Of a stretch of DNA of 64,000 bases, positions 1-64,000 are shown in pieces. This stretch comes from Larkinella rosea. GTDB lineage: Bacteria; Bacteroidota; Bacteroidia; Cytophagales; Spirosomataceae. The notes under the pieces were generated by a model. That model made no database searches. It worked only from the letters and a program-made list of their open reading frames with translations, and was not told the origin of the DNA. Position 1 is the stretch's first letter. Each line of letters begins with the position of its first letter. The stretch covers positions 868,001 to 932,000 of the forward strand of contig NZ_RQJO01000008.1 in the NCBI RefSeq assembly GCF_003858635.1, written 5' to 3'. Made by a program: the position numbers and the translations under genes.

Positions 1-683
1 CGTGACGCGAGTAAAATACCGGCCATTCCGGCCAGCGTAGCCGACAGGATAAAGGCAATCATCTTCATCCGTTGTACCCGAATACCGGATAGGGTGGCGG
101 CTTTTTCGTTACTTCCGATGTAGTAATACCGACGAAAAAAGACGGTTTTCTGCATCAGAAACGAAAACACGGCGACCGTCAGGAGCATGTACCAAACCGG
201 CATCTGAATGCCCAGCAGTTTCGACTGACTGATGGCGTTGAACCAGTACGGCAAATTCTGAATACCGGCCCCGCTGACCATCAACGCTCCTCCGCGCACG
301 ATGCCCATCATCGCCAGGGTCTGAATCATCGGATTAATATCCTGATAAGCAATTAAATACCCGTTGATCGCGCCAATCAAAACCGCTCCGGCCATACCCG
401 CCAGCAAGGCCAGCGGCACCGGTAGCTGGTGGAAATAGAGCAGATAAGCCACCAGACCGCCCGAAAAAGCCACCACCGAACCGACCGACAAATCGAACAC
501 CCCGGCAACCAGGAGCACCATCATGCCCACCGCAACAACCGTATCGATCGATAAATTGAGCAGCACCTGGCTGAAATTCCCGAAGGTCGGGAAGGTTTCC
601 GGAAAGACCAGCGCTGCCACCAGACCAACCACCAGAATCGTCAGGGCTAGGGTAGAAACGCGGTCCTGAAGGATTTTTTGCAT
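1..683 (-). CDS. Sugar ABC transporter permease, RbsC-like (3' end outside window)
   Basis: Inner-membrane permease of a CUT2-type (ribose/xylose family) importer. The ATG is at 683 and the frame stays open to base 1, giving about 227 N-terminal residues of a protein usually near 320. Visible are a hydrophobic first helix after the start MQKILQDRVS, the family motif DLSVGSVVAFSGG, and several further membrane segments, including one around INGYLIAYQDINPMIQTLAM. It starts 10 bp after the GH140-like gene and is the fourth gene of the minus-strand operon. Its ATPase partner is probably the RbsA-like protein at 5143-6618, encoded by the divergent operon. No periplasmic binding protein is seen in the window; it may lie beyond base 1. 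CUT2 importers are uncommon in Bacteroidota, so the context points to a specialised sugar. Apiose is the inference; the permease alone does not show substrate. Confidence 0.9.
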   Translation of the reverse strand, partial: MQKILQDRVSTLALTILVVGLVAALVFPETFPTFGNFSQVLLNLSIDTVVAVGMMVLLVAGVFDLSVGSVVAFSGGLVAYLLYFHQLPVPLALLAGMAGAVLIGAINGYLIAYQDINPMIQTLAMMGIVRGGALMVSGAGIQNLPYWFNAISQSKLLGIQMPVWYMLLTVAVFSFLMQKTVFFRRYYYIGSNEKAATLSGIRVQRMKMIAFILSATLAGMAGILLAS

Positions 684-693
684 GGGGCGGTTT

Positions 694-2097
694 TTAGTTG
701 GAAGCCACCGGCGACGCATATTTCTTGGCGGCATCGTCCAGAATCAGGATCCAGTCGTGGCCGTAACCCGAAGTCGGGGGCGTAAATTTCTGCTGGCCCC
801 GGTTGGCAAACGTGCCAATCGGCTTTACCTCGCCTTTGCGGGGGTCGAACCAGTAGGCTGTTGCTTCGTTGCCGCTGATTTTTCCCATCTGGACCGAAAA
901 CGGTTTTCCGGCTGCGGTATACACATACGCGTAATCGTTCCCCCGCGTGGCCTGAATCCGTTCCGCTGCGGCATTGCTGGCTTCGATCACCAGCGACTGG
1001 TCGGGAACGCGATCGAGCAACGGGCGGGCTTCCATCAATCGCCGGACATACCGCATCTGGTTGGCTGCGGGTAGATTCATGGCGTTGGACCAGGCGATGT
1101 GCGCGCCATTCACCGGCTGGCGGCCGGGGGCGTACATTTGCCAGATGTCGTGGCAGCCATACGTATGGCCGTGCGCTCCGGCAAACAGATCGAGGTAAGC
1201 ATATTTTCGCACATCGTAGGCGTTGGAAAGCCCCAGATCGGTGGGGTTGAAGCAAACCGGGTGGTCTTCGTAAATCGGTTCGGCATCGATGACGGGTTTG
1301 GTGGGCGTGCGGTTATACACAAACGCAATCTTGTCGTAGGTCGGTGTATCACGGCAGTGGCCGTTTTGCAGCATGTTGAAATCCAGCCATTTGTCGTTGT
1401 GAAACCAGTGCGACGAACCGCCCATTTCGAGTGAATTGGGCTGCGGATGAAAACTCATCAGCGCTTTATCGGGACCACCAACTCCGTCCTGCACACCGGC
1501 GGCCATCGACTGCCAGACCGCGACATCCTGCGAACCTTCGCGCGGCACGCGATCACCCCCCATGATCCAGACGATGTTTTCCCGGTTTTTGTAGCGGTTC
1601 CCGAGCCAGCGGCCGTATTGACGGGCGTTTTCTACGGTAAAAATTTCGGGTCCGGCGCCCCAGGTCGATTTGAAGAGTTTATCACCCCAGGTTGGGAGTA
1701 AGGCAATGACCAGCCCATTGGCAGCCGCCCGTTCAATGAGGTAATCGACGTGTTTGAAATAAGCTTCGTTTGGTTGAGTGGGGTCGTTGTTGAGCAACGG
1801 TTTGTCACCCAGTGCGTTAGGGGTGTTCAGTCCGTCAATTTCGGCCAGCGCCACCGCCTGAACAACCGTAAACCCCTGTGCGGCCCGGCGTTTAAAATAC
1901 TGCTCGGCTTCTTCCCGGTTCAGCCGGTGAAAGAGCTCCCAGGCCGTGTCGCCCAGCCAGAAAAATGGGGTGCCATCCTGATGAACCAAAAAACGTTGAT
2001 TGTCGGAAACCCGCAAACGACCGTGCGAAAAAGGCGTTTGTGCCAGTATTCGGCTGTGAATCAGGAGAAAAGCGGAGAGGATGAGCCAGCGTTTCAT
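694..2097 (-). CDS. GH140-like apiosidase (DUF4038 family glycoside hydrolase)
   Basis: Secreted or periplasmic glycoside hydrolase of 467 residues. A signal peptide (residues 1-20, ending ILAQ) precedes a TIM barrel of the apiosidase-like DUF4038 family (about 25-365), with DGTPFFWLGDTAWELFHRLN near the N terminus. A small C-terminal beta domain (about 370-455) resembles the collagen-binding-like domain usually fused to it. Candidate catalytic acids are Asp182 in WIMGGDR and Glu273 in VIDAEPIYED. These are inferred from their place in the barrel, not proven. Characterised GH140 enzymes cleave apiosyl linkages of rhamnogalacturonan II. The gene lies between the ApnO-like gene (21 bp) and the sugar permease (10 bp), which fits release of apiose for import and oxidation. 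A DUF4038 enzyme of different specificity remains possible. Confidence 0.83.
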   Translation of the reverse strand: MKRWLILSAFLLIHSRILAQTPFSHGRLRVSDNQRFLVHQDGTPFFWLGDTAWELFHRLNREEAEQYFKRRAAQGFTVVQAVALAEIDGLNTPNALGDKPLLNNDPTQPNEAYFKHVDYLIERAAANGLVIALLPTWGDKLFKSTWGAGPEIFTVENARQYGRWLGNRYKNRENIVWIMGGDRVPREGSQDVAVWQSMAAGVQDGVGGPDKALMSFHPQPNSLEMGGSSHWFHNDKWLDFNMLQNGHCRDTPTYDKIAFVYNRTPTKPVIDAEPIYEDHPVCFNPTDLGLSNAYDVRKYAYLDLFAGAHGHTYGCHDIWQMYAPGRQPVNGAHIAWSNAMNLPAANQMRYVRRLMEARPLLDRVPDQSLVIEASNAAAERIQATRGNDYAYVYTAAGKPFSVQMGKISGNEATAYWFDPRKGEVKPIGTFANRGQQKFTPPTSGYGHDWILILDDAAKKYASPVASN

Positions 2098-2118
2098 AGA
2101 AGGGATAGGAGGTACGGT

Positions 2119-2952
2119 TTAGCGTCGGGTAATGTCTTTCACCTGTTCGCGAATGTCGTCCATTTCGAAAATAGACTTCCAGTTGTCCCGGAACAGAATC
2201 GGCTTGGCCCGTTTGGAGATTTTATAGGCGGCATCGGAAAACGTACCGTTTACTTCCTGGAACAAAACCGCCATCTGAATGCGGAGGTGACCCAGCACAA
2301 AATCCCGGGCGGCCGCTTCCGGAACGCCCAGTTCAACGATTCGATCGAAACCTTCTTTGACCACTTCCATGCACGTCTGCGCCAGTGTTTCCACCATCGC
2401 CGGTTCCAGAATCGCCATTTGTTCGAGCGTAATCCGGTGGGTTTTGTCGATGGGCTGGTACATAGCCTGCGAGACTTTTTCGCCCAATTCATAATGCGCT
2501 TCGGTTCCCGCCATCAGCGCAACCACGATGGATTGTTTGGCCGAAATACCGCCGTAAAAATCCCGAAACGCCTTTTCCGTCGGCTCCCAATTGAAAACCG
2601 ACGGGTGACACGGGTGCGCAATCACGTAACCGAGGTCGTCGCGGTGGGCAATGACGCCATCGAGCGGGGCCGCCGGATCGAGCGTCAGAACGAGCGCACC
2701 GGTTTTCATTTCCGGGATGATGGTCGCCGAAATCCCGCCAATGGCCACATCCGGCACCGCCAGAATAACGACCTCGGCGCTCGAAATAACCGCTTCGGCC
2801 TGGCTGACTGAAACGTTTCGAACCCGTAGGTTTTCAATGCCTTGCGGACTGACTTCCAGGTAAGAAACTTCGTATTCCGGGCATTTCAGGAAATTATCCG
2901 TCAGGCGGCAGCCCATTTTGCCACCCGCTCCCACTAACGCAATTTTGGTCAT
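2119..2952 (-). CDS. ApnO-like NAD(P)-dependent D-apionate oxidoisomerase candidate
   Basis: Cytoplasmic dehydrogenase of 277 residues. The N-terminal Rossmann fold shows the dinucleotide motif GAGGKMG at residues 8-14 and a beta strand VVILAVPD. The rest is helical and resembles the C-terminal domain of 6-phosphogluconate-dehydrogenase-like proteins (PGDH_C type). This is the family from which ApnO was described; ApnO converts D-apionate to 3-oxo-isoapionate. Family membership is judged from the sequence, while the specific reaction is inferred from neighbours: a GH140-like apiosidase 21 bp downstream and an OiaC-like enzyme upstream. The 95-bp gap upstream holds a hairpin repeat (2976-3067). 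An oxidoreductase for another branched or acid sugar is the main alternative. Confidence 0.75.
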   Translation of the reverse strand: MTKIALVGAGGKMGCRLTDNFLKCPEYEVSYLEVSPQGIENLRVRNVSVSQAEAVISSAEVVILAVPDVAIGGISATIIPEMKTGALVLTLDPAAPLDGVIAHRDDLGYVIAHPCHPSVFNWEPTEKAFRDFYGGISAKQSIVVALMAGTEAHYELGEKVSQAMYQPIDKTHRITLEQMAILEPAMVETLAQTCMEVVKEGFDRIVELGVPEAAARDFVLGHLRIQMAVLFQEVNGTFSDAAYKISKRAKPILFRDNWKSIFEMDDIREQVKDITRR

Positions 2953-2975
2953 TCTCTTTCGGCTTGAGGTTTGCA

Positions 2976-3067
2976 GTTTACGGTTTTTCGTTCAGGGTTT
3001 ACGGTAGGCTGACAGATGAAAAGGAAGGTACCAATCCTCCATAACTCCTAAACGGAAAACCGTAAAC
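2976..3067. repeat. TTTACGG-rich hairpin repeat, copy 1
   Basis: The arms GTTTACGGTTTT (2976-2987) and AAAACCGTAAAC (3056-3067) are perfect reverse complements 68 bp apart, with a further GGGTTTACGGTAGGCTG after the left arm. The right arm lies inside the last codons of the OiaC-like gene. A second element with the same ends and a related interior (GGGTTTACGATGGCTGG) is at 51059-51155, so this is a dispersed element and not a one-off terminator. Confidence 0.65.
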
Positions 3068-3863
3068 CGGTTAAATATTTTATACTTTCAATCGCCCACT
3101 CGTTTTCTTTCGCAATCGTCGCTTCCCGGTTTTCGTCTGGCACGACCCACTGTTCCAGAACCGCTGTTTGGCAGCGGCCATAACGGCTGACTTCTTCGAC
3201 GAGCCACGGGATGTTGAGCATGCCCTGTCCGGCGGGTCGGCCGTCGATCTGGAAACCCATCAGGTGCGGTAACCGCTTGATACCGAAATCTTTCAGATGC
3301 AAATTGACCGTATAGGGTGCCAGCGTTCGGACGACTTCGTGTAACCCCTCGCCCGCCCCCATTGAATTCACCGAATCCAGACAAATACCCACCTGATTAC
3401 TGCCCACCTGTTCAATAATGTGGGCAAACTCACGCGCCAGCAATCGGTCGTGATTTTCGATACCCAGCGTCACACCGGTTTTTACCAGCGCGGGCAGTGC
3501 ATTTTTCAAAATAGCAATAACGGTAGCGACCGGTGGTTCATAGGTGTCCGTGTCGATCACGAATCGCAAAAGTTTGACTCTCAGTTTTTTGCAAAGACCC
3601 AGATACTGTTCGGTCCTGTCGTCCGTTAAGCCCCGCGCCCCGATCTCCAACCCGGTTTTCTGTTTTCTCGCCCGATGACCAAGAGCCGTCAGCCGGTCGA
3701 CCGACAGCGTGTGCAGCGGCAGATTATCACCAAACTGGACCAGTCGCACCCCGAGTTGTTCGGCTTTATCCAGTAATCCCTGCTCGTTGAGCCGTTGGTA
3801 CGAAAAATCGCCGGGAATGCCGACAGCCCAGCCGTAGGTGTATGTACTGATGCCGAGTTGCAT
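3048..3863 (-). CDS. OiaC-like sugar-phosphate isomerase/epimerase family TIM-barrel enzyme
   Basis: Cytoplasmic protein of 271 residues from the AP-endonuclease-2 / xylose-isomerase-like TIM-barrel family. It opens with LGISTYTYGWAVGIPG. Likely divalent-metal ligands sit at the usual barrel strand ends: Glu136 (GIENHDR), Asp163 (GICLDSVNS), His189 (NLHLKDF) and Glu237 (AVLEQW). 3-Oxo-isoapionate decarboxylase (OiaC), which yields L-erythrulose, belongs to this family, and DNLPLHTL plus the neighbouring apiose-type genes make that the favoured assignment. The alternative is an isomerase or dehydratase such as IolE in an inositol-type pathway. It is first in the minus-strand operon and diverges from the ApsD-like gene across 240 bp. 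Its last codons lie within a repeat arm (see 2976-3067). Confidence 0.75.
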   Translation of the reverse strand: MQLGISTYTYGWAVGIPGDFSYQRLNEQGLLDKAEQLGVRLVQFGDNLPLHTLSVDRLTALGHRARKQKTGLEIGARGLTDDRTEQYLGLCKKLRVKLLRFVIDTDTYEPPVATVIAILKNALPALVKTGVTLGIENHDRLLAREFAHIIEQVGSNQVGICLDSVNSMGAGEGLHEVVRTLAPYTVNLHLKDFGIKRLPHLMGFQIDGRPAGQGMLNIPWLVEEVSRYGRCQTAVLEQWVVPDENREATIAKENEWAIESIKYLTGLRFSV

Positions 3864-3993
3864 GATTTATAATTGGTTATCACTTATGAATCCACACTGT
3901 CGGCCTTTTTTCGCACTCCGATCGATGATCCGTATGTAAGTAAGCTGTTTCGTCAACCGGTTGTGTATTTGTTCTATAACTTTTTCGGGAATT

Positions 3994-4024
3994 CTTGTAA
4001 ATAAAACAAATGTATTTACTTTTG
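3994..4024 (+). promoter_or_regulatory. Bacteroidota-type promoter for the ApsD-like/RbsA-like operon
   Basis: CTTG at 3994-3997, 19 bp, then TACTTTTG at 4017-4024 matches the TTTG-N19-TAnnTTTG pattern of the Bacteroidota primary sigma factor. It lies about 80 bp before the ATG at 4104. No transcript data are available. Confidence 0.55.
4007..4014 (-). promoter_or_regulatory. Divergent -7 element TACATTTG for the minus-strand operon
   Basis: On the minus strand 4014-4007 reads TACATTTG, a perfect TAnnTTTG. The nearest upstream TTG is 24 bp away (4041-4039), longer than usual. It abuts the plus-strand promoter 3994-4024, so the two operons would compete for one region or be controlled together. 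Confidence 0.4.
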
Positions 4025-4043
4025 CTGTGATCGAATTTCAAGT

Positions 4044-4063
4044 ACAGTAGAGTAGAGTACTGT
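4044..4063. promoter_or_regulatory. Candidate operator, dyad ACAGTA-N8-TACTGT
   Basis: A perfect 6-bp dyad with 8-bp spacer lies just downstream of the plus-strand -7 element and upstream of the minus-strand one, a good place for a repressor controlling both apiose-type operons. No regulator gene for it is visible in the window. Confidence 0.35.
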
Positions 4064-4092
4064 TGCAAAAGTAACGGTTTTTTTGAGATGCT

Positions 4093-4098
4093 AGGAGG
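4093..4098 (+). promoter_or_regulatory. Strong Shine-Dalgarno AGGAGG
   Basis: A perfect AGGAGG stands 5 nt before the ATG at 4104. Bacteroidota genes rarely carry one, and most other starts in this window lack it, so it is notable for the first gene of the importer/dehydrogenase operon. Confidence 0.6.
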
Positions 4099-4103
4099 AA
4101 AGC

Positions 4104-5129
4104 ATGAAAAATTTAAAATTTGCCGTGATCGGAACCGGTTTTTGGGCCAATTACCAGATTCCGGCCTGGTTTGAAGTAGGCGGGGTTGAACTACTTGCCC
4201 TCTATAACCGAACCCGATCGAAAGCCGACGTACTCGCTCAGCAATTTAAGGTACCTTACGTTTACGATCGGGTGGAGGATTTACTCGATCGTCATTCGCC
4301 CGAACTGGATTTTGTGGACATTATCACGGATGTCGATACCCACGCGCCACTCACAGCCCTGGCGGCTTCGTACGGGCTGGACGTGATCTGTCAGAAACCG
4401 ATGTCGACCGGTTTGGAAGCAGCCCGGAACATGCTGGAAGACAGCCGTCGGGCGAATGTGCGGTTATTGATTCACGAAAATTTTCGCTGGCAGGCCCCCA
4501 TCCGTAAACTGCAGGAAATCATTAATTCGGGCGCAATTGGCAAGCCTTTCAAAGCGCGTCTATCGTTCTGTTCGGGGTTTCCGGTATTTGCTAATCAGCC
4601 TTTTCTGGCTGATCTGGAGCAGTTTATTCTGACCGATATCGGCTCGCATCTGCTGGATGTCTGCCGGTTTTTGTTTGGTGAAGTCGCGTCGCTCTACTGC
4701 CAGACCCGGCGGGTAAATCCCCGAATCAAGGGTGAAGACGTGGCCAATGTGCTGATGCAGATGCGAAGTGGTCTGAGTTGTTACGCCGAAATGTCGTACG
4801 CATCGATCCTGGAAAAAGAAGCGTTTCCGCAAACGCTGGCGGTGGTGGAAGGTGAAACCGGTTCGGTGGTGTTGACGCACGATTTTCAACTCCGGATTTC
4901 GACCCGACAGGGAACGGTTTTGGCGGAAGGAAACCCGACTCTTTATAGCTGGCTCGATCCGGCCTACGCGGTCGTTCATTCGTCCATTGTGGATTGTAAC
5001 CGCAACCTGCTGGCGGGTTTGCGGGGCACGGGCCGGGCCGAAACCACCGCCGAAGACAACTTTGAAACCATTCGTTTAGTGTATGCCGCCTACGAATCGG
5101 CGGCCCGGAATGAAGTGGTGTATCTGTAA
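4104..5129 (+). CDS. ApsD-like Gfo/Idh/MocA family dehydrogenase (D-apiose dehydrogenase candidate)
   Basis: Cytoplasmic NAD(P)-dependent dehydrogenase of 341 residues, normal for the family. The N-terminal Rossmann fold has GTGFWA (residues 10-15). The family lysine is Lys98 in VICQKPMS, and the C-terminal domain carries DIGSH (178-182), the usual catalytic Asp-x3-His. D-apiose dehydrogenase (ApsD), which oxidises apiose to apionolactone, is a member of this family. The assignment rests on the GH140-like, ApnO-like and OiaC-like genes next door. It starts with a strong AGGAGG and is followed after 13 bp by the RbsA-like ATPase, so the two are co-transcribed. Inositol 2-dehydrogenase or another sugar dehydrogenase is the alternative. 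No apionolactonase was recognised in the window. Confidence 0.78.
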   Translation: MKNLKFAVIGTGFWANYQIPAWFEVGGVELLALYNRTRSKADVLAQQFKVPYVYDRVEDLLDRHSPELDFVDIITDVDTHAPLTALAASYGLDVICQKPMSTGLEAARNMLEDSRRANVRLLIHENFRWQAPIRKLQEIINSGAIGKPFKARLSFCSGFPVFANQPFLADLEQFILTDIGSHLLDVCRFLFGEVASLYCQTRRVNPRIKGEDVANVLMQMRSGLSCYAEMSYASILEKEAFPQTLAVVEGETGSVVLTHDFQLRISTRQGTVLAEGNPTLYSWLDPAYAVVHSSIVDCNRNLLAGLRGTGRAETTAEDNFETIRLVYAAYESAARNEVVYL

Positions 5130-5142
5130 TTTCTAAAACCGC

Positions 5143-6618
5143 ATGCTCTTACAACTCCTCGGCATCAGCAAATATTTTCCCGGCGTCAGGGCGCTGGAGA
5201 ACGTTTCACTGGCTATTCAGGCGGGAGAAGTTCATGCGCTTTGCGGGGAAAATGGCGCGGGAAAAAGCACGCTGATGGGTGTTCTGACGGGCAATTTACA
5301 GGCGGATGAGGGCGAGTTGATCTGGAAAGGCGAAACCGTTGTCATTCGTGGCCCCGCTCACGCTACCCAACTGGGTATTGCCATCGTTTATCAGCAACTG
5401 AGTCTGGTCGATAGCCTTTCCGTTGCCGAGAATATTTTTGCCAACCGCCCACCCCGTACGTTTTTGGGCCTGATTGATTATTCGGCACTTTACCAGAAAA
5501 CCAATCATTTACTCGAAGCACTCAATCTGACTTCGCTGCGGGCGAAGACGCGGGTGAGTGAGTTGTCGCCGGGGCAGAAACAGATGGTTGAGATTGCCAA
5601 AGCGCTGTCGCAAAACCCGGATTTACTGATTCTGGACGAGCCGACGGCTTCCATCACCGAGCAGGAAACGCAAACGTTGTTCCGGCTCATTCGGCAGTTG
5701 AAAAGCCAGGGAAGGTCCGTCATTTACATTTCGCACCGGTTGTCGGAGATTTTCTCGATTGCCGACCGCGTATCGGTTTTAAAGGACGGCATCGATCAGG
5801 GCACGTTTCCCATTGCAGAAGTGACCACCGATTTGCTCGTCAAAAAGATGGTTGGGCGGGAATTGCGTTCGGAATCGGTTCAATCGACGGCTACGCCGGA
5901 GGTTTTGCTGGAGGTGCAGTCCATTTCCGGAAGCGGTTTTGAGGAGATCAGCTTTCGGTTGCACAAAGGCGAAATGCTGGGCCTGGCGGGCCTGGTTGGT
6001 GCGGGGCGCACCGAAATTGCAAGGGCCCTGTTCGGCGCAAAACCGGTCAAAACCGGTCGTATTCTTCTGAACGATAAGCCGATAACGATTACGCACCCGG
6101 CTGATGCGATGCGTTTTGGCATCGGCTATATTCCCGAAGAACGTAAGTCGGAAGGCTTGTTTTCCGATCGTTCTATTGACGAAAACGTGGTTTCTGTGAA
6201 GCTGACAGCCGCCCGACGGGGCCGGTGGTACAACGCGGAGCAGGCCGAAACGCACGCAGCAACGTTCACCCGGCAATTGCGAATTGCGTCCTACTCCCCG
6301 AAGCAGATTGTGAGGACGCTCAGTGGTGGGAATCAGCAAAAAGTAGTGCTGGCCAAGTGGCTGCTGTCCGATCCGCAGATGCTGATCATCGACGAACCCA
6401 CCCACGGCATCGACGTTGGGGCCAAAGCCGAAATTTACACGGTATTGCGTAAACTGGCGGCTTCCGGAAAAGGAATCCTGCTCATTTCCAGCGAACTACC
6501 CGAATTGCTGGCGTTGTCCGACCGGATTCTGGTGATCCGGCAGGGTCGGTTGGCTGGCGAGTTGAATCGAAGTATGGCCACGGAAGAAAACGTGATGGCG
6601 CTGGCAACGGGGGCCTGA
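5143..6618 (+). CDS. Sugar ABC transporter ATP-binding protein, RbsA/XylG-like
   Basis: Cytoplasmic ATPase of 491 residues with two fused nucleotide-binding domains, as in CUT2 sugar importers. Domain 1 has Walker A GENGAGKST (about 35-43), signature LSPGQKQMVEIAKAL and Walker B LLILDEPTASI. Domain 2 has the degenerate Walker A GLVGAGRTE normal for this family, signature LSGGNQQKVVLAKWL and Walker B MLIIDEPTHGID. It lies 13 bp after the ApsD-like gene. Its likely permease is at 1-683 on the other strand. Splitting an importer across divergent operons is unusual but fits one shared promoter region. A hairpin at 6624-6665 follows the stop. Confidence 0.92.
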   Translation: MLLQLLGISKYFPGVRALENVSLAIQAGEVHALCGENGAGKSTLMGVLTGNLQADEGELIWKGETVVIRGPAHATQLGIAIVYQQLSLVDSLSVAENIFANRPPRTFLGLIDYSALYQKTNHLLEALNLTSLRAKTRVSELSPGQKQMVEIAKALSQNPDLLILDEPTASITEQETQTLFRLIRQLKSQGRSVIYISHRLSEIFSIADRVSVLKDGIDQGTFPIAEVTTDLLVKKMVGRELRSESVQSTATPEVLLEVQSISGSGFEEISFRLHKGEMLGLAGLVGAGRTEIARALFGAKPVKTGRILLNDKPITITHPADAMRFGIGYIPEERKSEGLFSDRSIDENVVSVKLTAARRGRWYNAEQAETHAATFTRQLRIASYSPKQIVRTLSGGNQQKVVLAKWLLSDPQMLIIDEPTHGIDVGAKAEIYTVLRKLAASGKGILLISSELPELLALSDRILVIRQGRLAGELNRSMATEENVMALATGA

Positions 6619-6623
6619 AAGAA

Positions 6624-6665
6624 CCGGTTTTCGGAAATCCGAACCGTCGCATTTCCGAAAACCGG
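6624..6665. terminator. Hairpin between convergent genes
   Basis: Perfect 15-bp arms, CCGGTTTTCGGAAAT (6624-6638) and ATTTCCGAAAACCGG (6651-6665), with a 12-nt loop. It sits 6 bp after the ABC ATPase stop and 11 bp before the SRPBCC stop, so it could serve both strands. No clear U tract follows. Confidence 0.6.
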
Positions 6666-6675
6666 ACGGAAGCAT

Positions 6676-7116
6676 CTAGCCTTGTTCGGCCAGTTGTTTC
6701 AGCTTTTCCATCGCCTTGGGCCAGGCCTTCCCGAAGTAATCTTTGTCCTGTTCCGTAACGTCCAGATCCACCACCAGTTCGGTTTTTCCATCTACGGTTT
6801 TGAGGGTATAGTTTTCGTGCGAACCCGCCCATTGTTTGGTTTGTTCACTGTCGTAATCCTCCACGCCGTCTTTGATGGTGCCCAGGTGTTTGAACGACAT
6901 AAATTCATGGGGTACGTTGGCCGCAATGCTGGAAACCAGCCCTTCACTTCCTCCGCCCAGAAACAGGACTTTACTGCCCTCCTGCCAGTCGGTTTCTACC
7001 CGCGAGTTTTCGCTGAAAACGCCTGTCCAGACCGGGTAGGTCGCATCGCCCCAGAGAATGTTCCACACTTTTTCCCGTGGTGCATCCATTGTCATTCGAT
7101 ATTCCAGCTTTTCCAT
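6676..7116 (-). CDS. SRPBCC (START-like/AHSA1-type) domain protein
   Basis: Small cytoplasmic protein of 146 residues forming one START-like fold. It begins LEYRMTMDAPREKVWNILWG, the usual first strand and helix of polyketide-cyclase/AHSA1-like proteins, and ends with the long helix WPKAMEKLKQLAEQ that caps the cavity. These proteins bind hydrophobic ligands or act as co-chaperones, and no specific ligand can be read from the sequence. It is convergent with the ABC ATPase and divergent from the polysaccharide deacetylase, so it appears monocistronic. Assignment to the superfamily is firm; function is unknown. Confidence 0.85.
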   Translation of the reverse strand: MEKLEYRMTMDAPREKVWNILWGDATYPVWTGVFSENSRVETDWQEGSKVLFLGGGSEGLVSSIAANVPHEFMSFKHLGTIKDGVEDYDSEQTKQWAGSHENYTLKTVDGKTELVVDLDVTEQDKDYFGKAWPKAMEKLKQLAEQG

Positions 7117-7254
7117 GATGTTGATAGGTATGGTATGTCAACAAAGATGGCGGGTTTTTAAGGAAAAGGTGAGGGGTAAAAGCGACAAGTTGCGGGGGCG
7201 ATTCCGCAGTTGATTTTGAGCTATTTGAAGAAAAACCAAGCGAATTAAAACCGC

Positions 7255-7262
7255 TATTTTTG
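7255..7262 (+). promoter_or_regulatory. -7 element TATTTTTG before polysaccharide deacetylase
   Basis: A perfect TAnnTTTG lies 49 bp before the ATG at 7311. No TTG is seen at the usual 19-21 bp distance, so only the -7 part is supported. Confidence 0.3.
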
Positions 7263-7310
7263 CAGCCAACTCGACTTTTTGTGGTCGCATGAGCTGAAAA
7301 ACCGGTTGAT

Positions 7311-8051
7311 ATGAAAAAGAAGTATGTATTCATTCTGGCTTTGATTCCGGTCTTTTTATTCGTTCTCTGGAAGATTTCAAGATCCCGGACGTTCCAGTTT
7401 TTCGGTGAGATTTATCCACGAATCGAAACCGGACAAAAAGTAGTTGCACTGACCTTCGATGACGGGCCAACCCGAAAAACCGCCCGGATTTTAGCCATTC
7501 TTCACCGGCTGAATATCAAGGCAACGTTCTTTGTAACTGGTCAATCACTTGCTGAAAATGAAGCTGAAGGGAAGCAAATTGTGTTGGAAGGGCACCAACT
7601 GGGAAATCACACGTATATGCATAATCGTATGGTTTTCAAGTCTTTTGCATTTGTGAAAAGCGAAGTTGAAAAAACAGATTCGTTGATTCGCCGGACCGGT
7701 TTTCGGGAAGAAATCCTTTTCCGCCCACCGAATGGTAAGAAATTAATCCTGCTGCCTTACTACCTGAACCAAACCAACCGAAAAACCATCATGTGGGATG
7801 TGGAACCGGAATCCTACGCGGAAATAGCGGGCAATTCGGAAAAAATAACCAAACACGTTTTGGCGAATACCAAACCGGGTTCGATCATCCTTCTGCACGT
7901 TATGTACGACGACGGAGAAGAATCCATCAAAGCAATTACCGAAATTGTTGCTGGTTTAAAACAACGAAACTATGCGTTTAAAACCGTTAATGAACTACTT
8001 CAATACCGCCAATCCGTAACCGGTAATTCTACTCATCCAAATGTCCGGTAA
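7311..8051 (+). CDS. Polysaccharide deacetylase family protein (NodB fold)
   Basis: Membrane-anchored or secreted carbohydrate esterase of 246 residues. An N-terminal hydrophobic segment (5-20, FILALIPVFLFVLW) acts as signal or anchor. NodB motifs follow in order: TFDDGP (48-53, catalytic base and metal Asp), His100 and His104 in GNHTYMH (metal ligands), RPPNGK (138-143), and LLH (194-196). All key residues are present, so an active metal-dependent N- or O-deacetylase acting on a cell-envelope polysaccharide or peptidoglycan is likely. It stands alone, with no glycan gene cluster adjacent, so the substrate is not indicated. Confidence 0.9.
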   Translation: MKKKYVFILALIPVFLFVLWKISRSRTFQFFGEIYPRIETGQKVVALTFDDGPTRKTARILAILHRLNIKATFFVTGQSLAENEAEGKQIVLEGHQLGNHTYMHNRMVFKSFAFVKSEVEKTDSLIRRTGFREEILFRPPNGKKLILLPYYLNQTNRKTIMWDVEPESYAEIAGNSEKITKHVLANTKPGSIILLHVMYDDGEESIKAITEIVAGLKQRNYAFKTVNELLQYRQSVTGNSTHPNVR

Positions 8052-8280
8052 TTAATGGTTTAATTCATTGGGCGAAATCTGGGAAATGTGAATAATAGCT
8101 AATCAAATTGTTAAAAATCAGATTTTTATCTCTTTTATTCAACTTTGGCACGGTGGGCGGGGAGGATTGAAAAAGTTATTTTTTAATCCTAAATTAAATT
8201 ATGTAATTAAAATGCGGATATTAGTAACTTGGCCTAAAAAGTGCGGCAAATTGTAATAGCTTTTTTATGCTTAAAGGATC

Positions 8281-11200
8281 ATGCCAATTCCCGCAAATGA
8301 GACAGAGCGATTAATCGCCTTACACCGCTATCAGATTCTGGATACGCAACCCGGCAAGGAGTTTGACCGGCTGACCGAACTGGCATCCCTGATCTGTGAG
8401 GTGCCGATTTCGTTGATTTCGTTGCTCGACGAAAAGCGGCAATGGTTTAAATCCCGGGTTGGACTTGCTGATTCGGAAACGAGCCGGGATATCGCTTTTT
8501 GCCGGTACACGATTATGAATCAGGCGATTATGGAGGTAGAAGACGCCACACTCGATCATCGCTTTAAGGAAAATCCGCTGGTGACGACCAATCCTCACAT
8601 CCGGTTTTACGCGGGTTATCCATTGACCGATCCCGATGGCTACGTGCTGGGTACGCTCTGCGTGATGGACCATATTCCCCGAAGACTCACGGAAAGTCAA
8701 CTCAAATCGTTGCGGTTATTGGGCGAAGTAGCCATCGAGATGATTGTGGAGCACCGGCAGAAGCAGGAGTTGAAGTACCTGGGTGACCTGTTTACGCTTT
8801 CGAATGACCTGATCTGTGTGGCGGGTACCGACGGGTATTTTAAAAAACTAAATCCGGCTTTTCAGCACGTTTTGGGCTGGAGCGAATCCTTTCTGCTGCG
8901 AACATCGTTTTTTGATCTGGTTCATCCGGACGATCTGCTGGCTACCCAACAGGAAATTGCCAAATTGGCGTCGGGCCAGAAAACCATCAATTTTGCGCAT
9001 CGGTTTCGCTGCCAAAACGGGACGTACTGCCACATTCAGTGGGTTGCCACACCGGAACCGGATACGGGTTATTTGTTTGCCATCGCCCGGGATATCACCG
9101 AAATTGTTCAGCGGGACGCTTTGCTGCATCAGTCGGAAAGCAAGTTTCGCTCGTTTTTTGAAAACTCTCAGGGGTTGATGTGCATTCACGATCTTGACGG
9201 AAAATTGCTGACCGTCAATAGTGCGGGATCGCATGCGCTGGGCTATGAACCGGAAGAACTGGCGGGGCTCAGCCTGTTCGATATTGCTCCGGAAGAGCAA
9301 CAGGAGGGGTTGACGCGCTACTTGAAAACCATCGCTAAAAACGGCAAAGCCAGTGGGCTGATGTGTACGCTGCACAAAGATGGTTCGCAATTGATCTGGC
9401 TGTTCAATAATATTCTGGAAAAAGAACTAAATGGCCATACTTACGTAATCGGAAATGCCATCGACATTACGCGAAGGCACCAACTGGAAACCGACCTGAA
9501 CCGGACGAATGAAATGCTGGAGCAGACCAATGAGGCTGCCCGAATTGGTACCTGGGAGGTGAATATGACGGAGAAAACCGTTCATTGGTCGGCGGTTACA
9601 AAGGCGATTCATGAAGTGCCGGCCGACTTTAAGCCCGATTTCGAGTCGGCGATGTCCTTTTTTAACGAAAAGAATCGCGAACAGATTCTGAATGCGGTTT
9701 CCCGTTCCCGGCAGGAAAGTGTGCCGTATGATCTGGAACTGCAGATTGTTACAGCAACCGGCCGAACCGTTTGGGTTCGGGTATTGGGAACACCGGAATT
9801 CTCGGATGGGAAGTACAAGCGGTTGTATGGTACGATTCAGGATATCGATGAAAAAAAACAGGCCGAGCAGGCTCTGGTCAACGAAAAGTTACGACTGGCG
9901 GCTTTTGTTGAACACGCTCCGGCGGCCGTGGCCATGTTCGACCGGGACATTAAATACATCGCCGTCAGCCACCGCTGGATGGAAGAATACCATTTATCGG
10001 GGAGCGTCATTGGTGTCTCCCATTATGACGTGTTTCCGAGTATATCGGACGAGTGGAAAGCCATCCATGCGCGCTGCGTTGAAGGAGCCGTGGAAAAAAA
10101 CAACGAAGACATCTGGCGTCCCGATGGCTGGGATCATGATCAGTTTCTGCGCTGGGAAGTCCGGCCGTGGTATCAGTTCGATGGGTCGATTGGCGGCATC
10201 ATGATGTTTACGCAGGACATTACCGAAATCTGTTTGCAACGGGACGAACTACAAAAAGCCAAACTTCTGGCCGAGCAGGCCAGCATTGCCAAGTCGGAAT
10301 TTCTGGCCAATATGAGCCATGAAATCCGGACACCCTTGAACGGCGTGATCGGTTTTACGGATCTGGTCCTGAAAACTTCCCTCAATACGACGCAGCAACA
10401 GTATCTCTCCATTGTCAACCAGTCGGCCAACGCCTTGCTGGGCATTATCAACGACATTCTGGATTTTTCTAAAATTGAAGCCGGAAAGCTGGAACTGGCT
10501 ATTGAGAAAGCCGATCTCTACGAACTGAGCAGCCAGGTTGCGGATATTATCACTTACCAGACCCAAAACAAAGGGCTTGAAGTACTGCTGAACCTGTCGG
10601 TAGATTTGCCCCGGTTTATTTTTGTCGATTCGGTGCGTCTGAAGCAGGTGCTGCTTAATATGTTAGGGAATGCGGTGAAATTTACCGAAAAGGGCGAAAT
10701 CGAACTGAAAATTGCGGCTCTGAGCAATCCGAATGACGAATATGTTACGTTCCGATTCGAGGTAAGGGATACCGGTATTGGCATAAAACCGGAAATGCAG
10801 GAGAAAATATTTGATGCCTTTTCGCAGGCCGATCCGTCTACGACGAAAAAATACGGCGGAACCGGACTGGGTCTGACCATTTCCAACAAATTGCTGGGCT
10901 TGATGGGAAGCCAGCTTCAACTGACCAGTACACCCGGCGAAGGCAGTTGTTTTTTCTTCGAAATCCGCTTCAAATCTGAACCCGGCGACGCACCGGTCTG
11001 GCAGGATATCGACTCGATCCGGAACGTTCTGATTGTGGACGACAACGAGCACAACCGGCTGATTTTGCGGCAACAGTTTTTGCTTAAACAGATTGCGGTC
11101 GACGAAGCGAGCAACGGTTTTGAAGCGCTGCAACTGCTGGCCCGACCGAAAAAATACGATGTCATTCTGATGGATTACCACATGCCGTTTATGGACGGGT

Positions 11201-12183
11201 TGGAAACCATTCGGAAAATACGGGCCGATTTTTATCCGTCGGCGAACGAGCAACCCATTATTCTTCTGCACAGTTCGGCGGATGACGAAAAAATTATTCG
11301 GACGTGCGAGACCCTGGAGGTGAACCAGCGGTTGGTGAAACCCATTAAAATGCATGAGTTGTATGAATCGCTGCAGCGGTTGGTGAAGCCCAAAGAGAGT
11401 CCGTTGCCGGGAACGTCAGCTCAGCCAAACCGGGTGGAGGGAGATTCGGTGAAAATACTGATTGTGGAAGATAATAAGATCAATCAGTTGCTGGCCAAGG
11501 TGATTGTGGGTCGGATTACGCCGAATGCCCAGGTCGTTGAAGCGGTTAACGGACTGGAAGCCGTTCAGAATTTCATTCGGGAAAAACCGGATCTGATTCT
11601 GATGGATATTCAGATGCCGTTGATGAATGGCTACGAAGCCACGCAGCGAATTCGGGAAATTGAGCCGGATGCCCGCGTTCCGATCATCGCACTGACGGCC
11701 GGAACGGTAAAAGGAGAGCGGGAAAAATGCCTGGAGGTCGGCATGAATGATTTTCTGACCAAGCCCATTGTTGAAAAATCAATTCGTGAGTTGTTTGATC
11801 GCTGGCTGTTTTCCGGCCCGGACCGGGCGGAGCAACCGGAGGATTCCGAAGAGCAGCGGGCGCATTTTAATCTGGAAACGATCCGGAAAATGGCGGATTA
11901 TGATACCGAGTTCGTCGAAGAGCTGGTCGAAGCCGCCGGTAATGAGCTAAAAAAAGCGATGTCTGCCCTTGCGCTTCAGGCCGAAAAAGTCGATCTGGCG
12001 GGGCTGAAGGCCAGCGGGCATAAACTCTACGGAACCGCAGCCAGCGCCGGAATGGCCAATCTGGCTAATATGGCCCGAACGTTGGAATACATGGAACGCT
12101 TTGATGATCAAAATGTGAACGAATTACTGGACGGTATTCATTCAGAAATTAAGCTGATTTTGGGCCTGATGACGAAAACGTAG
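8281..12183 (+). CDS. Hybrid sensor histidine kinase: GAF-PAS(x4)-HisKA-HATPase-REC-REC-Hpt
   Basis: Phosphorelay protein of 1300 residues with no membrane segment, so probably cytoplasmic. A GAF domain (about 1-165) is followed by roughly four PAS domains (about 170-285, 285-400, 415-530, 545-650). The kinase core has His680 in FLANMSHEIRTPLNG, the N box NAVKFTEKG, and G boxes DTGIGI and YGGTGLGL. Two receiver domains carry phospho-acceptors Asp965 (VILMDYHMP) and Asp1109 (LILMDIQMP). The C-terminal Hpt domain has His1247 in ASGHKLYGTA. All phosphotransfer residues are present, giving a His-Asp-Asp-His chain without an output domain. A separate response regulator must finish the relay, and none is adjacent. 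The 229-bp AT-rich upstream region holds no other gene. Confidence 0.93.
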   Translation: MPIPANETERLIALHRYQILDTQPGKEFDRLTELASLICEVPISLISLLDEKRQWFKSRVGLADSETSRDIAFCRYTIMNQAIMEVEDATLDHRFKENPLVTTNPHIRFYAGYPLTDPDGYVLGTLCVMDHIPRRLTESQLKSLRLLGEVAIEMIVEHRQKQELKYLGDLFTLSNDLICVAGTDGYFKKLNPAFQHVLGWSESFLLRTSFFDLVHPDDLLATQQEIAKLASGQKTINFAHRFRCQNGTYCHIQWVATPEPDTGYLFAIARDITEIVQRDALLHQSESKFRSFFENSQGLMCIHDLDGKLLTVNSAGSHALGYEPEELAGLSLFDIAPEEQQEGLTRYLKTIAKNGKASGLMCTLHKDGSQLIWLFNNILEKELNGHTYVIGNAIDITRRHQLETDLNRTNEMLEQTNEAARIGTWEVNMTEKTVHWSAVTKAIHEVPADFKPDFESAMSFFNEKNREQILNAVSRSRQESVPYDLELQIVTATGRTVWVRVLGTPEFSDGKYKRLYGTIQDIDEKKQAEQALVNEKLRLAAFVEHAPAAVAMFDRDIKYIAVSHRWMEEYHLSGSVIGVSHYDVFPSISDEWKAIHARCVEGAVEKNNEDIWRPDGWDHDQFLRWEVRPWYQFDGSIGGIMMFTQDITEICLQRDELQKAKLLAEQASIAKSEFLANMSHEIRTPLNGVIGFTDLVLKTSLNTTQQQYLSIVNQSANALLGIINDILDFSKIEAGKLELAIEKADLYELSSQVADIITYQTQNKGLEVLLNLSVDLPRFIFVDSVRLKQVLLNMLGNAVKFTEKGEIELKIAALSNPNDEYVTFRFEVRDTGIGIKPEMQEKIFDAFSQADPSTTKKYGGTGLGLTISNKLLGLMGSQLQLTSTPGEGSCFFFEIRFKSEPGDAPVWQDIDSIRNVLIVDDNEHNRLILRQQFLLKQIAVDEASNGFEALQLLARPKKYDVILMDYHMPFMDGLETIRKIRADFYPSANEQPIILLHSSADDEKIIRTCETLEVNQRLVKPIKMHELYESLQRLVKPKESPLPGTSAQPNRVEGDSVKILIVEDNKINQLLAKVIVGRITPNAQVVEAVNGLEAVQNFIREKPDLILMDIQMPLMNGYEATQRIREIEPDARVPIIALTAGTVKGEREKCLEVGMNDFLTKPIVEKSIRELFDRWLFSGPDRAEQPEDSEEQRAHFNLETIRKMADYDTEFVEELVEAAGNELKKAMSALALQAEKVDLAGLKASGHKLYGTAASAGMANLANMARTLEYMERFDDQNVNELLDGIHSEIKLILGLMTKT

Positions 12184-12303
12184 CGGTTTTCTCCCGACTG
12201 ATGCCAGCTTACTGATTTCTGAAATCACCCGGTCGGGGATTGGATATGTGTCAAATTCATAGCTAATTACAGAAACGTTGCTTACCGCCAATCCCTATCG
12301 TCA

Positions 12304-13677
12304 ATGGAAACTTCCGCTAGTACCGCAACGGCTGAAACCCTGCGCCCCGTAGACCGTGCTGACCGCATTCGCTCCATCGACGTGATTCGCGGGGTGGCTT
12401 TGCTGGGTATTCTGATGATGAACATTCCGTATTTTGGTCTGCCGGAAGGCATACTGGGGTCCTTGAAATTCGATCATCCCGGCGACGCCAACTACCTGAC
12501 GCATCAGGTCATCGAAATCCTGTTTTCCGGCAAAATGCGGGCGTTGTTTTCCATGCTTTTTGGTGCGGGCGTCATCCTGCTGACCACGCGAAAGGAGCAT
12601 TCGGCCGGGTTGTCGGTTGCTGATATTTATTACCGCCGGATTCTCTGGATGGTGTTGTTCGGCGTCATCGATGCGTACGTTCTGCTCTGGGCGGGCGACA
12701 TCCTGTATGCCTACGGCCTTTGCGGTTTATTTCTCTTTCCATTTCGTAAACTGGCTCCGCGTTACCTGATGCTGGCCAGTCTGGTATGTTTTACGGTGCT
12801 CATTGTTAAAGGCAATCTGCGGTTTTATGACTCAAAGGGAAAACGGGAAGCGTATCTGAAAGTCGTTGCCCTCGAAAAACAGAAAAAGAAACTGACGGAT
12901 GCACAGAAAGAGGATAAAAAAGCCTGGGAAACTGTGGTGAAAAATGGCAAACCGGATCAGAAAAAAATCGACGAAGAAATCAAAAAAGTGCGTTCCGGCT
13001 ATCCGACGGTTTGGGCTTTTTATTTGCCCATCAATTCCGAAATCCAGTCGGAGGTCATGTATAATTTTTATTTCTGGGACGCCATCGAAATGATGTTCCT
13101 GGGAATGGCGCTTTACAGGCTGGGGGTATTCACCGGCCGGCTCCGACGGCGCGGCTACCTTGCTCTGCTGCTGATCGGTTACGGTATTGGCCTCCCGCTC
13201 GGCTGGTGGGTGCATCAGGAAACCGCAGCATCGCATGCCGATTTTGGACGTTACCTGGATAGCCACTTTTGGGCTCCGAACCGCACCACCTACGACATTC
13301 GTCGGGTGACGATGGCGCTGGGTCATGTCGGTCTCATTATGATCGTCTACCAATCGGGCTGGCTGCGCTGGCTAACGGGGGCATTATCCGCCGTTGGGCA
13401 AATGGCGTTTAGCAATTACGTGATGCAGACGCTCATCTGCACCTTTATTTTCTTCGGATACGGTTTGGGAAATTTTGGCAAGCTGACGTATTACGAACTC
13501 TATTATGTCGTCGCCGGAATTTGGATTTTTCAGCTGATCGGCAGCCCATTGTGGTTACGGTTTTTCTATTTTGGACCGCTGGAATGGGCCTGGCGCTCGC
13601 TGACGTACTGGAAACGACAGCCTTTCCGGATTGTACAACCGGATTCGGAAACGGCCGTTTCCGGTGTACAGGCCTGA
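12304..13677 (+). CDS. DUF418 (YeiB-like) multi-pass membrane protein
   Basis: Inner-membrane protein of 457 residues with about nine or ten hydrophobic segments. The N-terminal RIRSIDVIRGVALLGILMMN is typical of the DUF418/YeiB family and related acyltransferase-like membrane proteins, and the C-terminal third has the DUF418 signature region around GQMAFSNYVMQT. A very polar stretch (about 176-232, rich in Lys and Glu) interrupts the membrane segments and is probably a long cytoplasmic loop. The biochemical role of the family is not established. It converges on the LolA-like gene, with 10 bp between stops. Confidence 0.88.
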   Translation: METSASTATAETLRPVDRADRIRSIDVIRGVALLGILMMNIPYFGLPEGILGSLKFDHPGDANYLTHQVIEILFSGKMRALFSMLFGAGVILLTTRKEHSAGLSVADIYYRRILWMVLFGVIDAYVLLWAGDILYAYGLCGLFLFPFRKLAPRYLMLASLVCFTVLIVKGNLRFYDSKGKREAYLKVVALEKQKKKLTDAQKEDKKAWETVVKNGKPDQKKIDEEIKKVRSGYPTVWAFYLPINSEIQSEVMYNFYFWDAIEMMFLGMALYRLGVFTGRLRRRGYLALLLIGYGIGLPLGWWVHQETAASHADFGRYLDSHFWAPNRTTYDIRRVTMALGHVGLIMIVYQSGWLRWLTGALSAVGQMAFSNYVMQTLICTFIFFGYGLGNFGKLTYYELYYVVAGIWIFQLIGSPLWLRFFYFGPLEWAWRSLTYWKRQPFRIVQPDSETAVSGVQA

Positions 13678-13687
13678 AAAGGTGTGA

Positions 13688-14317
13688 TTATCGGAGATCA
13701 ACCACTTCAACGCCGGGGTATTTCGTTTTGTCGAAAACGAAATAACTATCGGCGACGGCAACGTTCGGCGTGAATTTGTCGATGGTATAGCTGGTTACCT
13801 TACCGGTTTTATCGGTCAGCTTCCAGCCTTTAACCTGTTTGTTGGTTTTATTGACCGAGATTTGCACTTTAACAATCTGGGTGCCTTTCTTTTCCGGGGT
13901 CAGTTCCACCACATCGACTGCCTGGCCGCCCTGTTTCTGCTCACCAACGTATTTGTAATTGTAGCCCTGTTTGTAGATGGAATAAATCTTCGTTGGATTG
14001 AAATCACCGGCGGCTCCGGCGTCATAATCCTGCACATTTACCTCATTGGTTTCCTTGATATACGTCGACATTGTTTTGCCATCCGTAAAAACCTCCTGAC
14101 CGGCCAGTTTCAGGCGAAATGCCACTTTTTTTACGGTTAAATCGCCTTTGTAATTACTGCCGTCGCCCGTATAGGTGAAGGATGCTTTATAGGAGTTCAA
14201 AGCTTTATAGTTGGCACTCATCGCGTCCAGAACATCCAGCGCTTTCTTTTCTTTCTGTGCCAAAGACGGCAGCGACAACCCCACAACCAACGCCCATAGC
14301 AAGGCTAATTTTTTCAT
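13688..14317 (-). CDS. LolA-like outer-membrane lipoprotein carrier protein
   Basis: Periplasmic protein of 209 residues with a signal peptide (1-20, ending PSLAQ). The mature part is a LolA/LolB-like half barrel, seen in KALDVLDAMSANYKALNSYKASF at its start and alternating strands to the C terminus. In Bacteroidota such proteins shuttle lipoproteins to the outer membrane. It follows ftsK on the same strand but is separated by a strong hairpin and its own promoter-like element, so it is probably transcribed independently. Confidence 0.82.
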   Translation of the reverse strand: MKKLALLWALVVGLSLPSLAQKEKKALDVLDAMSANYKALNSYKASFTYTGDGSNYKGDLTVKKVAFRLKLAGQEVFTDGKTMSTYIKETNEVNVQDYDAGAAGDFNPTKIYSIYKQGYNYKYVGEQKQGGQAVDVVELTPEKKGTQIVKVQISVNKTNKQVKGWKLTDKTGKVTSYTIDKFTPNVAVADSYFVFDKTKYPGVEVVDLR

Positions 14318-14364
14318 GTTTATTTCCTGTTATGTAATCCTGAATTCGTTTTTAAAACCGCCTG

Positions 14365-14395
14365 CAAAGTTGCCGACCGTTTCGTAGGTAGACAA
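14365..14395 (-). promoter_or_regulatory. Promoter-like element before lolA-like gene
   Basis: On the minus strand TTG (14395-14393), 20 bp, CAACTTTG (14372-14365): one mismatch to TAnnTTTG. The same CAACTTTG word with correct spacing stands before cysM. Confidence 0.4.
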
Positions 14396-14428
14396 GATTT
14401 AATTCAAAAAGTTTAATAAAAGAATGAA

Positions 14429-14492
14429 AGGGAGGAGAGGATTAAGGGAAGAGGGCCCCGGATATCCCTCCTTCTTTAATCCTCTCCTCCCT
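14429..14492 (-). terminator. ftsK terminator hairpin
   Basis: Perfect 17-bp arms (14429-14445 and 14476-14492), a polypurine/polypyrimidine stem with a 30-nt loop. It lies 13 bp after the ftsK stop. Read on the minus strand it is followed by a T-rich stretch, fitting a Rho-independent terminator. Confidence 0.65.
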
Positions 14493-14505
14493 CTGCCTTT
14501 TTCGA

Positions 14506-17016
14506 TCAATTCAAACTTTTCAATAATTCTTCCAGTGTATTGATGTCCTGGATAAGCACCTCACGTGCTTTACTGCCTTCGAAGGCACCGACAATACCGG
14601 CGGCTTCCAACTGGTCGATGAGCCGACCGGCGCGGTTATAGCCCAATTTTAACCGACGCTGAATGAGCGATGTACTTCCCTGCTGATGATTGACCACCAG
14701 TCGGGCGGCTTCGTCGAACATCGGATCCCGGTTTTCGAGATCAATTTCTTTTTCTTCGCTGCTTCCCGATTCGTCACCGGCAAATTCCGGCAGGTTATAC
14801 GAGGAATCGTACCCGCGCTGGCTGCCCACAAATTCGCAGATGTCTTCAATCTCGTTCGTATCGACAAACGGACACTGCAGCCGTACGATGTCGGAGTTCG
14901 ACGAGAACAACATATCGCCCATCCCGACCAATTGCTCGGCCCCGCCCGTATCCAGAATCGTCCGCGAGTCGATTTTAGACGTTACCTTGAACGACAACCG
15001 GGCCGGGAAGTTGGCTTTGATCAAACCGGTAATGACGTTTACGGAAGGCCGCTGCGTGGCCACCACGAGGTGAATACCGATCGCCCGCGCCAACTGCGCC
15101 AGCCGCGCAATCGGCTGTTCGACTTCTTTGCCCGCCGTCATCATGAGGTCGGCCAGCTCGTCGATTACCAGTACGATGTACGGCAAAAATTTGTGCCCTT
15201 TTTCCGGGTTTAACCGACGCTGGATAAACTTGGCGTTGTATTCTTTCAGGTTCCGGCACTGCGCGTCTTTCAGCAGATTGTACCGGTTGTCCATCTCGAT
15301 ACAAAGCGAATTGAGTGTATTGACGACCTTTTTCGTATCGGTAATAATTGGCTCGTCGCTGTCGGGCAGCTGGGCCAGAAAATGCCGCTCGAGCTTGTTG
15401 AACAGCGTCAGTTCCACCTTTTTCGGATCAACCAGAATGAGCTTAAGCTGCGACGGGTGTTTTTTATAAATCAGCGAAGTCAGCAGCACATTTAACCCGA
15501 CCGACTTCCCTTGTCCCGTGGCTCCGGCCATGAGCAGGTGCGGCATTTTGGCGAGATCGGCCACGTAAATCTCGTTGGAAATGGTTTTGCCCATCACCAC
15601 CGGTAACTCGAACGTGCTTTTGGTGAATTTCTCGGTGGTCATCACCGACCGCATTGCCACCATCTCCCGGTTTTTATTCGGCACCTCGATCCCGATCGTC
15701 CCCTGACCCGGCATTGGCGCAATAATCCGAATACCAAGCGCGGCCAAACTCAGGGCGATGTCGTCTTCCAGGCTCTTGATTTTGGAAATCCGGACCCCGG
15801 CCGCCGGAATAATTTCATACAGCGTAACCGTTGGTCCGATCGTCGCCTTAATGCTATCAATGGTGATTCCGTAATTCTGGAGCGTTTCAACAATTCGATC
15901 CTTGTTGGCTTCCAGTTCTTCCGCCGAAACCTGCGCTTTTTTATTCTCCGGATATTCCGTCAGCAGTTCGATCGTCGGAAACTGATACCGGGGCAGATCG
16001 AGCGTTGGGTCGTAGAGGCCGTGAAGTTTCAGCGCATCTTCGTCCACCTCATCCGTTGGTCCGGCATACACGTCCGCAACGGGCTGGGAAGGTTCGGACG
16101 AAGGTTCAATCGGCGTTGTATCGGCAATGGTAAACGTCAGCGGTTTTTTGCCCGAGGTGGCAGCAACAGGCGTTCTGTCTGCGGGTTTCGTTTCCGGTTT
16201 TACCTCGGGCTCGGGATCAGGTTCACTGGTTTCCGAAACGGGGGGCGGCACCGGTTTTGAAAAACCGTTATTCTTTGGTTTGACGTCGATGAAATCGGCC
16301 ACATCGTCTTCATCGTCCTCTTCCGGTTCTTCTTCCTCCTCCCGTTCATTCGATTGGCGGGGTGCCGAAACCGGTCGTTGCGGCAACGTAATGGAAGGTA
16401 ATTTCGTAATTCCGTAGAAAAAAATGAGGAATACAAACAGGGCGAAACCGATAATGGCGATTCCACCCCAGCCGATGAGGCTGAAGAGCCAGACATTCAC
16501 TTCGTATCCAATACCGCCACACCAGACACTGCCTTGTCCGATGGAATCTGTAGCTAAAACAATGTAACCGGCCAGCGCACTGAGCCAGGTCATGTAAAAC
16601 AAAACCGCTTTGGTGGTACGACCGAGCGGCAACAGTTCGAAATTGAACACGAGTTTCAGCCCCGACAAAAACAAAATGACGGGAATGCCCAGTGCGGCAA
16701 TTCCAAACCACCGGAAAATAAATATATGGGCGATGACGGCTCCCAGAATTCCCAGGTAGTTACGCATTTCGATTCCCGATTCCCGCACGCTTGCAATAGT
16801 CATTTTACTCAGGACACTCTGGTCGGCTTCGCCGGTGATCAGGTAGGAGCAAAAAGCCACGGTCAGACCGATGGCCAGCAGGATCAGCAACCCTCCGAAG
16901 GCAAGCTGCGACTTGCGGTCGGCTTGCCAGGTAGGCCATTTCATCGAAACCGTCGGCTTCGGCGCTTTCGGCCGCTCGTTCCGAACGGTGTTTTGTCGGT
17001 TGATGGGTTGAGTCAT
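14506..17016 (-). CDS. ftsK: DNA translocase FtsK
   Basis: Septum-located DNA pump of 836 residues that clears chromosome ends during division and activates XerCD at dif. Four or five membrane helices occupy about residues 35-205. A highly acidic linker follows (near 225-245, mostly Glu and Asp), then Pro/Glu-rich sequence. The RecA-like motor has Walker A GATGQGKS (498-505) and Walker B LVIDELADLMM. A C-terminal winged-helix gamma domain (about 765-836) contains NRAGRLIDQLEAAGIVG, which in FtsK reads orienting sequences. Length is normal for Bacteroidota FtsK. The gene is 15 bp downstream of pyrD on the same strand and ends in a hairpin. Confidence 0.96.
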   Translation of the reverse strand: MTQPINRQNTVRNERPKAPKPTVSMKWPTWQADRKSQLAFGGLLILLAIGLTVAFCSYLITGEADQSVLSKMTIASVRESGIEMRNYLGILGAVIAHIFIFRWFGIAALGIPVILFLSGLKLVFNFELLPLGRTTKAVLFYMTWLSALAGYIVLATDSIGQGSVWCGGIGYEVNVWLFSLIGWGGIAIIGFALFVFLIFFYGITKLPSITLPQRPVSAPRQSNEREEEEEPEEDDEDDVADFIDVKPKNNGFSKPVPPPVSETSEPDPEPEVKPETKPADRTPVAATSGKKPLTFTIADTTPIEPSSEPSQPVADVYAGPTDEVDEDALKLHGLYDPTLDLPRYQFPTIELLTEYPENKKAQVSAEELEANKDRIVETLQNYGITIDSIKATIGPTVTLYEIIPAAGVRISKIKSLEDDIALSLAALGIRIIAPMPGQGTIGIEVPNKNREMVAMRSVMTTEKFTKSTFELPVVMGKTISNEIYVADLAKMPHLLMAGATGQGKSVGLNVLLTSLIYKKHPSQLKLILVDPKKVELTLFNKLERHFLAQLPDSDEPIITDTKKVVNTLNSLCIEMDNRYNLLKDAQCRNLKEYNAKFIQRRLNPEKGHKFLPYIVLVIDELADLMMTAGKEVEQPIARLAQLARAIGIHLVVATQRPSVNVITGLIKANFPARLSFKVTSKIDSRTILDTGGAEQLVGMGDMLFSSNSDIVRLQCPFVDTNEIEDICEFVGSQRGYDSSYNLPEFAGDESGSSEEKEIDLENRDPMFDEAARLVVNHQQGSTSLIQRRLKLGYNRAGRLIDQLEAAGIVGAFEGSKAREVLIQDINTLEELLKSLN

Positions 17017-17031
17017 TTTTTTTTAGCTGCC

Positions 17032-18075
17032 TTAAACTACCTCTTCTGCCAATACTTTGCAAATCCTTTTAGCTAACGCAGGGCCTTCGTAAATAAACCC
17101 CGTGTAGACCTGCACCAAACTGGCCCCGGCCCGCAATTTCTCAAGCGCATCTTCCGCCGTTGCAATACCACCCACCCCGATCACCGGGAAGGCATGATTC
17201 GACTGTTGACAAAGGTAACGAATCACTTCCGTCGAACGTTGTCGTAATGGCGCTCCACTGACACCGCCCATACCGATTTTTTCAACGGTTTGGGAATCGG
17301 TCTGTAAACCGTCGCGGCTAATGGTGGTGTTGGTGGCAATAATTCCCGCAATGCGGGTCGTCGTCACAATTTCGATAATGTCATCTAACTGGCTGTCGGT
17401 CAGATCGGGAGCAATTTTAAGAAGAATCGGTTTTGCAACCGGTTTTTGCCGGTTTTCGTCCTGTAAACGCTGCAACAGCGCCATCAGCGGTTCTTTTTCC
17501 TGCAACGCCCGAAGCCCCGGCGTATTCGGCGAACTGACATTCACGACAAAATAATCGACGGTATCGAATAAGTCGTGGAAACAGATCAGGTAATCGTCCA
17601 GCGCGTTTTCGTTCGGCGTCAGTTTGTTCTTGCCAATGTTCCCACCGATGATCAGTTGCTGGCCCGAGTTGCGTTTGCGAAGTCGGTTGGCGGCCGCTTT
17701 GGCCCCTTCGTTGTTAAAACCCATGCGGTTGATGAGCCCTTTGTCGGCTTTCAACCGAAAAAGCCGGGGCCGGTCGTTGCCGGATTGGGGACGGGGAGTG
17801 ACGGTTCCGATTTCAATAAATCCGAAACCCAGACACGCCAGTTCATCGACCCATTCGGCGTTTTTGTCAAAACCGGCGGCCAAACCAACCGGATTTTTGA
17901 ATTCAATGCCAAACAAGGTCCGTTTCAGCCGCGGATCGTCGATGGTGAACAATTGCCGGGACAGCCAGCGAAAACCGGGAATAGCCAGTGAAATTTTCAG
18001 GAAGGAAGTAACAAAATGGTGAATTTGTTCAGCATCAAAACGAAAAAGGAGAGGCAGGACGACGCGCTTGTACAT
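17032..18075 (-). CDS. pyrD: Dihydroorotate dehydrogenase (quinone), class 2
   Basis: Membrane-associated flavoenzyme that oxidises dihydroorotate to orotate in pyrimidine synthesis, passing electrons to quinone. With the start at 18075 it has 347 residues. The N-terminal amphipathic helix ([20 protein letters not shown]) is the class-2 membrane contact, followed by [12 protein letters not shown] (FMN site) and [11 protein letters not shown] with the catalytic serine of class 2. The frame is open for 30 more codons upstream, but that extension lacks family character. A TACATTTG -7 element lies only 4 bp before the ATG at 18075, so the mRNA is probably leaderless. It precedes ftsK by 15 bp. 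Confidence 0.95.
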
Positions 18076-18079
18076 AACA

Positions 18080-18112
18080 CAAATGTACAGAACTCCGCGG
18101 ATGCCGTGCAAG
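18080..18112 (-). promoter_or_regulatory. pyrD promoter giving a leaderless mRNA
   Basis: On the minus strand CTTG (18112-18109), 21 bp, TACATTTG (18087-18080), and then only 4 bp to the ATG at 18075. Transcription would start at or within a few bases of the start codon. This also decides the pyrD start. Confidence 0.55.
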
Positions 18113-18120
18113 CCGTCGAA

Positions 18121-18186
18121 CGGATAATTGACGAACCGGTTTTTTATTTCTGAAACATTGCGCAAAACCGGTTCGTCAATTATCCG
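18121..18186. terminator. Perfect 23-bp inverted repeat after cysM
   Basis: Arms 18121-18143 and 18164-18186 are exact reverse complements (23 bp) around a 20-nt loop. The inner ends read AACCGGTTTT. It begins 7 bp after the cysM stop and ends just upstream of the pyrD promoter. The stem is far longer than a terminator needs. Confidence 0.65.
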
Positions 18187-18192
18187 ATTCCG

Positions 18193-19068
18193 TTAATTGC
18201 CAAACAAATCGGACGACAAATAGCGGTCGCCCCGGTCGCAGATGATGCAAACGACCACACCCTCTTCCAGCTCTTCGATGAGTTTGAGGGCGGCAAAAAC
18301 CGCTCCTCCACTGCTCATTCCGGCGAAAATTCCTTCTTCGCGGGCCAGTCGACGGGTCATTTGTGTGGCGTCGTCCTGCGACATTTCAATCACGCGGTCG
18401 ACGCGGCTGGGATCAAAGATTTTGGGCAGGTATTCCTGGGGCCATTTCCGGATGCCCGGTATCTGCGAACCCTCCGAAGGCTGGCAGCCGATCACCTGAA
18501 TGGCGGGGTTCTGCTCTTTCAGAAACCGGGAGTTGCCCATGATGGTGCCGGTGGTCCCCATTGCTGAAACAAAATGAGTAATTTTACCTTGAGTATTTTC
18601 CCAGATTTCCGGCCCAGTCGTGCGATAATGCGCCAGATAGTTGTCGGGGTTGGCAAATTGATTGAGTAAAAAATAAGCGCCTGTGGCGGCCTGTTCTTCC
18701 GCATAATCGCGGGCATTCTCCATCGTTTCCATCAATGTTACCTTCGCGCCAAACGCCTGCATGGTCAGGATGCGTTCGCGGGTCGAGTTCTGGGGCAAAA
18801 CCAGTTCAATGTCAACGTTATACAGGCGGGCAATCATGGCAAGCGCGATGCCGGTATTGCCACTGGTGGCTTCGATCAGTTTGACACCCGGTTTTAAATC
18901 ACCCCGTTCAATGGCGCCTTTGATCATGCTGTAGGCCGGGCGATCCTTGACGCTTCCGCCCGGGTTGTGTCCCTCCATTTTGCCGTACAAGCTGACGCCT
19001 GGATTTGGATTAATGTGCTTTAATTCAACGAGTGGAGTGTTTCCAACAAAGTCTAACAAGGTCGCCAT
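18193..19068 (-). CDS. cysM: Cysteine synthase B (O-acetylserine sulfhydrylase)
   Basis: Cytoplasmic PLP enzyme of 291 residues making cysteine from O-acetylserine and sulfide or thiosulfate. The PLP lysine is Lys41 in NPGGSVKDRPA, the substrate loop is EATSGNTGIALA, and the phosphate-binding loop is SAMGTTGTIMG. The short length and the GEGHNPGG-like KMEGHNPGG start favour CysM over CysK. The gene stands alone between its own promoter-like element (19121-19151) and the 23-bp inverted repeat. Confidence 0.94.
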   Translation of the reverse strand: MATLLDFVGNTPLVELKHINPNPGVSLYGKMEGHNPGGSVKDRPAYSMIKGAIERGDLKPGVKLIEATSGNTGIALAMIARLYNVDIELVLPQNSTRERILTMQAFGAKVTLMETMENARDYAEEQAATGAYFLLNQFANPDNYLAHYRTTGPEIWENTQGKITHFVSAMGTTGTIMGNSRFLKEQNPAIQVIGCQPSEGSQIPGIRKWPQEYLPKIFDPSRVDRVIEMSQDDATQMTRRLAREEGIFAGMSSGGAVFAALKLIEELEEGVVVCIICDRGDRYLSSDLFGN

Positions 19069-19120
19069 GAATAGTTACTGGGAATGAAGTAAGTTTTGAA
19101 ACAAACACGAAGCCGCTTTT

Positions 19121-19151
19121 CAAAGTTGCAAATGGGCTGAATGTTACCAAA
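19121..19151 (-). promoter_or_regulatory. cysM promoter-like element
   Basis: On the minus strand TTTG (19151-19148), 19 bp, CAACTTTG (19128-19121): perfect spacing, one mismatch in the -7 element, about 50 bp before the ATG. Confidence 0.45.
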
Positions 19152-19235
19152 ATCGTTATTAAAGACGAGCTAGGGGATAAAAAACAAAAAAGTGAAAAAT
19201 ATTTTTGCGGTTTTGATGCAAATAGTTAAAAAAGG

Positions 19236-19268
19236 CTTGCTTTTATATCAAAATAAAAACCATTTTTG
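19236..19268 (+). promoter_or_regulatory. Promoter-like element before LytTR gene
   Basis: CTTG (19236-19239), 21 bp, CATTTTTG (19261-19268): one mismatch to TAnnTTTG, 30 bp before the ATG, in an AT-rich stretch. Confidence 0.4.
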
Positions 19269-19298
19269 TAAAAGTTCTGTATACAAACGGCTCCGTAT

Positions 19299-19745
19299 AT
19301 GAAAGTAGCAATCCATCCCGGCACCAGAAATAGTTACTCAGAATTCCAGCTACAGTCGGTCGCCCGTCACCTGAACCTGCCGGATATCGTCTTGCCGTTT
19401 TGGGGGCAACGCCGGAAAATTCCGGCCTACCGCATTACCTGGCTGGAAGGAAAAGGCAACTATACGGTGGTTCATTTCAGCGACGGTTCCGAGATGATCG
19501 TATCGCTAACCTTGAAGAAACTGGAGGGCCGTCTTCCGTCGGAAATCTTTGTGAGACCGCATAAGAAAAGCATCATCAATCTGCTCTATCTCCAGGAAAT
19601 CCGGACGGGAAAAAGTGTGAGTATCTGTCTGGCAAATGGAAATGAAATTGAGGTTTCCCGCCGAAAAACGACACAATTCATGAAATTAGTGGTCGCTTTT
19701 CAGCAGGAATTCCTTCCGTTGACGATGCCATATGCCATGGCTTAA
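19299..19745 (+). CDS. LytTR-domain DNA-binding protein without receiver domain
   Basis: Protein of 148 residues. Residues about 45-140 form a LytTR DNA-binding domain: ITWLEGKGNYTVVHFSDG, then FVRPHKKSIINLLYLQEI and the basic EVSRRK near the end, all typical of LytR/AgrA-type regulators. The N-terminal 40 residues are not a receiver domain and match nothing recognisable. It is probably a stand-alone transcription factor controlled by an unknown signal. It is divergent from cysM and convergent with the acyl-CoA ligase. Confidence 0.88.
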   Translation: MKVAIHPGTRNSYSEFQLQSVARHLNLPDIVLPFWGQRRKIPAYRITWLEGKGNYTVVHFSDGSEMIVSLTLKKLEGRLPSEIFVRPHKKSIINLLYLQEIRTGKSVSICLANGNEIEVSRRKTTQFMKLVVAFQQEFLPLTMPYAMA

Positions 19746-19756
19746 TCCAAAAATAA

Positions 19757-19776
19757 AGGCGGTTGAAAAACCGCCT
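19757..19776. terminator. Bidirectional terminator AGGCGGTT-GAAA-AACCGCCT
   Basis: An 8-bp perfect stem with a GAAA loop lies between the convergent LytTR and acyl-CoA ligase stops. On the minus strand it is followed by TTTATTTTT, a good U tract. Confidence 0.75.
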
Positions 19777-19782
19777 GTCGTC

Positions 19783-21489
19783 TTACTTCTTATTTAATTT
19801 CGCGAGTTCTTCGTCGCGCAGGGGGCGTCGCAGGATTTTGCCCACATTACTCTTCGGCAATTCCGTCCGGAACTCAATGTGACGCGGTCGTTTGTAATTG
19901 GTCAACTGCTCTTTGCTGTAGTTGAGAATATCATCCGCCGTCAGGTTGGGATCTTTTTTGACCACAAAAATTTTGACGGCTTCCGACGATTTATCATCGG
20001 GAACGCCAATGCAGGCTACTTCCAGAACGCCCGGGCAGCGAGCGATAACATCTTCAATTTCATTGGGATAGACATTGAAGCCGGATACCAGAATCATATC
20101 TTTCTTCCGGTCGACGATCCGGAAAAAACCGTCTTCGTCCATCACGCCAATATCGCCCGTTTTGAAGTACTCGCCTTCCATTACCTTCGCGGTTTCGTCG
20201 GGGCGGTTGTAATAGCCGGGGAAAACCTGCGGTCCTTTGGCCCAGATTTCGCCGGGCATCCCCATCGGTGCTTCGGTACCGTCTTCCTGCATGATTTTCA
20301 GCTCCGTACTCGGCAGCGGGAGCCCAATCGTTCCGAGTCGGGCCGTTCCGTCGCAGGGGTTCGAGGTCAGAATGGGTGAGGTTTCGGAGAGACCGTATCC
20401 TTCGGAAATGGTGATTCCGGTTAGTTTTTTCCAGCGTTCGGCCACCGACGATTGCAACGCCATGCCACCGGCAGAAGCAATTTTGAGGTTGGTGAAATCG
20501 ACTTCCGTAATGCGGGAATTATTCACCAGACCATTATACAGCGTATTCAAACTGACAAACATGTTGAACTTGTATTTCTTCAGTTCGTCAACAAACGCGT
20601 TCATATCGCGCGGATTGGTAATGAGTACATTCAGACAGCCACTTTTGAGGGCCAGCATCGCGTTGACGGTCAGGGCATAAATGTGGTATAAAGGCAGCGG
20701 GGCGATGATGACACACTGCTCAACGCCCATGAGGTCGATCTGCATCCATTTACTGCCCGCTTCGGTGTTGGCAACAATATTCCGGTGGGTCAATACGGCC
20801 CCTTTCGAAACACCGGTTGTTCCGCCGGTGTATTGCACAAACGCCATGTCGGAACCGGCAACCTGAACTTTTTGCAGAGGCTGTCGGCTTCCTTTGCTCA
20901 GCGCGTCACTCAGCGACACGGCTTGCGGCAGGTGATAAGCCGGGATTAGTTTTTTGACATATTTGACTACTGCATTGACAATCAGCTTTTTCGGGAATCC
21001 CAGCAGGTCGCCAACGTTGGTAAGGATGACGTGTTTGATATCGGTCTGGTCGATGATTTTCTCCAGATTGCTGGCAAAATTCGCGAGAATGACAATCGCT
21101 TTGGCACCCGAGTCCTTGAATTGATGCTGCATTTCCCGGGGCGTATACAGCGGATTGGTATTGACCACCACCAGCCCGGCCCGCAAAATGCCGAAAATAG
21201 CGACCGGATATTGCAACAGATTCGGCATTTGAATCGCCACGCGATCTCCTTTTTGCAGTTTCAGAACGTTTTGCAGGTACGAAGCAAAATGGCCGGAAAG
21301 CGTATCTATTTCCCCGAAAGTCAACACCTTGTCCATGTTGGCATAAGCCCCTTTATCCGCAAACCGCTGACAGCCTTCATCAATCAATTCGACCAGCGAT
21401 GGATACGCGTCGGGATTTATTTCGGCAGGCATGCCTTGCGGATACTGTTTTAGCCAGGGGTACGGTTTTGCCGTTGACGTATTTTCCAT
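19783..21489 (-). CDS. Long-chain-fatty-acid-CoA ligase
   Basis: Adenylate-forming enzyme of 568 residues activating fatty acids to acyl-CoA for degradation or lipid synthesis. It has the AMP-binding signature YTGGTTGVSKGAVLTHRN (from 220), then GYGLSETSP, the ATP/hinge region TGDIGVMDEDGFFRIVDRKKD, and the C-terminal catalytic lysine Lys551 in NVGKILRR. Length and motifs are those of FadD-type ligases. No beta-oxidation genes adjoin it. Its start is followed upstream by a 373-bp gene-free stretch. Confidence 0.94.
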   Translation of the reverse strand: MENTSTAKPYPWLKQYPQGMPAEINPDAYPSLVELIDEGCQRFADKGAYANMDKVLTFGEIDTLSGHFASYLQNVLKLQKGDRVAIQMPNLLQYPVAIFGILRAGLVVVNTNPLYTPREMQHQFKDSGAKAIVILANFASNLEKIIDQTDIKHVILTNVGDLLGFPKKLIVNAVVKYVKKLIPAYHLPQAVSLSDALSKGSRQPLQKVQVAGSDMAFVQYTGGTTGVSKGAVLTHRNIVANTEAGSKWMQIDLMGVEQCVIIAPLPLYHIYALTVNAMLALKSGCLNVLITNPRDMNAFVDELKKYKFNMFVSLNTLYNGLVNNSRITEVDFTNLKIASAGGMALQSSVAERWKKLTGITISEGYGLSETSPILTSNPCDGTARLGTIGLPLPSTELKIMQEDGTEAPMGMPGEIWAKGPQVFPGYYNRPDETAKVMEGEYFKTGDIGVMDEDGFFRIVDRKKDMILVSGFNVYPNEIEDVIARCPGVLEVACIGVPDDKSSEAVKIFVVKKDPNLTADDILNYSKEQLTNYKRPRHIEFRTELPKSNVGKILRRPLRDEELAKLNKK

Positions 21490-21862
21490 TGGGTTTAGAA
21501 TATTTTTTGTAAAAATAAGACAAAACTCGAAATCGCCTACGTACGCGCGGACTTTAGGCCGTGCTTAATTAACGTGAAATAGGCTCCGTAAAGTACGATA
21601 AATTTGTATGATCAACATTCTATCAGACGAATCTATCGCACTTTTTTAGCTCTGAAAGTGAAGCATTGAATTGGACAGGAAAATCATCGCTCTTTGGAAT
21701 GCTACTTTCATTTTAGCATTCCAAAGATAGCGTCCGTGAAGAAGGTCGGCTAGTCGGAGTCGATAACTGGCCGACTGTGGGAAATAACTAACGAAAAAAG
21801 GGGAATGGCAGGATCGTGATGGCCACGGACTGAAGGCTACGCGCCCCGGTCCGTGGGGGCTG
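21490..21862. other. 373-bp gene-free stretch with orphan promoter element and hairpin
   Basis: No sizeable gene is seen. A plus-strand TAAATTTG (21599-21606) lies just before a 13-codon ATG frame at 21608. After a one-base shift, coding-like sequence continues to a TAG near 21715. A perfect 12-bp hairpin (21692-21703 with 21715-21726) follows. This could be a small RNA with its terminator or the remains of a gene. An 8-bp hairpin (CCACGGAC 21823-21830 with GTCCGTGG 21849-21856) lies just beyond the argC stop. Confidence 0.4.
21692..21726 (+). terminator. Perfect 12-bp hairpin CTTTGGAATGCT/AGCATTCCAAAG
   Basis: Arms 21692-21703 and 21715-21726 with an 11-nt T-rich loop in otherwise gene-free DNA. 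It may end a small transcript from the TAnnTTTG element at 21599. Confidence 0.4.
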
Positions 21863-22846
21863 TTAGAACGCCACCGCTTTCAGTCGCAAACCGGTATCTT
21901 CCGGCAAACCAAACAGGAGATTCATGTTTTGAACGGCATGACCCGATGCGCCTTTGGTCAGGTTGTCGATGATGCTGCTAATCAGCAACTGGCCGTCGTG
22001 CAACTCCAGATGAATCAGGCATTTGTTGGTATTAACCACCTGTTTCACGTCCACGGGCGTGTCGCTGACGTGCGTGAAGGGATGACCCGCGTAATAATTC
22101 TTGAAAAGCTGCCGTGCTTCTTCCAGACTTCCGGCGTAAGGCGTGTAGACGTTTGCCATAATACCCCGGGTGAAATCGCCCCGGTACGGCACAAAATGGA
22201 TAGCCTGGTCAAAACCGGGTTGCAGGGCGTTCAGACTCTGGCGAATCTCTTTCAAATGCTGGTGCGTAAATGCCTTGTAAATCGAAACGTTGTTGTTTCG
22301 CCAGGTGAAATGCGTCGTCGAACTGAGCGACTGCCCCGCGCCGGTCGAGCCGGTAATGGCGCTGACCTGAACGGCATCGGTGAGCAATCCGGCCTGCGCC
22401 AGCGGCAAAAGTGCGAGTTGAATGCTGGTGGCAAAACAGCCAGGATTCGCAATTTTGGTGGCCGGGCGAATCCGGTCGCGCTGAAGTTCGGGCAAACCGT
22501 ATACAAAACCGTTCGACTCGTCGCGAAAATCGGTGCTGAGGTCGATCACTTTCAGGGTGTCGGGAATGGGATTTTCGGCTAAAAACTTCGCCGATTCGCC
22601 GTGGCCGGAACAGAGAAAAATCACCGAAAGCCCGGCCTGATTGACCAGTTCGCGGGTATCTTCGCCCGAAAACGTCAAGTCCGTATCGCCCAGTAAATCG
22701 GTGTGGGTATTGTAAACCGGTTTTCCCGCCTGACTTTTACTGTGAACAAAAGCAATGTCCGCGTTGGGATGGTTGAGGAGAATCCGCAGCAATTCGCCAC
22801 CGGTGTAACCCGCTCCGCCAATAATTCCAATGTTAATCGTATTCAT
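21863..22846 (-). CDS. argC: N-acetyl-gamma-glutamyl-phosphate reductase
   Basis: Cytoplasmic NADPH enzyme of 327 residues, third step of arginine synthesis. The Rossmann motif IIGGAGYTGGELLRIL (8-23) and catalytic Cys137 in NPGCFATS are present, with GSTGAGQS and HFVPYRGDFTRG further on. The ATG overlaps the stop of the upstream glycosyltransferase (22843-22846, ATGA), so translation is probably coupled. In Bacteroidota argC usually follows argG directly; here a glycosyltransferase gene sits between them. Confidence 0.96.
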   Translation of the reverse strand: MNTINIGIIGGAGYTGGELLRILLNHPNADIAFVHSKSQAGKPVYNTHTDLLGDTDLTFSGEDTRELVNQAGLSVIFLCSGHGESAKFLAENPIPDTLKVIDLSTDFRDESNGFVYGLPELQRDRIRPATKIANPGCFATSIQLALLPLAQAGLLTDAVQVSAITGSTGAGQSLSSTTHFTWRNNNVSIYKAFTHQHLKEIRQSLNALQPGFDQAIHFVPYRGDFTRGIMANVYTPYAGSLEEARQLFKNYYAGHPFTHVSDTPVDVKQVVNTNKCLIHLELHDGQLLISSIIDNLTKGASGHAVQNMNLLFGLPEDTGLRLKAVAF

Positions 22847-24093
22847 AATCTTTGATAGAGCCTGATGTGCTCATTGGTGAAACGTTCCCAGGAGAACAAT
22901 TGTGCCCGCCGAAGGGCTTTGGTTGTTAATTCGCTGCGTAAATCGGCCGACCGAACCAACGTCAGAATGGCCTGTGCCAGCGCGTCGGCGTCGGTGGGTG
23001 AAACCTGAAGGGCCGCGTCGCCAACGACTTCGGGCAGCGACGACACATTTGACGTGATTACCGGCAAACCACACTGCATCGCTTCCAGGGGCGGCAACCC
23101 GAACCCTTCGAACAGCGATGGATACACAAACGCCAGCGCCCCGGAATAAATGGCGGCCAGATCTTCGTCGGGTACAAAACCGGTAAAAACCAGCCGCTTC
23201 CGGATGCTTTCCTTCTTGGCGATTTCATCCAGAATCTGGTCCATTTTCCAGCCTTTCGTCCCGACCAGAACCAGCTTTATTTCGGTCGGTAATTCACCAC
23301 TTTCGGCCAGCGCGACGAAGCAGCGAATCAGGTGATCGAGGTTTTTGCGTGGTTCCAGCGTCGCCAGACTGAGCAGGTACGACTCGTCGCCCAACCCAAA
23401 GCGGTTTTGCGTTGCCTTGATTCGTTGCGTATCCGTTACCGGAAAGAACAAATTCGGCGAAGCGGCCAGGTGAATGGGCGTGACGCGGGCTGGATCAAAA
23501 CCGGTATACTGGCAAAAATCCGCTTTTGTCGCTTCCGAAACCGTGACAACCTGCGCATCCGCTGGCAGGTTCGTAAGGGCATCTTTAACGGCGCGTTCGC
23601 CCGCCGGGAACCATTCGGGGTGGTGAATCGGAATCAGGTCGTGCACCGTCAGCACCTTCCGAAGATTTGGCATCCGTCCAATGTCAGTCGGAATGGCAAA
23701 AAACGGCGAGTGATAAATCGCATTGGCTGGTAAAAACTTCGCCGAAAACCGGGCCTGTTCGCTGTTCAGCGCTTTTCGGGTACGGTAAAATACCTGACGA
23801 ATCACCTTCGAGGGCAGGCTCTGGGGCGCAAACGGACCGAGCAACGCATTCTCCAGCTTTGCCCAACCCAGTTCCGATGGTCGATTGACCAGGGCAGGAG
23901 CCTGTATGCCGAAGGTTTCCCGCGCATACCGCAGCGTTTCGGCCTGGTGTGTCGGAGCCGCCAGCGAAAGCTGAACGTCTTTCGATTCAAGGAGTCCCTT
24001 TACCAATTGCTCGGCAACCCGACTCACGCCGGTTTTAGCCTGACGATGGTAAAAGCCAATGCCCGGAAGGCTGGCGTCGATGATTACATTCAA
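22843..24093 (-). CDS. Glycosyltransferase family 4 protein
   Basis: GT-B fold glycosyltransferase of about 416 residues. The C-terminal half has the GT4 pattern: [29 protein letters not shown], then [33 protein letters not shown] with the EX7E motif, and the usual C-terminal helix. The N-terminal part begins [13 protein letters not shown]. The start appears to be TTG at 24093; no in-frame ATG lies between it and the upstream stop. It is located between argG and argC with a 4-bp overlap to argC. Sugar donor and acceptor are not indicated, and there is no obvious link to arginine synthesis. Confidence 0.88.
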
Positions 24094-24109
24094 TATCCTG
24101 TGAATATTG

Positions 24110-24181
24110 AATAATGAACAATGAACAATGAATAATGAAAGTGTGTATGATCTTCATTATTCATTGTTCATTGTTCATTAT
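24110..24181. repeat. Heptamer-repeat hairpin (ATGAACA units)
   Basis: Arms 24111-24139 and 24153-24181 are perfect reverse complements (29 bp) with a 13-nt loop. Each arm is built of 7-bp units, ATGAACA twice followed by ATGAATA and a partial unit. The right arm includes the argG stop codon (24178-24180). Its size and internal repetition set it apart from a normal terminator. Confidence 0.7.
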
Positions 24182-25383
24182 CCATTGTTAGCCTCTTTCA
24201 CTTTTCCATAAATCATCAACTGATTCGACATCACTTTCGAGAAGCCGCGGACATCGTCGCCGGTCCAGGCGTTGTTCATCTCGCCGTAGCTGCCGAAAGT
24301 GGACGACATCAGGTCGAACGGCGATTCGATGCCGAGCACCTGGAAGCGGTACGGCGCCAGCAGCACGTGGACTTTGCCCGTCACGTGGCTCTGCGTATCC
24401 GTCAGGAACGTTTCGATGTTGCGCATCACCGGGTCCAGAAACTGGCCTTCGTGGAGCATTGTGCCATACCAGTTCGCCAGTTGGTCTTTCCAGTATTGCT
24501 GCCATTTGGTCAGCACGTGTTTTTCGATGGCGTGGTGCGCTTTCAGGATAACGAGCGGAGCGGGCGCTTCAAAACCGACGCGGCCCTTGATGCCGATGAT
24601 GGTATCGCCCACATGAATATCCCGCCCGATGCCGAAAGGTCCGGCCAGTTCCGCCAGTTGTTGAATGGCCTGAACTGGATCGCCGATGGGTTCGGCGCCG
24701 ATGCCCTGTAATTCACCGGCTTTGAAATGCAGTGTAATTTGCTCCGGTTCGGTTTTCGTCACCTGCGTTGGCCAGGCTGATTCAGGCAGAAAACCGCTGG
24801 AAGTCAGCGTTTCGCGGCCACCGACCGAGGTGCCCCACAGCCCTTTATTGATGGAATAAGCGGCTTTGTGCCATTCCTGCTCCACTCCTTTCGATTTCAG
24901 ATACTCGATTTCGGCTTCGCGCGAAAGCCGCAGATCGCGGATCGGCGTAATGATTTCCGCATCGGGTGCAATGATCCGGAAGGCCATGTCAAACCGAACC
25001 TGGTCGTTCCCCGCGCCGGTGCTGCCGTGGGCGATGGCGTTGGCACCGATTTCTCGGGCGTATTCGGCTACCGCAATGGCCTGAAAAATCCGTTCGGCAC
25101 TCACACTCAGCGGATACGTGTTGTTTTTCAGAATGTTACCAAAAACCAGATACTTCAGACACTGCTGGTAATAATCGTCGGTTTTGGCGATGGCGGTGTG
25201 GTGCTTCACGCCCAGAGAATATGCCCGCTCTTCGATGGCTTTCAGGTCGGCCTCCGAAAAACCGCCCGTATCGACCAGCACGGAATGGATTTCATACCCC
25301 AGATCTTCGGATAAATATTTAACGCAAAACGAGGTATCGAGACCTCCACTAAAGGCAAGTACTACTTTTTTCTGTTGAGACAT
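24178..25383 (-). CDS. argG: Argininosuccinate synthase
   Basis: Cytoplasmic ATP-dependent enzyme of 401 residues joining citrulline and aspartate in arginine synthesis. The N-terminal ATP pyrophosphatase loop is VVLAFSGGLDTSFCVKYL, and the family motif AHGSTGAGNDQVRF and the long C-terminal domain are complete. An alternative GTG one codon upstream gives 402 residues; the ATG at 25383 is preferred. It follows a GNAT gene after about 136 bp and is followed by a heptamer-repeat hairpin and the glycosyltransferase. Confidence 0.96.
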   Translation of the reverse strand: MSQQKKVVLAFSGGLDTSFCVKYLSEDLGYEIHSVLVDTGGFSEADLKAIEERAYSLGVKHHTAIAKTDDYYQQCLKYLVFGNILKNNTYPLSVSAERIFQAIAVAEYAREIGANAIAHGSTGAGNDQVRFDMAFRIIAPDAEIITPIRDLRLSREAEIEYLKSKGVEQEWHKAAYSINKGLWGTSVGGRETLTSSGFLPESAWPTQVTKTEPEQITLHFKAGELQGIGAEPIGDPVQAIQQLAELAGPFGIGRDIHVGDTIIGIKGRVGFEAPAPLVILKAHHAIEKHVLTKWQQYWKDQLANWYGTMLHEGQFLDPVMRNIETFLTDTQSHVTGKVHVLLAPYRFQVLGIESPFDLMSSTFGSYGEMNNAWTGDDVRGFSKVMSNQLMIYGKVKEANNG

Positions 25384-25522
25384 CACAGTGGACTATGGAA
25401 CGTATGGAAATCTTTAATCTTTAGCGATCTAATACTTAATTCAGCACAAAACTAAAAAATCCCTTCCAGCCAACCGCCGAAAGGGACTTAAAATCACTTG
25501 AATAACCTTTACAATGACTTCC

Positions 25523-26227
25523 TTACCCGACGGTTTCCAGTTCACGTTCGGGTTTCCTGACACGGGGACGTTCCTGAAAACGCATCAGAATACGTTGTTT
25601 GATTCGCATCCAGCGTTCATACAGCTTCGATTCTTTCAGGAAATTCCATTGGGTTTTTTCTTCCGGTTTTTTGTGTTGCTCAGGGTCATACAGCATGCCC
25701 GTGCACAGACAGTGTTTCCGGTTGGTCCGGGTCAGAATATCGTAATTGACGCAGCTCGAACAGCCTTTCCAGAACGCATCATCAGCCGGTAATTCGCTGA
25801 ACGTCACAGGTTCGTAACCTAAGTCGGAATTTATTTTCATGACCGCCAGGCTCGTCGTTAATCCGATGATCTTGGCGTCGGGGTATTTCGTACGGGAGAG
25901 CTTGAAGGCTGCGTTTTTGATGCGGGTTGCAATGCCGCTCTTGCGGTGGGCAGAATGCACGATCAAACCCGAATTAGCCACAAATTTACCGTGTTGCCAG
26001 GTTTCAATGTAACAGAAACCGACCCATTCACCGTACTTTGTGGTGGCTATGATCGCCTTGCCTTCCAGCATTTTTTCCATCAGGTACAAAGGCGAGCGTT
26101 TAGCAATACCCGTACCGCGTGCCTTGGCGCTTTCCTCCATTTCTTTGCAGATCGCTTCGGCCAGTTGAAGGTGGTTTTCGTCAGCCACCTGCACTACATA
26201 AGTATCGTTGTTTACTTCTGAAATCAT
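25523..26227 (-). CDS. GNAT acetyltransferase at head of arginine cluster (possible N-acylglutamate synthase)
   Basis: Protein of 234 residues from the ATG at 26227 (254 if read from 26287). An N-terminal GNAT domain is followed by a polar C-terminal part. The acetyl-CoA region is seen in SGLIVHSAHRKSGIATRIKNAAF, which has the R/Q-x-x-G-x-A-like loop (HRKSGIA). Four cysteines are clustered later (CSSC, then HCLC), a possible metal site or structural knot. The same order, GNAT then argG then argC, is seen in other Bacteroidota arginine operons, where classical ArgA is missing. Formation of N-acetyl- or N-succinyl-glutamate is therefore the leading hypothesis, not demonstrated. Confidence 0.8.
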   Translation of the reverse strand: MISEVNNDTYVVQVADENHLQLAEAICKEMEESAKARGTGIAKRSPLYLMEKMLEGKAIIATTKYGEWVGFCYIETWQHGKFVANSGLIVHSAHRKSGIATRIKNAAFKLSRTKYPDAKIIGLTTSLAVMKINSDLGYEPVTFSELPADDAFWKGCSSCVNYDILTRTNRKHCLCTGMLYDPEQHKKPEEKTQWNFLKESKLYERWMRIKQRILMRFQERPRVRKPERELETVG

Positions 26228-26558
26228 TGTCGTTTGATCGAATGAATACACCTTTGCCCGGCGACAAAACCGGTTGGCTGTGATCAAAAAAGTTTGTTGA
26301 TTATTAAAAATAAGAAAGGGACGAGCCGCAGGAGCGGATGCTCACCGCATAGGCAAGCAACAAGGTCGGGTCCTTTCGGACCTGAACCGAAATGGCGTTG
26401 TATGGTAGAAAGTCGGTATATAGACGCGTGTTGCCATTAATGTGATTGCCAAAAAGCGGGACAATGATAAAGGAATTGTTCCGATTGTGCAATAGAATAA
26501 CGAAAAAAAAGCAGAATGGTTCAGCCAGCCCCGGATTTTTTACCAATGAGTTTTTTTA

Positions 26559-26566
26559 TATATTTG
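26559..26566 (+). promoter_or_regulatory. -7 element TATATTTG before aat
   Basis: A perfect TAnnTTTG, 24 bp before the aat ATG at 26591. No clear upstream TTG at 19-21 bp. Confidence 0.35.
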
Positions 26567-26590
26567 TTGTGACAACTTTAGCGAATTTTC

Positions 26591-27217
26591 ATGTATCGTC
26601 TGTCCTCTGATGATCTGATTTATGGCTACATCAATGGTATCTTTCCGATGGCCGATACGGACAATACGCTCTATTGGTACTCGCCCGATCCCCGCGCCAT
26701 CATTCCGCTCGACACCTACCAACCTGCCAAATCCCTGCGGCCGGTTCTGAATAAAAAACTGTTCGAAATACGCATTAATACTGATTTTGAGCAGGTTATG
26801 CGTAAGTGTGCCCTGCCCCGATCCGAGAACGACGGTACCTGGATTTCGGAAGAAATCGTGGAAGCCTACGTGGATTTGCACCGGATGGGAATGGCCCACA
26901 GCGTTGAAACGTACATCGATAATCAGTTGGTGGGCGGTTTATACGGCGTGGCCCTGGGGGCGGTTTTCTTCGGCGAATCGATGTTCTATACCGTTCCGAA
27001 TGCCTCCAAAGTGGCCTTCCATTTCTTGATCGAAATCCTGCGAAAACAACAATTTGAGCTGCTGGATACGCAGTTTATCAATGACAATGTCCGTCGGTTT
27101 GGCGCCATTGAAATCCCCCGACCGGAATACATGAAGCTGTTGAAGCAAACGCTGCAAAAAAAAGCCACCTTCACCGAACCAGTCTTGGCACCTCTTTTCA
27201 AGAATCAACCGGATTAA
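26591..27217 (+). CDS. aat: Leucyl/phenylalanyl-tRNA--protein transferase
   Basis: Cytoplasmic enzyme of 208 residues that adds Leu or Phe from aminoacyl-tRNA to N-terminal Lys or Arg, marking proteins for ClpS/ClpAP degradation (N-degron pathway). Family motifs are all present: GYINGIFPMAD near the start, YWYSPDPRAIIPL, then GTWISEEIVEAYVDLHRMGMAHSVE and GGLYGVALGAVFFGESMF. Length is normal. It lies before proB with only about 96 bp between. The proB promoter element suggests separate transcription. Confidence 0.95.
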   Translation: MYRLSSDDLIYGYINGIFPMADTDNTLYWYSPDPRAIIPLDTYQPAKSLRPVLNKKLFEIRINTDFEQVMRKCALPRSENDGTWISEEIVEAYVDLHRMGMAHSVETYIDNQLVGGLYGVALGAVFFGESMFYTVPNASKVAFHFLIEILRKQQFELLDTQFINDNVRRFGAIEIPRPEYMKLLKQTLQKKATFTEPVLAPLFKNQPD

Positions 27218-27242
27218 ATCCCGGATTACTCCGATGGTTTCG

Positions 27243-27250
27243 TAATTTTG
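27243..27250 (+). promoter_or_regulatory. -7 element TAATTTTG before proB
   Basis: A perfect TAnnTTTG. It covers the start of the longest proB reading frame (TTG at 27248), which therefore cannot be the real start, and supports GTG at 27314. Confidence 0.4.
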
Positions 27251-27313
27251 CGCCCTCATTCACTTCGTCGCGAACAACATCTTTCAGTTTCTTTCTTTAA
27301 TCTCAGTTCAAGC

Positions 27314-28342
27314 GTGTCAGTTTTAGTTATTAAATTTGGTACGGCCTCGATTACGCAGCCGGACGGTTCGCTGAATGAAGCCGTGATTGCCGACATTGCC
27401 CGGCAAGTGGCCGAGTTGCGTCAATCGTACCACATTGTGTTGGTGTCGTCGGGCGCGGTGGGGGCCGGAAAAGGGCTGATCGACGGCTACCGGGGCGAAA
27501 TCGCACAACGGAAAGCGGCAGCCGCCGTCGGTAATCTGCTGTTATTGAATGTCTATAACCGGTTTTTCTCCGAATATAACATTCCAATTGCGCAAACGCT
27601 CTGCGAACGCCATCACTTCGCCGACCGGCAGCAGTTTCTGCAACTGAAAGAAACCGTGCAGGAATTGTGGAAAAATGGCATTATTCCCATCGCCAACGAA
27701 AACGACGTGGTCAGCGACCGCGAATTGAAATTCTCGGATAACGACGAACTGGCTACGCTCATGGCGGTCGGTTTCGGCGCGTCAACCCTGATGCTTTGCA
27801 CCTCGGTGGGCGGTTTGCTGGATCAGGACGGGCATATTATCCCAACGGTCAACCAGGTGGATGAATCCGTTTTCGGGATTGTTCGGGACGAAAAATCGGC
27901 GCTGGGGCTGGGCGGCATGGCTTCCAAACTGACATTTGCCAAACTGGCGACGCGCATGGGCATTCGGGTGGCGATTTTTGGTCTGAAACAGCCCGATGGC
28001 ATTTTGCGGGCGTTGCGGGGCGAAACCGGGACGGCGTTTACCCCACAGGTTAGCACGCCCTCGTCGCGGCAACGCTGGCTGGGGAGCGGCAGCCTCACCG
28101 CCGGAACGCTGCTCATCGACGCCGGGGCGGTAGCGGCTCTGGGCCGGCGGAACAGTTTGCTGGCGGTTGGTGTTCGGGCAGTAGAAGGCGAATTTGCGGC
28201 TGGCGAAGTGGTCGAGATTTGTGACGAAAACGGCTCGACAGTGGCCGTAGCGCGCGCCCGGCTGTCGTCGTCGGATTTACTGCCGCAGTTGAACCAGCAA
28301 AATGTGGAAGTGGCAAATGCCAACGATATTGTACTTTTGTAA
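27314..28342 (+). CDS. proB: Glutamate 5-kinase
   Basis: Cytoplasmic kinase of 342 residues, first step of proline synthesis. The amino-acid kinase domain begins VSVLVIKFGTASI and has VSSGAVGAGKGLID and NENDVVSDRELKFSDNDELA. The C-terminal PUA domain (about 260-342) includes GVRAVEGEFAAGEVVEI. The GTG at 27314 is chosen because the kinase fold starts there and a promoter element overlaps the longer reading frame. It is followed by proA after 14 bp, a normal proBA operon. Confidence 0.94.
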   Translation: MSVLVIKFGTASITQPDGSLNEAVIADIARQVAELRQSYHIVLVSSGAVGAGKGLIDGYRGEIAQRKAAAAVGNLLLLNVYNRFFSEYNIPIAQTLCERHHFADRQQFLQLKETVQELWKNGIIPIANENDVVSDRELKFSDNDELATLMAVGFGASTLMLCTSVGGLLDQDGHIIPTVNQVDESVFGIVRDEKSALGLGGMASKLTFAKLATRMGIRVAIFGLKQPDGILRALRGETGTAFTPQVSTPSSRQRWLGSGSLTAGTLLIDAGAVAALGRRNSLLAVGVRAVEGEFAAGEVVEICDENGSTVAVARARLSSSDLLPQLNQQNVEVANANDIVLL

Positions 28343-28356
28343 AAACAGTGGATTGT

Positions 28357-29607
28357 ATGAATGCAGTAACTCCTCTTCTTCAGGAAACGAAGTTTGCTTC
28401 GGCCTTCGTCCGGCGCCTGTCTGCCGAACAGAAAACCGCGCTGCTCAATCGGCTGGCGGACGTGGTTTTGGAAAACCGGGAAGCAATCCTGGCTGAAAAT
28501 CAGAAAGATCTGGATGCCATGCCGGATACCGATCCGAAAAAAGACCGGTTGTTGCTGAATGAAAAGCGGATTTGTGATCTGGCAGATAGCCTGCGGACGG
28601 TAGCGGTTTTGCCCGATCCAAGTGGCAACGTTTTACTGGAAACAACCATTGAACAGGGGCTGCAATTGCGTAAACTGGCGGTTCCGCTGGGCGTGGTGGG
28701 TGTTATTTACGAGTCGCGGCCCAACGTGACGCTGGACGTGGCTTCGCTCTGTCTGCGGTCGGGAAACGCTTGTGTGCTGAAAGGCGGGAAAGAAGCGCAT
28801 CATTCCAATCTGGCAATTGTCGGGTTGATTCACCAGGTGCTGGCGGAGTTTGACATCCCTGAAGCCGCCGTTGCGCTGATGCCACCGGATCGGTCGGTGG
28901 TCAACGAATTGCTGACGGCCACGCGGTATATCGATATCATTATTCCGCGCGGTTCGGATTCGCTGATTCAGTATGTCCGGAAAAATTCGCTGGTGCCGAC
29001 CATCGAAACCGGCGCGGGTGTTTGTCATGCCTACGTTGAACGGACGGCCGATTTGGAAAAAGCCCGGGATATTGTCATCAACGCCCGCGTGTCGCGCCCG
29101 TCGGTTTGTAACTCGCTGGATTGCGTGTTGGTCGATCAGGCGGTTGCGGAAGCTTTTTTGCCGATGCTGGTGGACGATTTTACAAAATGGAATGTCGAGG
29201 TTTTTGCGGATGAAGATGCGTACCCTATCTTAGCGTCAGCGAATTATCCAATGCTTCAACCCGCTCAATTGAGTGATTTTGGCCGGGAGTTTCTCGACTA
29301 TAAATGTGCCATCAAAGTGGTCGGCGGTTTGGAAGATGCCTTGTCGCACATTCAGGCGTATTCGTCGCGCCATTCCGAAGCGATTATTTCCCGCGACCCG
29401 GCGGCCATCGACCGGTTTTTGAATGAAGTAGATGCGGCTGCCGTTTACGCCAATGCGTCGACCCGCTTCACCGATGGGGGCGTTTTTGGACTGGGTGCCG
29501 AAATTGGTATTTCGACGCAGAAACTGCATGCCCGGGGGCCATTCGCACTCGAAAAACTAGTCACCGAGAAATGGGTTGTTGTGGGGGATGGGCAGGTGCG
29601 TTGGTAA
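28357..29607 (+). CDS. proA: Gamma-glutamyl phosphate reductase
   Basis: Cytoplasmic NADPH enzyme of 416 residues, second step of proline synthesis, reducing glutamyl-5-phosphate to the semialdehyde. Catalytic Cys251 lies in RPSVCNSLDCVLVD. Also seen are PLGVVGVIYESRPNVT and the C-terminal FTDGGVFGLGAEIGIST. ATG at 28357 is preferred over GTG at 28348. It is the second gene of the proBA operon, ended by a hairpin at 29646-29681. Confidence 0.96.
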   Translation: MNAVTPLLQETKFASAFVRRLSAEQKTALLNRLADVVLENREAILAENQKDLDAMPDTDPKKDRLLLNEKRICDLADSLRTVAVLPDPSGNVLLETTIEQGLQLRKLAVPLGVVGVIYESRPNVTLDVASLCLRSGNACVLKGGKEAHHSNLAIVGLIHQVLAEFDIPEAAVALMPPDRSVVNELLTATRYIDIIIPRGSDSLIQYVRKNSLVPTIETGAGVCHAYVERTADLEKARDIVINARVSRPSVCNSLDCVLVDQAVAEAFLPMLVDDFTKWNVEVFADEDAYPILASANYPMLQPAQLSDFGREFLDYKCAIKVVGGLEDALSHIQAYSSRHSEAIISRDPAAIDRFLNEVDAAAVYANASTRFTDGGVFGLGAEIGISTQKLHARGPFALEKLVTEKWVVVGDGQVRW

Positions 29608-29645
29608 AAAGGAAATGGTTTTGTAGTTTTCAACAATTGAGCTGA

Positions 29646-29681
29646 TTTTTAATGAATTTCTAATCAGAAGTTCATTAAAAA
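29646..29681 (+). terminator. proBA terminator hairpin
   Basis: TTTTTAATGAA (29646-29656) pairs perfectly with TTCATTAAAAA (29671-29681), loop 14 nt, 39 bp after the proA stop. The stem is AT-rich and lacks a long U tract. Confidence 0.5.
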
Positions 29682-29730
29682 CTGTCCACCAATGCAGTAA
29701 TTTGTAATGTATTTACCGTAACACAGAAAA

Positions 29731-30747
29731 ATGATCGGATTTAGGGAGTCTTTGCTGTTGATGCTCTCCACACCTCTGTACGTGCTCATTATCGGCGCAG
29801 AGATGTTGTTGAGCTATTACCAGCATCGCTCATACTACTCGGTTAAAGGAATCCTCCAGAATTGTTACCTGACTGTGCTCAATATGAGCGTCGATTTACT
29901 GGTTCGGGGGTTTTATGTGGGCGTTCTGGTGTGGGTTTATCAATACCGCCTGACAGAAATCACGATGCCCTGGCTGTACTGGCTGACGCTCCTGATTCTG
30001 GAAGATTTTGCCTTTTACTGGCTGCACCGGGTCGATCATTTCTGCCGACTGTTCTGGGCGGTGCACGTCACGCACCACTCTTCGGAAGAATTTAATCTGA
30101 CGGTCGGCTTCCGCTCTTCGGTGCTTCAACCGGTTTACCGGTTTATCTATTTTATTCCCATCGCGTTGTTGGGTTTCCGGGCCGAAGACATCGTGTTTAT
30201 GTATTCGGCGACCCAGATTTACGGTATCATCGTTCATACCCAATACGTTAAACGACTCGGTTTTCTGGAATGGTTTCTGGTAACGCCCTCGCACCACCGG
30301 GTTCACCACGCTTCGAACGTCCGTTACCTCGACCGGAATATGGGCATGATGCTCATCATCTGGGATCGTCTGTTTGGCACGTTTGCCGAGGAAGAACCGA
30401 CCGACCCCGTCCGCTACGGATTGACCACCAACATTACCGATCACTCGCCCGCTAATCTGGTTTTTCACGAATGGAAAAAACTGGTGGACGACCTTCGTAT
30501 ACCGGGGCCGTTCGGCCAGAAGATAAAATACCTGCTGGCCCCGCCCGGCTGGAGTCACGATGGCCACAGCCTGACCGCCGACGAAATGCGCCAGCAACTG
30601 GGGATTGGAATTGAAACGGATGCCTCTGACGCTGACCTTCAGGTCATTGGCGAATTACAACCCATTCAGGATCTGAGCGGTGTTGGCAAGCTCCAATCGA
30701 CTTCTGCCGAATCACCGGTTTCTCATCCGGATCGTCGTTCCGTTTAA
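29731..30747 (+). CDS. Sterol desaturase / fatty acid hydroxylase family membrane protein
   Basis: Integral membrane di-iron oxygenase of 338 residues with about five hydrophobic segments in the first 180. The three histidine boxes are complete: HRVDH (99-103), HVTHH (112-116) and HHRVHH (188-193). The family hydroxylates or desaturates sterols, carotenoids, fatty acids or alkylglycerols, and the substrate cannot be told here. The C-terminal 60 residues are polar and poorly conserved. It is followed by the decayed ribokinase. Confidence 0.9.
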   Translation: MIGFRESLLLMLSTPLYVLIIGAEMLLSYYQHRSYYSVKGILQNCYLTVLNMSVDLLVRGFYVGVLVWVYQYRLTEITMPWLYWLTLLILEDFAFYWLHRVDHFCRLFWAVHVTHHSSEEFNLTVGFRSSVLQPVYRFIYFIPIALLGFRAEDIVFMYSATQIYGIIVHTQYVKRLGFLEWFLVTPSHHRVHHASNVRYLDRNMGMMLIIWDRLFGTFAEEEPTDPVRYGLTTNITDHSPANLVFHEWKKLVDDLRIPGPFGQKIKYLLAPPGWSHDGHSLTADEMRQQLGIGIETDASDADLQVIGELQPIQDLSGVGKLQSTSAESPVSHPDRRSV

Positions 30748-30833
30748 AACCGTTCAAATTTTCCCGTTCGTTCAGCCTGTAGATTTGCATCAATTCAAGG
30801 TATATTTGGGCTTCAGGCGATTCCTAAACTCCG

Positions 30834-31716
30834 ATGACTGCAACAATCTGCGTCGTCGGCAGTTCAAATACCGGTATGGTGCTGAAAACCGATCGACTAC
30901 CGGTACCCGGCGAAACGGTGATTGGCAGCACATTCCTGATGGATCCCGGTCGCTCATCAGGCCGTTGCAGCCGCCCGTCTGGGCGCTTCCGTGGTTTTTG
31001 TGGGGAAAGTTGGCAACGACATTTTCGGCCAGCAGGCTCTGTCGCAGTTTCAGCGCGAAGGCATCAATACCTCCTTTGTCTTTACCGATCCGAAAAATCC
31101 GTCCGGGGTGGCGCTCATCAACGTCGATGCTGCGGGCGAAAACTGCATTGCAGTAGCACCCGGCTCCAACGGAAATCTGAGAACCGATGAAGTGGAACAG
31201 GCCATCGATGCCCTGACGGATTCGTCTCTTGTGCTGATTCACCTGGAAATTCCGCTGCCCACCGTCGAACGCGCCAGCCGGCAGCGTTACGAAAAGGACT
31301 GCGGGTCATTCTGAACCCGGCACCTGCCCAACCGCTTTCTCCCACTCTTTTTCAATATCTCTACCTGCTCACACCCAACGAAACCGAAGCGGAGTTGCTG
31401 ACCGGTATTCGGGTGACCGGTATAGCGACGGCCGAAAATGCCGCTTGGCAGTTCCACGAAGCCGGTGTTCCGAATGTCGTGATTACGCTCGGTGCCTATC
31501 TGCACACGAATACCGTGGCCCGCCTGATTCCGGCCCCAGCCGTCACGGCGGTAGATTCCACCGCTGCGGGCAATTGAATTGTTTCAATGGCGCTCTGGCG
31601 GTGGCCTTTGCCTGTAAAGCGGCTGTTCTTTCGGTAACCCGCATGGGCGCTCAGCGTCGATGCCGGATCGGAATGGGGTAGATGAACTTAACCTAGGTCT
31701 ACTTTGTCAACTATAG
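30834..31716 (+). pseudogene. Decayed ribokinase (PfkB family)
   Basis: Pieces of one PfkB kinase appear in order but in different frames. The N-terminal piece (from 30834, TATICVVGSSNTGMVLKTDR) breaks just where the glycine-rich GGKGANQ motif should be (about 30948-30962). The frame resumes as QAVAAARLGASVVFVGK. A second break is near 31290, after which VILNPAPAQPLS and LLTPNETEAELLTG continue. A third is at the catalytic site (about 31570), where AAGD becomes AAGN plus stop in one frame and CFNGALAVA in another. About a dozen codons seem missing before ACKAA, and a fourth shift precedes the tail near 31650. With both substrate and catalytic motifs broken it cannot be active. Confidence 0.88.
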
Positions 31717-31796
31717 CCAGCCTATTTCCCGGCGGTTACAACGGTTTGCCAATCAGTGGGATCGTTGGGTATTGATAACCTTTAATTACCAGCAAG

Positions 31797-32705
31797 ATGA
31801 AATTCCACCCATTCTATCTTTACATTTTCCTGTATCTGGCCGTCAGTGCCTGTAAGAATAATTTCAATGATCCGAGCGCTGGAGCGGCCGAAAAAAACGA
31901 CCAACAAATTAAAGATTACCTCAGTGCCAATCAGCTGCTAAACAAAGTGACGCCTACGTCTACCGGTTTGTATTATGCATTTTCGGATACCACCTCTACA
32001 CGAAATAAAAGAGCGCAGCTGAACGAAGAAATTGAATTCAATTTCACTTTGTCGTACATCGATGGCAATAAAACAATTTTGGTGGACAGCGCTAATCAAA
32101 CCAAATCGGTTTATTCGCCTTTTGTTAGAGGTGTCGTTGTCCTTGGGCTTGAAGAAGGACTTTTGTTGATGAAAGAAGGTCAGCGGGCCCTGTTTTTTAT
32201 GCCTTCTAACCTGGCATTTGGGCAGGGCAGTTCCAAAATTCCAGAATATGTTCCCGTAGTCTTTAATGTCAAGCTACACCACTCCCGGACGGAAACCGAG
32301 CAAATTATGGACTATGCTGCCATTAAAAAGCTCGGACGTCCTACGCTTAAAGCATTCGTCGAAGGCTCTAAAGATAGTGTCTGGGTCTACAGGTTAACCC
32401 AGGGTACCGGACCCAAAGTCACATCAGGCAAAACTGTCACCGTTGCCTACTCTGCGCAAACCTTGCGCGGAAAAACTCCCTTTGAAACGCAAACCGCCAG
32501 GGAAATCAGTGTGGGAGTGAGGCAGGCTACGGTAGTTGCCGGTTTACTGAACGGGCTGTCCCAACTCAATGTCGGTGACAAGGCTTTACTGGTTTTTGCG
32601 TCCTCGCTTGGCTATGGAACACAAGGGATTGTCGACAAGACAACCTACACGGTCACCCCATACTCACCCCTGGCGTACGATGTGACGGTTACTTCAGTAA
32701 AATAA
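31797..32705 (+). CDS. FKBP-type peptidyl-prolyl isomerase lipoprotein, two FKBP domains
   Basis: Envelope lipoprotein of 302 residues. The signal peptide ends with lipobox AVSAC, lipidated Cys19. Two FKBP-like domains follow (about 40-162 and 185-300). The first has VVVLGLEEGLLLMKEGQRALFF and PSNLAFGQGSSKIPEYVPVVF; the second has TVVAGLLNGLSQLNVGDKALLVF. The second domain lacks several aromatic residues of the active pocket and may be structural. Such proteins are common in Bacteroidota as periplasmic or surface folding factors. Its base composition looks somewhat more AT-rich than its neighbours. Confidence 0.87.
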   Translation: MKFHPFYLYIFLYLAVSACKNNFNDPSAGAAEKNDQQIKDYLSANQLLNKVTPTSTGLYYAFSDTTSTRNKRAQLNEEIEFNFTLSYIDGNKTILVDSANQTKSVYSPFVRGVVVLGLEEGLLLMKEGQRALFFMPSNLAFGQGSSKIPEYVPVVFNVKLHHSRTETEQIMDYAAIKKLGRPTLKAFVEGSKDSVWVYRLTQGTGPKVTSGKTVTVAYSAQTLRGKTPFETQTAREISVGVRQATVVAGLLNGLSQLNVGDKALLVFASSLGYGTQGIVDKTTYTVTPYSPLAYDVTVTSVK

Positions 32706-32828
32706 CCGGTTGGGTGCCAAAATTCTCCCGTCAAGACACTGGTTTTCATGCAAGCCCAATCATTAACTCAATACGAAAGGCCATCAGCATTGAAACCGCA
32801 TAACTGAAAGACAGGTTGTTAAATGCAA

Positions 32829-32873
32829 ATAACCGGATGAGCTACGGTTTAACTCGTGAGCTTATCCGGTTAT
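32829..32873. terminator. Bidirectional hairpin between FKBP gene and uvrA
   Basis: Arms 32829-32843 and 32859-32873 pair over 15 bp with one G-U, around a 15-nt loop, between convergent genes. Confidence 0.6.
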
Positions 32874-32894
32874 CTTCCTGAACCAAAAATCGTT

Positions 32895-35792
32895 TCACCG
32901 TTTTCCACCAGCCGCTAGCTCCGCGGCCAGAAACTTCCCGGTATAGCTGCCTTTCACCTTCGCGACTTTCTCCGGCGGGCCTTCCGCGACGATAGTACCG
33001 CCTTTGTTGCCACCTTCCGGACCCATATCGATGAGGTGGTCGGAAACCTTGATGACATCCAGGTTGTGTTCGATGATCAAAACCGTATTGCCTTTATCCG
33101 CCAGCTTGTTCAGCACATCCAGCAAATGCGCAATGTCCTGAAAATGAAGGCCGGTGGTGGGTTCATCGAGGATGTACATGGTTTTTCCCGTATCCTTCTT
33201 CGACAGTTCCTCCGCCAGTTTCACCCGTTGCGCTTCCCCGCCGGATAGCGTCGTGGCGTGTTGGCCGAGCGTGATATACCCTAACCCAACGTCGTTCAGC
33301 GTCTGCACTTTGCGCAAAATTTTCGGCTGACTCGCAAAAAACTCCAGTGACTGTTCGACGGTCATGTCCAGCACGTCGGCAATGGATTTCCCTTTGAAAC
33401 GCACTTCCAGCGTTTCGCGGTTGAAGCGTTTGCCCTTGCAGGTTTCGCACATGACGTGAACGTCCGGCAAAAACTCCATTTCGATTTTCTTCATCCCCGC
33501 ACCTTCGCACTCTTCGCAGCGGCCACCCTTGACATTGAATGAAAACCGCCCCGGTTTGTAGCCCCGAATCTTGGCTTCGGGCAGTTCGGCAAACAGCGTA
33601 CGGATGTCGGAAAACATGCCGGTATACGTCGCCGGATTGGAACGGGGTGTCCGGCCGATGGGTGACTGATCCACCTCGATCACCTTGTCCAGGTGCTCCA
33701 GTCCCTCGACCGATTTGAACGGCAGAGCCTCGCGTTTCGACTTATAAAAATGCTTGTTCAAAACCGGAAACAGCGTTTCGTGAATCAGCGACGATTTGCC
33801 GCTGCCCGACACACCCGTAATGCAAACCATCTGACCCAGCGGCAACTTCATGGTCACGTTCTTTAGATTATGGCCCGTTGCTCCTTTGATAATCAGTTGA
33901 TTCCCGTTGCCTTTCCGCCGTTCTTTCGGCACTTCAATCGCCCGGCGACCGCTCAGATAAGCCGCCGTGGTGCTGCCGTTTTTCAGAAATTGTTCGGGTG
34001 TTCCGGAGCCCACCACCTGACCACCGTGCCGCCCGGCCCCGGGCCCGATGTCCAGAATGAAGTCGGATTCGAGCATCATGTCTTTATCGTGTTCAACGAC
34101 CAAAACCGTATTGCCCAAATCGCGCAGATTTTTGAGCGAATCGATCAGTTTGACGTTGTCACGCTGGTGCAAACCGATGCTGGGTTCGTCCATAATATAC
34201 AGAACACCAACAAGTTGCGTGCCGATCTGTGTAGCCAGCCGGATGCGTTGGGCTTCTCCGCCGGAGAGCGTTCGCAAAGGCCGGTCGAGCATCAAATAAT
34301 CCAGCCCGATGTCCAGCAAAAAACCGATCCGCTTCCGGATTTCTTTCAGAATCTCCTTGGCAATCACGTTCTGCCGGTTCGACAGGCGATTCTCCAGACC
34401 CATCATCCAGTCTGCCAGTTCCGAAATATCCATTCGCGCCAGCTCGGAAATGTTTTTGCCATCCATCCGAAACCACAGCGATTCCTTTTTCAAGCGTGCC
34501 CCTTCACATTCCGGGCAGGTTTTGATGACCGTAAAATCCTTCAGCCACTCCTGAATTTTGTCGGAGCGACCGGCCGAATCGGCGCTTTCCTGCTGGCGTT
34601 TCAGAAAGGTGATGACGCCTTCGAACTTGAAATTGTAATAATCCTGCCCCGGAAATTTCTTCGACGGCATCGTCGCTTCGTCTTCGGTGCCATACAGCAG
34701 TGCGTGCAGCAGATCGGCCGGGTATTTTTCAACCGGGGTAGTCAGGCTGAGTTTGTATTTTTTTAGAATGACTTCGATTTCCCGGAAAAACCAGAGTTCG
34801 CGGTATTCGCCCAGTGGAGCAATCGCTCCCCGGCTGATACTGAGTGACTTGTCTGGAATAACCGATTCTTCCGTGATTTCTTCGATAAGCCCCAAACCGT
34901 TGCAAACCGGGCAGGCTCCGTAGGGCGAATTGAACGAAAACGTGTTGGGTGACGGCTCATCGTAGCTGATGCCCGATTCGGGGTCCATCAGATTCTGGGA
35001 GAAATACGTCAACTGTTTTTTCTCATCCAGAATCTGCATGGCGCCTTTTCCCTGTTTCAATGCCGTCTGCACCGACTGGCTCAGGCGATACCGGTCTTCC
35101 GGTTTGGGCACAATCCGGTCGATTACAATCTCCACATCGTGGACTTTATACCGGTCGAGCTGCATTTTTGGCACAATGTCCACCACTTCGCCGTCGACGC
35201 GTACTTTGGCGTAGCCTAGCTTGGCAATCTGAACGAAGAGTTCGCGGTAATGTCCTTTCCGACCCCGCACGATGGGCGCCAGCAAGGTCAGTTTTTTGCC
35301 GGAATAGTGCGTCAGAATGGTGTCAATGATCTGATCCTGCGACTGGCGCTCCATTTTCCGGCCCGTCACGTACGAAAACGCTTCTCCGGCGCGGGCGTAG
35401 AGCAGACGTAGAAAGTCGTAAATTTCGGTGGTGGTTCCAACCGTCGAACGCGGATTTTTGGAGGTGGTTTTTTGCTCGATGGAAATAACCGGGCTCAATC
35501 CGTTGATTTTATCGACGTCGGGTCGTTCCATATTACCGATAAACGAGCGGGCGTAGGCCGAAAAGCTCTCCATGTACCGGCGTTGTCCTTCGGCATAAAT
35601 GGTATCGAACGCCAGCGACGATTTGCCGCTGCCGCTAATTCCCGTCACCACCACCAGTTTGTTGCGGGGAATGGTAACATCAATATTTTTCAGGTTGTGT
35701 TCGCGGGCGCCTAATACCTCAATCTGTTCGTAGCCCGTCAGGTCAATGTCAGTAAGCCCGGCAGCGCGGGCGGGGGTGTTGTTTTCGGTCAC
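32895..35792 (-). CDS. uvrA: Excinuclease ABC subunit A
   Basis: Damage-recognition ATPase of nucleotide excision repair, 965 residues, acting with UvrB and UvrC. Two ABC ATPase modules are present. Walker A GISGSGKSS (51-59) is repeated as GVSGSGKSS in the second half, and the signature motifs are LSGGEAQRIRLA and LSGGEAQRVKLA. Zinc fingers are visible as CPVC with CPEC in the first half and CEEC followed by CETC in the second. The start is GTG at 35792; no better upstream codon is seen. The N-terminal 20 residues are an extra extension. It is monocistronic. Confidence 0.97.
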   Translation of the reverse strand: MTENNTPARAAGLTDIDLTGYEQIEVLGAREHNLKNIDVTIPRNKLVVVTGISGSGKSSLAFDTIYAEGQRRYMESFSAYARSFIGNMERPDVDKINGLSPVISIEQKTTSKNPRSTVGTTTEIYDFLRLLYARAGEAFSYVTGRKMERQSQDQIIDTILTHYSGKKLTLLAPIVRGRKGHYRELFVQIAKLGYAKVRVDGEVVDIVPKMQLDRYKVHDVEIVIDRIVPKPEDRYRLSQSVQTALKQGKGAMQILDEKKQLTYFSQNLMDPESGISYDEPSPNTFSFNSPYGACPVCNGLGLIEEITEESVIPDKSLSISRGAIAPLGEYRELWFFREIEVILKKYKLSLTTPVEKYPADLLHALLYGTEDEATMPSKKFPGQDYYNFKFEGVITFLKRQQESADSAGRSDKIQEWLKDFTVIKTCPECEGARLKKESLWFRMDGKNISELARMDISELADWMMGLENRLSNRQNVIAKEILKEIRKRIGFLLDIGLDYLMLDRPLRTLSGGEAQRIRLATQIGTQLVGVLYIMDEPSIGLHQRDNVKLIDSLKNLRDLGNTVLVVEHDKDMMLESDFILDIGPGAGRHGGQVVGSGTPEQFLKNGSTTAAYLSGRRAIEVPKERRKGNGNQLIIKGATGHNLKNVTMKLPLGQMVCITGVSGSGKSSLIHETLFPVLNKHFYKSKREALPFKSVEGLEHLDKVIEVDQSPIGRTPRSNPATYTGMFSDIRTLFAELPEAKIRGYKPGRFSFNVKGGRCEECEGAGMKKIEMEFLPDVHVMCETCKGKRFNRETLEVRFKGKSIADVLDMTVEQSLEFFASQPKILRKVQTLNDVGLGYITLGQHATTLSGGEAQRVKLAEELSKKDTGKTMYILDEPTTGLHFQDIAHLLDVLNKLADKGNTVLIIEHNLDVIKVSDHLIDMGPEGGNKGGTIVAEGPPEKVAKVKGSYTGKFLAAELAAGGKR

Positions 35793-35931
35793 GTTGTGAT
35801 AGCCTTATTCTTAAATCTAACAGAAAATTGGGGCGTGAAGTTTCGGAGAGGTTAAAGTAAAATAAGCGGGTTTGTACAAACCGGTTTTGCCTGCGATTTG
35901 CCGTTGACAGGGTCTTCGACCACTGACAGGG

Positions 35932-37026
35932 TTAGGCTTCCAGGATTAAGCCTTCCGATGCCGGGTAACCGGTACAGGTCAGCACCCAGCCGTTGTTGAG
36001 GTCGCGTTCGGTCAGTACATCGTTGATCGTCATGTGAACTTCGCCCGCTTTCAGCCGAACCGCGCAGCTCGAACACCGTCCGCCTTTGCAGCTATACGGC
36101 AAGTGAACGCCGTGATCCAGAGCCGCTTGCAGAATGGATTTGTAAGCCGGAACGTCGATGTCGTATTCGGTTCCCCGAAACCGCAGCAGAATCCGGTGAT
36201 CTTTGGCCAGTTCCGGCGGTGGGGTTCGCGTGACGGGTTCGATGACAAAATTTTCTTTTTTGATCGCATCCAGCCGGATACCGGCGTAAATCAGGGTAAT
36301 CTGTACCATCCGCATAAACGCAAACGGCCCGCAAATGTACCAGCGCGCGGCATCCCGCTCAAATCGGGTCAATTCCGGCAGCATGTTTTCCAGCAGCCAA
36401 TTGTTCAGTCGTCCCCGACGAATATTGCCCGCTTTCCGCCAGTTGTCCGACGGCTGACTGAGCAAATGGATCAATTGAAACCGGTCGGGATGCTGTTGTT
36501 GCAACGCTTCGAGTTGGGTATGAAAAATAATAGTTCGTTCACTGGTATTGCAATCCAGCAGCGTAACGTGGCTTTTCGGCTCATCGCGCAAAACCTGTTT
36601 CAGAATACCGAACAGGGGCGAAATACCGCTTCCGGCACCGATCAGCACAATATCCCGTTGCTGGTCGGGAGCGGTTTCCAGCGTAAACCGGCCGGCCGGC
36701 GGTAAGCTGGTGAGGATATCGCCAATGTGCAGATGATCGAGTAAATGACGGGAAATTTCGCCGTTCTCAACCCGTTTGATGGTCAGACTCAAGGGTTCAG
36801 CCGGTTTTTCGGGCGAATCGTTGCCCGGCGAAGCGTCGCCCGGTGTTGAACTCAGCGAATACGACCGGCGGACTTCGTGGCCCAGGTGATGAAACAAAAG
36901 TGTCAGAAATTGCCCGGCCTGGTACGGAATCGATTGCCCGTCAGTGGGCTGCAAAAGAAGCGTCTTGGTGTCGTGCGTTTCCCGAATTATTTCGGATACC
37001 TGAAGCTGGATCAATTCCTCGTTCAT
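35932..37026 (-). CDS. NAD(P)H ferredoxin-type reductase with C-terminal 2Fe-2S domain
   Basis: Electron-transfer flavoprotein of 364 residues with the PaaE/HmpX-like domain order. The FAD domain has RSYS (54-57), with an unusual Ser/Pro/Asp-rich insertion near residues 61-78. The NAD(P) domain has GAGSGISP (130-137) and the C-terminal motif CGPFAFM. The plant-type 2Fe-2S domain has Cys313, Cys318, Cys321 and Cys351 (CKGGRCSSC plus a later C). Such enzymes feed oxygenases such as ring hydroxylases or desaturases. The sterol-desaturase-like protein at 29731 is a possible but unproven partner. It diverges from the repeat-containing surface protein across a long inverted repeat (37061-37131). 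Confidence 0.9.
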   Translation of the reverse strand: MNEELIQLQVSEIIRETHDTKTLLLQPTDGQSIPYQAGQFLTLLFHHLGHEVRRSYSLSSTPGDASPGNDSPEKPAEPLSLTIKRVENGEISRHLLDHLHIGDILTSLPPAGRFTLETAPDQQRDIVLIGAGSGISPLFGILKQVLRDEPKSHVTLLDCNTSERTIIFHTQLEALQQQHPDRFQLIHLLSQPSDNWRKAGNIRRGRLNNWLLENMLPELTRFERDAARWYICGPFAFMRMVQITLIYAGIRLDAIKKENFVIEPVTRTPPPELAKDHRILLRFRGTEYDIDVPAYKSILQAALDHGVHLPYSCKGGRCSSCAVRLKAGEVHMTINDVLTERDLNNGWVLTCTGYPASEGLILEA

Positions 37027-37060
37027 GCGGGCTGATTAACTTTGTACTACTGTCTGCAAA

Positions 37061-37131
37061 CTTTCCGTTATAGTTAACGAACTTTGCATTTCAAAAACCA
37101 TTAACGCAAAGTTCGTTAACTTAACGGAAAG
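37061..37131. repeat. Long inverted repeat between divergent genes
   Basis: Arms 37061-37087 and 37106-37131 pair over 26 bp with a single bulged base and an 18-nt loop. The element lies about 35 bp from both start codons (37026 minus, 37164 plus), so it is not a terminator of either gene. Each arm holds GAACTTTG in outward-facing copies. It could be a dimeric regulator site or a mobile-element remnant. Confidence 0.6.
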
Positions 37132-37163
37132 AACATCCGATTTTGAAGCTGAACCGCAGTTGC

Positions 37164-39092
37164 ATGAATAAATTTACGTTGTTGAGTATCGTTGTGGGGA
37201 TCGTTGGCATCATCACCATCGGAGCGTCGGGAGGGGGGCGGAAAGCCGGTCGGCAAACCGCTTTGGCTGATACCCTGATTATAATCCGGAAAGATTCGCT
37301 CTATGAAAAATTCCTGAAAGATAGCGCTTATAAGGCTATGTTTCAGCGTGATACCACCATGCGGATCGACACGGCGGCCCTGCGGGCGCAAGCGGATAGC
37401 CACAAAGTGGCCCTGCCCGAAGTACTGACCGGAGAATTGAACGGCCTGGCAGTTTGCGCCGGATCGCCGGTTTCGGTGCCCTACACTTCGTCGGGAGGGC
37501 GGTTTTCACCCGATAATAAATTTGTGCTGCAACTGGTCGATGCCAGCGGAAAAGTGACGAACCTGAGCGAACCCACTAAAGCGGGACCTTTCGGCAACGG
37601 GACGCTGGCGGGTGTTATTCCTGTGACGACGGCGGCTGGCAGCCGCTATAGTTTGCGGGTTGCGTCCACCAATCCGGTGGTGAACGGCACGGCGCAATCG
37701 CTCCGGGTTTTGCCCGTTCCGGGTGCGCGAATCGAACTGCCCGACGGCAGTAACGCGGTGACGGTTTTGCCCGGTCAACCCGCTACGTTTCGCGTGGCGC
37801 TGAGCGGTCACGGGCCGTGGTCCTTTGTGTTGTCGGATGGAACGAAAGTGCAGAATACCATGACGACGCCGTATGAAATAACCGTAACACCGGAGAAACC
37901 AACGATTTACAAAGTCGTGAACGTCAGCGGCCCCTGCGGAAGCGGAGCGGTTTCGGGTGAAATCATTGTCAATGTTAACGAAAATCCAAACCCGGAAATC
38001 ACGCTGAAAGCACCGAACGGCGGCTATCGGATTTGTACCGGAACGCCCTTTCAGGTGGCTTTTACGGCAACCGGAAGATACCAGGCTGGGAACGGGTTTG
38101 TGGCCCAGCTCGCCGATTCAACGGAGAATTGGACAACCATTTCCGGCTCCGGCACCGCCAGCCCACTGACGGCGCGGCTGCCTTACGGGATTTCCCCCAA
38201 AGGGGCTTATAAAATTCGGGTGGTGGCGACACTCCCGGCCATCAGCAGCAACAGCGAAAATCTGGCCGTGGCGGCTCAGGCCGTAGCGGTTTTGCGGAAC
38301 GATACCATCAAAATTGAGGAAGGGAAAACCGCCGAACTGAACATCGACTTCGGCGGGGGCGGACCGTGGTTCGTGTTGCTGACCGACGGAACCTACGAAA
38401 ATAACATCACCAGAAGCCCGCATACAATTCGTGTAACGCCGAACAATCCGACGGGGTACGCCATCACGTCGGCGGGTGGTGCCTGCGGGGTCGGGGAGTA
38501 CAGCGGGCGGGCCTTTGTGAAAGTGAACATTCCGCCATCGACCATCACCACCGGCAATCTGTCGGCCCGAACGATTTGCCACGGTGCCGAAATTACCGTT
38601 CCGTTTACGACCGCCGGGCGGTTTTACGCCAACAACAAGTACGTTGTGCAGGTGGCCGACACCAGCGGGCGGTTTGTCAATCTGGCAACGACGTACAAGG
38701 ATGGCGTTCTGAAAGCCACCATCACACCGGCTTACCTGAAAGACACCCTCAATACCGTCCGGCTGCGCGTAGCTTCGACCAGCCCGGCAGTGGCTGGTTC
38801 CGAAACGACGATTAAAATTCTGGCTCCCAACGTCAGCCAGGCCATTGTGGCAGGGGAGGGCACTATCCGGCCCGGCCAGACCTCCAAAGTGCGGGTGGCG
38901 TTCAAAAACGGGCTGCCGCCCTGGTCGTTTGTTTTGTCCGACGGTACACAGGTGAACGGAACGTTTCTCAATCCGTACATACTGACGGTGGCCCCCACCA
39001 GTTCGGCGGAATACACGATTACGTCCTTAAAAAGCTCCTGTGGGGTCGGGATACCGATGGGCAGTGCCCGGGTGACAGTGGAGCGAAATTAG
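37164..39092 (+). CDS. Exported protein with three tandem Ig-like repeat units, function unknown
   Basis: Protein of 642 residues from ATG 37164. An N-terminal hydrophobic segment (FTLLSIVVGIVGIITIG) exports or anchors it, then a short helical region reaches about residue 85. Three units of about 180-200 residues follow, starting near 92, 280 and 463. Each unit has one half with a G-x-C-x-G start and an N-x-[FY]-V-x-Q-[LV]-x-D strand (for example NKFVLQLVD), and one half with PW[SF]FVLSDGT or a close variant. Each unit ends in a cysteine-bearing C-G-x-G segment. I do not recognise the family beyond a beta-sandwich, adhesin-like character. No type IX sorting tail is evident. Surface adhesion or matrix roles are guesses only. 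Confidence 0.8.
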   Translation: MNKFTLLSIVVGIVGIITIGASGGGRKAGRQTALADTLIIIRKDSLYEKFLKDSAYKAMFQRDTTMRIDTAALRAQADSHKVALPEVLTGELNGLAVCAGSPVSVPYTSSGGRFSPDNKFVLQLVDASGKVTNLSEPTKAGPFGNGTLAGVIPVTTAAGSRYSLRVASTNPVVNGTAQSLRVLPVPGARIELPDGSNAVTVLPGQPATFRVALSGHGPWSFVLSDGTKVQNTMTTPYEITVTPEKPTIYKVVNVSGPCGSGAVSGEIIVNVNENPNPEITLKAPNGGYRICTGTPFQVAFTATGRYQAGNGFVAQLADSTENWTTISGSGTASPLTARLPYGISPKGAYKIRVVATLPAISSNSENLAVAAQAVAVLRNDTIKIEEGKTAELNIDFGGGGPWFVLLTDGTYENNITRSPHTIRVTPNNPTGYAITSAGGACGVGEYSGRAFVKVNIPPSTITTGNLSARTICHGAEITVPFTTAGRFYANNKYVVQVADTSGRFVNLATTYKDGVLKATITPAYLKDTLNTVRLRVASTSPAVAGSETTIKILAPNVSQAIVAGEGTIRPGQTSKVRVAFKNGLPPWSFVLSDGTQVNGTFLNPYILTVAPTSSAEYTITSLKSSCGVGIPMGSARVTVERN

Positions 39093-39146
39093 GCGGTTTT
39101 CTTCTCCGACGTCTGCTTTTTTTATTTATCACTTGATTTATAAATG

Positions 39147-39184
39147 TCTACGAAATATTCGTAGATTTACGAAAAAATCGTAGA
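39147..39184 (+). promoter_or_regulatory. Two abutting 19-bp BlaI/MecI-type operators
   Basis: TCTACGAAATATTCGTAGA (39147-39165) and TTTACGAAAAAATCGTAGA (39166-39184) are consecutive dyads of consensus TACGA-N-TCGTA, ending 2 bp before the BlaI-family GTG start. They are almost certainly the autoregulatory site of the repressor encoded next. Confidence 0.75.
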
Positions 39185-39186
39185 TC

Positions 39187-39552
39187 GTGAATAAGCTAAC
39201 CACGCAGGAAGAAGAAGCGATGCTGGTCATCTGGAAAAATAAAGGCAGTTTCGTCAAAGATTTTCTGGATCAACTGCCCGAACCGCGCCCGCCGTATACG
39301 ACATTGGCATCCACCATTCGCAATCTGGAGCGCAAAGGATACCTTAAAAGCGAAAAGTTGGGAAATACATATCGTTATGAGCCGCTGATTAGCGAAGAAG
39401 AGTATAAGAAAGGGTTCATGAGCGGTTTTGTGAGCGATTATTTCAGGAACTCCTTTAAAGAACTGGTGGCATTTTTTGCCGAAGACAAAAAGATTAGCGC
39501 CGATGAATTGAAAGAGATTATCGATCTGATTGAAAAACGAAAACCCAGCTAA
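39187..39552 (+). CDS. BlaI/MecI/CopY family transcriptional repressor
   Basis: DNA-binding repressor of 121 residues, GTG start. The winged-helix domain (about 1-75) contains LTTQEEEAMLVIWKNKGSF and PPYTTLASTIRNLERKGYL, the recognition-helix region of BlaI/MecI. The C-terminal part (about 80-121) is the dimerisation and cleavage region. In this family a membrane metalloprotease partner relieves repression, and one is encoded immediately downstream (ATG 2 bp after the stop). Two operators directly upstream indicate self-regulation. The controlled function is probably not beta-lactamase, since no such gene is near. The thioredoxin-like gene at 40768 is a candidate target. Confidence 0.93.
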   Translation: MNKLTTQEEEAMLVIWKNKGSFVKDFLDQLPEPRPPYTTLASTIRNLERKGYLKSEKLGNTYRYEPLISEEEYKKGFMSGFVSDYFRNSFKELVAFFAEDKKISADELKEIIDLIEKRKPS

Positions 39553-39553
39553 T

Positions 39554-40705
39554 ATGCCTGCCGTTTTTGTATACCTACTTCAGGCCAGTATGGCCCTATT
39601 GCTCTTCTTTTTGGTGTACCGGGTGGTTCTGGCGCGACTGACGTTTTTTACCCTAAACCGCCTTTTTCTGGTTTTGGGACTTATTTCCTCGCTACTTTAT
39701 CCGCTGGTCGATCTGGCCCCGTTTGTCAGTGAAAATGAGAGCCTGATCCGCCCGATTCAAGTACCGATTGACTGGAAAATGACGACACCTGTATTGCAGC
39801 AGGCCGCTTCCTGGAATGGCTGGGACGGGCTGTTGATCCTGTTCTGGTTCGGCGTTGCCGTGATGACGTTGCGGCTGGTGGTGCAGTTACTGTCGCTCTA
39901 TCGCATCCACATGAGTACGCAACGGGTGACGTACAATGGGTTTCGTTTCCGGGCGGTTAGCGACGATTTGAACCCGTTTTCGTTCTGGCAAGCCATTTAT
40001 TTAAACCCGGCAAAGCATTCGGAGGAAGAACGTGGTTCGATTCTGCAACATGAGCAAATCCACGTTACAGAATGGCATACACTAGACGTATTGCTGGTGG
40101 AAGTATGTACGGTTTTTTTCTGGTTTAATCCGGTGAGCTGGTTTTTGAAACAGGCCATCAAAGAAAATCTGGAATTCAGGGTCGATCAGCAGATACTACG
40201 GCGTGGATTCGACTCTAAAAACTATCAATATATGCTGGTGCGTATCAGCGGTTTGCGAGTGACTTTATCAACTAATTTCACCGAACTGATCATCAAAAAA
40301 CGGATTGAAATGATGAACCGAAAACCGTCTTCGCGCCGGTTTATAGGGAGCTACGGTCTTCTGCTGGTAATCCTGATCATGCTGATGCTTCCAAAAATAC
40401 CGGACGCATCGGTGAATCCGCCGAGAAAAATGACAACGCTTGCCGGAAACTTTTCAATCCATACCACGAACGCGTTCGCGGTGATCGATACGCCCAACGG
40501 GACACAGAATCTGATTAGAAAAATCCAACTTAAAAGCCGAAAAGCCGGGACCGAACCGCCGACCGAACTGATTCTCTTTTCGAAAAACAGCGAAGGCCGA
40601 GGCATGGATGTATACGTGAAACTAAAGGACGGTCAGATTGAACAGATCAAAATTCTGGCACTGGCTTCTCCCCATTTTTCCGCAAACTCCTCCAAAAAAC
40701 GCTGA
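39554..40705 (+). CDS. M56 family metallopeptidase (BlaR1/MecR1-like antirepressor)
   Basis: Integral membrane zinc protease of 383 residues. Three or four membrane helices precede the catalytic HEQIH (166-170) and the following EWHTLD/VD helix region. Another membrane segment (GSYGLLLVILIMLMLPKI) and an about 100-residue periplasmic C-terminal domain complete it. That domain is too short to be the penicillin-binding sensor of BlaR1, so the signal sensed is probably different. The gene follows the BlaI-like repressor with a 1-bp gap and is clearly co-transcribed. ATG 39554 is chosen over an internal frame start within blaI. Confidence 0.9.
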   Translation: MPAVFVYLLQASMALLLFFLVYRVVLARLTFFTLNRLFLVLGLISSLLYPLVDLAPFVSENESLIRPIQVPIDWKMTTPVLQQAASWNGWDGLLILFWFGVAVMTLRLVVQLLSLYRIHMSTQRVTYNGFRFRAVSDDLNPFSFWQAIYLNPAKHSEEERGSILQHEQIHVTEWHTLDVLLVEVCTVFFWFNPVSWFLKQAIKENLEFRVDQQILRRGFDSKNYQYMLVRISGLRVTLSTNFTELIIKKRIEMMNRKPSSRRFIGSYGLLLVILIMLMLPKIPDASVNPPRKMTTLAGNFSIHTTNAFAVIDTPNGTQNLIRKIQLKSRKAGTEPPTELILFSKNSEGRGMDVYVKLKDGQIEQIKILALASPHFSANSSKKR

Positions 40706-40767
40706 CTAGTTTGAAATAAGCGTTTCCATCACTTCCCCATTTTTTTCCACTCTTACAACTGACGCCG

Positions 40768-41949
40768 ATGAAATCATTGATTTCTATGACTCTTGCCATG
40801 TCCTTTTTTCTGGTATTATACACGAAAACGCCCGGTTTTGCCCAGTCAGGAACCGTTTCGGCGGAGGATGTCCTCCGCAAAACGTCGCAAAAACTGAGCA
40901 GCCAGAAAACGCTCCGGTACCGGTACCGCCGAGAGCTTAATTACTTTTCGGAGGGAATCCACCACGAGATGAGCGGAAATTGCTACCTGGATTTTAGCTC
41001 ATCAGACCCGGTTTTAGGCGTTCTATACCAGTTCAGCAATCCGGATCTGTTTGCTATCTTCAATGGCACGGAGCAGTTTCAATGCAACCGCAAAAGTCGG
41101 ATGATGCAACTAAACGTTAAACCAAACCGCCCGGATTTTGAATCGCTTTCCTTCTTCTACAACTCACCGGTTACGTTCCGAACCGCGTTACCACTGATTC
41201 TTTCGGATGCGTCGGTTCCCAAAGCCGTGGCGGATACCCTGGTCGGTACGACGCCATTTTACGCAGTAGTCTTCGCCCTGAAACAGAAAGTGATGGGTTA
41301 TTTGGGAACTTACAGGCCGATTACGCAGGAGCGGACGATCCGGTATCGCCTGCTGATCAATAAAGCGACGGATCTGCCCGTTGAAGTGATTGAATCCAAT
41401 AGTAGCAATCAGGATTTCACGAAAGTCAGTTTTCAGTATCTCGACGCGAAAGATTCGCCCGCCGACTCTTCCTGGTATTATTCAAGCTACCTGAACGAAT
41501 ATACAATAGCAAAACCGGAAGCTGAAAAAAGTCAACTGATTTCGTACGGCCAAATCGCGCCGGACTGGACCTTGCCGGTTTTTGACGCCACCGAAACGGC
41601 TACTTTAAATCAATGTAGGGGAAAGGTGGTCTTGCTTGATTTCTGGATACGGAATTGCGGTTTTTGCGTAGCGTCAGTGCCAGAACTGAACGCGCTTTAT
41701 ACACAATATAAAAACAAAAACTTTGAATTGCTTGGCCTTAATCCACACGATTCAAAGGAAGTTATTGCGGTTTTTAAACAGAAAATACAACCAAATTATC
41801 CATTGTTGTATGATGCCCGGAACGTCGCAAAACGCTACGGTATTGGTGTTTTTCCCGTCGTCGTATTGCTCGATAAAACCGGGAAAGTGCTTTATTCTGG
41901 TGAATTCAGGCGGGGAAACTTGGCGAAACTGATTGAGGAAAATTTGTAA
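40768..41949 (+). CDS. Periplasmic thioredoxin-like (TlpA/ResA-type) protein with N-terminal DUF2092/LolA-like domain
   Basis: Secreted protein of 393 residues. A signal peptide (1-25, ending PGFAQ) is followed by a domain of about 225 residues resembling DUF2092/LolA-like lipid-binding folds. From about 262 there is a TlpA-type thioredoxin domain with redox site Cys297-Gly-Phe-Cys300 in NCGFC and cis-proline in GVFPVVVLL. It probably reduces or isomerises disulfides of envelope proteins. The gap to the M56 gene is 62 bp and it runs in the same direction, so it may belong to the BlaI regulon. The fusion of a lipid-carrier-like module to a thioredoxin is seen in some other Bacteroidota proteins. 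Confidence 0.85.
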   Translation: MKSLISMTLAMSFFLVLYTKTPGFAQSGTVSAEDVLRKTSQKLSSQKTLRYRYRRELNYFSEGIHHEMSGNCYLDFSSSDPVLGVLYQFSNPDLFAIFNGTEQFQCNRKSRMMQLNVKPNRPDFESLSFFYNSPVTFRTALPLILSDASVPKAVADTLVGTTPFYAVVFALKQKVMGYLGTYRPITQERTIRYRLLINKATDLPVEVIESNSSNQDFTKVSFQYLDAKDSPADSSWYYSSYLNEYTIAKPEAEKSQLISYGQIAPDWTLPVFDATETATLNQCRGKVVLLDFWIRNCGFCVASVPELNALYTQYKNKNFELLGLNPHDSKEVIAVFKQKIQPNYPLLYDARNVAKRYGIGVFPVVVLLDKTGKVLYSGEFRRGNLAKLIEENL

Positions 41950-42465
41950 TGGCTGTGTCCCAATTCCTATTCGCGTTGATCTGCGTATTACCTAAACTAC
42001 ATACACAGATTAACATTGAAATTTCGACGGCTTACTAAGGGTTCGCTGGAAGTTATTCGCCAACACTTTTTAAAACTTGCTGAATAAGAGCGTCTGATAA
42101 GCGAAATTTAAGACGTCATCACAAGTGTTCAGAGGCCGTCGGGAATTGCGCAAAAACCGCATTCGTCAGCACGACGAACAGGCTGAATAAAAGGCGGTTT
42201 TTCAGATCAGCTGGAACGTTGAGATGAAGCACAAAATGACCGGCGTTACAATTAACTGGCAAGGTACGCAGGAACGGATAAATTGTATTTTAAGAAATTG
42301 TTAATGAGTGGGTTAAGGCCACAAGGCAGCACAAAGGCGACTCGTTCTGCACGCCTTTGTGCTGCCTTGTGGCCCGTTTATTTTCCTTTCAGCTTAGCGG
42401 TTTTCAGATTTACGAAGTCGGTAACAGACTCCGGGTTGAACCGAAAACGGTAAACCGAAAACCGC
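41950..42465. other. 516-bp stretch without a clear gene
   Basis: Nothing recognisable. One frame, interrupted by a TAA near 42189, gives coding-like sequence from about 42116 to 42302 (ending ERINCILRNC), possibly a gene remnant. The right end holds the 23-bp inverted repeat at 42317-42374. Confidence 0.4.
42317..42374. terminator. Perfect 23-bp inverted repeat CACAAGG/CCTTGTG
   Basis: Arms 42317-42339 and 42352-42374 are exact reverse complements with a 12-nt loop. On the plus strand T-rich sequence follows. It lies 91 bp after the stop of the minus-strand gene at 42466. Similar CACAAAGGC-type hairpins occur between genes in many Bacteroidota, by general recollection. Confidence 0.6.
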
Positions 42466-43977
42466 CTACCATTTATCCGGCTGGTAAATCTTGACGGTTC
42501 CGTCGCCTTCGCTGCTGACCACCAGCATGCTCCGTCCGTTGGGGCTGTTTTCTGGTGATACAAACAGAACCCCTTCCGGCGCATCACCGGTTTTGAAAAG
42601 TTGCAGGAATTGCGGAGCCGTCGGATTGCTGAGATCGTAGATGGCAATGGCATCCGCCCGTTCCATCCCGACAAACCCGATGGGTTTCCCGTTAATTGTG
42701 CCGACTGTAACGCCTTCCGGTTCAACGCCTTTGTCGTCCGAACGCGAATCGTCGTACAGATTCAGGCCGGAGGCAATGACCTGCTCTTCCAGACTTTTGC
42801 CGGAATCATAGACCCGCGCACCGGTGGCGGCATTGTAGATGCTGAAACCCCGACCGCCAAAACCGTACAGCGTATTGTAAACGCCCCCGCTGTTTCCGGC
42901 GGTTTTGGTGATCCGCAAACGGCCCAGATTAGCGGGTAATTTCAAGTCCGCTGCGGTTGGAAAAACCGTACCATCCAATGTCAGACTTCCGACCCGCACC
43001 TGCTCGTCGAAAGCCGTGTATTCGCGGGCATCTCCTTCGTTGGCCGTAATCAGATAGCCGTTGCCCCCGGCTGAAAAATACGAGATGGCGTCGGGCAGGA
43101 AAAAAGATTTGACGGGCCAGGTCGCCAGACTGATTTTACTGTCCTGATCGCTGGGGTCCATCGCATTGTTCGCCAGGCTGATATCTTTGGTTCCCAAGGG
43201 GTTGATTCCCAGAATGGTTCCGGCCTCCAGATTAACCTCGGCAATACCGTTGTTTTCCTGAAGCGTTACCCACGCCTTTTTTGAATTGGACGAAATGGCG
43301 ACGTATTCCGGCTCGATGTCCTGCGCAAAGCTGGCGCCCGGACCGTAGACCCGAAAACCGCCAGCCGCCAGGGTCGACAGAGAACCGGCAAACGCATCGA
43401 ACGTGAGCGTTTTCACACTGTAATTGTCAGCCACGTTGATGATCGAAATAGAACCCACCGGGTCGCTGGTATAAGCAGGATTGGGTTCGCCTTCATTGGC
43501 CGTCACGATGTACTTGCCATCGGGGCTGAACGTAATCATGTCGGGCAAAGCACCCACCGTAACCTGTTTAATTAGTGCCAACGTGCTGGCGTCGACCACA
43601 ATGATACTGCCGTTGGCCTGCTTGTTAGTGGCTTCCAGCGCAATGGCCAGTTTGCCGCCGAAAACCGCTACGCTGTTGGCAACCCCGCCCATCGAGGAGA
43701 GGTCGATGGGAGTTAATTTGGTCACCGTCGGATACGCCGTCAAATCCAGAATGTCGACTTTGGGCGTCGCTTCGTTGTTGACCACAAACAGGCGTTTGCT
43801 GATGGGGTCATAAGCGGCAATCTCTGCGGAGGCTTCCCCACCCAAATCCATTGAGGCAATTTCCCGGAAGGTGGCGGGGTTTTCCTGTGACAAACCGGGA
43901 CGTTCGTGGTCGTTGATACAGGCGTTTGCCAATAAGGCTACCAGGGCCAATGCGATTGGCCATTTGATTCGAATCAT
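42466..43977 (-). CDS. Choice-of-anchor I domain beta-propeller lipoprotein
   Basis: Envelope lipoprotein of 503 residues. The signal peptide ends in lipobox LANAC (Cys20). The mature part is a beta-propeller of LVIVD/YVTN-like blades: LFVVNNEATPKVDILDL, SIIVVDASTL and PDMITFSPDGKYIVTANEGEPN. Two copies of the motif TANEGE/TANEGDAREY are typical of the choice-of-anchor I family, which is often linked to phosphatase or phytase-type proteins. Catalysis is not established. It is divergent from the phytase-like esterase lipoprotein across 204 bp with promoter-like elements on both strands. Confidence 0.85.
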   Translation of the reverse strand: MIRIKWPIALALVALLANACINDHERPGLSQENPATFREIASMDLGGEASAEIAAYDPISKRLFVVNNEATPKVDILDLTAYPTVTKLTPIDLSSMGGVANSVAVFGGKLAIALEATNKQANGSIIVVDASTLALIKQVTVGALPDMITFSPDGKYIVTANEGEPNPAYTSDPVGSISIINVADNYSVKTLTFDAFAGSLSTLAAGGFRVYGPGASFAQDIEPEYVAISSNSKKAWVTLQENNGIAEVNLEAGTILGINPLGTKDISLANNAMDPSDQDSKISLATWPVKSFFLPDAISYFSAGGNGYLITANEGDAREYTAFDEQVRVGSLTLDGTVFPTAADLKLPANLGRLRITKTAGNSGGVYNTLYGFGGRGFSIYNAATGARVYDSGKSLEEQVIASGLNLYDDSRSDDKGVEPEGVTVGTINGKPIGFVGMERADAIAIYDLSNPTAPQFLQLFKTGDAPEGVLFVSPENSPNGRSMLVVSSEGDGTVKIYQPDKW

Positions 43978-44003
43978 GCTAGTGTTGGGAGAGGATGAAA
44001 GCG

Positions 44004-44011
44004 CAAAAGTA
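44004..44011 (-). promoter_or_regulatory. -7 element TACTTTTG for choice-of-anchor I gene
   Basis: On the minus strand 44011-44004 reads TACTTTTG, a perfect TAnnTTTG 26 bp before the ATG at 43977. No upstream TTG at normal spacing. Confidence 0.35.
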
Positions 44012-44148
44012 ACCGTCTGCCGGACTTGAAATGGCGCCGTGCTGAAGCTTAATAATTATTTAAAAATCTGATAATCTGCACGTTGAAGAATTAATGTTCA
44101 GGTAATAAAACGGCTTGATCGGTTACATTCGGGTAATACGGGGTGATT

Positions 44149-44156
44149 TAGTTTTG
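44149..44156 (+). promoter_or_regulatory. -7 element TAGTTTTG for phytase-like gene
   Basis: A perfect TAnnTTTG 25 bp before the ATG at 44182. No upstream TTG at normal spacing, so activator dependence is possible. Confidence 0.35.
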
Positions 44157-44181
44157 TGTTTTAAAACCCTGTTTCTGATCT

Positions 44182-45495
44182 ATGAACCGAATTTCTATAG
44201 CCTCATCCATGGCCATGCTGGGGATTTGTGCGAGTGGTTTGCTCGTCACTTCCTGCTACGATCACCTGCTGCCGTCCGTTTCTTATCCGGCCTTTTCTGA
44301 AGCTTCCGATCCCAAAACATTAGCCGTTTCGCCAAACCAGACGGTTATTTACAACGGCGGTTTTGGATCGGCCATTGCCGCCGACCCGAACGATCCCAAC
44401 GTTTTTTACCTCCTGACCGACCGCGGCCCGAATGCCGCCGGATCAGCCTCCGGTTCCATCATTTTCGGGAAAGCTGATTTTACGCCCCAGATCGGAAAAT
44501 TCCGCGTCGACGGCGGCAAGCTGACGCTGGAAGAAACGATTCTGCTTAAAAACGCGGCCGGTCAGGTGTTGACCGGTTTACCTAATCCGAGTGGCGAGGG
44601 CAGTACCGGCGAAACCGCCTATGACCTGCTGGGTCAGTCATTGGGAACCAGCGCCGACGGTCTGGATTCGGAAGGGCTGGTGCGGGATTCGGACGGTACG
44701 TTTTGGGTGAGCGACGAATACGGTCCGCACATTGTGCATTTTGATGCGACTGGCAAAACCATCGAGCGCATCAATCCGTTCGGAACCGGAACCGGTGGCC
44801 GGAAGTTGCCGCTGGTGTTGGCTCGTCGTCGAGCCAACCGGGGAATGGAAGGGTTGACGATTACGCCCGACGGAAAAACGCTGGTGGGTCTGATGCAATC
44901 CCCGCTCTATAATCCGTCGTCGGGGGCGGTTTCGGGCTCACTGGTTTTGCGGGTTCTGACTTTCGATATAGTAACGGGCGCGACCAAACAATACGTCTAT
45001 TTGATGGAAAACGCGAGCCTGACGGGTTGCAGCGAAATCGCGGCCATTACCAACACGACGTTTCTGGCGTTGGAGCGCGATGGTAATTACGGAGGTAATT
45101 CAGTCAATCCGGCAACGTTTAAAAAGGTCTTCAAATTTGATCTGGCTGGTGCAACGGATATTTCCGATCCGGCGAATGGGGCGGGTGGTATGCTTTACAA
45201 TTCCAAAACCGTCGAAGAATTGAAGGATAAAGCCGGTTTGCAGAGCGCGGGCATTGTTCCGGTAACCAAAACGCTGGTTTTTGATTTACTAACGGGCATT
45301 TCACCGGTTTATCCGCACGACAAAGCCGAAGGTATTGCGCTGATCGGGAACAACATCCTGGCGATTTCCAACGACGATGATTTCGGCGTAGTCGATAACG
45401 GAGCCAATGGCTTTATGGCCAAGATTCTGCCCGCGACGAGCACTGTCGATAAAAACCGGATTTACTTCGTGACCTTGCCGACGCCTTTGCGGTAA
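44182..45495 (+). CDS. Esterase-like activity of phytase family lipoprotein
   Basis: Envelope lipoprotein of 437 residues with lipobox LVTSC (Cys25). The rest matches the esterase-like phytase beta-propeller family (PF13449 type), with the motifs AADPNDPNVFYLLTDRGPN, DSEGLVRDSDGTFWVSDEYGP, RRANRGMEGLTITPDG and DKAEGIALIG. Such proteins are thought to hydrolyse phosphate esters, though biochemical proof is limited. It pairs divergently with a choice-of-anchor I lipoprotein and precedes a large outer-membrane receptor. A nutrient-scavenging unit for organic phosphate or another ester is plausible. A terminator-like hairpin lies about 90 bp after its stop. Confidence 0.88.
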   Translation: MNRISIASSMAMLGICASGLLVTSCYDHLLPSVSYPAFSEASDPKTLAVSPNQTVIYNGGFGSAIAADPNDPNVFYLLTDRGPNAAGSASGSIIFGKADFTPQIGKFRVDGGKLTLEETILLKNAAGQVLTGLPNPSGEGSTGETAYDLLGQSLGTSADGLDSEGLVRDSDGTFWVSDEYGPHIVHFDATGKTIERINPFGTGTGGRKLPLVLARRRANRGMEGLTITPDGKTLVGLMQSPLYNPSSGAVSGSLVLRVLTFDIVTGATKQYVYLMENASLTGCSEIAAITNTTFLALERDGNYGGNSVNPATFKKVFKFDLAGATDISDPANGAGGMLYNSKTVEELKDKAGLQSAGIVPVTKTLVFDLLTGISPVYPHDKAEGIALIGNNILAISNDDDFGVVDNGANGFMAKILPATSTVDKNRIYFVTLPTPLR

Positions 45496-45584
45496 GGTCG
45501 TTGCAGTTTATTAGCAGCGATCCATACACTTTTTTGCTTTTTGTATACCGTCTTGAGTTTTATCATTATTTAATTGACTTCGAG

Positions 45585-45623
45585 CAGGTTGTGATGGAAA
45601 CCACAACCTGTTTTGTTTATTAT
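45585..45623 (+). terminator. Rho-independent terminator
   Basis: CAGGTTGTG (45585-45593) pairs with CACAACCTG (45602-45610), loop 8 nt, followed at once by TTTTGTTTATTAT. It separates the phytase-like gene from the receptor gene. Confidence 0.75.
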
Positions 45624-45742
45624 CCCGTTATTTTATGTGTACCAAAAGTGGTACAATGGTTACAAATTGGTAATAAACTGATAACACCGGTTTCGAGTAG
45701 ATGCGCTCTCTTTGCAGCTGGAAAAATCGTCTATCCAATTGC

Positions 45743-48700
45743 ATGAAAAACCATCTACTTTCTACATTTTTCGTACTGCTTTTTGTTTGCTGCTTCATCG
45801 ACAACACATTTGCGCAAACCACGCAGGCTTCCATTTCGGGGGTCATTTCAGAGAATCAGAAATCCGGACTTCCCGGCGCCACGGTTCAGGTTCGGAACGG
45901 TTCGACCGGTTTTACAACGGGAACCGTCACCAACGCCAAGGGCGAGTATTCATTTAAAGAGTTGCCACTGGGCGGGCCGTACACCATCCTTGTTTCGTTT
46001 GTCGGCTTCGGCGAACAGAAACGGACGGGCTACATGCTCAATCAGGGCGACGCCATCCGGGTCAATCTGAACATGCAGGAAGACAGCCAGACGCTCGAAG
46101 TGGTGCAGGTGGTGGCTTCCGGAATGAAAAACAAGATCGACAACCTGGGCGCGGCCACGGCGGTTTCGGCCAAATCGATTGCGGCTCTGCCGGTCAATGG
46201 CCGGAATTTTACGTCACTGATGGACCTTTCGCCCCTGAGCCGGGGCGGGAATATTTCGGGCCAACTGGGCTCGTCGACCAACTACACGATCGACGGGATG
46301 AACGCCAAAAATCCGACCTCGGCGGGTTCGACCACCAGCCGAAGCGGAGCGCCGTATTCCATTTCCATCGAAGCCGTTCGGGAGTTCAAAGTTGTTACGA
46401 ACCAGTACGATGTGACCTACGGACGCAGCGGGGGCGGAACCGTCAGCGCGGTGACCAAATCGGGAACCAACAAATTGAGCGGAAGCGCGTTTAACTACAG
46501 CCGTGCCAACTGGTTATCAAGCCCGTACGACATTCGGGGCAATAAACGGAACAATAAATTCTCGACGAACCAGTTCGGTTTTTCGCTGGGTGGTCCGATC
46601 ATCAAAGACAAACTGCACTTCTTTGTGGCCTGGGATCACCAGCAGGATTCGCGCCCGCTGATCATCGCCGACGTGCAGTCGCCTGCCGACGAAAACCGGT
46701 TTAATATTACGAGAACCACACTCGACCGGTTTGTGTCGATCGCCCGCAGCCAGTACGGCGTCGCTAATACGCCCCAGTACGGAACCTTCGACAAAGGCCG
46801 GGGATCGGATGCGGCTTTTGCGCGGATCGACTGGCAAATTGATCCCAAAAACCTGCTGACCATCCGGAACAACTACACCAACGACCGGAACAAGCTGGGT
46901 CTGGCCGATAATACCGCCATCAATATTTACGAATCGTACGGGAATGACTACAACTGGGACAACAGCTTTCTGGCGAGTTTGCGAACGGCGATCAATCCCC
47001 GGATTACGAACGAATTGAAGCTGCAACATTTGTATACGTACCAGAAAAGCAGCCCCGGCGATCAGCTGCCGTCGGCCAACATTCCGCGTGCCATTGTGGA
47101 AGGTGTCGTCTCAACCGTCGATGGCGCCACCAAATCGACCAACATTCAGATGGGCGGTCACCGGTTTGCGCAGGAAGGATTCGATAACAACGTCATTCAA
47201 CTGGTTGATAACCTGTATTATAATACCGATAAGGTTCAATATACCTTCGGCCTGGATTTGATGTATACGCGGGCGCATTCGCTCTACGGCAGTGAAGTCA
47301 ATGGCCGGTTTCATTACACCGTCGACGCTGCGGCTGGTATGACGGCGCTGGACAAGTTTGCCGCGCTGCAACCCTATCGGTATTACCGCGAAGTGCCGCT
47401 GATGGCCGATCCGAGTGTGGTCGGTAAAACGTTGAATGCCGGTATTTACGGACAACTCAGCACCAAACTGGCGCAGGGCCTGGAAATGACCGCCGGTTTG
47501 CGGCTCGATTACGCCCACTACCCAACTTCTCCGCTGAATCAGGTTGTTTTTGACGAGTTGAAATTGCGGACGGACAATAAACTGAAATCGTTTGTGGTTC
47601 AGCCGCGCTTGCAGTTTACCTGGGATGTCAATGAAAAGCACACGGATTACATCCGGTTTGGCGCGGGTGTTTTTGCGTCTGATATCAACAATTACATGAT
47701 TATCAACAATATGACGTTTGATGGCAAGCATCTGGCGACCGTCGATGTGCGGGCTCCGAACATTCCGACCCCGGATTTTGCCGCCTACCGCAGCAATTAC
47801 GCGAGCATTCCGTCGCTGGCGGCTTTCCAATTGCCAACAATCAACATGACGGGCGCCGACGCGCGGGTTCCGGTTTTGTACAAAGCCAACCTGTCGTATA
47901 ACCGCTACCTGACGGATAAACTGAAAGTCGGTATTGCCGGTTACGCCAGTCTGGGCCGCCATAACTACATGTACGTCGACCGGAATATGGCTGTCGATCC
48001 GTTTTTCCGCTTAGCCAATGAGGACAACCGGGGCGTTTACGTGCCGCTCAGTTCGATGCCGGCCAACGGCGCGGGCGACTGGTTGCAGGGCCGGATCAGC
48101 CAGAAGCTAGGCCGTGTGCTGGAATTGAACAGCCAGGGCAAGGTGAACCAGTTTGCGGTGGTTTTGGATGCAACCTATCAGTATTTCCGGGACGGTGAAA
48201 TTTCGGCCAGCTACACCTGGAACGATACCAAAGACAATACGTCCTACAACGGAAACGTGGCCAACACGGCAACGCTGTCGTTACCGGTGAAAGATGATCC
48301 GCGTAATTTGAGCAAAATGTCGTATTCCGACAACCATTTCCGCCGTAAAGTCGTCTTTTACGGCACGCTGCCCAGCTTCCTGGGTATCACGGTGGGCGTT
48401 CGGTATTCGGGAATTGGCGGTACGCGGTATTCATTACTGTCGGGTGCCAACAGCAACGCCGACTTCGTGTCGGGAACGAACGACCTCGCCTTCATTTTCG
48501 ACCGAAACAGCGAGAGCGTTCCGGCCAATGTGCGGACGGGTTTGCAGGCCATTCTGGACAATGCGAACGCCAGCCAGAGCATCAAGGATTACATCACGAA
48601 GTATTCGGGCAAAATGGCCGAACGGAATGGCGGGATCAACGGTTTTTACGGCGTTTTCGACGTTCGGGCGAGCAAACGGTTCCGGTTCTACAAAAATCAC

Positions 48701-48946
48701 AGCCTGGAAGTATCGGTCGATGTGTTCAACCTGGCTAACCTGCTGAAGAAAACCTGGGGTGCCAACAAATCGCTGGGTAGCCAGGCGTTGTATGCGTTGG
48801 GCATTCCCGCATCGGGCACCACACCCGCCGTTGCAGGATTCGACAAGACCAACCAGCGGTTTGTGTATCGCGTTAATACCGCCGGCATCGTGTCGCCATC
48901 GGGCGATCCGTACCAGCTCCAGATTGGTGCGCGGTATAGTTTTTAA
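45743..48946 (+). CDS. TonB-dependent receptor, Oar-like, with carboxypeptidase-regulatory-like domain
   Basis: Outer-membrane active transporter of 1067 residues. A signal peptide (1-25, ending NTFAQ) is followed by a carboxypeptidase-regulatory-like domain (about 28-115: SISGVISENQKSGLPGATV). The plug (about 120-240) contains LPVNGRNFTSLMDLSP, SSTNYTIDGMN and EFKVVTNQYDVTYGRSGGG. The remaining about 820 residues are the beta barrel, ending LQIGARYSF with the C-terminal aromatic expected for BAM recognition. The ATG at 45743 is preferred over an earlier frame start because the signal peptide begins there. The upstream lipoprotein pair suggests its cargo may be related to their products. No SusD partner is present. 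Confidence 0.93.
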   Translation: MKNHLLSTFFVLLFVCCFIDNTFAQTTQASISGVISENQKSGLPGATVQVRNGSTGFTTGTVTNAKGEYSFKELPLGGPYTILVSFVGFGEQKRTGYMLNQGDAIRVNLNMQEDSQTLEVVQVVASGMKNKIDNLGAATAVSAKSIAALPVNGRNFTSLMDLSPLSRGGNISGQLGSSTNYTIDGMNAKNPTSAGSTTSRSGAPYSISIEAVREFKVVTNQYDVTYGRSGGGTVSAVTKSGTNKLSGSAFNYSRANWLSSPYDIRGNKRNNKFSTNQFGFSLGGPIIKDKLHFFVAWDHQQDSRPLIIADVQSPADENRFNITRTTLDRFVSIARSQYGVANTPQYGTFDKGRGSDAAFARIDWQIDPKNLLTIRNNYTNDRNKLGLADNTAINIYESYGNDYNWDNSFLASLRTAINPRITNELKLQHLYTYQKSSPGDQLPSANIPRAIVEGVVSTVDGATKSTNIQMGGHRFAQEGFDNNVIQLVDNLYYNTDKVQYTFGLDLMYTRAHSLYGSEVNGRFHYTVDAAAGMTALDKFAALQPYRYYREVPLMADPSVVGKTLNAGIYGQLSTKLAQGLEMTAGLRLDYAHYPTSPLNQVVFDELKLRTDNKLKSFVVQPRLQFTWDVNEKHTDYIRFGAGVFASDINNYMIINNMTFDGKHLATVDVRAPNIPTPDFAAYRSNYASIPSLAAFQLPTINMTGADARVPVLYKANLSYNRYLTDKLKVGIAGYASLGRHNYMYVDRNMAVDPFFRLANEDNRGVYVPLSSMPANGAGDWLQGRISQKLGRVLELNSQGKVNQFAVVLDATYQYFRDGEISASYTWNDTKDNTSYNGNVANTATLSLPVKDDPRNLSKMSYSDNHFRRKVVFYGTLPSFLGITVGVRYSGIGGTRYSLLSGANSNADFVSGTNDLAFIFDRNSESVPANVRTGLQAILDNANASQSIKDYITKYSGKMAERNGGINGFYGVFDVRASKRFRFYKNHSLEVSVDVFNLANLLKKTWGANKSLGSQALYALGIPASGTTPAVAGFDKTNQRFVYRVNTAGIVSPSGDPYQLQIGARYSF

Positions 48947-48956
48947 GGATTGATTG

Positions 48957-49030
48957 AAACCGCCAACGGCCAGGCATTCCGGAGTCATCCCCAATTTTGG
49001 AACTCCGGAGCGCCTGGCCGCTGGCGGTTT
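48957..49030 (+). terminator. Long imperfect hairpin after the receptor gene
   Basis: Arms 48957-48985 and 49002-49030 pair over 29 bp with three mismatches, starting 11 bp after the stop. The outer ends read AAACCGCC and GGCGGTTT. No long U tract follows. Confidence 0.6.
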
Positions 49031-49100
49031 TATACTGCGACAAAACCGCCTTATTCCCGGTACCTAACGGATGCGGTTTTTTCGATTAAGCTGTCTGAAA

Positions 49101-49163
49101 ATGAATAAATCAATCGCGTGGGTCTCTGCTGTTTGCTTTGCTTTATCGGGAATAATTTTTTAA
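49101..49163 (+). pseudogene. Remnant or micro-ORF encoding only a signal-peptide-like 20-mer
   Basis: ATG to TAA encodes MNKSIAWVSAVCFALSGIIF, which looks exactly like an export signal (basic start, hydrophobic core) but then stops. It may be the left-over start of a lost secreted protein. A real small membrane peptide cannot be excluded. Confidence 0.35.
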
Positions 49164-49195
49164 CGATTGAAACCGGAAGTAGAACTAAAAAGAAG

Positions 49196-49203
49196 TATGT
49201 TTG
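49196..49203 (+). promoter_or_regulatory. -7 element TATGTTTG before small lipoprotein gene
   Basis: A perfect TAnnTTTG 42 bp before the ATG at 49246; a TTG lies at 49167-49169 but at 26 bp spacing. Confidence 0.35.
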
Positions 49204-49245
49204 TATCTTCCTGTTTTTTTATAATAAAACTCTACCCTTACTCCA

Positions 49246-49596
49246 ATGATGACAAAATTTACACAGGTAGCCCGTGTTGGGTTGTGTTTCGTATTTCTGA
49301 CTGGTTTATTTGGACGTTGTAGCATGCCTGATCACGAGCGCTTAGCTGCAGAATCATGTTCCGGAATACGGGAAGCCGTGACAACTTGTAAAAATGGGTA
49401 TGAATTACTGGCCATTGTGAACCAAAAGACCAATGTTCGTACCGTTCCGACCACCAAAGTTTCCTTTGTTGTCGCTGATCTTGAATCATTGGGAGGAGAA
49501 TGTTTCTATGGCGGAAACCTGGTGGTTGAAAGTACGGCCACTAGTGTAAAAGTGAATGATGGCACTAGTTATTATGAATACGGATGTGCTAAATAA
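49246..49596 (+). CDS. Small lipoprotein, function unknown
   Basis: Protein of 116 residues (or 115 from the second ATG). A lipoprotein signal peptide ends in LFGRC, with Cys25 as the likely lipidated residue. The mature part has five or so further cysteines (in SCSGIREAVTTCKNGYELL, GGECFYGG and the C-terminal GCAK), suggesting disulfides. I do not recognise a family. It has its own promoter-like element and a strong downstream hairpin, so it appears to be a complete, expressed single gene with codon use like its neighbours. Confidence 0.7.
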   Translation: MMTKFTQVARVGLCFVFLTGLFGRCSMPDHERLAAESCSGIREAVTTCKNGYELLAIVNQKTNVRTVPTTKVSFVVADLESLGGECFYGGNLVVESTATSVKVNDGTSYYEYGCAK

Positions 49597-49650
49597 ATAA
49601 GAATTATTCCGGATTTTAAATCCATACGTGGATGACGTAATTCGGGTTTT

Positions 49651-49686
49651 GGAAAGCGGTACCGGGGTTTCCCGATACCGCTTTCC
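49651..49686. terminator. 16-bp hairpin with GTTT loop
   Basis: GGAAAGCGGTACCGGG (49651-49666) pairs with CCCGATACCGCTTTCC (49671-49686), one mismatch, 4-nt loop. It is followed on the plus strand by GGTTTTAAAAG. It terminates the small lipoprotein gene and perhaps the opposing reading frame. Confidence 0.65.
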
Positions 49687-49690
49687 GGTT

Positions 49691-49975
49691 TTAAAAGAGA
49701 TTCTTCTGGAGAATAAAAACGGCTTGTTTTTGATTCAGGATTCCGCTTAAATAACCGGTTTTTTCCGTTTTATCCAACGAAGATTCGTCACTTTTTGTCT
49801 GTTTACGTGCTGATACGTTTTCATCGCTGGGTGGTATCCCCAGCAGGAAAACATCTCCCGGCATGTACGGAAACCGGTTGCCGTTTATCGTATGAAAACC
49901 GGTCTCTCCACGAACGACGATCAACTGATAAAAATCATGCGTTTGAACAGGAAACGTCCATTGACTGGTTTCCAA
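49691..49975 (-). pseudogene. Truncated cupin fragment, probably an AraC-family regulator remnant
   Basis: A 94-residue frame whose first half looks like the cupin ligand domain of AraC-type regulators (HDFYQLIVVRGETGF, then PYMPGDVFLLGIPPSDEN). The second half is unlike any cupin and there is no helix-turn-helix domain. The only start available is TTG at 49975, in the middle of the expected cupin fold. The likely history is loss of the DNA-binding part and a shifted frame. It could instead be a short cupin gene, but its broken ends argue against that. Confidence 0.5.
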
Positions 49976-50028
49976 TTATTGAATGAACAGGGGTTCGAGT
50001 TAGATGTGATGTTTCATGTCCCGGTCTG

Positions 50029-50065
50029 CCTCCAATATAACGGAGTGCTTCCGTTATATTGGAGG
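50029..50065. terminator. Perfect 16-bp hairpin with 5-nt loop
   Basis: CCTCCAATATAACGGA (50029-50044) and TCCGTTATATTGGAGG (50050-50065). No U tract on either side and no intact gene end within 50 bp, so its role is unclear. Confidence 0.5.
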
Positions 50066-50268
50066 TGTTGTTTGGACACTCTTCCAGAAACTTGTTAGTG
50101 GTATATTTGAAAAAAAACGGTGCAGTTGAATACACTGCCGGAGAAACTTCGAAGCGCCCTTCCGATGAAACCCGGTTTTGGCCAAGTCCCAAAGTGAGTC
50201 ACCCCAATCTGTATTCTAAAAGGGTAATAATTTGATTATAAGGTAATTAACGGTAAAGGCCGAAGGAC

Positions 50269-51051
50269 TTACTGAAAGGACGGAGCCGGATGCGGGGGTG
50301 ATTTAGGTCGCTGAAAAAAACTGACAATCCAGACGATGGCGGCAATGATCGCTCCAATTGTTGCTACGAGTGATACTGAACCGTTGCCCTCTTGCCCAAC
50401 GGCAATGGCCGAATAGGCCCAGACAAATACCAGTAAGTACGAAAAAATCCGCATCCGGTTGAAGACAAATAAACCGATGACCAGCCCAACGGCAATCAGG
50501 ATTTGCGCCCAGACCGGCCCGCTGATGCCCCAGCCATTCCAGCCAGTGGATTCCAGCCAGACGCAAACGTTGGCAATCGTCGCCACGGTTACCCAGCCGA
50601 AATACAAACCGAACGGAATCCGGGCCAGCCATTTTTCAGCGGCAGGCACTTCGGACGTATTGAGCCGAAGGCCGAGATTGATCCCGTATAAGGTGTATAA
50701 AATACCGGAAATGAACAGAACGGAAACAAAAAGCCACTCATTCTGGAAAATGGGTAACCACAAACTATTGAACAACCCATTCAGCATTACCAGCGGGCCG
50801 ACTGCCCGAAACCGCGGATTGGTTCGTTGCGACGGCAGCGCCTGATACACCGCAAAACCGAGTAAGCCCAGGTAAATAACGCCCCAGATCGAAAAGGCAA
50901 AACCGGCCGGGGTGAAATCGGTAAAATGCTTGTCCGACACCTGCGCGTTGGTCTGTCCACCAAACGGCAGGGCGTTCGACAGGTAGTTCATCACAATCGT
51001 CGAAATGATGACAAAAACGACGAGAAATTGCCGGAGTTTATCGCTTTTCAT
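50269..51051 (-). CDS. TspO/MBR-like (tryptophan-rich sensory) membrane protein
   Basis: Integral membrane protein of 260 residues with about seven hydrophobic segments. FAFSIWGVIYLGLLGFAVYQ near residues 51-70 and the Trp-rich later helices (WLPIFQNEW, GWVTVATIANVCVWLES, GWGISGPVWAQ) recall the large TspO/MBR-related proteins of Bacteroidota. TspO proteins bind porphyrins and sterols, but binding residues cannot be assigned here. It is downstream of the PorE-like gene on the same strand, with a hairpin repeat (51059-51155) between them. Confidence 0.75.
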   Translation of the reverse strand: MKSDKLRQFLVVFVIISTIVMNYLSNALPFGGQTNAQVSDKHFTDFTPAGFAFSIWGVIYLGLLGFAVYQALPSQRTNPRFRAVGPLVMLNGLFNSLWLPIFQNEWLFVSVLFISGILYTLYGINLGLRLNTSEVPAAEKWLARIPFGLYFGWVTVATIANVCVWLESTGWNGWGISGPVWAQILIAVGLVIGLFVFNRMRIFSYLLVFVWAYSAIAVGQEGNGSVSLVATIGAIIAAIVWIVSFFQRPKSPPHPAPSFQ

Positions 51052-51058
51052 ACTAAAA

Positions 51059-51155
51059 AAGTTTACGGTTTACGGTTTTGGGTTTACGATGGCTGGCACA
51101 AGCAAAAAACGAATGCGTCAGCTACCGTATACTGAAAACCGTAAACCGTAAACTT
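51059..51155. repeat. TTTACGG-rich hairpin repeat, copy 2
   Basis: Arms 51059-51079 and 51135-51155 are perfect 21-bp reverse complements. Each holds tandem 7-bp units (TTTACGG or CCGTAAA). The inner GGGTTTACGATGGCTGG matches the interior of the element at 2976-3067. It is a dispersed hairpin element of about 95 bp. Confidence 0.7.
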
Positions 51156-51186
51156 AATTTTTAACCTGTTGTTTCAAAGCCCGGTT

Positions 51187-53175
51187 CTAGAAACTCAGAA
51201 TCTTGAACTCCGTTCGGCGGTTGCGCTGGTGTTCGTCTTCGGTTTTGGCGTTTTTGACGATGAGCTGCGTTTCGCCGTAGCCTTTGGCAATCATCCGTTC
51301 GGCGTCGATGCCTTTCGAAACGATGTAATCGACGGCGGCTTTGGCCCGGTTTTGCGACAGACGAATGTTATACGCATCGGCAGCCCGGACGTCGGTGTGC
51401 GAACTCAACTCGATTTTCAAGGTCGGATTGTCTTTCAGAATCGTCACAAGCTTATCCAGTTCCTCCGCAGCGTCGGGTCGGATGGCGTATTTATCCAGAT
51501 CGTAATAAATGTTTTCGAGCACAAACGTTTTGCCCAGCGATACTTTATCGAGCAAAACCGGTACGTCGAACGTGGTATCCGTTTCGGCTTTTTTCAGGAA
51601 AATCGGAGGAATGCTCCGGCCCTGCATCGTGAACTGTTCGCGCTTGGTGAGATAACCGGGACGTTCCACCAGAACCGTATAATCTTTGCCTTCCTTCAGT
51701 GGGTATTTTCCAAACGTACCCGGTTTTCCCGTCAGGGCTTCCGCAATCGGAACTTCAACGCCGTCTTCGATAATCCGCACTTTCGCCGAGTCCAACGGCG
51801 CTTGCGGTGATGCGTTTTCCGAAACCGTACCCGCTATGAAATACCGCACGCGTTTGGGCGCTTCGGCTGGGGGCGTCGAGGCCAGTGGCGGTTTGTTGGG
51901 GTTCGATTCGGAATCGTCGAAAAAGTAAATATCGTCGTCGCCCTTGCCGCCTTCGCGGTTGGAGGCAAAGTAGCCTTTCTCATTGTCGATCAATACCAGC
52001 CCGAAATCATCCGCCGGGGAATTGATCGGAACGCCCAGATTTTCGACGGAAATAATGCCCTGCGAGCGGGTGGCCACGAAAATATCGAGCTTGCCCAAAC
52101 CCGGATGTCCGTCGGATGCGAAATACAATTTGCCATCTTCGGCCACGTACGGGAACATTTCGTCGCCCGGCGTATTGATGTCGCGGCCCATGTTGACCGG
52201 GCGGCTGAACCGCCCCGACGCGTCCATGTTGGTGCGGTACAGGTCAATACCGCCCACCGAACCGGCCCGATTGGAGGCAAAATAAAGCGTTTTGCCGTCG
52301 GCCGAAAAAGCCGGGCTACCATCCCAGGCCGTGGAATCGCTGATGGGCAGTCGCAGCGGATCGCTCCAGGAATTGTCGGTCAACCGGCTGATGTACAGAT
52401 CGACATCCAGACCGCCTTTGCGTTTGCCGTTGTTACCGCGCGCAAAAATCATGATTTTACCGTCTTTCGAAAACGCGGGCGTTCCTTCGTTGGCGTCTTC
52501 CTTAAAGATATTCGCGCTGAATTTCTGCGGATTATTCCCGGTTTCGTCCGGTTTCTGCGCCAGTTTGATCTTATAAATACCGGTCATCGACTGACCGTTG
52601 TTCTTGTATACTTTCTCTTTGCGCGACGAAGTAAAAATCAGTTCGTCCCCGCGAACCACCGGCGCGTATTCCGAACCCGGCGAATTGAGCGCACCGATGT
52701 TTTTGGGCTGAAACGCAATTTTTTTCTGACTGATCACATCGATAGCCCGCAAGGTTTCGGCTTCGCGACGGGCTTTTTCCAGATTGACTTTGCTGGACGG
52801 TTTGGTGGCCACGTACTGATCCAGCTGCGCCAGCGCTTCGGGGTACTTGCCCTGGGCTTTCAGCGCGTAGGCATAATACATTTTGGCATTCACCTCCGGA
52901 ATACCGGCTTCGATGGCTTTCTGGTAAAACGGTGCCGCCTGCGGAAAGCGGTTCGACAGGCGATACGACTCGGCCAGCAAATAGTTCAGGCGGGCGACAT
53001 CGGTGACACCTTTGCCATTGGCGGCTTTCTGTAAATTCTCGATGGCCAGGTTGTATTCCCCTTGTTCGAACTGGCGAACGCCTTTTTTATACACCTGCAT
53101 GGCAGAGTTGCATCCAGCCAGCCCGATGGCTAACCCCAGCGCCACCAACAGGGAATAGGAGGTACTGATTTTCAT
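51187..53175 (-). CDS. PorE-like OmpA-family protein: TPR, PD40 propeller, CRD-like domain, OmpA_C
   Basis: Envelope lipoprotein of 662 residues from ATG 53175, lipobox GLAGC (Cys22). The domain order is TPR repeats (about 25-140, QGEYNLAIENLQKA), a WD40/PD40 beta-propeller (about 160-430, with TPAFSKDGKIMIFAR and SPAFSADGKTLYFASNRAG), a carboxypeptidase-regulatory-like domain (about 440-530), and OmpA C-terminal peptidoglycan-binding domain (about 555-662) with SSHTDVR and LSQNRAKA. This is the architecture of PorE of the type IX secretion system. Paralogues with the same layout occur elsewhere in Bacteroidota, so an anchoring role in the envelope is firm while T9SS membership is inferred. 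Confidence 0.87.
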   Translation of the reverse strand: MKISTSYSLLVALGLAIGLAGCNSAMQVYKKGVRQFEQGEYNLAIENLQKAANGKGVTDVARLNYLLAESYRLSNRFPQAAPFYQKAIEAGIPEVNAKMYYAYALKAQGKYPEALAQLDQYVATKPSSKVNLEKARREAETLRAIDVISQKKIAFQPKNIGALNSPGSEYAPVVRGDELIFTSSRKEKVYKNNGQSMTGIYKIKLAQKPDETGNNPQKFSANIFKEDANEGTPAFSKDGKIMIFARGNNGKRKGGLDVDLYISRLTDNSWSDPLRLPISDSTAWDGSPAFSADGKTLYFASNRAGSVGGIDLYRTNMDASGRFSRPVNMGRDINTPGDEMFPYVAEDGKLYFASDGHPGLGKLDIFVATRSQGIISVENLGVPINSPADDFGLVLIDNEKGYFASNREGGKGDDDIYFFDDSESNPNKPPLASTPPAEAPKRVRYFIAGTVSENASPQAPLDSAKVRIIEDGVEVPIAEALTGKPGTFGKYPLKEGKDYTVLVERPGYLTKREQFTMQGRSIPPIFLKKAETDTTFDVPVLLDKVSLGKTFVLENIYYDLDKYAIRPDAAEELDKLVTILKDNPTLKIELSSHTDVRAADAYNIRLSQNRAKAAVDYIVSKGIDAERMIAKGYGETQLIVKNAKTEDEHQRNRRTEFKILSF

Positions 53176-53541
53176 ATACTTACTGTAACAATATGCTGTG
53201 TTTGCTGCCAAGTTAACGATTTATCGCTTGGCTATGTATTTTAACGAAGAGAAGTTGATTTTATTGGCGGGAAATTGGGACGGAAAACCGGTTGGGCAGA
53301 AACGAAAAAATCCCGCCGGTGGTCGGCAGGATTTTGTTGAAAGACGCAATTGAATAGTAAACGCCCCGGCCCGTCAAAAAGTTTACGCTATGAAAAATTA
53401 CGGTACTATTTTTCAAAATAATCGCTACTTTAATTTTTTACCAGGAACAATCGGAAAAATGCCGGTTTTCAGGTGAAAATTCCGGTTTTGGCCCGAACCG
53501 ACGGCCACCACAAAAACACAAAAGTGTATTGTTGGAAAGGC

Positions 53542-53549
53542 TATCTTTG
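53542..53549 (+). promoter_or_regulatory. -7 element TATCTTTG before flippase
   Basis: A perfect TAnnTTTG 15 bp before the ATG at 53565. It makes the longer frame starting at TTG 53529 untenable and implies a very short leader. Confidence 0.45.
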
Positions 53550-53564
53550 CGGGAACGAAATCGT

Positions 53565-55109
53565 ATGAGTGCATTTAAAAAATTGGCGAGCGATACCGCG
53601 CTGTACGGGGTCAGTACCATTCTGGGGCGGATGTTGTATTGGTTGATGGTACCGCTGCACACCCGGGTTTTTCCGCGCCCCGGCGAACTGTCTTCGAATG
53701 TAGAGTTGTTTTCGTACGTACCGGTTTTGCTGTTGGTGTATACCTTCAGTCTGGAGACGGCTTTTTTTCGATACGCGGCCCGGCAAAAAGAGGACCGGCA
53801 GAAGGTCTTTAATGAAACCCTGAGCATTGTTCTCACAACCAGTATTCTGGTGACGGCTTTGATTGCAGTTTTGTCGCCCCAGATTGCCGTCTGGCTGGAT
53901 TATCCCGGTCAGCAGAAGTTCATCACCTGGGTCGCGCTGATTGTGGCGACGGATGCCATCGTGTCGATTCCGTTTGCGCGGCTACGGATCGAGAACAAAG
54001 CCCGGCAGTTTGTGAAAGCCAAGCTGATCAATATTGCCGTCAATGTGCTTTTAAACGTCTTTTTCCTGGTCATCTGCCCGCAGATTTACAACGGCGAATA
54101 CCTGCTGTTTCTCCAGCCCGTCGTGGATTTGTTCTACGATCCGACCACCGGTCCCGGTTACATTTTTCTGGCGAATCTGCTCGCTAATCTGGTGTATTTT
54201 CCGCTGCTGCTGAAAACGTTTGCCGGATTCCGGTTTCAACTCGACAAACAACAGGTGCGGCTTTTGCTGGCGTATTCCTTTCCGCTGATGCTGACGACGC
54301 TGGCCGGAAACATCAATATGCTGACTGACCGCTGGTTCCTGCGCCCGCTATTGCCGGACGGTTTTTATCCGGGTCTGACATCGGAAGATGCGCTCGGGAT
54401 TTACGGGAACTGCTACAAGCTCTCGGTTTTTATGGCGCTGGCGATTCAATCGTTCAAGTTTGCGGCCGATCCGTTCTTTTTCTCCCGCGCCGAAGACAAA
54501 AACGCGCCCGGTTTGCTGGCCGACGTCAATAAATGGTTCATTATCGTCTGCGTGCTGATCTGGGTTGGTATTAGTCTCAATCTGGACTGGATTGGTCTGT
54601 TTATCGGAAAAACCTACCGGCAGGGGCTGGGCGTCGTGCCGATTTTGCTGCTGGCCAATCTGGTATTGGGCGTTTATTACAACATTGCCTTCTGGTTCAA
54701 ACTGAGCGACAAAACCGCCTACGGCACGCTGATCACCGCCATCGGAGCGGGGGTTACGGTTTTGTTGAACTTGCTATTGATTCCAATAATGGGCTACATG
54801 GGCTGCGCGGTGGCCTATCTGGCGTCGAGCGTCGTCATGTGTGTTACCTGCTATGTGCTTGGTGAGAAACATTACCCGGTTCCGTACGACGTACCGTCTG
54901 CGCTGATTTACCTGCTCAGTGGCGGTTTATTGATTTATCTGGCTTTGCAGATTCAGATTTCCAACCTCTGGATTTCGGTACCGTATCATCTGGCATTATT
55001 TGTTCTGTACATTGGAGCGATGATGGTGATCGAGCGAAAAACGTTTGCCCCGTTGTTGGTGAAAGTGCGGAGTCGGGGGAAGAAGAGCGTGATTAATAAT
55101 GAACATTAA
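53565..55109 (+). CDS. Oligosaccharide flippase family membrane protein (Wzx/MATE-like)
   Basis: Inner-membrane protein of 514 residues with about 12-14 hydrophobic helices, typical of polysaccharide transporters of the MOP superfamily. It begins MSAFKKLASDTALYGVSTILGR, a common start of such flippases, and the first half contains LLVYTFSLETAFFRYAARQKE. It would flip lipid-linked glycan units across the membrane. No glycan synthesis genes adjoin it. ATG 53565 is chosen because of the promoter element at 53542-53549. Its stop overlaps the stop of the small minus-strand gene (TTAA, 55106-55109). Confidence 0.9.
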   Translation: MSAFKKLASDTALYGVSTILGRMLYWLMVPLHTRVFPRPGELSSNVELFSYVPVLLLVYTFSLETAFFRYAARQKEDRQKVFNETLSIVLTTSILVTALIAVLSPQIAVWLDYPGQQKFITWVALIVATDAIVSIPFARLRIENKARQFVKAKLINIAVNVLLNVFFLVICPQIYNGEYLLFLQPVVDLFYDPTTGPGYIFLANLLANLVYFPLLLKTFAGFRFQLDKQQVRLLLAYSFPLMLTTLAGNINMLTDRWFLRPLLPDGFYPGLTSEDALGIYGNCYKLSVFMALAIQSFKFAADPFFFSRAEDKNAPGLLADVNKWFIIVCVLIWVGISLNLDWIGLFIGKTYRQGLGVVPILLLANLVLGVYYNIAFWFKLSDKTAYGTLITAIGAGVTVLLNLLLIPIMGYMGCAVAYLASSVVMCVTCYVLGEKHYPVPYDVPSALIYLLSGGLLIYLALQIQISNLWISVPYHLALFVLYIGAMMVIERKTFAPLLVKVRSRGKKSVINNEH

Positions 55110-55312
55110 GGACGAACACCCGGGTTGATAGCCATTCGATCGTCCAGCTTCACCAATGGCTGGTGGCCGACCTGATTTTCCAGACCGCTTACGTTGTAAT
55201 CGCCACCATGCTTTGGTTCTTCATCATCATCCAGTCCGGCGTACTCCAGAAAGTCAAAGTTTTGGTGGTTGAAAAGTAGTTTGGCCAGTAGAATGCAGAT
55301 TCGATTTTTCAT
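55106..55312 (-). CDS. Hypothetical small protein
   Basis: A 68-residue frame starting MKNRICILLAKLLFNHQNF, followed by an acidic patch (DDDEE). Its stop shares TTAA with the flippase stop. No family is recognised. It lies downstream of the NHL-repeat gene and past that gene's hairpin. It could be real or a chance frame. Confidence 0.4.
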   Translation of the reverse strand: MKNRICILLAKLLFNHQNFDFLEYAGLDDDEEPKHGGDYNVSGLENQVGHQPLVKLDDRMAINPGVRP

Positions 55313-55373
55313 AGGGATTAACTTTAATAACTGATAAGAGGGTGTTAGATAGGCGTACTTAGCAGTATTAACC

Positions 55374-55409
55374 AGTCGGAGAAACCACCATTATGCGGCT
55401 TCTCCGACT
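55374..55409 (-). terminator. Hairpin after the NHL-repeat gene
   Basis: AGTCGGAGAA (55374-55383) pairs perfectly with TTCTCCGACT (55400-55409), directly after the stop at 55416 on the minus strand. Confidence 0.55.
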
Positions 55410-55415
55410 AGCGGA

Positions 55416-58400
55416 TTAATGCGTTTTGAGAATTTTTACGGTTTTTGTCTGTGTGGGCGTACTGACCCGCAACATCAACAAACCCGGTGGTTGATCCTTA
55501 ACCAAAAACCGGTGCCGTTCGACGGGTGCCGCATTGTCCACCAACTGGTGATCGACCACCCAGCCCCGCAGATTGGTCAATTCCAGCGACAATCGTTGAT
55601 TGCTGACGGCGCCCCGAATTTCCACTTCCACAGTTTCGCCGTCGACCGGATTTCCTAAAATGGTTACGGTCAATTCCGCATCGGTTTCCGCCAGCAACCG
55701 CGCTGGGGCACACTGGTAAGCTTTCGGCGAACCTTTCAGTACAAAATTCGATCCCAGCACCCGCGCCAGCACGAGAGTTCCGTTGGTAATGCTGCCCGGA
55801 GGAGTAAAATTATAAGCGTGTGTGCCGTTGCCTTTTCCGGCATCTTTCAGATCCACCCGGTAGATGTTGGCCACAGTGCTACCCAAAACCATTGCCGAAC
55901 CATCCAGGTAAAATTCAACCGTCAGCGGGGCATTCGGTTTCTTGCGGTCCCAGACCCAACCCCGAATGCCCCCGCAATCCAGCTTGTCGAGATACCCTTC
56001 AAAATCTCCCGTCACCGCCGTCGTCGAGGCTGGACTCACCGTTAATGGGAAGCTCACCGAGTTGGTCAGCGGGTTGCTGCCGGTAGTTTCGGTGGCTTGG
56101 TACGTCAGCACAAATGTGCCCGCTTCAAGGGGTGTTCCCGAAATGACCCGACTGATTTCGTTGATGGTTAAGCCCTGTGGCAAACCGGTGAGCTTGTAAG
56201 CCAACGGTTGTGCTTCCGGATCGGTGAACGGTACCAACGTGCCCGAGAACGGTACACCAACCTGGGCTGCCAGCGGAGCAATCAATACTGTGGGTACGGG
56301 GGGAGTGGGAGGCTTGTTGCCATCTGGCATGGTATTAACCTGACAGATCAGCACTTTGGGCGAGTCTTTCAGGACGAAGTCGTTGCCTGTCACCTGCGCC
56401 GACAGTCGGTGGGGTAAACCATCTTTGAGGTTTTCGGGAATGGGCCAGAAAAAGGCGTGCCGTCCATTGCCCTTTTTCTGATCGAGCAGATCCTGACGAA
56501 ATTCGCCCGCAGGAATCGTGGCAACCAACTCCGTTCCATCCAGAATGTCGATGGTAATAACCGCATTGGGTTTGTTACGATCCCAGACCCAACCCCGAAA
56601 GGTAGCGCAGTCGGCACCGTAAATAAATCCGTCGAACGAACCCGCTACGGGTATAGCCGCTACCACAACCGATCCCTCACCAGGGGAACTGACGCAGGCA
56701 TCGACGGCGCAGGTCGCCTGAAAACGGAAAGTGCCACGTGAATCCGTCGAAACGGTAATGGGACCTGTGCCAGAGGTGTTACCCGGCCCCGTCCAGGAGA
56801 GCGTTCCTGGGCAGTTATCCGCCGTTAGGATTACGGAAGGAGAACCCTGCGTGACGGTGGTACTGGTCAGATTCGGGGGGGGCGGGGGTGTTAAATCGCC
56901 ATCAATGACCACGTTCGTTGAAGCGGTACAACCATTACCCGAAGTGACAGTGACCGAATACGTCCCCGTTGAGCCCACCGAACGAACCGGGTCAACCGAA
57001 TTATCCTCCCAGCGGTAGGTGCTGCCGCCACTTGCCGTCAGACTGATAACCGGACTGGCACACGTTAAGATACCAGCGTTACTGGCTGTTATGCGGGCTT
57101 CCGGCAAGGAATTTACCAGGATACTTGTACTGGCGGATGCCATCTGATCTCCCTGCTCCACCGTCAGCGTAAAGCTTTGTGAGCCGGATTCGCCGACCGT
57201 GAGCGCCTGGCTGAAATCATGGCCACCCGACGTACCTGAGCGGGCATTACCTGTTCCGTTAGTGAGTGTATAGGCGTAACTCTCACTAACATTGCCAATC
57301 GTGGCGGTAAAGAGTACCGAACTGCCAACACAAACCGGGTTGGGGCTGGCTTCAAAACCGCTGATGGTGGGCAAGGCATTCTGCACCGAAAGGGTAAAGG
57401 TTCCGCTGGCTGATAAACCGCCCGGATCAATGGCGGTTACAGTTACCGAAAAGGGAGAACCAATAGTGGTTGAGAACGAACCGTTGAATGTGCCATTACT
57501 GAATGTTAAGGAGTTGGGTACGCCACTGGCTGACAAGGTCAAACTGGTGGGTGTTTCGTCATCTGTGAAGGTGTTGGCCGGGATGGTATACGTAAATGGC
57601 TCTCCCACTGTGGCACGCTGGGGTGGAATGACATTCGCCAGCGTTGGAGCCGTGTTGGTTGGGACAATGGCCGGAGTAACCTTGCGGATACGGTTATTGC
57701 CGGCATCGGCAATGTAGAGGTTCCCCGCGGCATCCACACATACGCCATTGGGTCGATGCAGGCTGGCACTGGTGGCTGGCCCGCCATCTCCCCCAAATGC
57801 AGCCTCACCGTTACCGGCGACGGTGGTGATGATCCCATCCGGCGATACTTTCCGAATCCGGTTATTGTCGTAATCCGCAATATACAGGTTTCCCTGCGCA
57901 TCGACGGTTACATCATTGGGAAGCCATAATTTGGCACTGGTGGCGGGGCCCCCATCACCACCGTAACCTCCTGTGCCATTGCCGGCAACGGTGGTGATGA
58001 CCCCGTCGGCGGACACCTTGCGAATCCGGTGGTTTTGCTGATCCGCGATGTAAAGATTACCGCTGGCATCCTGGGCCACACCGGCGGGAAAATTCAATTT
58101 GGCACTGGTAGCCGATCCATTATCTCCCCCAAAGCCCGGCGTTACGGTACTACCGGCAATGGTGTTGATGATCCCATCCGTTGTCACTTTACGGATTCGC
58201 TGGGTATACTGATCGGCGATAATGAGACTCCCTTCGGCATCTACGATCAGATTACTGGGGCGGGATATATTGGCTTGTGTGGCCTGTCCGCCATCCCCGC
58301 TATACGTATTATCGCCCTTACCCGCTACCGTCGTTATGATTCCATTCAGGGCTACTTTTCGGATGCGGTTATTGCGCTGATCTGCGATATATACATTTCC

Positions 58401-58748
58401 AGCGGCATCTAGCGCTACTCCCGTGGGATAGAATAAGTAGGCATTGGTGGCCTGACCGCCATCTCCGCCATAGCCCAGCGTACCCCTACCGGCTATGGTC
58501 GTAATTGTGCCACTGGTGGACACTTTCCGAACGCGGTGATTACTACAGTCGACAATGTAAAGGTTACCCTGGGCATCCAGTGCCACAGCGTACGGAAAGT
58601 TCAGCTTGGCGCTGGTGGCCGGTCCGTTGTCTCCCCCGTACGTAGCACTGCCGCTGCCCGCGATGGTGGTGATGGTTTGTGCCTTTAAGACGGAGGAAAA
58701 AAACAGGCCGGTGGCGCAAAGCCACCCGAAAAGGAAAACGTGTTTCAT
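55416..58748 (-). CDS. Secreted NHL-repeat / Ig-like protein with duplicated GWVWDR domain and T9SS-type tail
   Basis: Secreted protein of 1110 residues from ATG 58748. Signal peptide (1-23, ending LKAQ). Six NHL repeats of about 56 residues follow (about 23-360), each with GGDGGPATSA-like and NLYIADxxNNRIRKV segments. Several Ig/cadherin-like domains occupy about 365-700. Two copies of a domain of roughly 90 residues follow (about 705-800 and 910-1010), both starting with the motif GWVWDR and ending in a lone cysteine after KDSPK or KGSPK. The last about 85 residues (PPGLLMLRVSTPTQTKTVKILK) resemble a type IX secretion sorting tail. The longer frame upstream lacks a signal peptide. It is divergent from the hybrid kinase, which may control it. 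Confidence 0.85.
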   Translation of the reverse strand: MKHVFLFGWLCATGLFFSSVLKAQTITTIAGSGSATYGGDNGPATSAKLNFPYAVALDAQGNLYIVDCSNHRVRKVSTSGTITTIAGRGTLGYGGDGGQATNAYLFYPTGVALDAAGNVYIADQRNNRIRKVALNGIITTVAGKGDNTYSGDGGQATQANISRPSNLIVDAEGSLIIADQYTQRIRKVTTDGIINTIAGSTVTPGFGGDNGSATSAKLNFPAGVAQDASGNLYIADQQNHRIRKVSADGVITTVAGNGTGGYGGDGGPATSAKLWLPNDVTVDAQGNLYIADYDNNRIRKVSPDGIITTVAGNGEAAFGGDGGPATSASLHRPNGVCVDAAGNLYIADAGNNRIRKVTPAIVPTNTAPTLANVIPPQRATVGEPFTYTIPANTFTDDETPTSLTLSASGVPNSLTFSNGTFNGSFSTTIGSPFSVTVTAIDPGGLSASGTFTLSVQNALPTISGFEASPNPVCVGSSVLFTATIGNVSESYAYTLTNGTGNARSGTSGGHDFSQALTVGESGSQSFTLTVEQGDQMASASTSILVNSLPEARITASNAGILTCASPVISLTASGGSTYRWEDNSVDPVRSVGSTGTYSVTVTSGNGCTASTNVVIDGDLTPPPPPNLTSTTVTQGSPSVILTADNCPGTLSWTGPGNTSGTGPITVSTDSRGTFRFQATCAVDACVSSPGEGSVVVAAIPVAGSFDGFIYGADCATFRGWVWDRNKPNAVITIDILDGTELVATIPAGEFRQDLLDQKKGNGRHAFFWPIPENLKDGLPHRLSAQVTGNDFVLKDSPKVLICQVNTMPDGNKPPTPPVPTVLIAPLAAQVGVPFSGTLVPFTDPEAQPLAYKLTGLPQGLTINEISRVISGTPLEAGTFVLTYQATETTGSNPLTNSVSFPLTVSPASTTAVTGDFEGYLDKLDCGGIRGWVWDRKKPNAPLTVEFYLDGSAMVLGSTVANIYRVDLKDAGKGNGTHAYNFTPPGSITNGTLVLARVLGSNFVLKGSPKAYQCAPARLLAETDAELTVTILGNPVDGETVEVEIRGAVSNQRLSLELTNLRGWVVDHQLVDNAAPVERHRFLVKDQPPGLLMLRVSTPTQTKTVKILKTH

Positions 58749-58900
58749 AACGATCAGGAAGAGAATAAGGTGAGATGGGCTACCGGAAGTGAACCCACTG
58801 TTCAAAAGTAGAGAGCGGTTTCGGGAGAGACTTGCACCTACGTAACATTGACTTGACCTGTGGTAACCTTCCATGAAAAACCGCTCCATTCACACAAAAA

Positions 58901-58917
58901 AGTAAGTACCACTTACT
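58901..58917. promoter_or_regulatory. Candidate operator AGTAAGT-ACC-ACTTACT
   Basis: A perfect 7-bp dyad with 3-bp spacer lies in the divergent region between the NHL-repeat gene (start 58748) and the hybrid two-component gene (start 59031). It could bind the AraC-type output domain encoded next door. Confidence 0.35.
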
Positions 58918-59030
58918 AGTAATAGGCAGGATTCAAAGGATAAAAAGGAGTATACGGTCAACTCTTTTCAGCTTTTTTTTCGTATATATTCGAGTGAAAT
59001 GATCTAATTGACATTTGATCCAATCAATCG

Positions 59031-62000
59031 TTGAGCAACGATCCGATAACGTATACGCTATACCGGCTGGGGTGGACGCTTCTCATTGCCTTCGGGGTTA
59101 TTTCCAATGGGAGGACGCAATCGGTTGGTTTACCCCGGCCTGAGTTGATCACCGCCCGGCAGGGACTGCCCCAGGCTTTTGTTCCGGCCATCGTTCAGGA
59201 TCGGCAGGGTTTTATCTGGATGGCAACCCGGGATGGACTATGCCGGTACGATGGCCGGAATTTCAAAGTATTTCAGCCGACGCCGGAACGAACGTCCCTG
59301 ACCTCTTCAGCCATGGCGGATATTCAACTCGATTCTGACGGGCGGCTTTGGACGCTGAGCGAACAGGGTAATCTGGATCTTTTTGATCCGGTTCGGGAAA
59401 CCTTCATTAACTTTTCCCAACAGCCGTTCTACCAGCGGGCGTTTGGTCAGGAACCGTTGGAGAGTTTCTTCCCGGACGGGCAAAATCGCCTGTGGTTAAT
59501 TTTGAACCGGGGAAAGCGGCTGGTTTATATCGATCTGGCTACCCACCAAATTCGGCGATTTCCTCACAGAGAACCGAACCGGGCCATTCGACAGGATCGA
59601 CAGGGAGACACCTGGCTGGCTACCCGAACCGCTATTTGTCGGCAAGAAAAGCAAACGGGACGGTTTATCCGTTGGCGCCCATCGGCCCAACCAGCTTATG
59701 CCCTTCCGGACACCAGTATCAAGGATATCTACGCTCGGCCCGACGGGTTGTTGCTATCGCTATCGGACCGCTATCTAACGCTGTTGCATCCGCAAAAGGG
59801 CATAATGGGTCATTTTCACTTACCAGCTTATTCGAATCAGTGGAAATACCATTTTGCGACTGACAGCCGGGGGAATACGTTTTTTAATCTGGGTACCTCG
59901 CTCGTCCGGTTTCATCCGCAACACGGTCTGCAGGTGCTCGATCAGTTGCCCGGTTCCCGCTATTGCCGGAGTTTGTTCATCGACCGGTCCGATGTACTGT
60001 GGATGGGTACTGATGGTCAGGGCGTTCGCAAATACAATCTGCGGGCTGCGGCATTCGACGCCCGACCTTATCAGCTTGATTTTCTTTCCGATTTATTCCG
60101 GAACTACCTCGGGATCGATACCAGTCGCTTCCGTTTTTCGGCGCTATCTTCTCCGTATAACTTTCGGCATACGTTCGATCAGCAGGGGCATCTTTGGTTC
60201 AATGCCGGAAGCGCCCCCTTTTACCGCCTGAATCTTGCAACGAAACAACTAACGCCCGTTCCGTTTCCGGTGCGAATTATCAGGGATCAATTAAACCAGT
60301 CGGCTTCGCTGGCAACCGATCCGGAGGGGCGGGTGTGGGCCATTTATGATTCGCTGGTGGTTTATTACCAGGATGGTCAGTGGAAACGGTTTCCGTTTGG
60401 CATCCGGGGAAAGGTCGGTTTACCCAGCGTGCAACTGGTCGTCGACCGGCAGGCGTTGTGGCTGGCGACCGTTTCGAACGGACTTTACCGGGTCGATCGC
60501 TCCAGTGGTCAAATTCGGCAGTATGCACCCCGGCCGGGCAACAAAAACTCGTTGAGCAGCAACGAGTTGATCAGTATGTTTGCGGACCCGCTGGACGATA
60601 ATTTACTCTGGATTGGCACGTTTGGCAGCGGGCTCTGCCGGTTCAACAAACGCACCGGACAATGTCGCCGGTTGACGACGCAGGAAGGACTCCCCAATAA
60701 CGTGGTTTATTCGGCCATTCCTGATCAGCTGGGTGCCATCTGGGTCGGTACCAATCAGGGATTGTGCCGGGTGGACCGGCATACCTTTCGCACCCGTACC
60801 TATACCCAGGAAGACGGCTTGCAGGCGGATGAATTTAACCGGTTTCATACGTTTTATCTGCCCGGAACGGTGCGTCGTAGTCCGGAGTTCGGGAATGACG
60901 GGACCACCAGCGATCAAATTATTTTAGGTGGGGTCGATGGGATCACTGCTTTCGATCCGGGGCAAATTCGGGAAGATACCTTTCAGCCCGCGATTCAACT
61001 GGTCTCGATTCAGGTCAATAACCAATCGCTCCAACCGGTCCGGGACTCCTTACCCGTGCACGCAACGCAGAAACTGACTTTGCCGCATGATCAGAACTTT
61101 GTAACGGTCGGTTTTGCCGCCATGCAGTACAATCGCCAGACTAAAATCCGTTACCGCTACCGGCTGGAGGAGTTAAATCCGGATTGGGTGTATTCAGATC
61201 GCCCGGTGGCCGAGTATACGGGGCTCAGACCGGGAAGTTATCGACTTCATCTGAATGCCTCCAATACCTCGGGGCACTGGAGTCGTCACGTCCGAACGCT
61301 TGACTTGGTGATTCAATCGCCCTGGTGGGCAACGGGCTGGGCCTACGGTCTTTATGGGCTGCTGCTGCTGGGAATTGGGTATGGATTGGCCCGGCAGTAC
61401 CGAAACCGGGTGTATCTGAACCAGTCTATGGCCTTTAAGCAGAAAGAAGCCATTCATTTACGCGAAGTTGACGCGATGAAAACGCGGTTTTTCACCAATA
61501 TCACCCACGAATTTCGCACCCCGCTGACCCTGATTCTGACGCCCGTTGAACAAATGATGCAGGAAAACCGTCCGCAGACCGATTACCGACGGCTGAATGT
61601 TATTGATCAGAATGCGCATCAGTTGCTGGCTTTGATCAATCAGTTACTGGATTTGTCCCGGCTGGAATCGGGCCATTTAACCGTTATCGAAAGCCGGGGA
61701 ACGCTGGGCGAATTTATCGGCGAACGCGTTCAGGCCTTTGGAACCGCAGCTGAAAACCGGGGCATACACCTGATTTATCACCAGGAAGCTGAAGGCGACT
61801 ACTGGTTTGATGCGGGTAAAGTAGAGCGGATTGTGTATAACCTGATCGCCAATGCGATCAAATTCACGCCGGCGGATGGAACCGTTACCGTTACACTAAC
61901 CCCGCAGGTTTACATAGTCGTTTCAGATACAGGGGTTGGGATTCCTTCCGACCAGCTGGCTCACATTTTCGACCGGTTTTATCAGGTAGATCCCTCTGCC

Positions 62001-63026
62001 GAATCCGCTGCTGCGTCGTTCCAGTCCGAAGGTACGGGCATTGGCCTGGCACTGGTTAAAGAGCTGGTCGATTTGCAGGGAGGATCGGTTCAGGTCGAAA
62101 GCCACATTGGCGCTGGGACTACGTTTACCGTCCGGTTGCCTTTCCGTCGCGTTTCCCCCGACGATGTTGTGCCTGATTCACCGAAGCCGGTTTTTCTGGA
62201 AGCCAACGAAGACCCTCATGAAGCACAACCGGAATCGGCGACCAGGAATGAAACCAACGAAACCCCAACGTTGCTGCTGGTGGAAGACAATCAGGAATTA
62301 CTGGAATTTATACGAAGCAGTCTACCAACCCATTACCACATTTACCCGGCCACTAACGGGCAGCTGGGCCTGGAGCAAGCGTTCAGGCAGATACCCGATT
62401 TGATCATCAGCGACGTCATGATGCCCGGGATGGACGGTTTTACGCTTTGTCGCCTGATAAAGGAAGATCCGCGCACCAGCCACATTCCCGTCATTTTGCT
62501 GACGGCCCGGTCGGCTCTGGAAAGTCGGCTGGAGGGGCTGGCCCAGGGAGCCGACGATTACCTGACCAAACCGTTTCACCTGGAGGAGCTTCGGTTGCGG
62601 GTCGCTAACCTGCTGGAACGTCAGCATCGGCTGCGGGAACAAGTGCGGAAAGCGCTAATTCAACCAGACTCACCCAATAACCCGCCGAATACCCCTGCGC
62701 CCAATCCCTTTCTGGAACAGCTTTATAAACTGCTGGATACATACCTGGACAATTCGGAATTTGGGGTCGATGAACTCGCGACCCAGATGCACCTGAGCCG
62801 CCAGCATCTGCATCGTAAACTCAAGACGTTGACGGGTTTATCGATCTCCGATTTCATTCGTACCTACCGACTCAAACGGGCAACTCAGTTGCTGGCGCAG
62901 GGGCAACCGGTTAGTCAGACAGCCTACGCGGTGGGCTTTGAGAGTCCGGCTCATTTCAGTCGGAGTTTCCGGCAGCTTTATGAAATGACGCCTTCGGAAT
63001 ATGCCACTCGACACCTTCCAAAGTGA
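59031..63026 (+). CDS. Hybrid two-component system protein (Reg_prop-Y_Y_Y-HisKA-HATPase-REC-AraC HTH)
   Basis: One-protein sensor and regulator of 1331 residues, spanning the inner membrane. A signal-like N terminus is followed by periplasmic two-component-regulator propeller repeats (about 36-660, with GFIWMATRDGLCRYDG), a Y_Y_Y domain (about 665-740) and a membrane helix (about 765-785). The kinase has His826 in NITHEFRTPLTLIL and G boxes DTGVGIP and GTGIGLAL. The receiver has Asp1128 in LIISDVMMPGMDG. The C-terminal AraC helix-turn-helix spans about 1225-1331. All key residues are present. The start is TTG; an in-frame stop lies 15 bp upstream and no ATG precedes the propeller. Such systems usually sense glycans next to polysaccharide-utilisation genes, but none is seen here. 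Confidence 0.93.
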   Translation: MSNDPITYTLYRLGWTLLIAFGVISNGRTQSVGLPRPELITARQGLPQAFVPAIVQDRQGFIWMATRDGLCRYDGRNFKVFQPTPERTSLTSSAMADIQLDSDGRLWTLSEQGNLDLFDPVRETFINFSQQPFYQRAFGQEPLESFFPDGQNRLWLILNRGKRLVYIDLATHQIRRFPHREPNRAIRQDRQGDTWLATRTAICRQEKQTGRFIRWRPSAQPAYALPDTSIKDIYARPDGLLLSLSDRYLTLLHPQKGIMGHFHLPAYSNQWKYHFATDSRGNTFFNLGTSLVRFHPQHGLQVLDQLPGSRYCRSLFIDRSDVLWMGTDGQGVRKYNLRAAAFDARPYQLDFLSDLFRNYLGIDTSRFRFSALSSPYNFRHTFDQQGHLWFNAGSAPFYRLNLATKQLTPVPFPVRIIRDQLNQSASLATDPEGRVWAIYDSLVVYYQDGQWKRFPFGIRGKVGLPSVQLVVDRQALWLATVSNGLYRVDRSSGQIRQYAPRPGNKNSLSSNELISMFADPLDDNLLWIGTFGSGLCRFNKRTGQCRRLTTQEGLPNNVVYSAIPDQLGAIWVGTNQGLCRVDRHTFRTRTYTQEDGLQADEFNRFHTFYLPGTVRRSPEFGNDGTTSDQIILGGVDGITAFDPGQIREDTFQPAIQLVSIQVNNQSLQPVRDSLPVHATQKLTLPHDQNFVTVGFAAMQYNRQTKIRYRYRLEELNPDWVYSDRPVAEYTGLRPGSYRLHLNASNTSGHWSRHVRTLDLVIQSPWWATGWAYGLYGLLLLGIGYGLARQYRNRVYLNQSMAFKQKEAIHLREVDAMKTRFFTNITHEFRTPLTLILTPVEQMMQENRPQTDYRRLNVIDQNAHQLLALINQLLDLSRLESGHLTVIESRGTLGEFIGERVQAFGTAAENRGIHLIYHQEAEGDYWFDAGKVERIVYNLIANAIKFTPADGTVTVTLTPQVYIVVSDTGVGIPSDQLAHIFDRFYQVDPSAESAAASFQSEGTGIGLALVKELVDLQGGSVQVESHIGAGTTFTVRLPFRRVSPDDVVPDSPKPVFLEANEDPHEAQPESATRNETNETPTLLLVEDNQELLEFIRSSLPTHYHIYPATNGQLGLEQAFRQIPDLIISDVMMPGMDGFTLCRLIKEDPRTSHIPVILLTARSALESRLEGLAQGADDYLTKPFHLEELRLRVANLLERQHRLREQVRKALIQPDSPNNPPNTPAPNPFLEQLYKLLDTYLDNSEFGVDELATQMHLSRQHLHRKLKTLTGLSISDFIRTYRLKRATQLLAQGQPVSQTAYAVGFESPAHFSRSFRQLYEMTPSEYATRHLPK

Positions 63027-63085
63027 CTTTTCAATGTTCTTTCATTCTTAGAAGCGATAAACGCTACCGAGTGGTGAAAGAGCCA

Positions 63086-64000
63086 TCAACCAACCGGCAA
63101 AACGATGATGAACTCCGAGCCTTTACCGGGCTGACTTTCAACCGTTAACGTTCCGTTGTGGCCTTTGGTGATGATGTCGTAACTCATCGAAAGTCCCAAA
63201 CCGGTGCCTTCGCCGGTGGGTTTCGTCGTGAAAAACGGCTGGAACAGTTTTTCTTTCACCGCTTCGCTCATTCCCAAACCGTTGTCGATCACCCGGATTT
63301 CGACCTGACGACCAGCGGTTTTTGTCCGGACCTTCACCTCCGGCTGAAACGGCTCCGATGCGGTTTTCTGTTTGGCCTGAACGGCGTAAAAAGCGTTGTT
63401 GAAAAGATTCAATAAAACGCGCCCGATTTCCTGCGGCATCATTTCCACCTGCCCAATCGTGGGGTCAAAATCGGTCCCTAACGCACAGTTGAACGAATTG
63501 TCTTTCGCCCGCAACCCGTGGTAAGCCAGTCGCAGGTATTCATCACACAGCGCGTTGAGGTTCGTAGCCTGCCGTTCGCCCGAACTGCTGCGGGAATGCG
63601 CCAGCATATTTTTAACGATCTGGCTGGCCCGGCCACCGTGCTGGGCAATTTTCTGAAGATTCTGCTTCAAATCACCCAAAAGCTCTTTTTCCAGTTCCGC
63701 GTCGCGATCCGGTTTTTGTTGTTCGTCTTCAAGCTCGGTCACCAGCTCGACACTGACTTCCGAAAAGTTATTGACGAAGTTCAACGGGTTCTGAATCTCG
63801 TGCGCAATTCCGGCGGTCAATTCGCCCAGCGACGCCAGTTTTTCCTTGTGAATTAGCTGATTTTGGGTGGTTTTCAGTTCTTCGAGTGAGGTTTTGAGTT
63901 GGGCGGTTCGCTCTTCCACCTGCTGTTCCAGTCGTTCGTTCTGGCTGGCAATGATGCGGTTTCGTTCAATTTCGCGCTCTTTTTCGAGTTGCTCTTTTTC
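63086..64000 (-). CDS. Sensor histidine kinase (N-terminal part outside window)
   Basis: The C-terminal 304 residues of a kinase; the frame is open to the last base. A coiled coil rich in Glu, Lys and Gln (from EKEQLEKEREIERNRI to the HK domain) leads to a HisKA-like H box LTAGIAHEIQNPLNF with the phospho-acceptor His. The kinase domain has the N box LLNLFNNAFYAV and G boxes DNGLGMS and GEGTGLGLSMSYDI. The coiled coil suggests upstream sensory or TPR domains beyond 64000. No receiver domain follows the kinase. It converges on the hybrid kinase gene with 60 bp between the stops. Confidence 0.92.
   Translation of the reverse strand, partial: EKEQLEKEREIERNRIIASQNERLEQQVEERTAQLKTSLEELKTTQNQLIHKEKLASLGELTAGIAHEIQNPLNFVNNFSEVSVELVTELEDEQQKPDRDAELEKELLGDLKQNLQKIAQHGGRASQIVKNMLAHSRSSSGERQATNLNALCDEYLRLAYHGLRAKDNSFNCALGTDFDPTIGQVEMMPQEIGRVLLNLFNNAFYAVQAKQKTASEPFQPEVKVRTKTAGRQVEIRVIDNGLGMSEAVKEKLFQPFFTTKPTGEGTGLGLSMSYDIITKGHNGTLTVESQPGKGSEFIIVLPVG

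Follow-up and report, generated by a model that had tools for sequence, protein, structure and literature searches.

POM152, a nuclear pore protein of fungi, combines a transmembrane segment with a large, glycosylated domain in the lumen (PMC8543022), and its homology to bacterial Ig-like proteins is already published according to a passage of PMC8327139. In Bacteroidota, D(S/T)(A/I/L/M/T/V) is a motif for O-glycosylation. In the paper that describes it (PMC10897501), 73 of the 224 glycoproteins of Prevotella intermedia are predicted to be periplasmic and 14 are T9SS cargo, and the glycoproteins with this motif are mostly periplasmic or membrane proteins in one species. A literature search over titles and the openings of abstracts, mostly outside the subscription literature, returned nothing on the A-B module described below or on the protein that carries it here.

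This protein is encoded in a stretch of 64,000 nucleotides from the 8.17 Mb genome of Larkinella rosea, which we call the window. The open reading frame lies at 37164-39092 on the forward strand, starts with ATG at 37164, stops at 39090-39092 and encodes 642 amino acid residues (the window protein, Table 1). An earlier note on this DNA had proposed a three-fold repeat, and the repeat is real. When the protein was cut into units of 197, 183 and 182 residues, their pairwise local alignments with BLOSUM62 scored 250, 288 and 202, whereas 300 shuffles per pair gave means of 35-37, a standard deviation of about 6 and a maximum of 64. Each unit consists of two Ig-like sandwiches, an A half with the motifs C-x-G and N-x-[FY]-V-x-Q and a B half with PW...DGT and CGxG. 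The second and the last of these motifs were found in all three units as the note had described them (NKFVLQ, NGFVAQ and NKYVVQ; CGSG, CGVG and CGVG). The first had been given as G-x-C-x-G and is C-x-G (CAG, CTG and CHG in units 1 to 3); units 1 and 2 have a glycine four residues before the cysteine, and unit 3 lacks it. PWSFVLSDGT occurs in units 1 and 3, and unit 2 has PWFVLLTDGT.

Table 1. Features of the window protein, with positions in the window.
Feature	Position	Strand	Basis
N-terminal hydrophobic signal sequence, residues 1 to ~24	37164..37235	+	hydrophobic core; AF2 helix 3-20; Larkinella cleavage site not obvious
Linker, residues ~25-83, with five D[ST][AILVMT] O-glycosylation motifs	37236..37412	+	pLDDT <50 at 18-81; motif counts and controls
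Unit 1 A half (Ig-like), residues 84-184; Cys98 at turn between first two main strands	37413..37715	+	
Unit 1 B half (Ig-like, PWSFVLSDGT), residues 185-275; Cys258 just past long penultimate strand	37716..37988	+	
Unit 2 A half, residues 276-372; Cys291	37989..38279	+	
Unit 2 B half (PWFVLLTDGT), residues 373-458; Cys441	38280..38537	+	
Unit 3 A half, residues 459-553; Cys472	38538..38822	+	whole unit 3 also folded alone
Unit 3 B half (PWSFVLSDGT), residues 554-642; Cys626; protein end, no sorting tail	38823..39089	+	unit 3 also folded alone

The fold was analysed with AF2. The model of the whole protein (mean pLDDT 82.2) showed six sandwiches built of strands, with no helices outside the signal sequence and the linker, at a pTM of only 0.37 for the whole chain. 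Unit 3, folded alone on an alignment of 72 sequences, reached a pLDDT of 93.5 and a pTM of 0.78. When the whole model was searched with Foldseek, the I65-I70 segment of titin came first and a GhpA fragment of Aureispira second. Since the TM-scores were low, these matches are, as far as the model goes, a likeness of domain chains and not a superposition. With the single-unit model, the best Foldseek matches were antibody-type and complement domains. The models and the PDB matches agree on a beta-sandwich of the Ig type. The disulphide between strands B and F within the domain, which marks a classical Ig domain, was not found, each half having one cysteine. We conclude from these results that the window protein is a six-domain rod of known fold.

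In searches with sequence profiles, the profile of the orthologues had POM152 as its sole hit among the PDB sequences at E up to 10 (E 0.0017). A profile of diverse AB units also found POM152 first, with an E-value of 1.6e-11 for the whole sequence and of 0.0057 for the best single stretch; titin came behind it at 3.9e-5, and 22 sequences, other Ig proteins among them, were found at E up to 10. With the Pfam family of the POM152 Ig-like domain, PF24312, each of the 18 orthologues gave a match at E up to 1, the best being 7.5e-10, and its cut-off of 27 bits was exceeded in four of the five paralogues scanned. The window protein itself scored 26.6 bits and is related to PF24312 without being filed as a member. 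At the level of genomes, 23 of 39 relatives matched PF24312, nine of them over the cut-off, compared with none of 14 controls; the search of the window's own genome gave no match at 1e-3. The other Pfam hits of the window protein were weak ones to Big_7, DUF973 and the HYDIN Ig domain. Among the paralogues, single domains of two exceeded the DUF4469 cut-off (24.1 and 22.8 bits, cut-off 22.6) and a domain of one exceeded that of Flagellin_D3 (27.4, cut-off 24.2). The earlier note had not recognised the repeat as a named domain, and the Pfam and NCBIfam scans did not assign it to a dedicated family either. A clear match to a known Ig-like family, which the note had named as the finding that would speak against its reading, was largely obtained: the units are Ig-like in the models and in the PF24312 and POM152 matches.

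The distribution of the gene was surveyed at two depths. At E 1e-60, it was found in 81 of 222 genomes of the family and in 12 of 36 genera, in a single copy per genome. The matches span most or all of the domain region, with a few confined to part of the query, and two of the 81 are interrupted by an in-frame stop. In the narrower survey, 49 of 59 related genomes had matches at E 1e-3; a near-full-length orthologue was present in 18 and only weaker matches in the others. These 18 aligned orthologues are 42-95% identical to the window protein and have all kept the three units and the six unit cysteines. Most motif residues are kept as well, and in unit 3 the PW tryptophan is not fully conserved. 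When named genomes were scanned, they yielded 62 loci from Larkinella, Runella, Dyadobacter, Telluribacter, Persicitalea, Arundinibacter, Rhabdobacter and MAGs, the closest named relative being Larkinella terrae with 95% identity. Together with the window protein, these loci form the set of 63 orthologues used below. Every member of the set shows three A and three B domains with nothing past the last B, and one stops about 11 residues before the end of the profile. The repeat structure and the conservation of the protein are well supported, and the gene is best explained as that of a single-copy envelope protein in part of the window's family, which is Spirosomataceae judged from the named relatives. 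The analysis defines an unnamed exported protein, one copy per genome, in 12 genera. The copy-number survey that the earlier note had suggested is answered in part: the unit number is three in the orthologue group and variable in the sampled paralogues.

The paralogues were studied in 45 open reading frames from 40 chosen regions. A and B halves mostly alternate in them, and their number ranges from single domains to seven A-B pairs. The commonest pattern is ABAB (17 of 45), and arrays of B domains only are also present. A T9SS sorting tail was detected in four of the five longer paralogues scanned; the window protein gave no match to TIGR04183 up to E 10 and lacks the C-terminal sorting domain (TIGR04183 or PF18962) of T9SS cargo. 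The A-B pair of Ig-like domains thus also builds T9SS-tailed proteins of the window's family, and the module is common to the window protein and to multi-repeat proteins exported by the T9SS. Two short A-B proteins outside the main orthologue group, L154 and L185 (511 and 497 residues), have no sorting tail visible by eye. In the phylum survey, the AB profile matched 20 of 118 genomes at E 1e-8, and seven fetched regions contained ten open reading frames with domain hits, eight with a single A, one with an A plus a B and one with six B domains. On plasmids, only two distant matches were found (22.9% and 27.7% identity). That A and B are copies of one domain was not established, the hhalign probability being 1% for the orthologue halves; with diverse halves it was 32%, at a pairwise E of 5e-4.

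The window protein has exactly six cysteines, two in each unit and all within the units. In 72 diverse units, the cysteine of the A half was the sole invariant column, and the cysteine of the B half and the glycine after it were among five further columns conserved to at least 90%. The models place the A cysteine in the turn that connects the first two main strands, whereas the B cysteine comes immediately behind the long penultimate strand. In the usual Ig topology, the former position lies at the far end of A and the latter at the near end of B. Because of these strand positions, the two cysteines should, by this argument from topology, face each other across the A/B joint.

The terminal stretches of the paralogue domains were then inspected for the cysteine, which was present in 128 of 128 A domains and in 161 of 165 B domains. 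The four exceptions belong to B-only, single-B or B-led frames. At the ends of the arrays, the cysteine was found in 32 of 32 first A domains and in 39 of 40 last B domains. This fits a pairing of A with B within the unit and not of B with the next A, since the latter would leave the end cysteines unpaired. Where a B domain is preceded by an A and not followed by another B, it has one cysteine in 91 of 93 cases; where a B follows, it has two or three in 20 of 20. The pair of cysteines per unit proposed in the earlier note is therefore very plausible as a disulphide, with column conservation and array ends in agreement. We infer a disulphide across each A/B joint, between the far-end cysteine of the A half and the cysteine in the facing loop of the B half that follows. 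Each A-B pair would then be a rigid stapled block, and the joints between the blocks would be looser. In the B-only arrays L165 and L178, with four to seven domains, most repeats have a cysteine close to their start or end and a second one close to the C-G-x-G region, and the arrays look as if stapled from domain to domain.

In front of the first unit, the orthologues have a signal sequence and a linker. A hydrophobic start followed by an AQ-type cleavage site was found in 46 of 63 orthologues; the cleavage site is unclear in the other 17, the eight Larkinella orthologues included. A lipobox-like pattern in nine of the 63 probably arose by chance, as it lies inside the hydrophobic core. No second hydrophobic segment follows the N-terminus in any of the 63. 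The linker is about 30-100 residues long, and up to 70 residues upstream of the first A domain were counted. The motif D[ST][AILVMT] occurs 244 times in these 63 linkers, which come from related orthologues and are not independent, whereas 500 shuffles averaged 27 sites and never exceeded 49. The reversed motif occurs nine times, and 271 of the 315 aspartates have a serine or threonine directly after them. In 12 chosen representative linkers, 42 sites stood against one reversed site, and two of the 12 linkers had a single site. The domains also exceed their shuffles, with 248 sites against a mean of 98 (34,796 residues, 0.7 per 100). The O-glycoprotein motif of Bacteroidota is thus present in an exported protein, and the stalk would be O-glycosylated in the periplasm, as predicted from its sequence.

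Where the protein resides was read from the absence of known export signals. As it has no T9SS tail, no C-terminal anchor and no further membrane segment, the periplasm appears the likelier location. The description as a surface protein in the earlier note is not supported by a sequence without a sorting tail and without a later hydrophobic segment, when four of the five longer paralogues scanned do carry the tail. Our preferred reading, to which we give an even chance, is a conserved envelope protein that acts as a periplasmic, O-glycosylated scaffold or spacer rod of three disulphide-stapled Ig pairs. By sequence and prediction, the protein consists of the export signal, the motif-rich linker and the three A-B pairs. 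If the reading is right, the staple and the glycosylated stalk show how these bacteria stiffen long strings of domains, and the protein is an example of an export-type module retained inside the envelope.

It is possible, though unlikely, that the protein is a surface adhesin that is shown outside the cell via an unrecognised route and binds ligands with its Ig-like domains. The module does occur in T9SS-tailed proteins, and the model of the whole chain is similar to strings of Ig domains of the adhesion type. However, the sorting tail and a later membrane segment are missing here, and three constant units in a single copy per genome are unlike the variable arrays of the paralogues.

A role as a T9SS accessory was considered because of the gene neighbourhood. 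The protein would aid the PorU/PorZ attachment complex at the outer membrane, which would account for its place upstream of porZ. In 37 of the 63 loci, porZ lies downstream on the same strand, as the next gene in 33 (median gap 26 bp) and as the third gene in four, and comB lies directly upstream in 43. Two neighbouring porZ products were scanned and both exceeded the NF052228 cut-off of 260 bits (354.7 and 370.2). Further downstream, many of the porZ loci have a PorU2-like gene. One of these genes was scanned and, truncated by the end of its locus, reached 407.7 bits against 450. SprA was present in nine of nine genomes tested, all of which bear the gene. On the other hand, the gene is apart from porZ in the Larkinella and Runella loci and in the genome G033, and in the window's genome porZ is on a different contig. 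The gene and porZ are not always kept together: four Dyadobacter genomes (L062, L073, L088 and L093) keep the gene and gave no PorZ over the cut-off (best 42-60 bits, with 53 of 79 and 53 of 82 first-look candidates scored in two of the four), nor did G033 (14 of 19 candidates scored). Conversely, several genomes without the gene have PorZ, where porZ has other neighbours in the fetched regions. Since the flanking genes gcvT, comB and udk are metabolic, the linkage to porZ may reflect shared descent of the gene order. A strict partnership with PorZ is unlikely because the gene persists in the four Dyadobacter genomes where no porZ is recognisable, and for the same reason the accessory role is ranked below a general envelope role and seems rather improbable to us.

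Some further observations were made in these neighbourhoods. In the four Dyadobacter genomes, udk directly follows the gene at 27-126 bp, SprA is present and 58-92 sorting-tail matches were counted per genome; a T9SS without a recognisable PorZ may merit study there. The eight Larkinella loci, that of the window among them, all have a divergent gene upstream, and its product looks by eye like a PaaE-like oxidoreductase. Directly downstream in the window, at 39187-40705, the translations resemble by eye a BlaI/MecI-like repressor and an M56/MecR1-like membrane peptidase. At 55416-58889 on the reverse strand, the window encodes a large protein in which, judged by eye, propeller-like stretches recur and the end resembles a T9SS sorting tail. 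A link of the gene to a shortened PorZ was considered and rejected: the PorZ beside the gene is short (about 600-660 residues), but so is that of G009, G013 and G018, which are without the gene.

The preferred periplasmic rod can be extended to one that spans the periplasm. As signal cleavage is unclear in 17 of the 63 orthologues, the uncleaved signal could be an inner-membrane anchor in Larkinella and some Runella, from which the glycosylated stalk would pass through the wall and hold the three stapled Ig pairs toward the outer membrane as a tether or spacer. Such a protein would parallel the membrane-anchored Ig string of POM152 and would be built from a T9SS export module whose tail was lost or had never existed. 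We regard this version as a long shot. That the protein is a decayed T9SS cargo, with its tail lost and the gene on its way out, is very improbable: the kinship of the module with tailed paralogues and the in-frame stop in two of 81 matches would suit it, but the 18 orthologues have retained 42-95% identity, all six unit cysteines and most of the motif residues, and this, like the presence in 12 genera, speaks against decay.

Compared with the known systems, the window protein shares the A-B module with T9SS cargo that carries the Por_Secre_tail (TIGR04183/PF18962) and has up to seven units; four of the five relatives scanned have the sorting tail, whereas the window protein is without it. The GhpA fragments of Aureispira (9flw and 9flv, Foldseek rank two, E 7e-16) are bacterial and also form a string of similar domains. 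Their likeness to the window protein is one of domain chains only (TM 0.22-0.25), and GhpA is absent from the PDB sequence matches. The best structural match of the A half is the C-terminal domain of TonEBP and NFAT1 (1imh and 1pzu, Z 10.2 and 9.9; rmsd 2.4 over 89 residues for TonEBP). By the fold class of NFAT, we take the A half to resemble the IPT/TIG type of domain, and the Pfam scans of the window protein and its paralogues brought up no IPT/TIG family. TonEBP and NFAT1 are eukaryotic transcription factors with 8-9% identity to the A half and share the fold alone. With POM152 (PF24312; PDB 8t9l, chain B), the best matching stretch spans nearly the whole AB unit including the C-x-G motif, and both proteins are strings of Ig-like domains.
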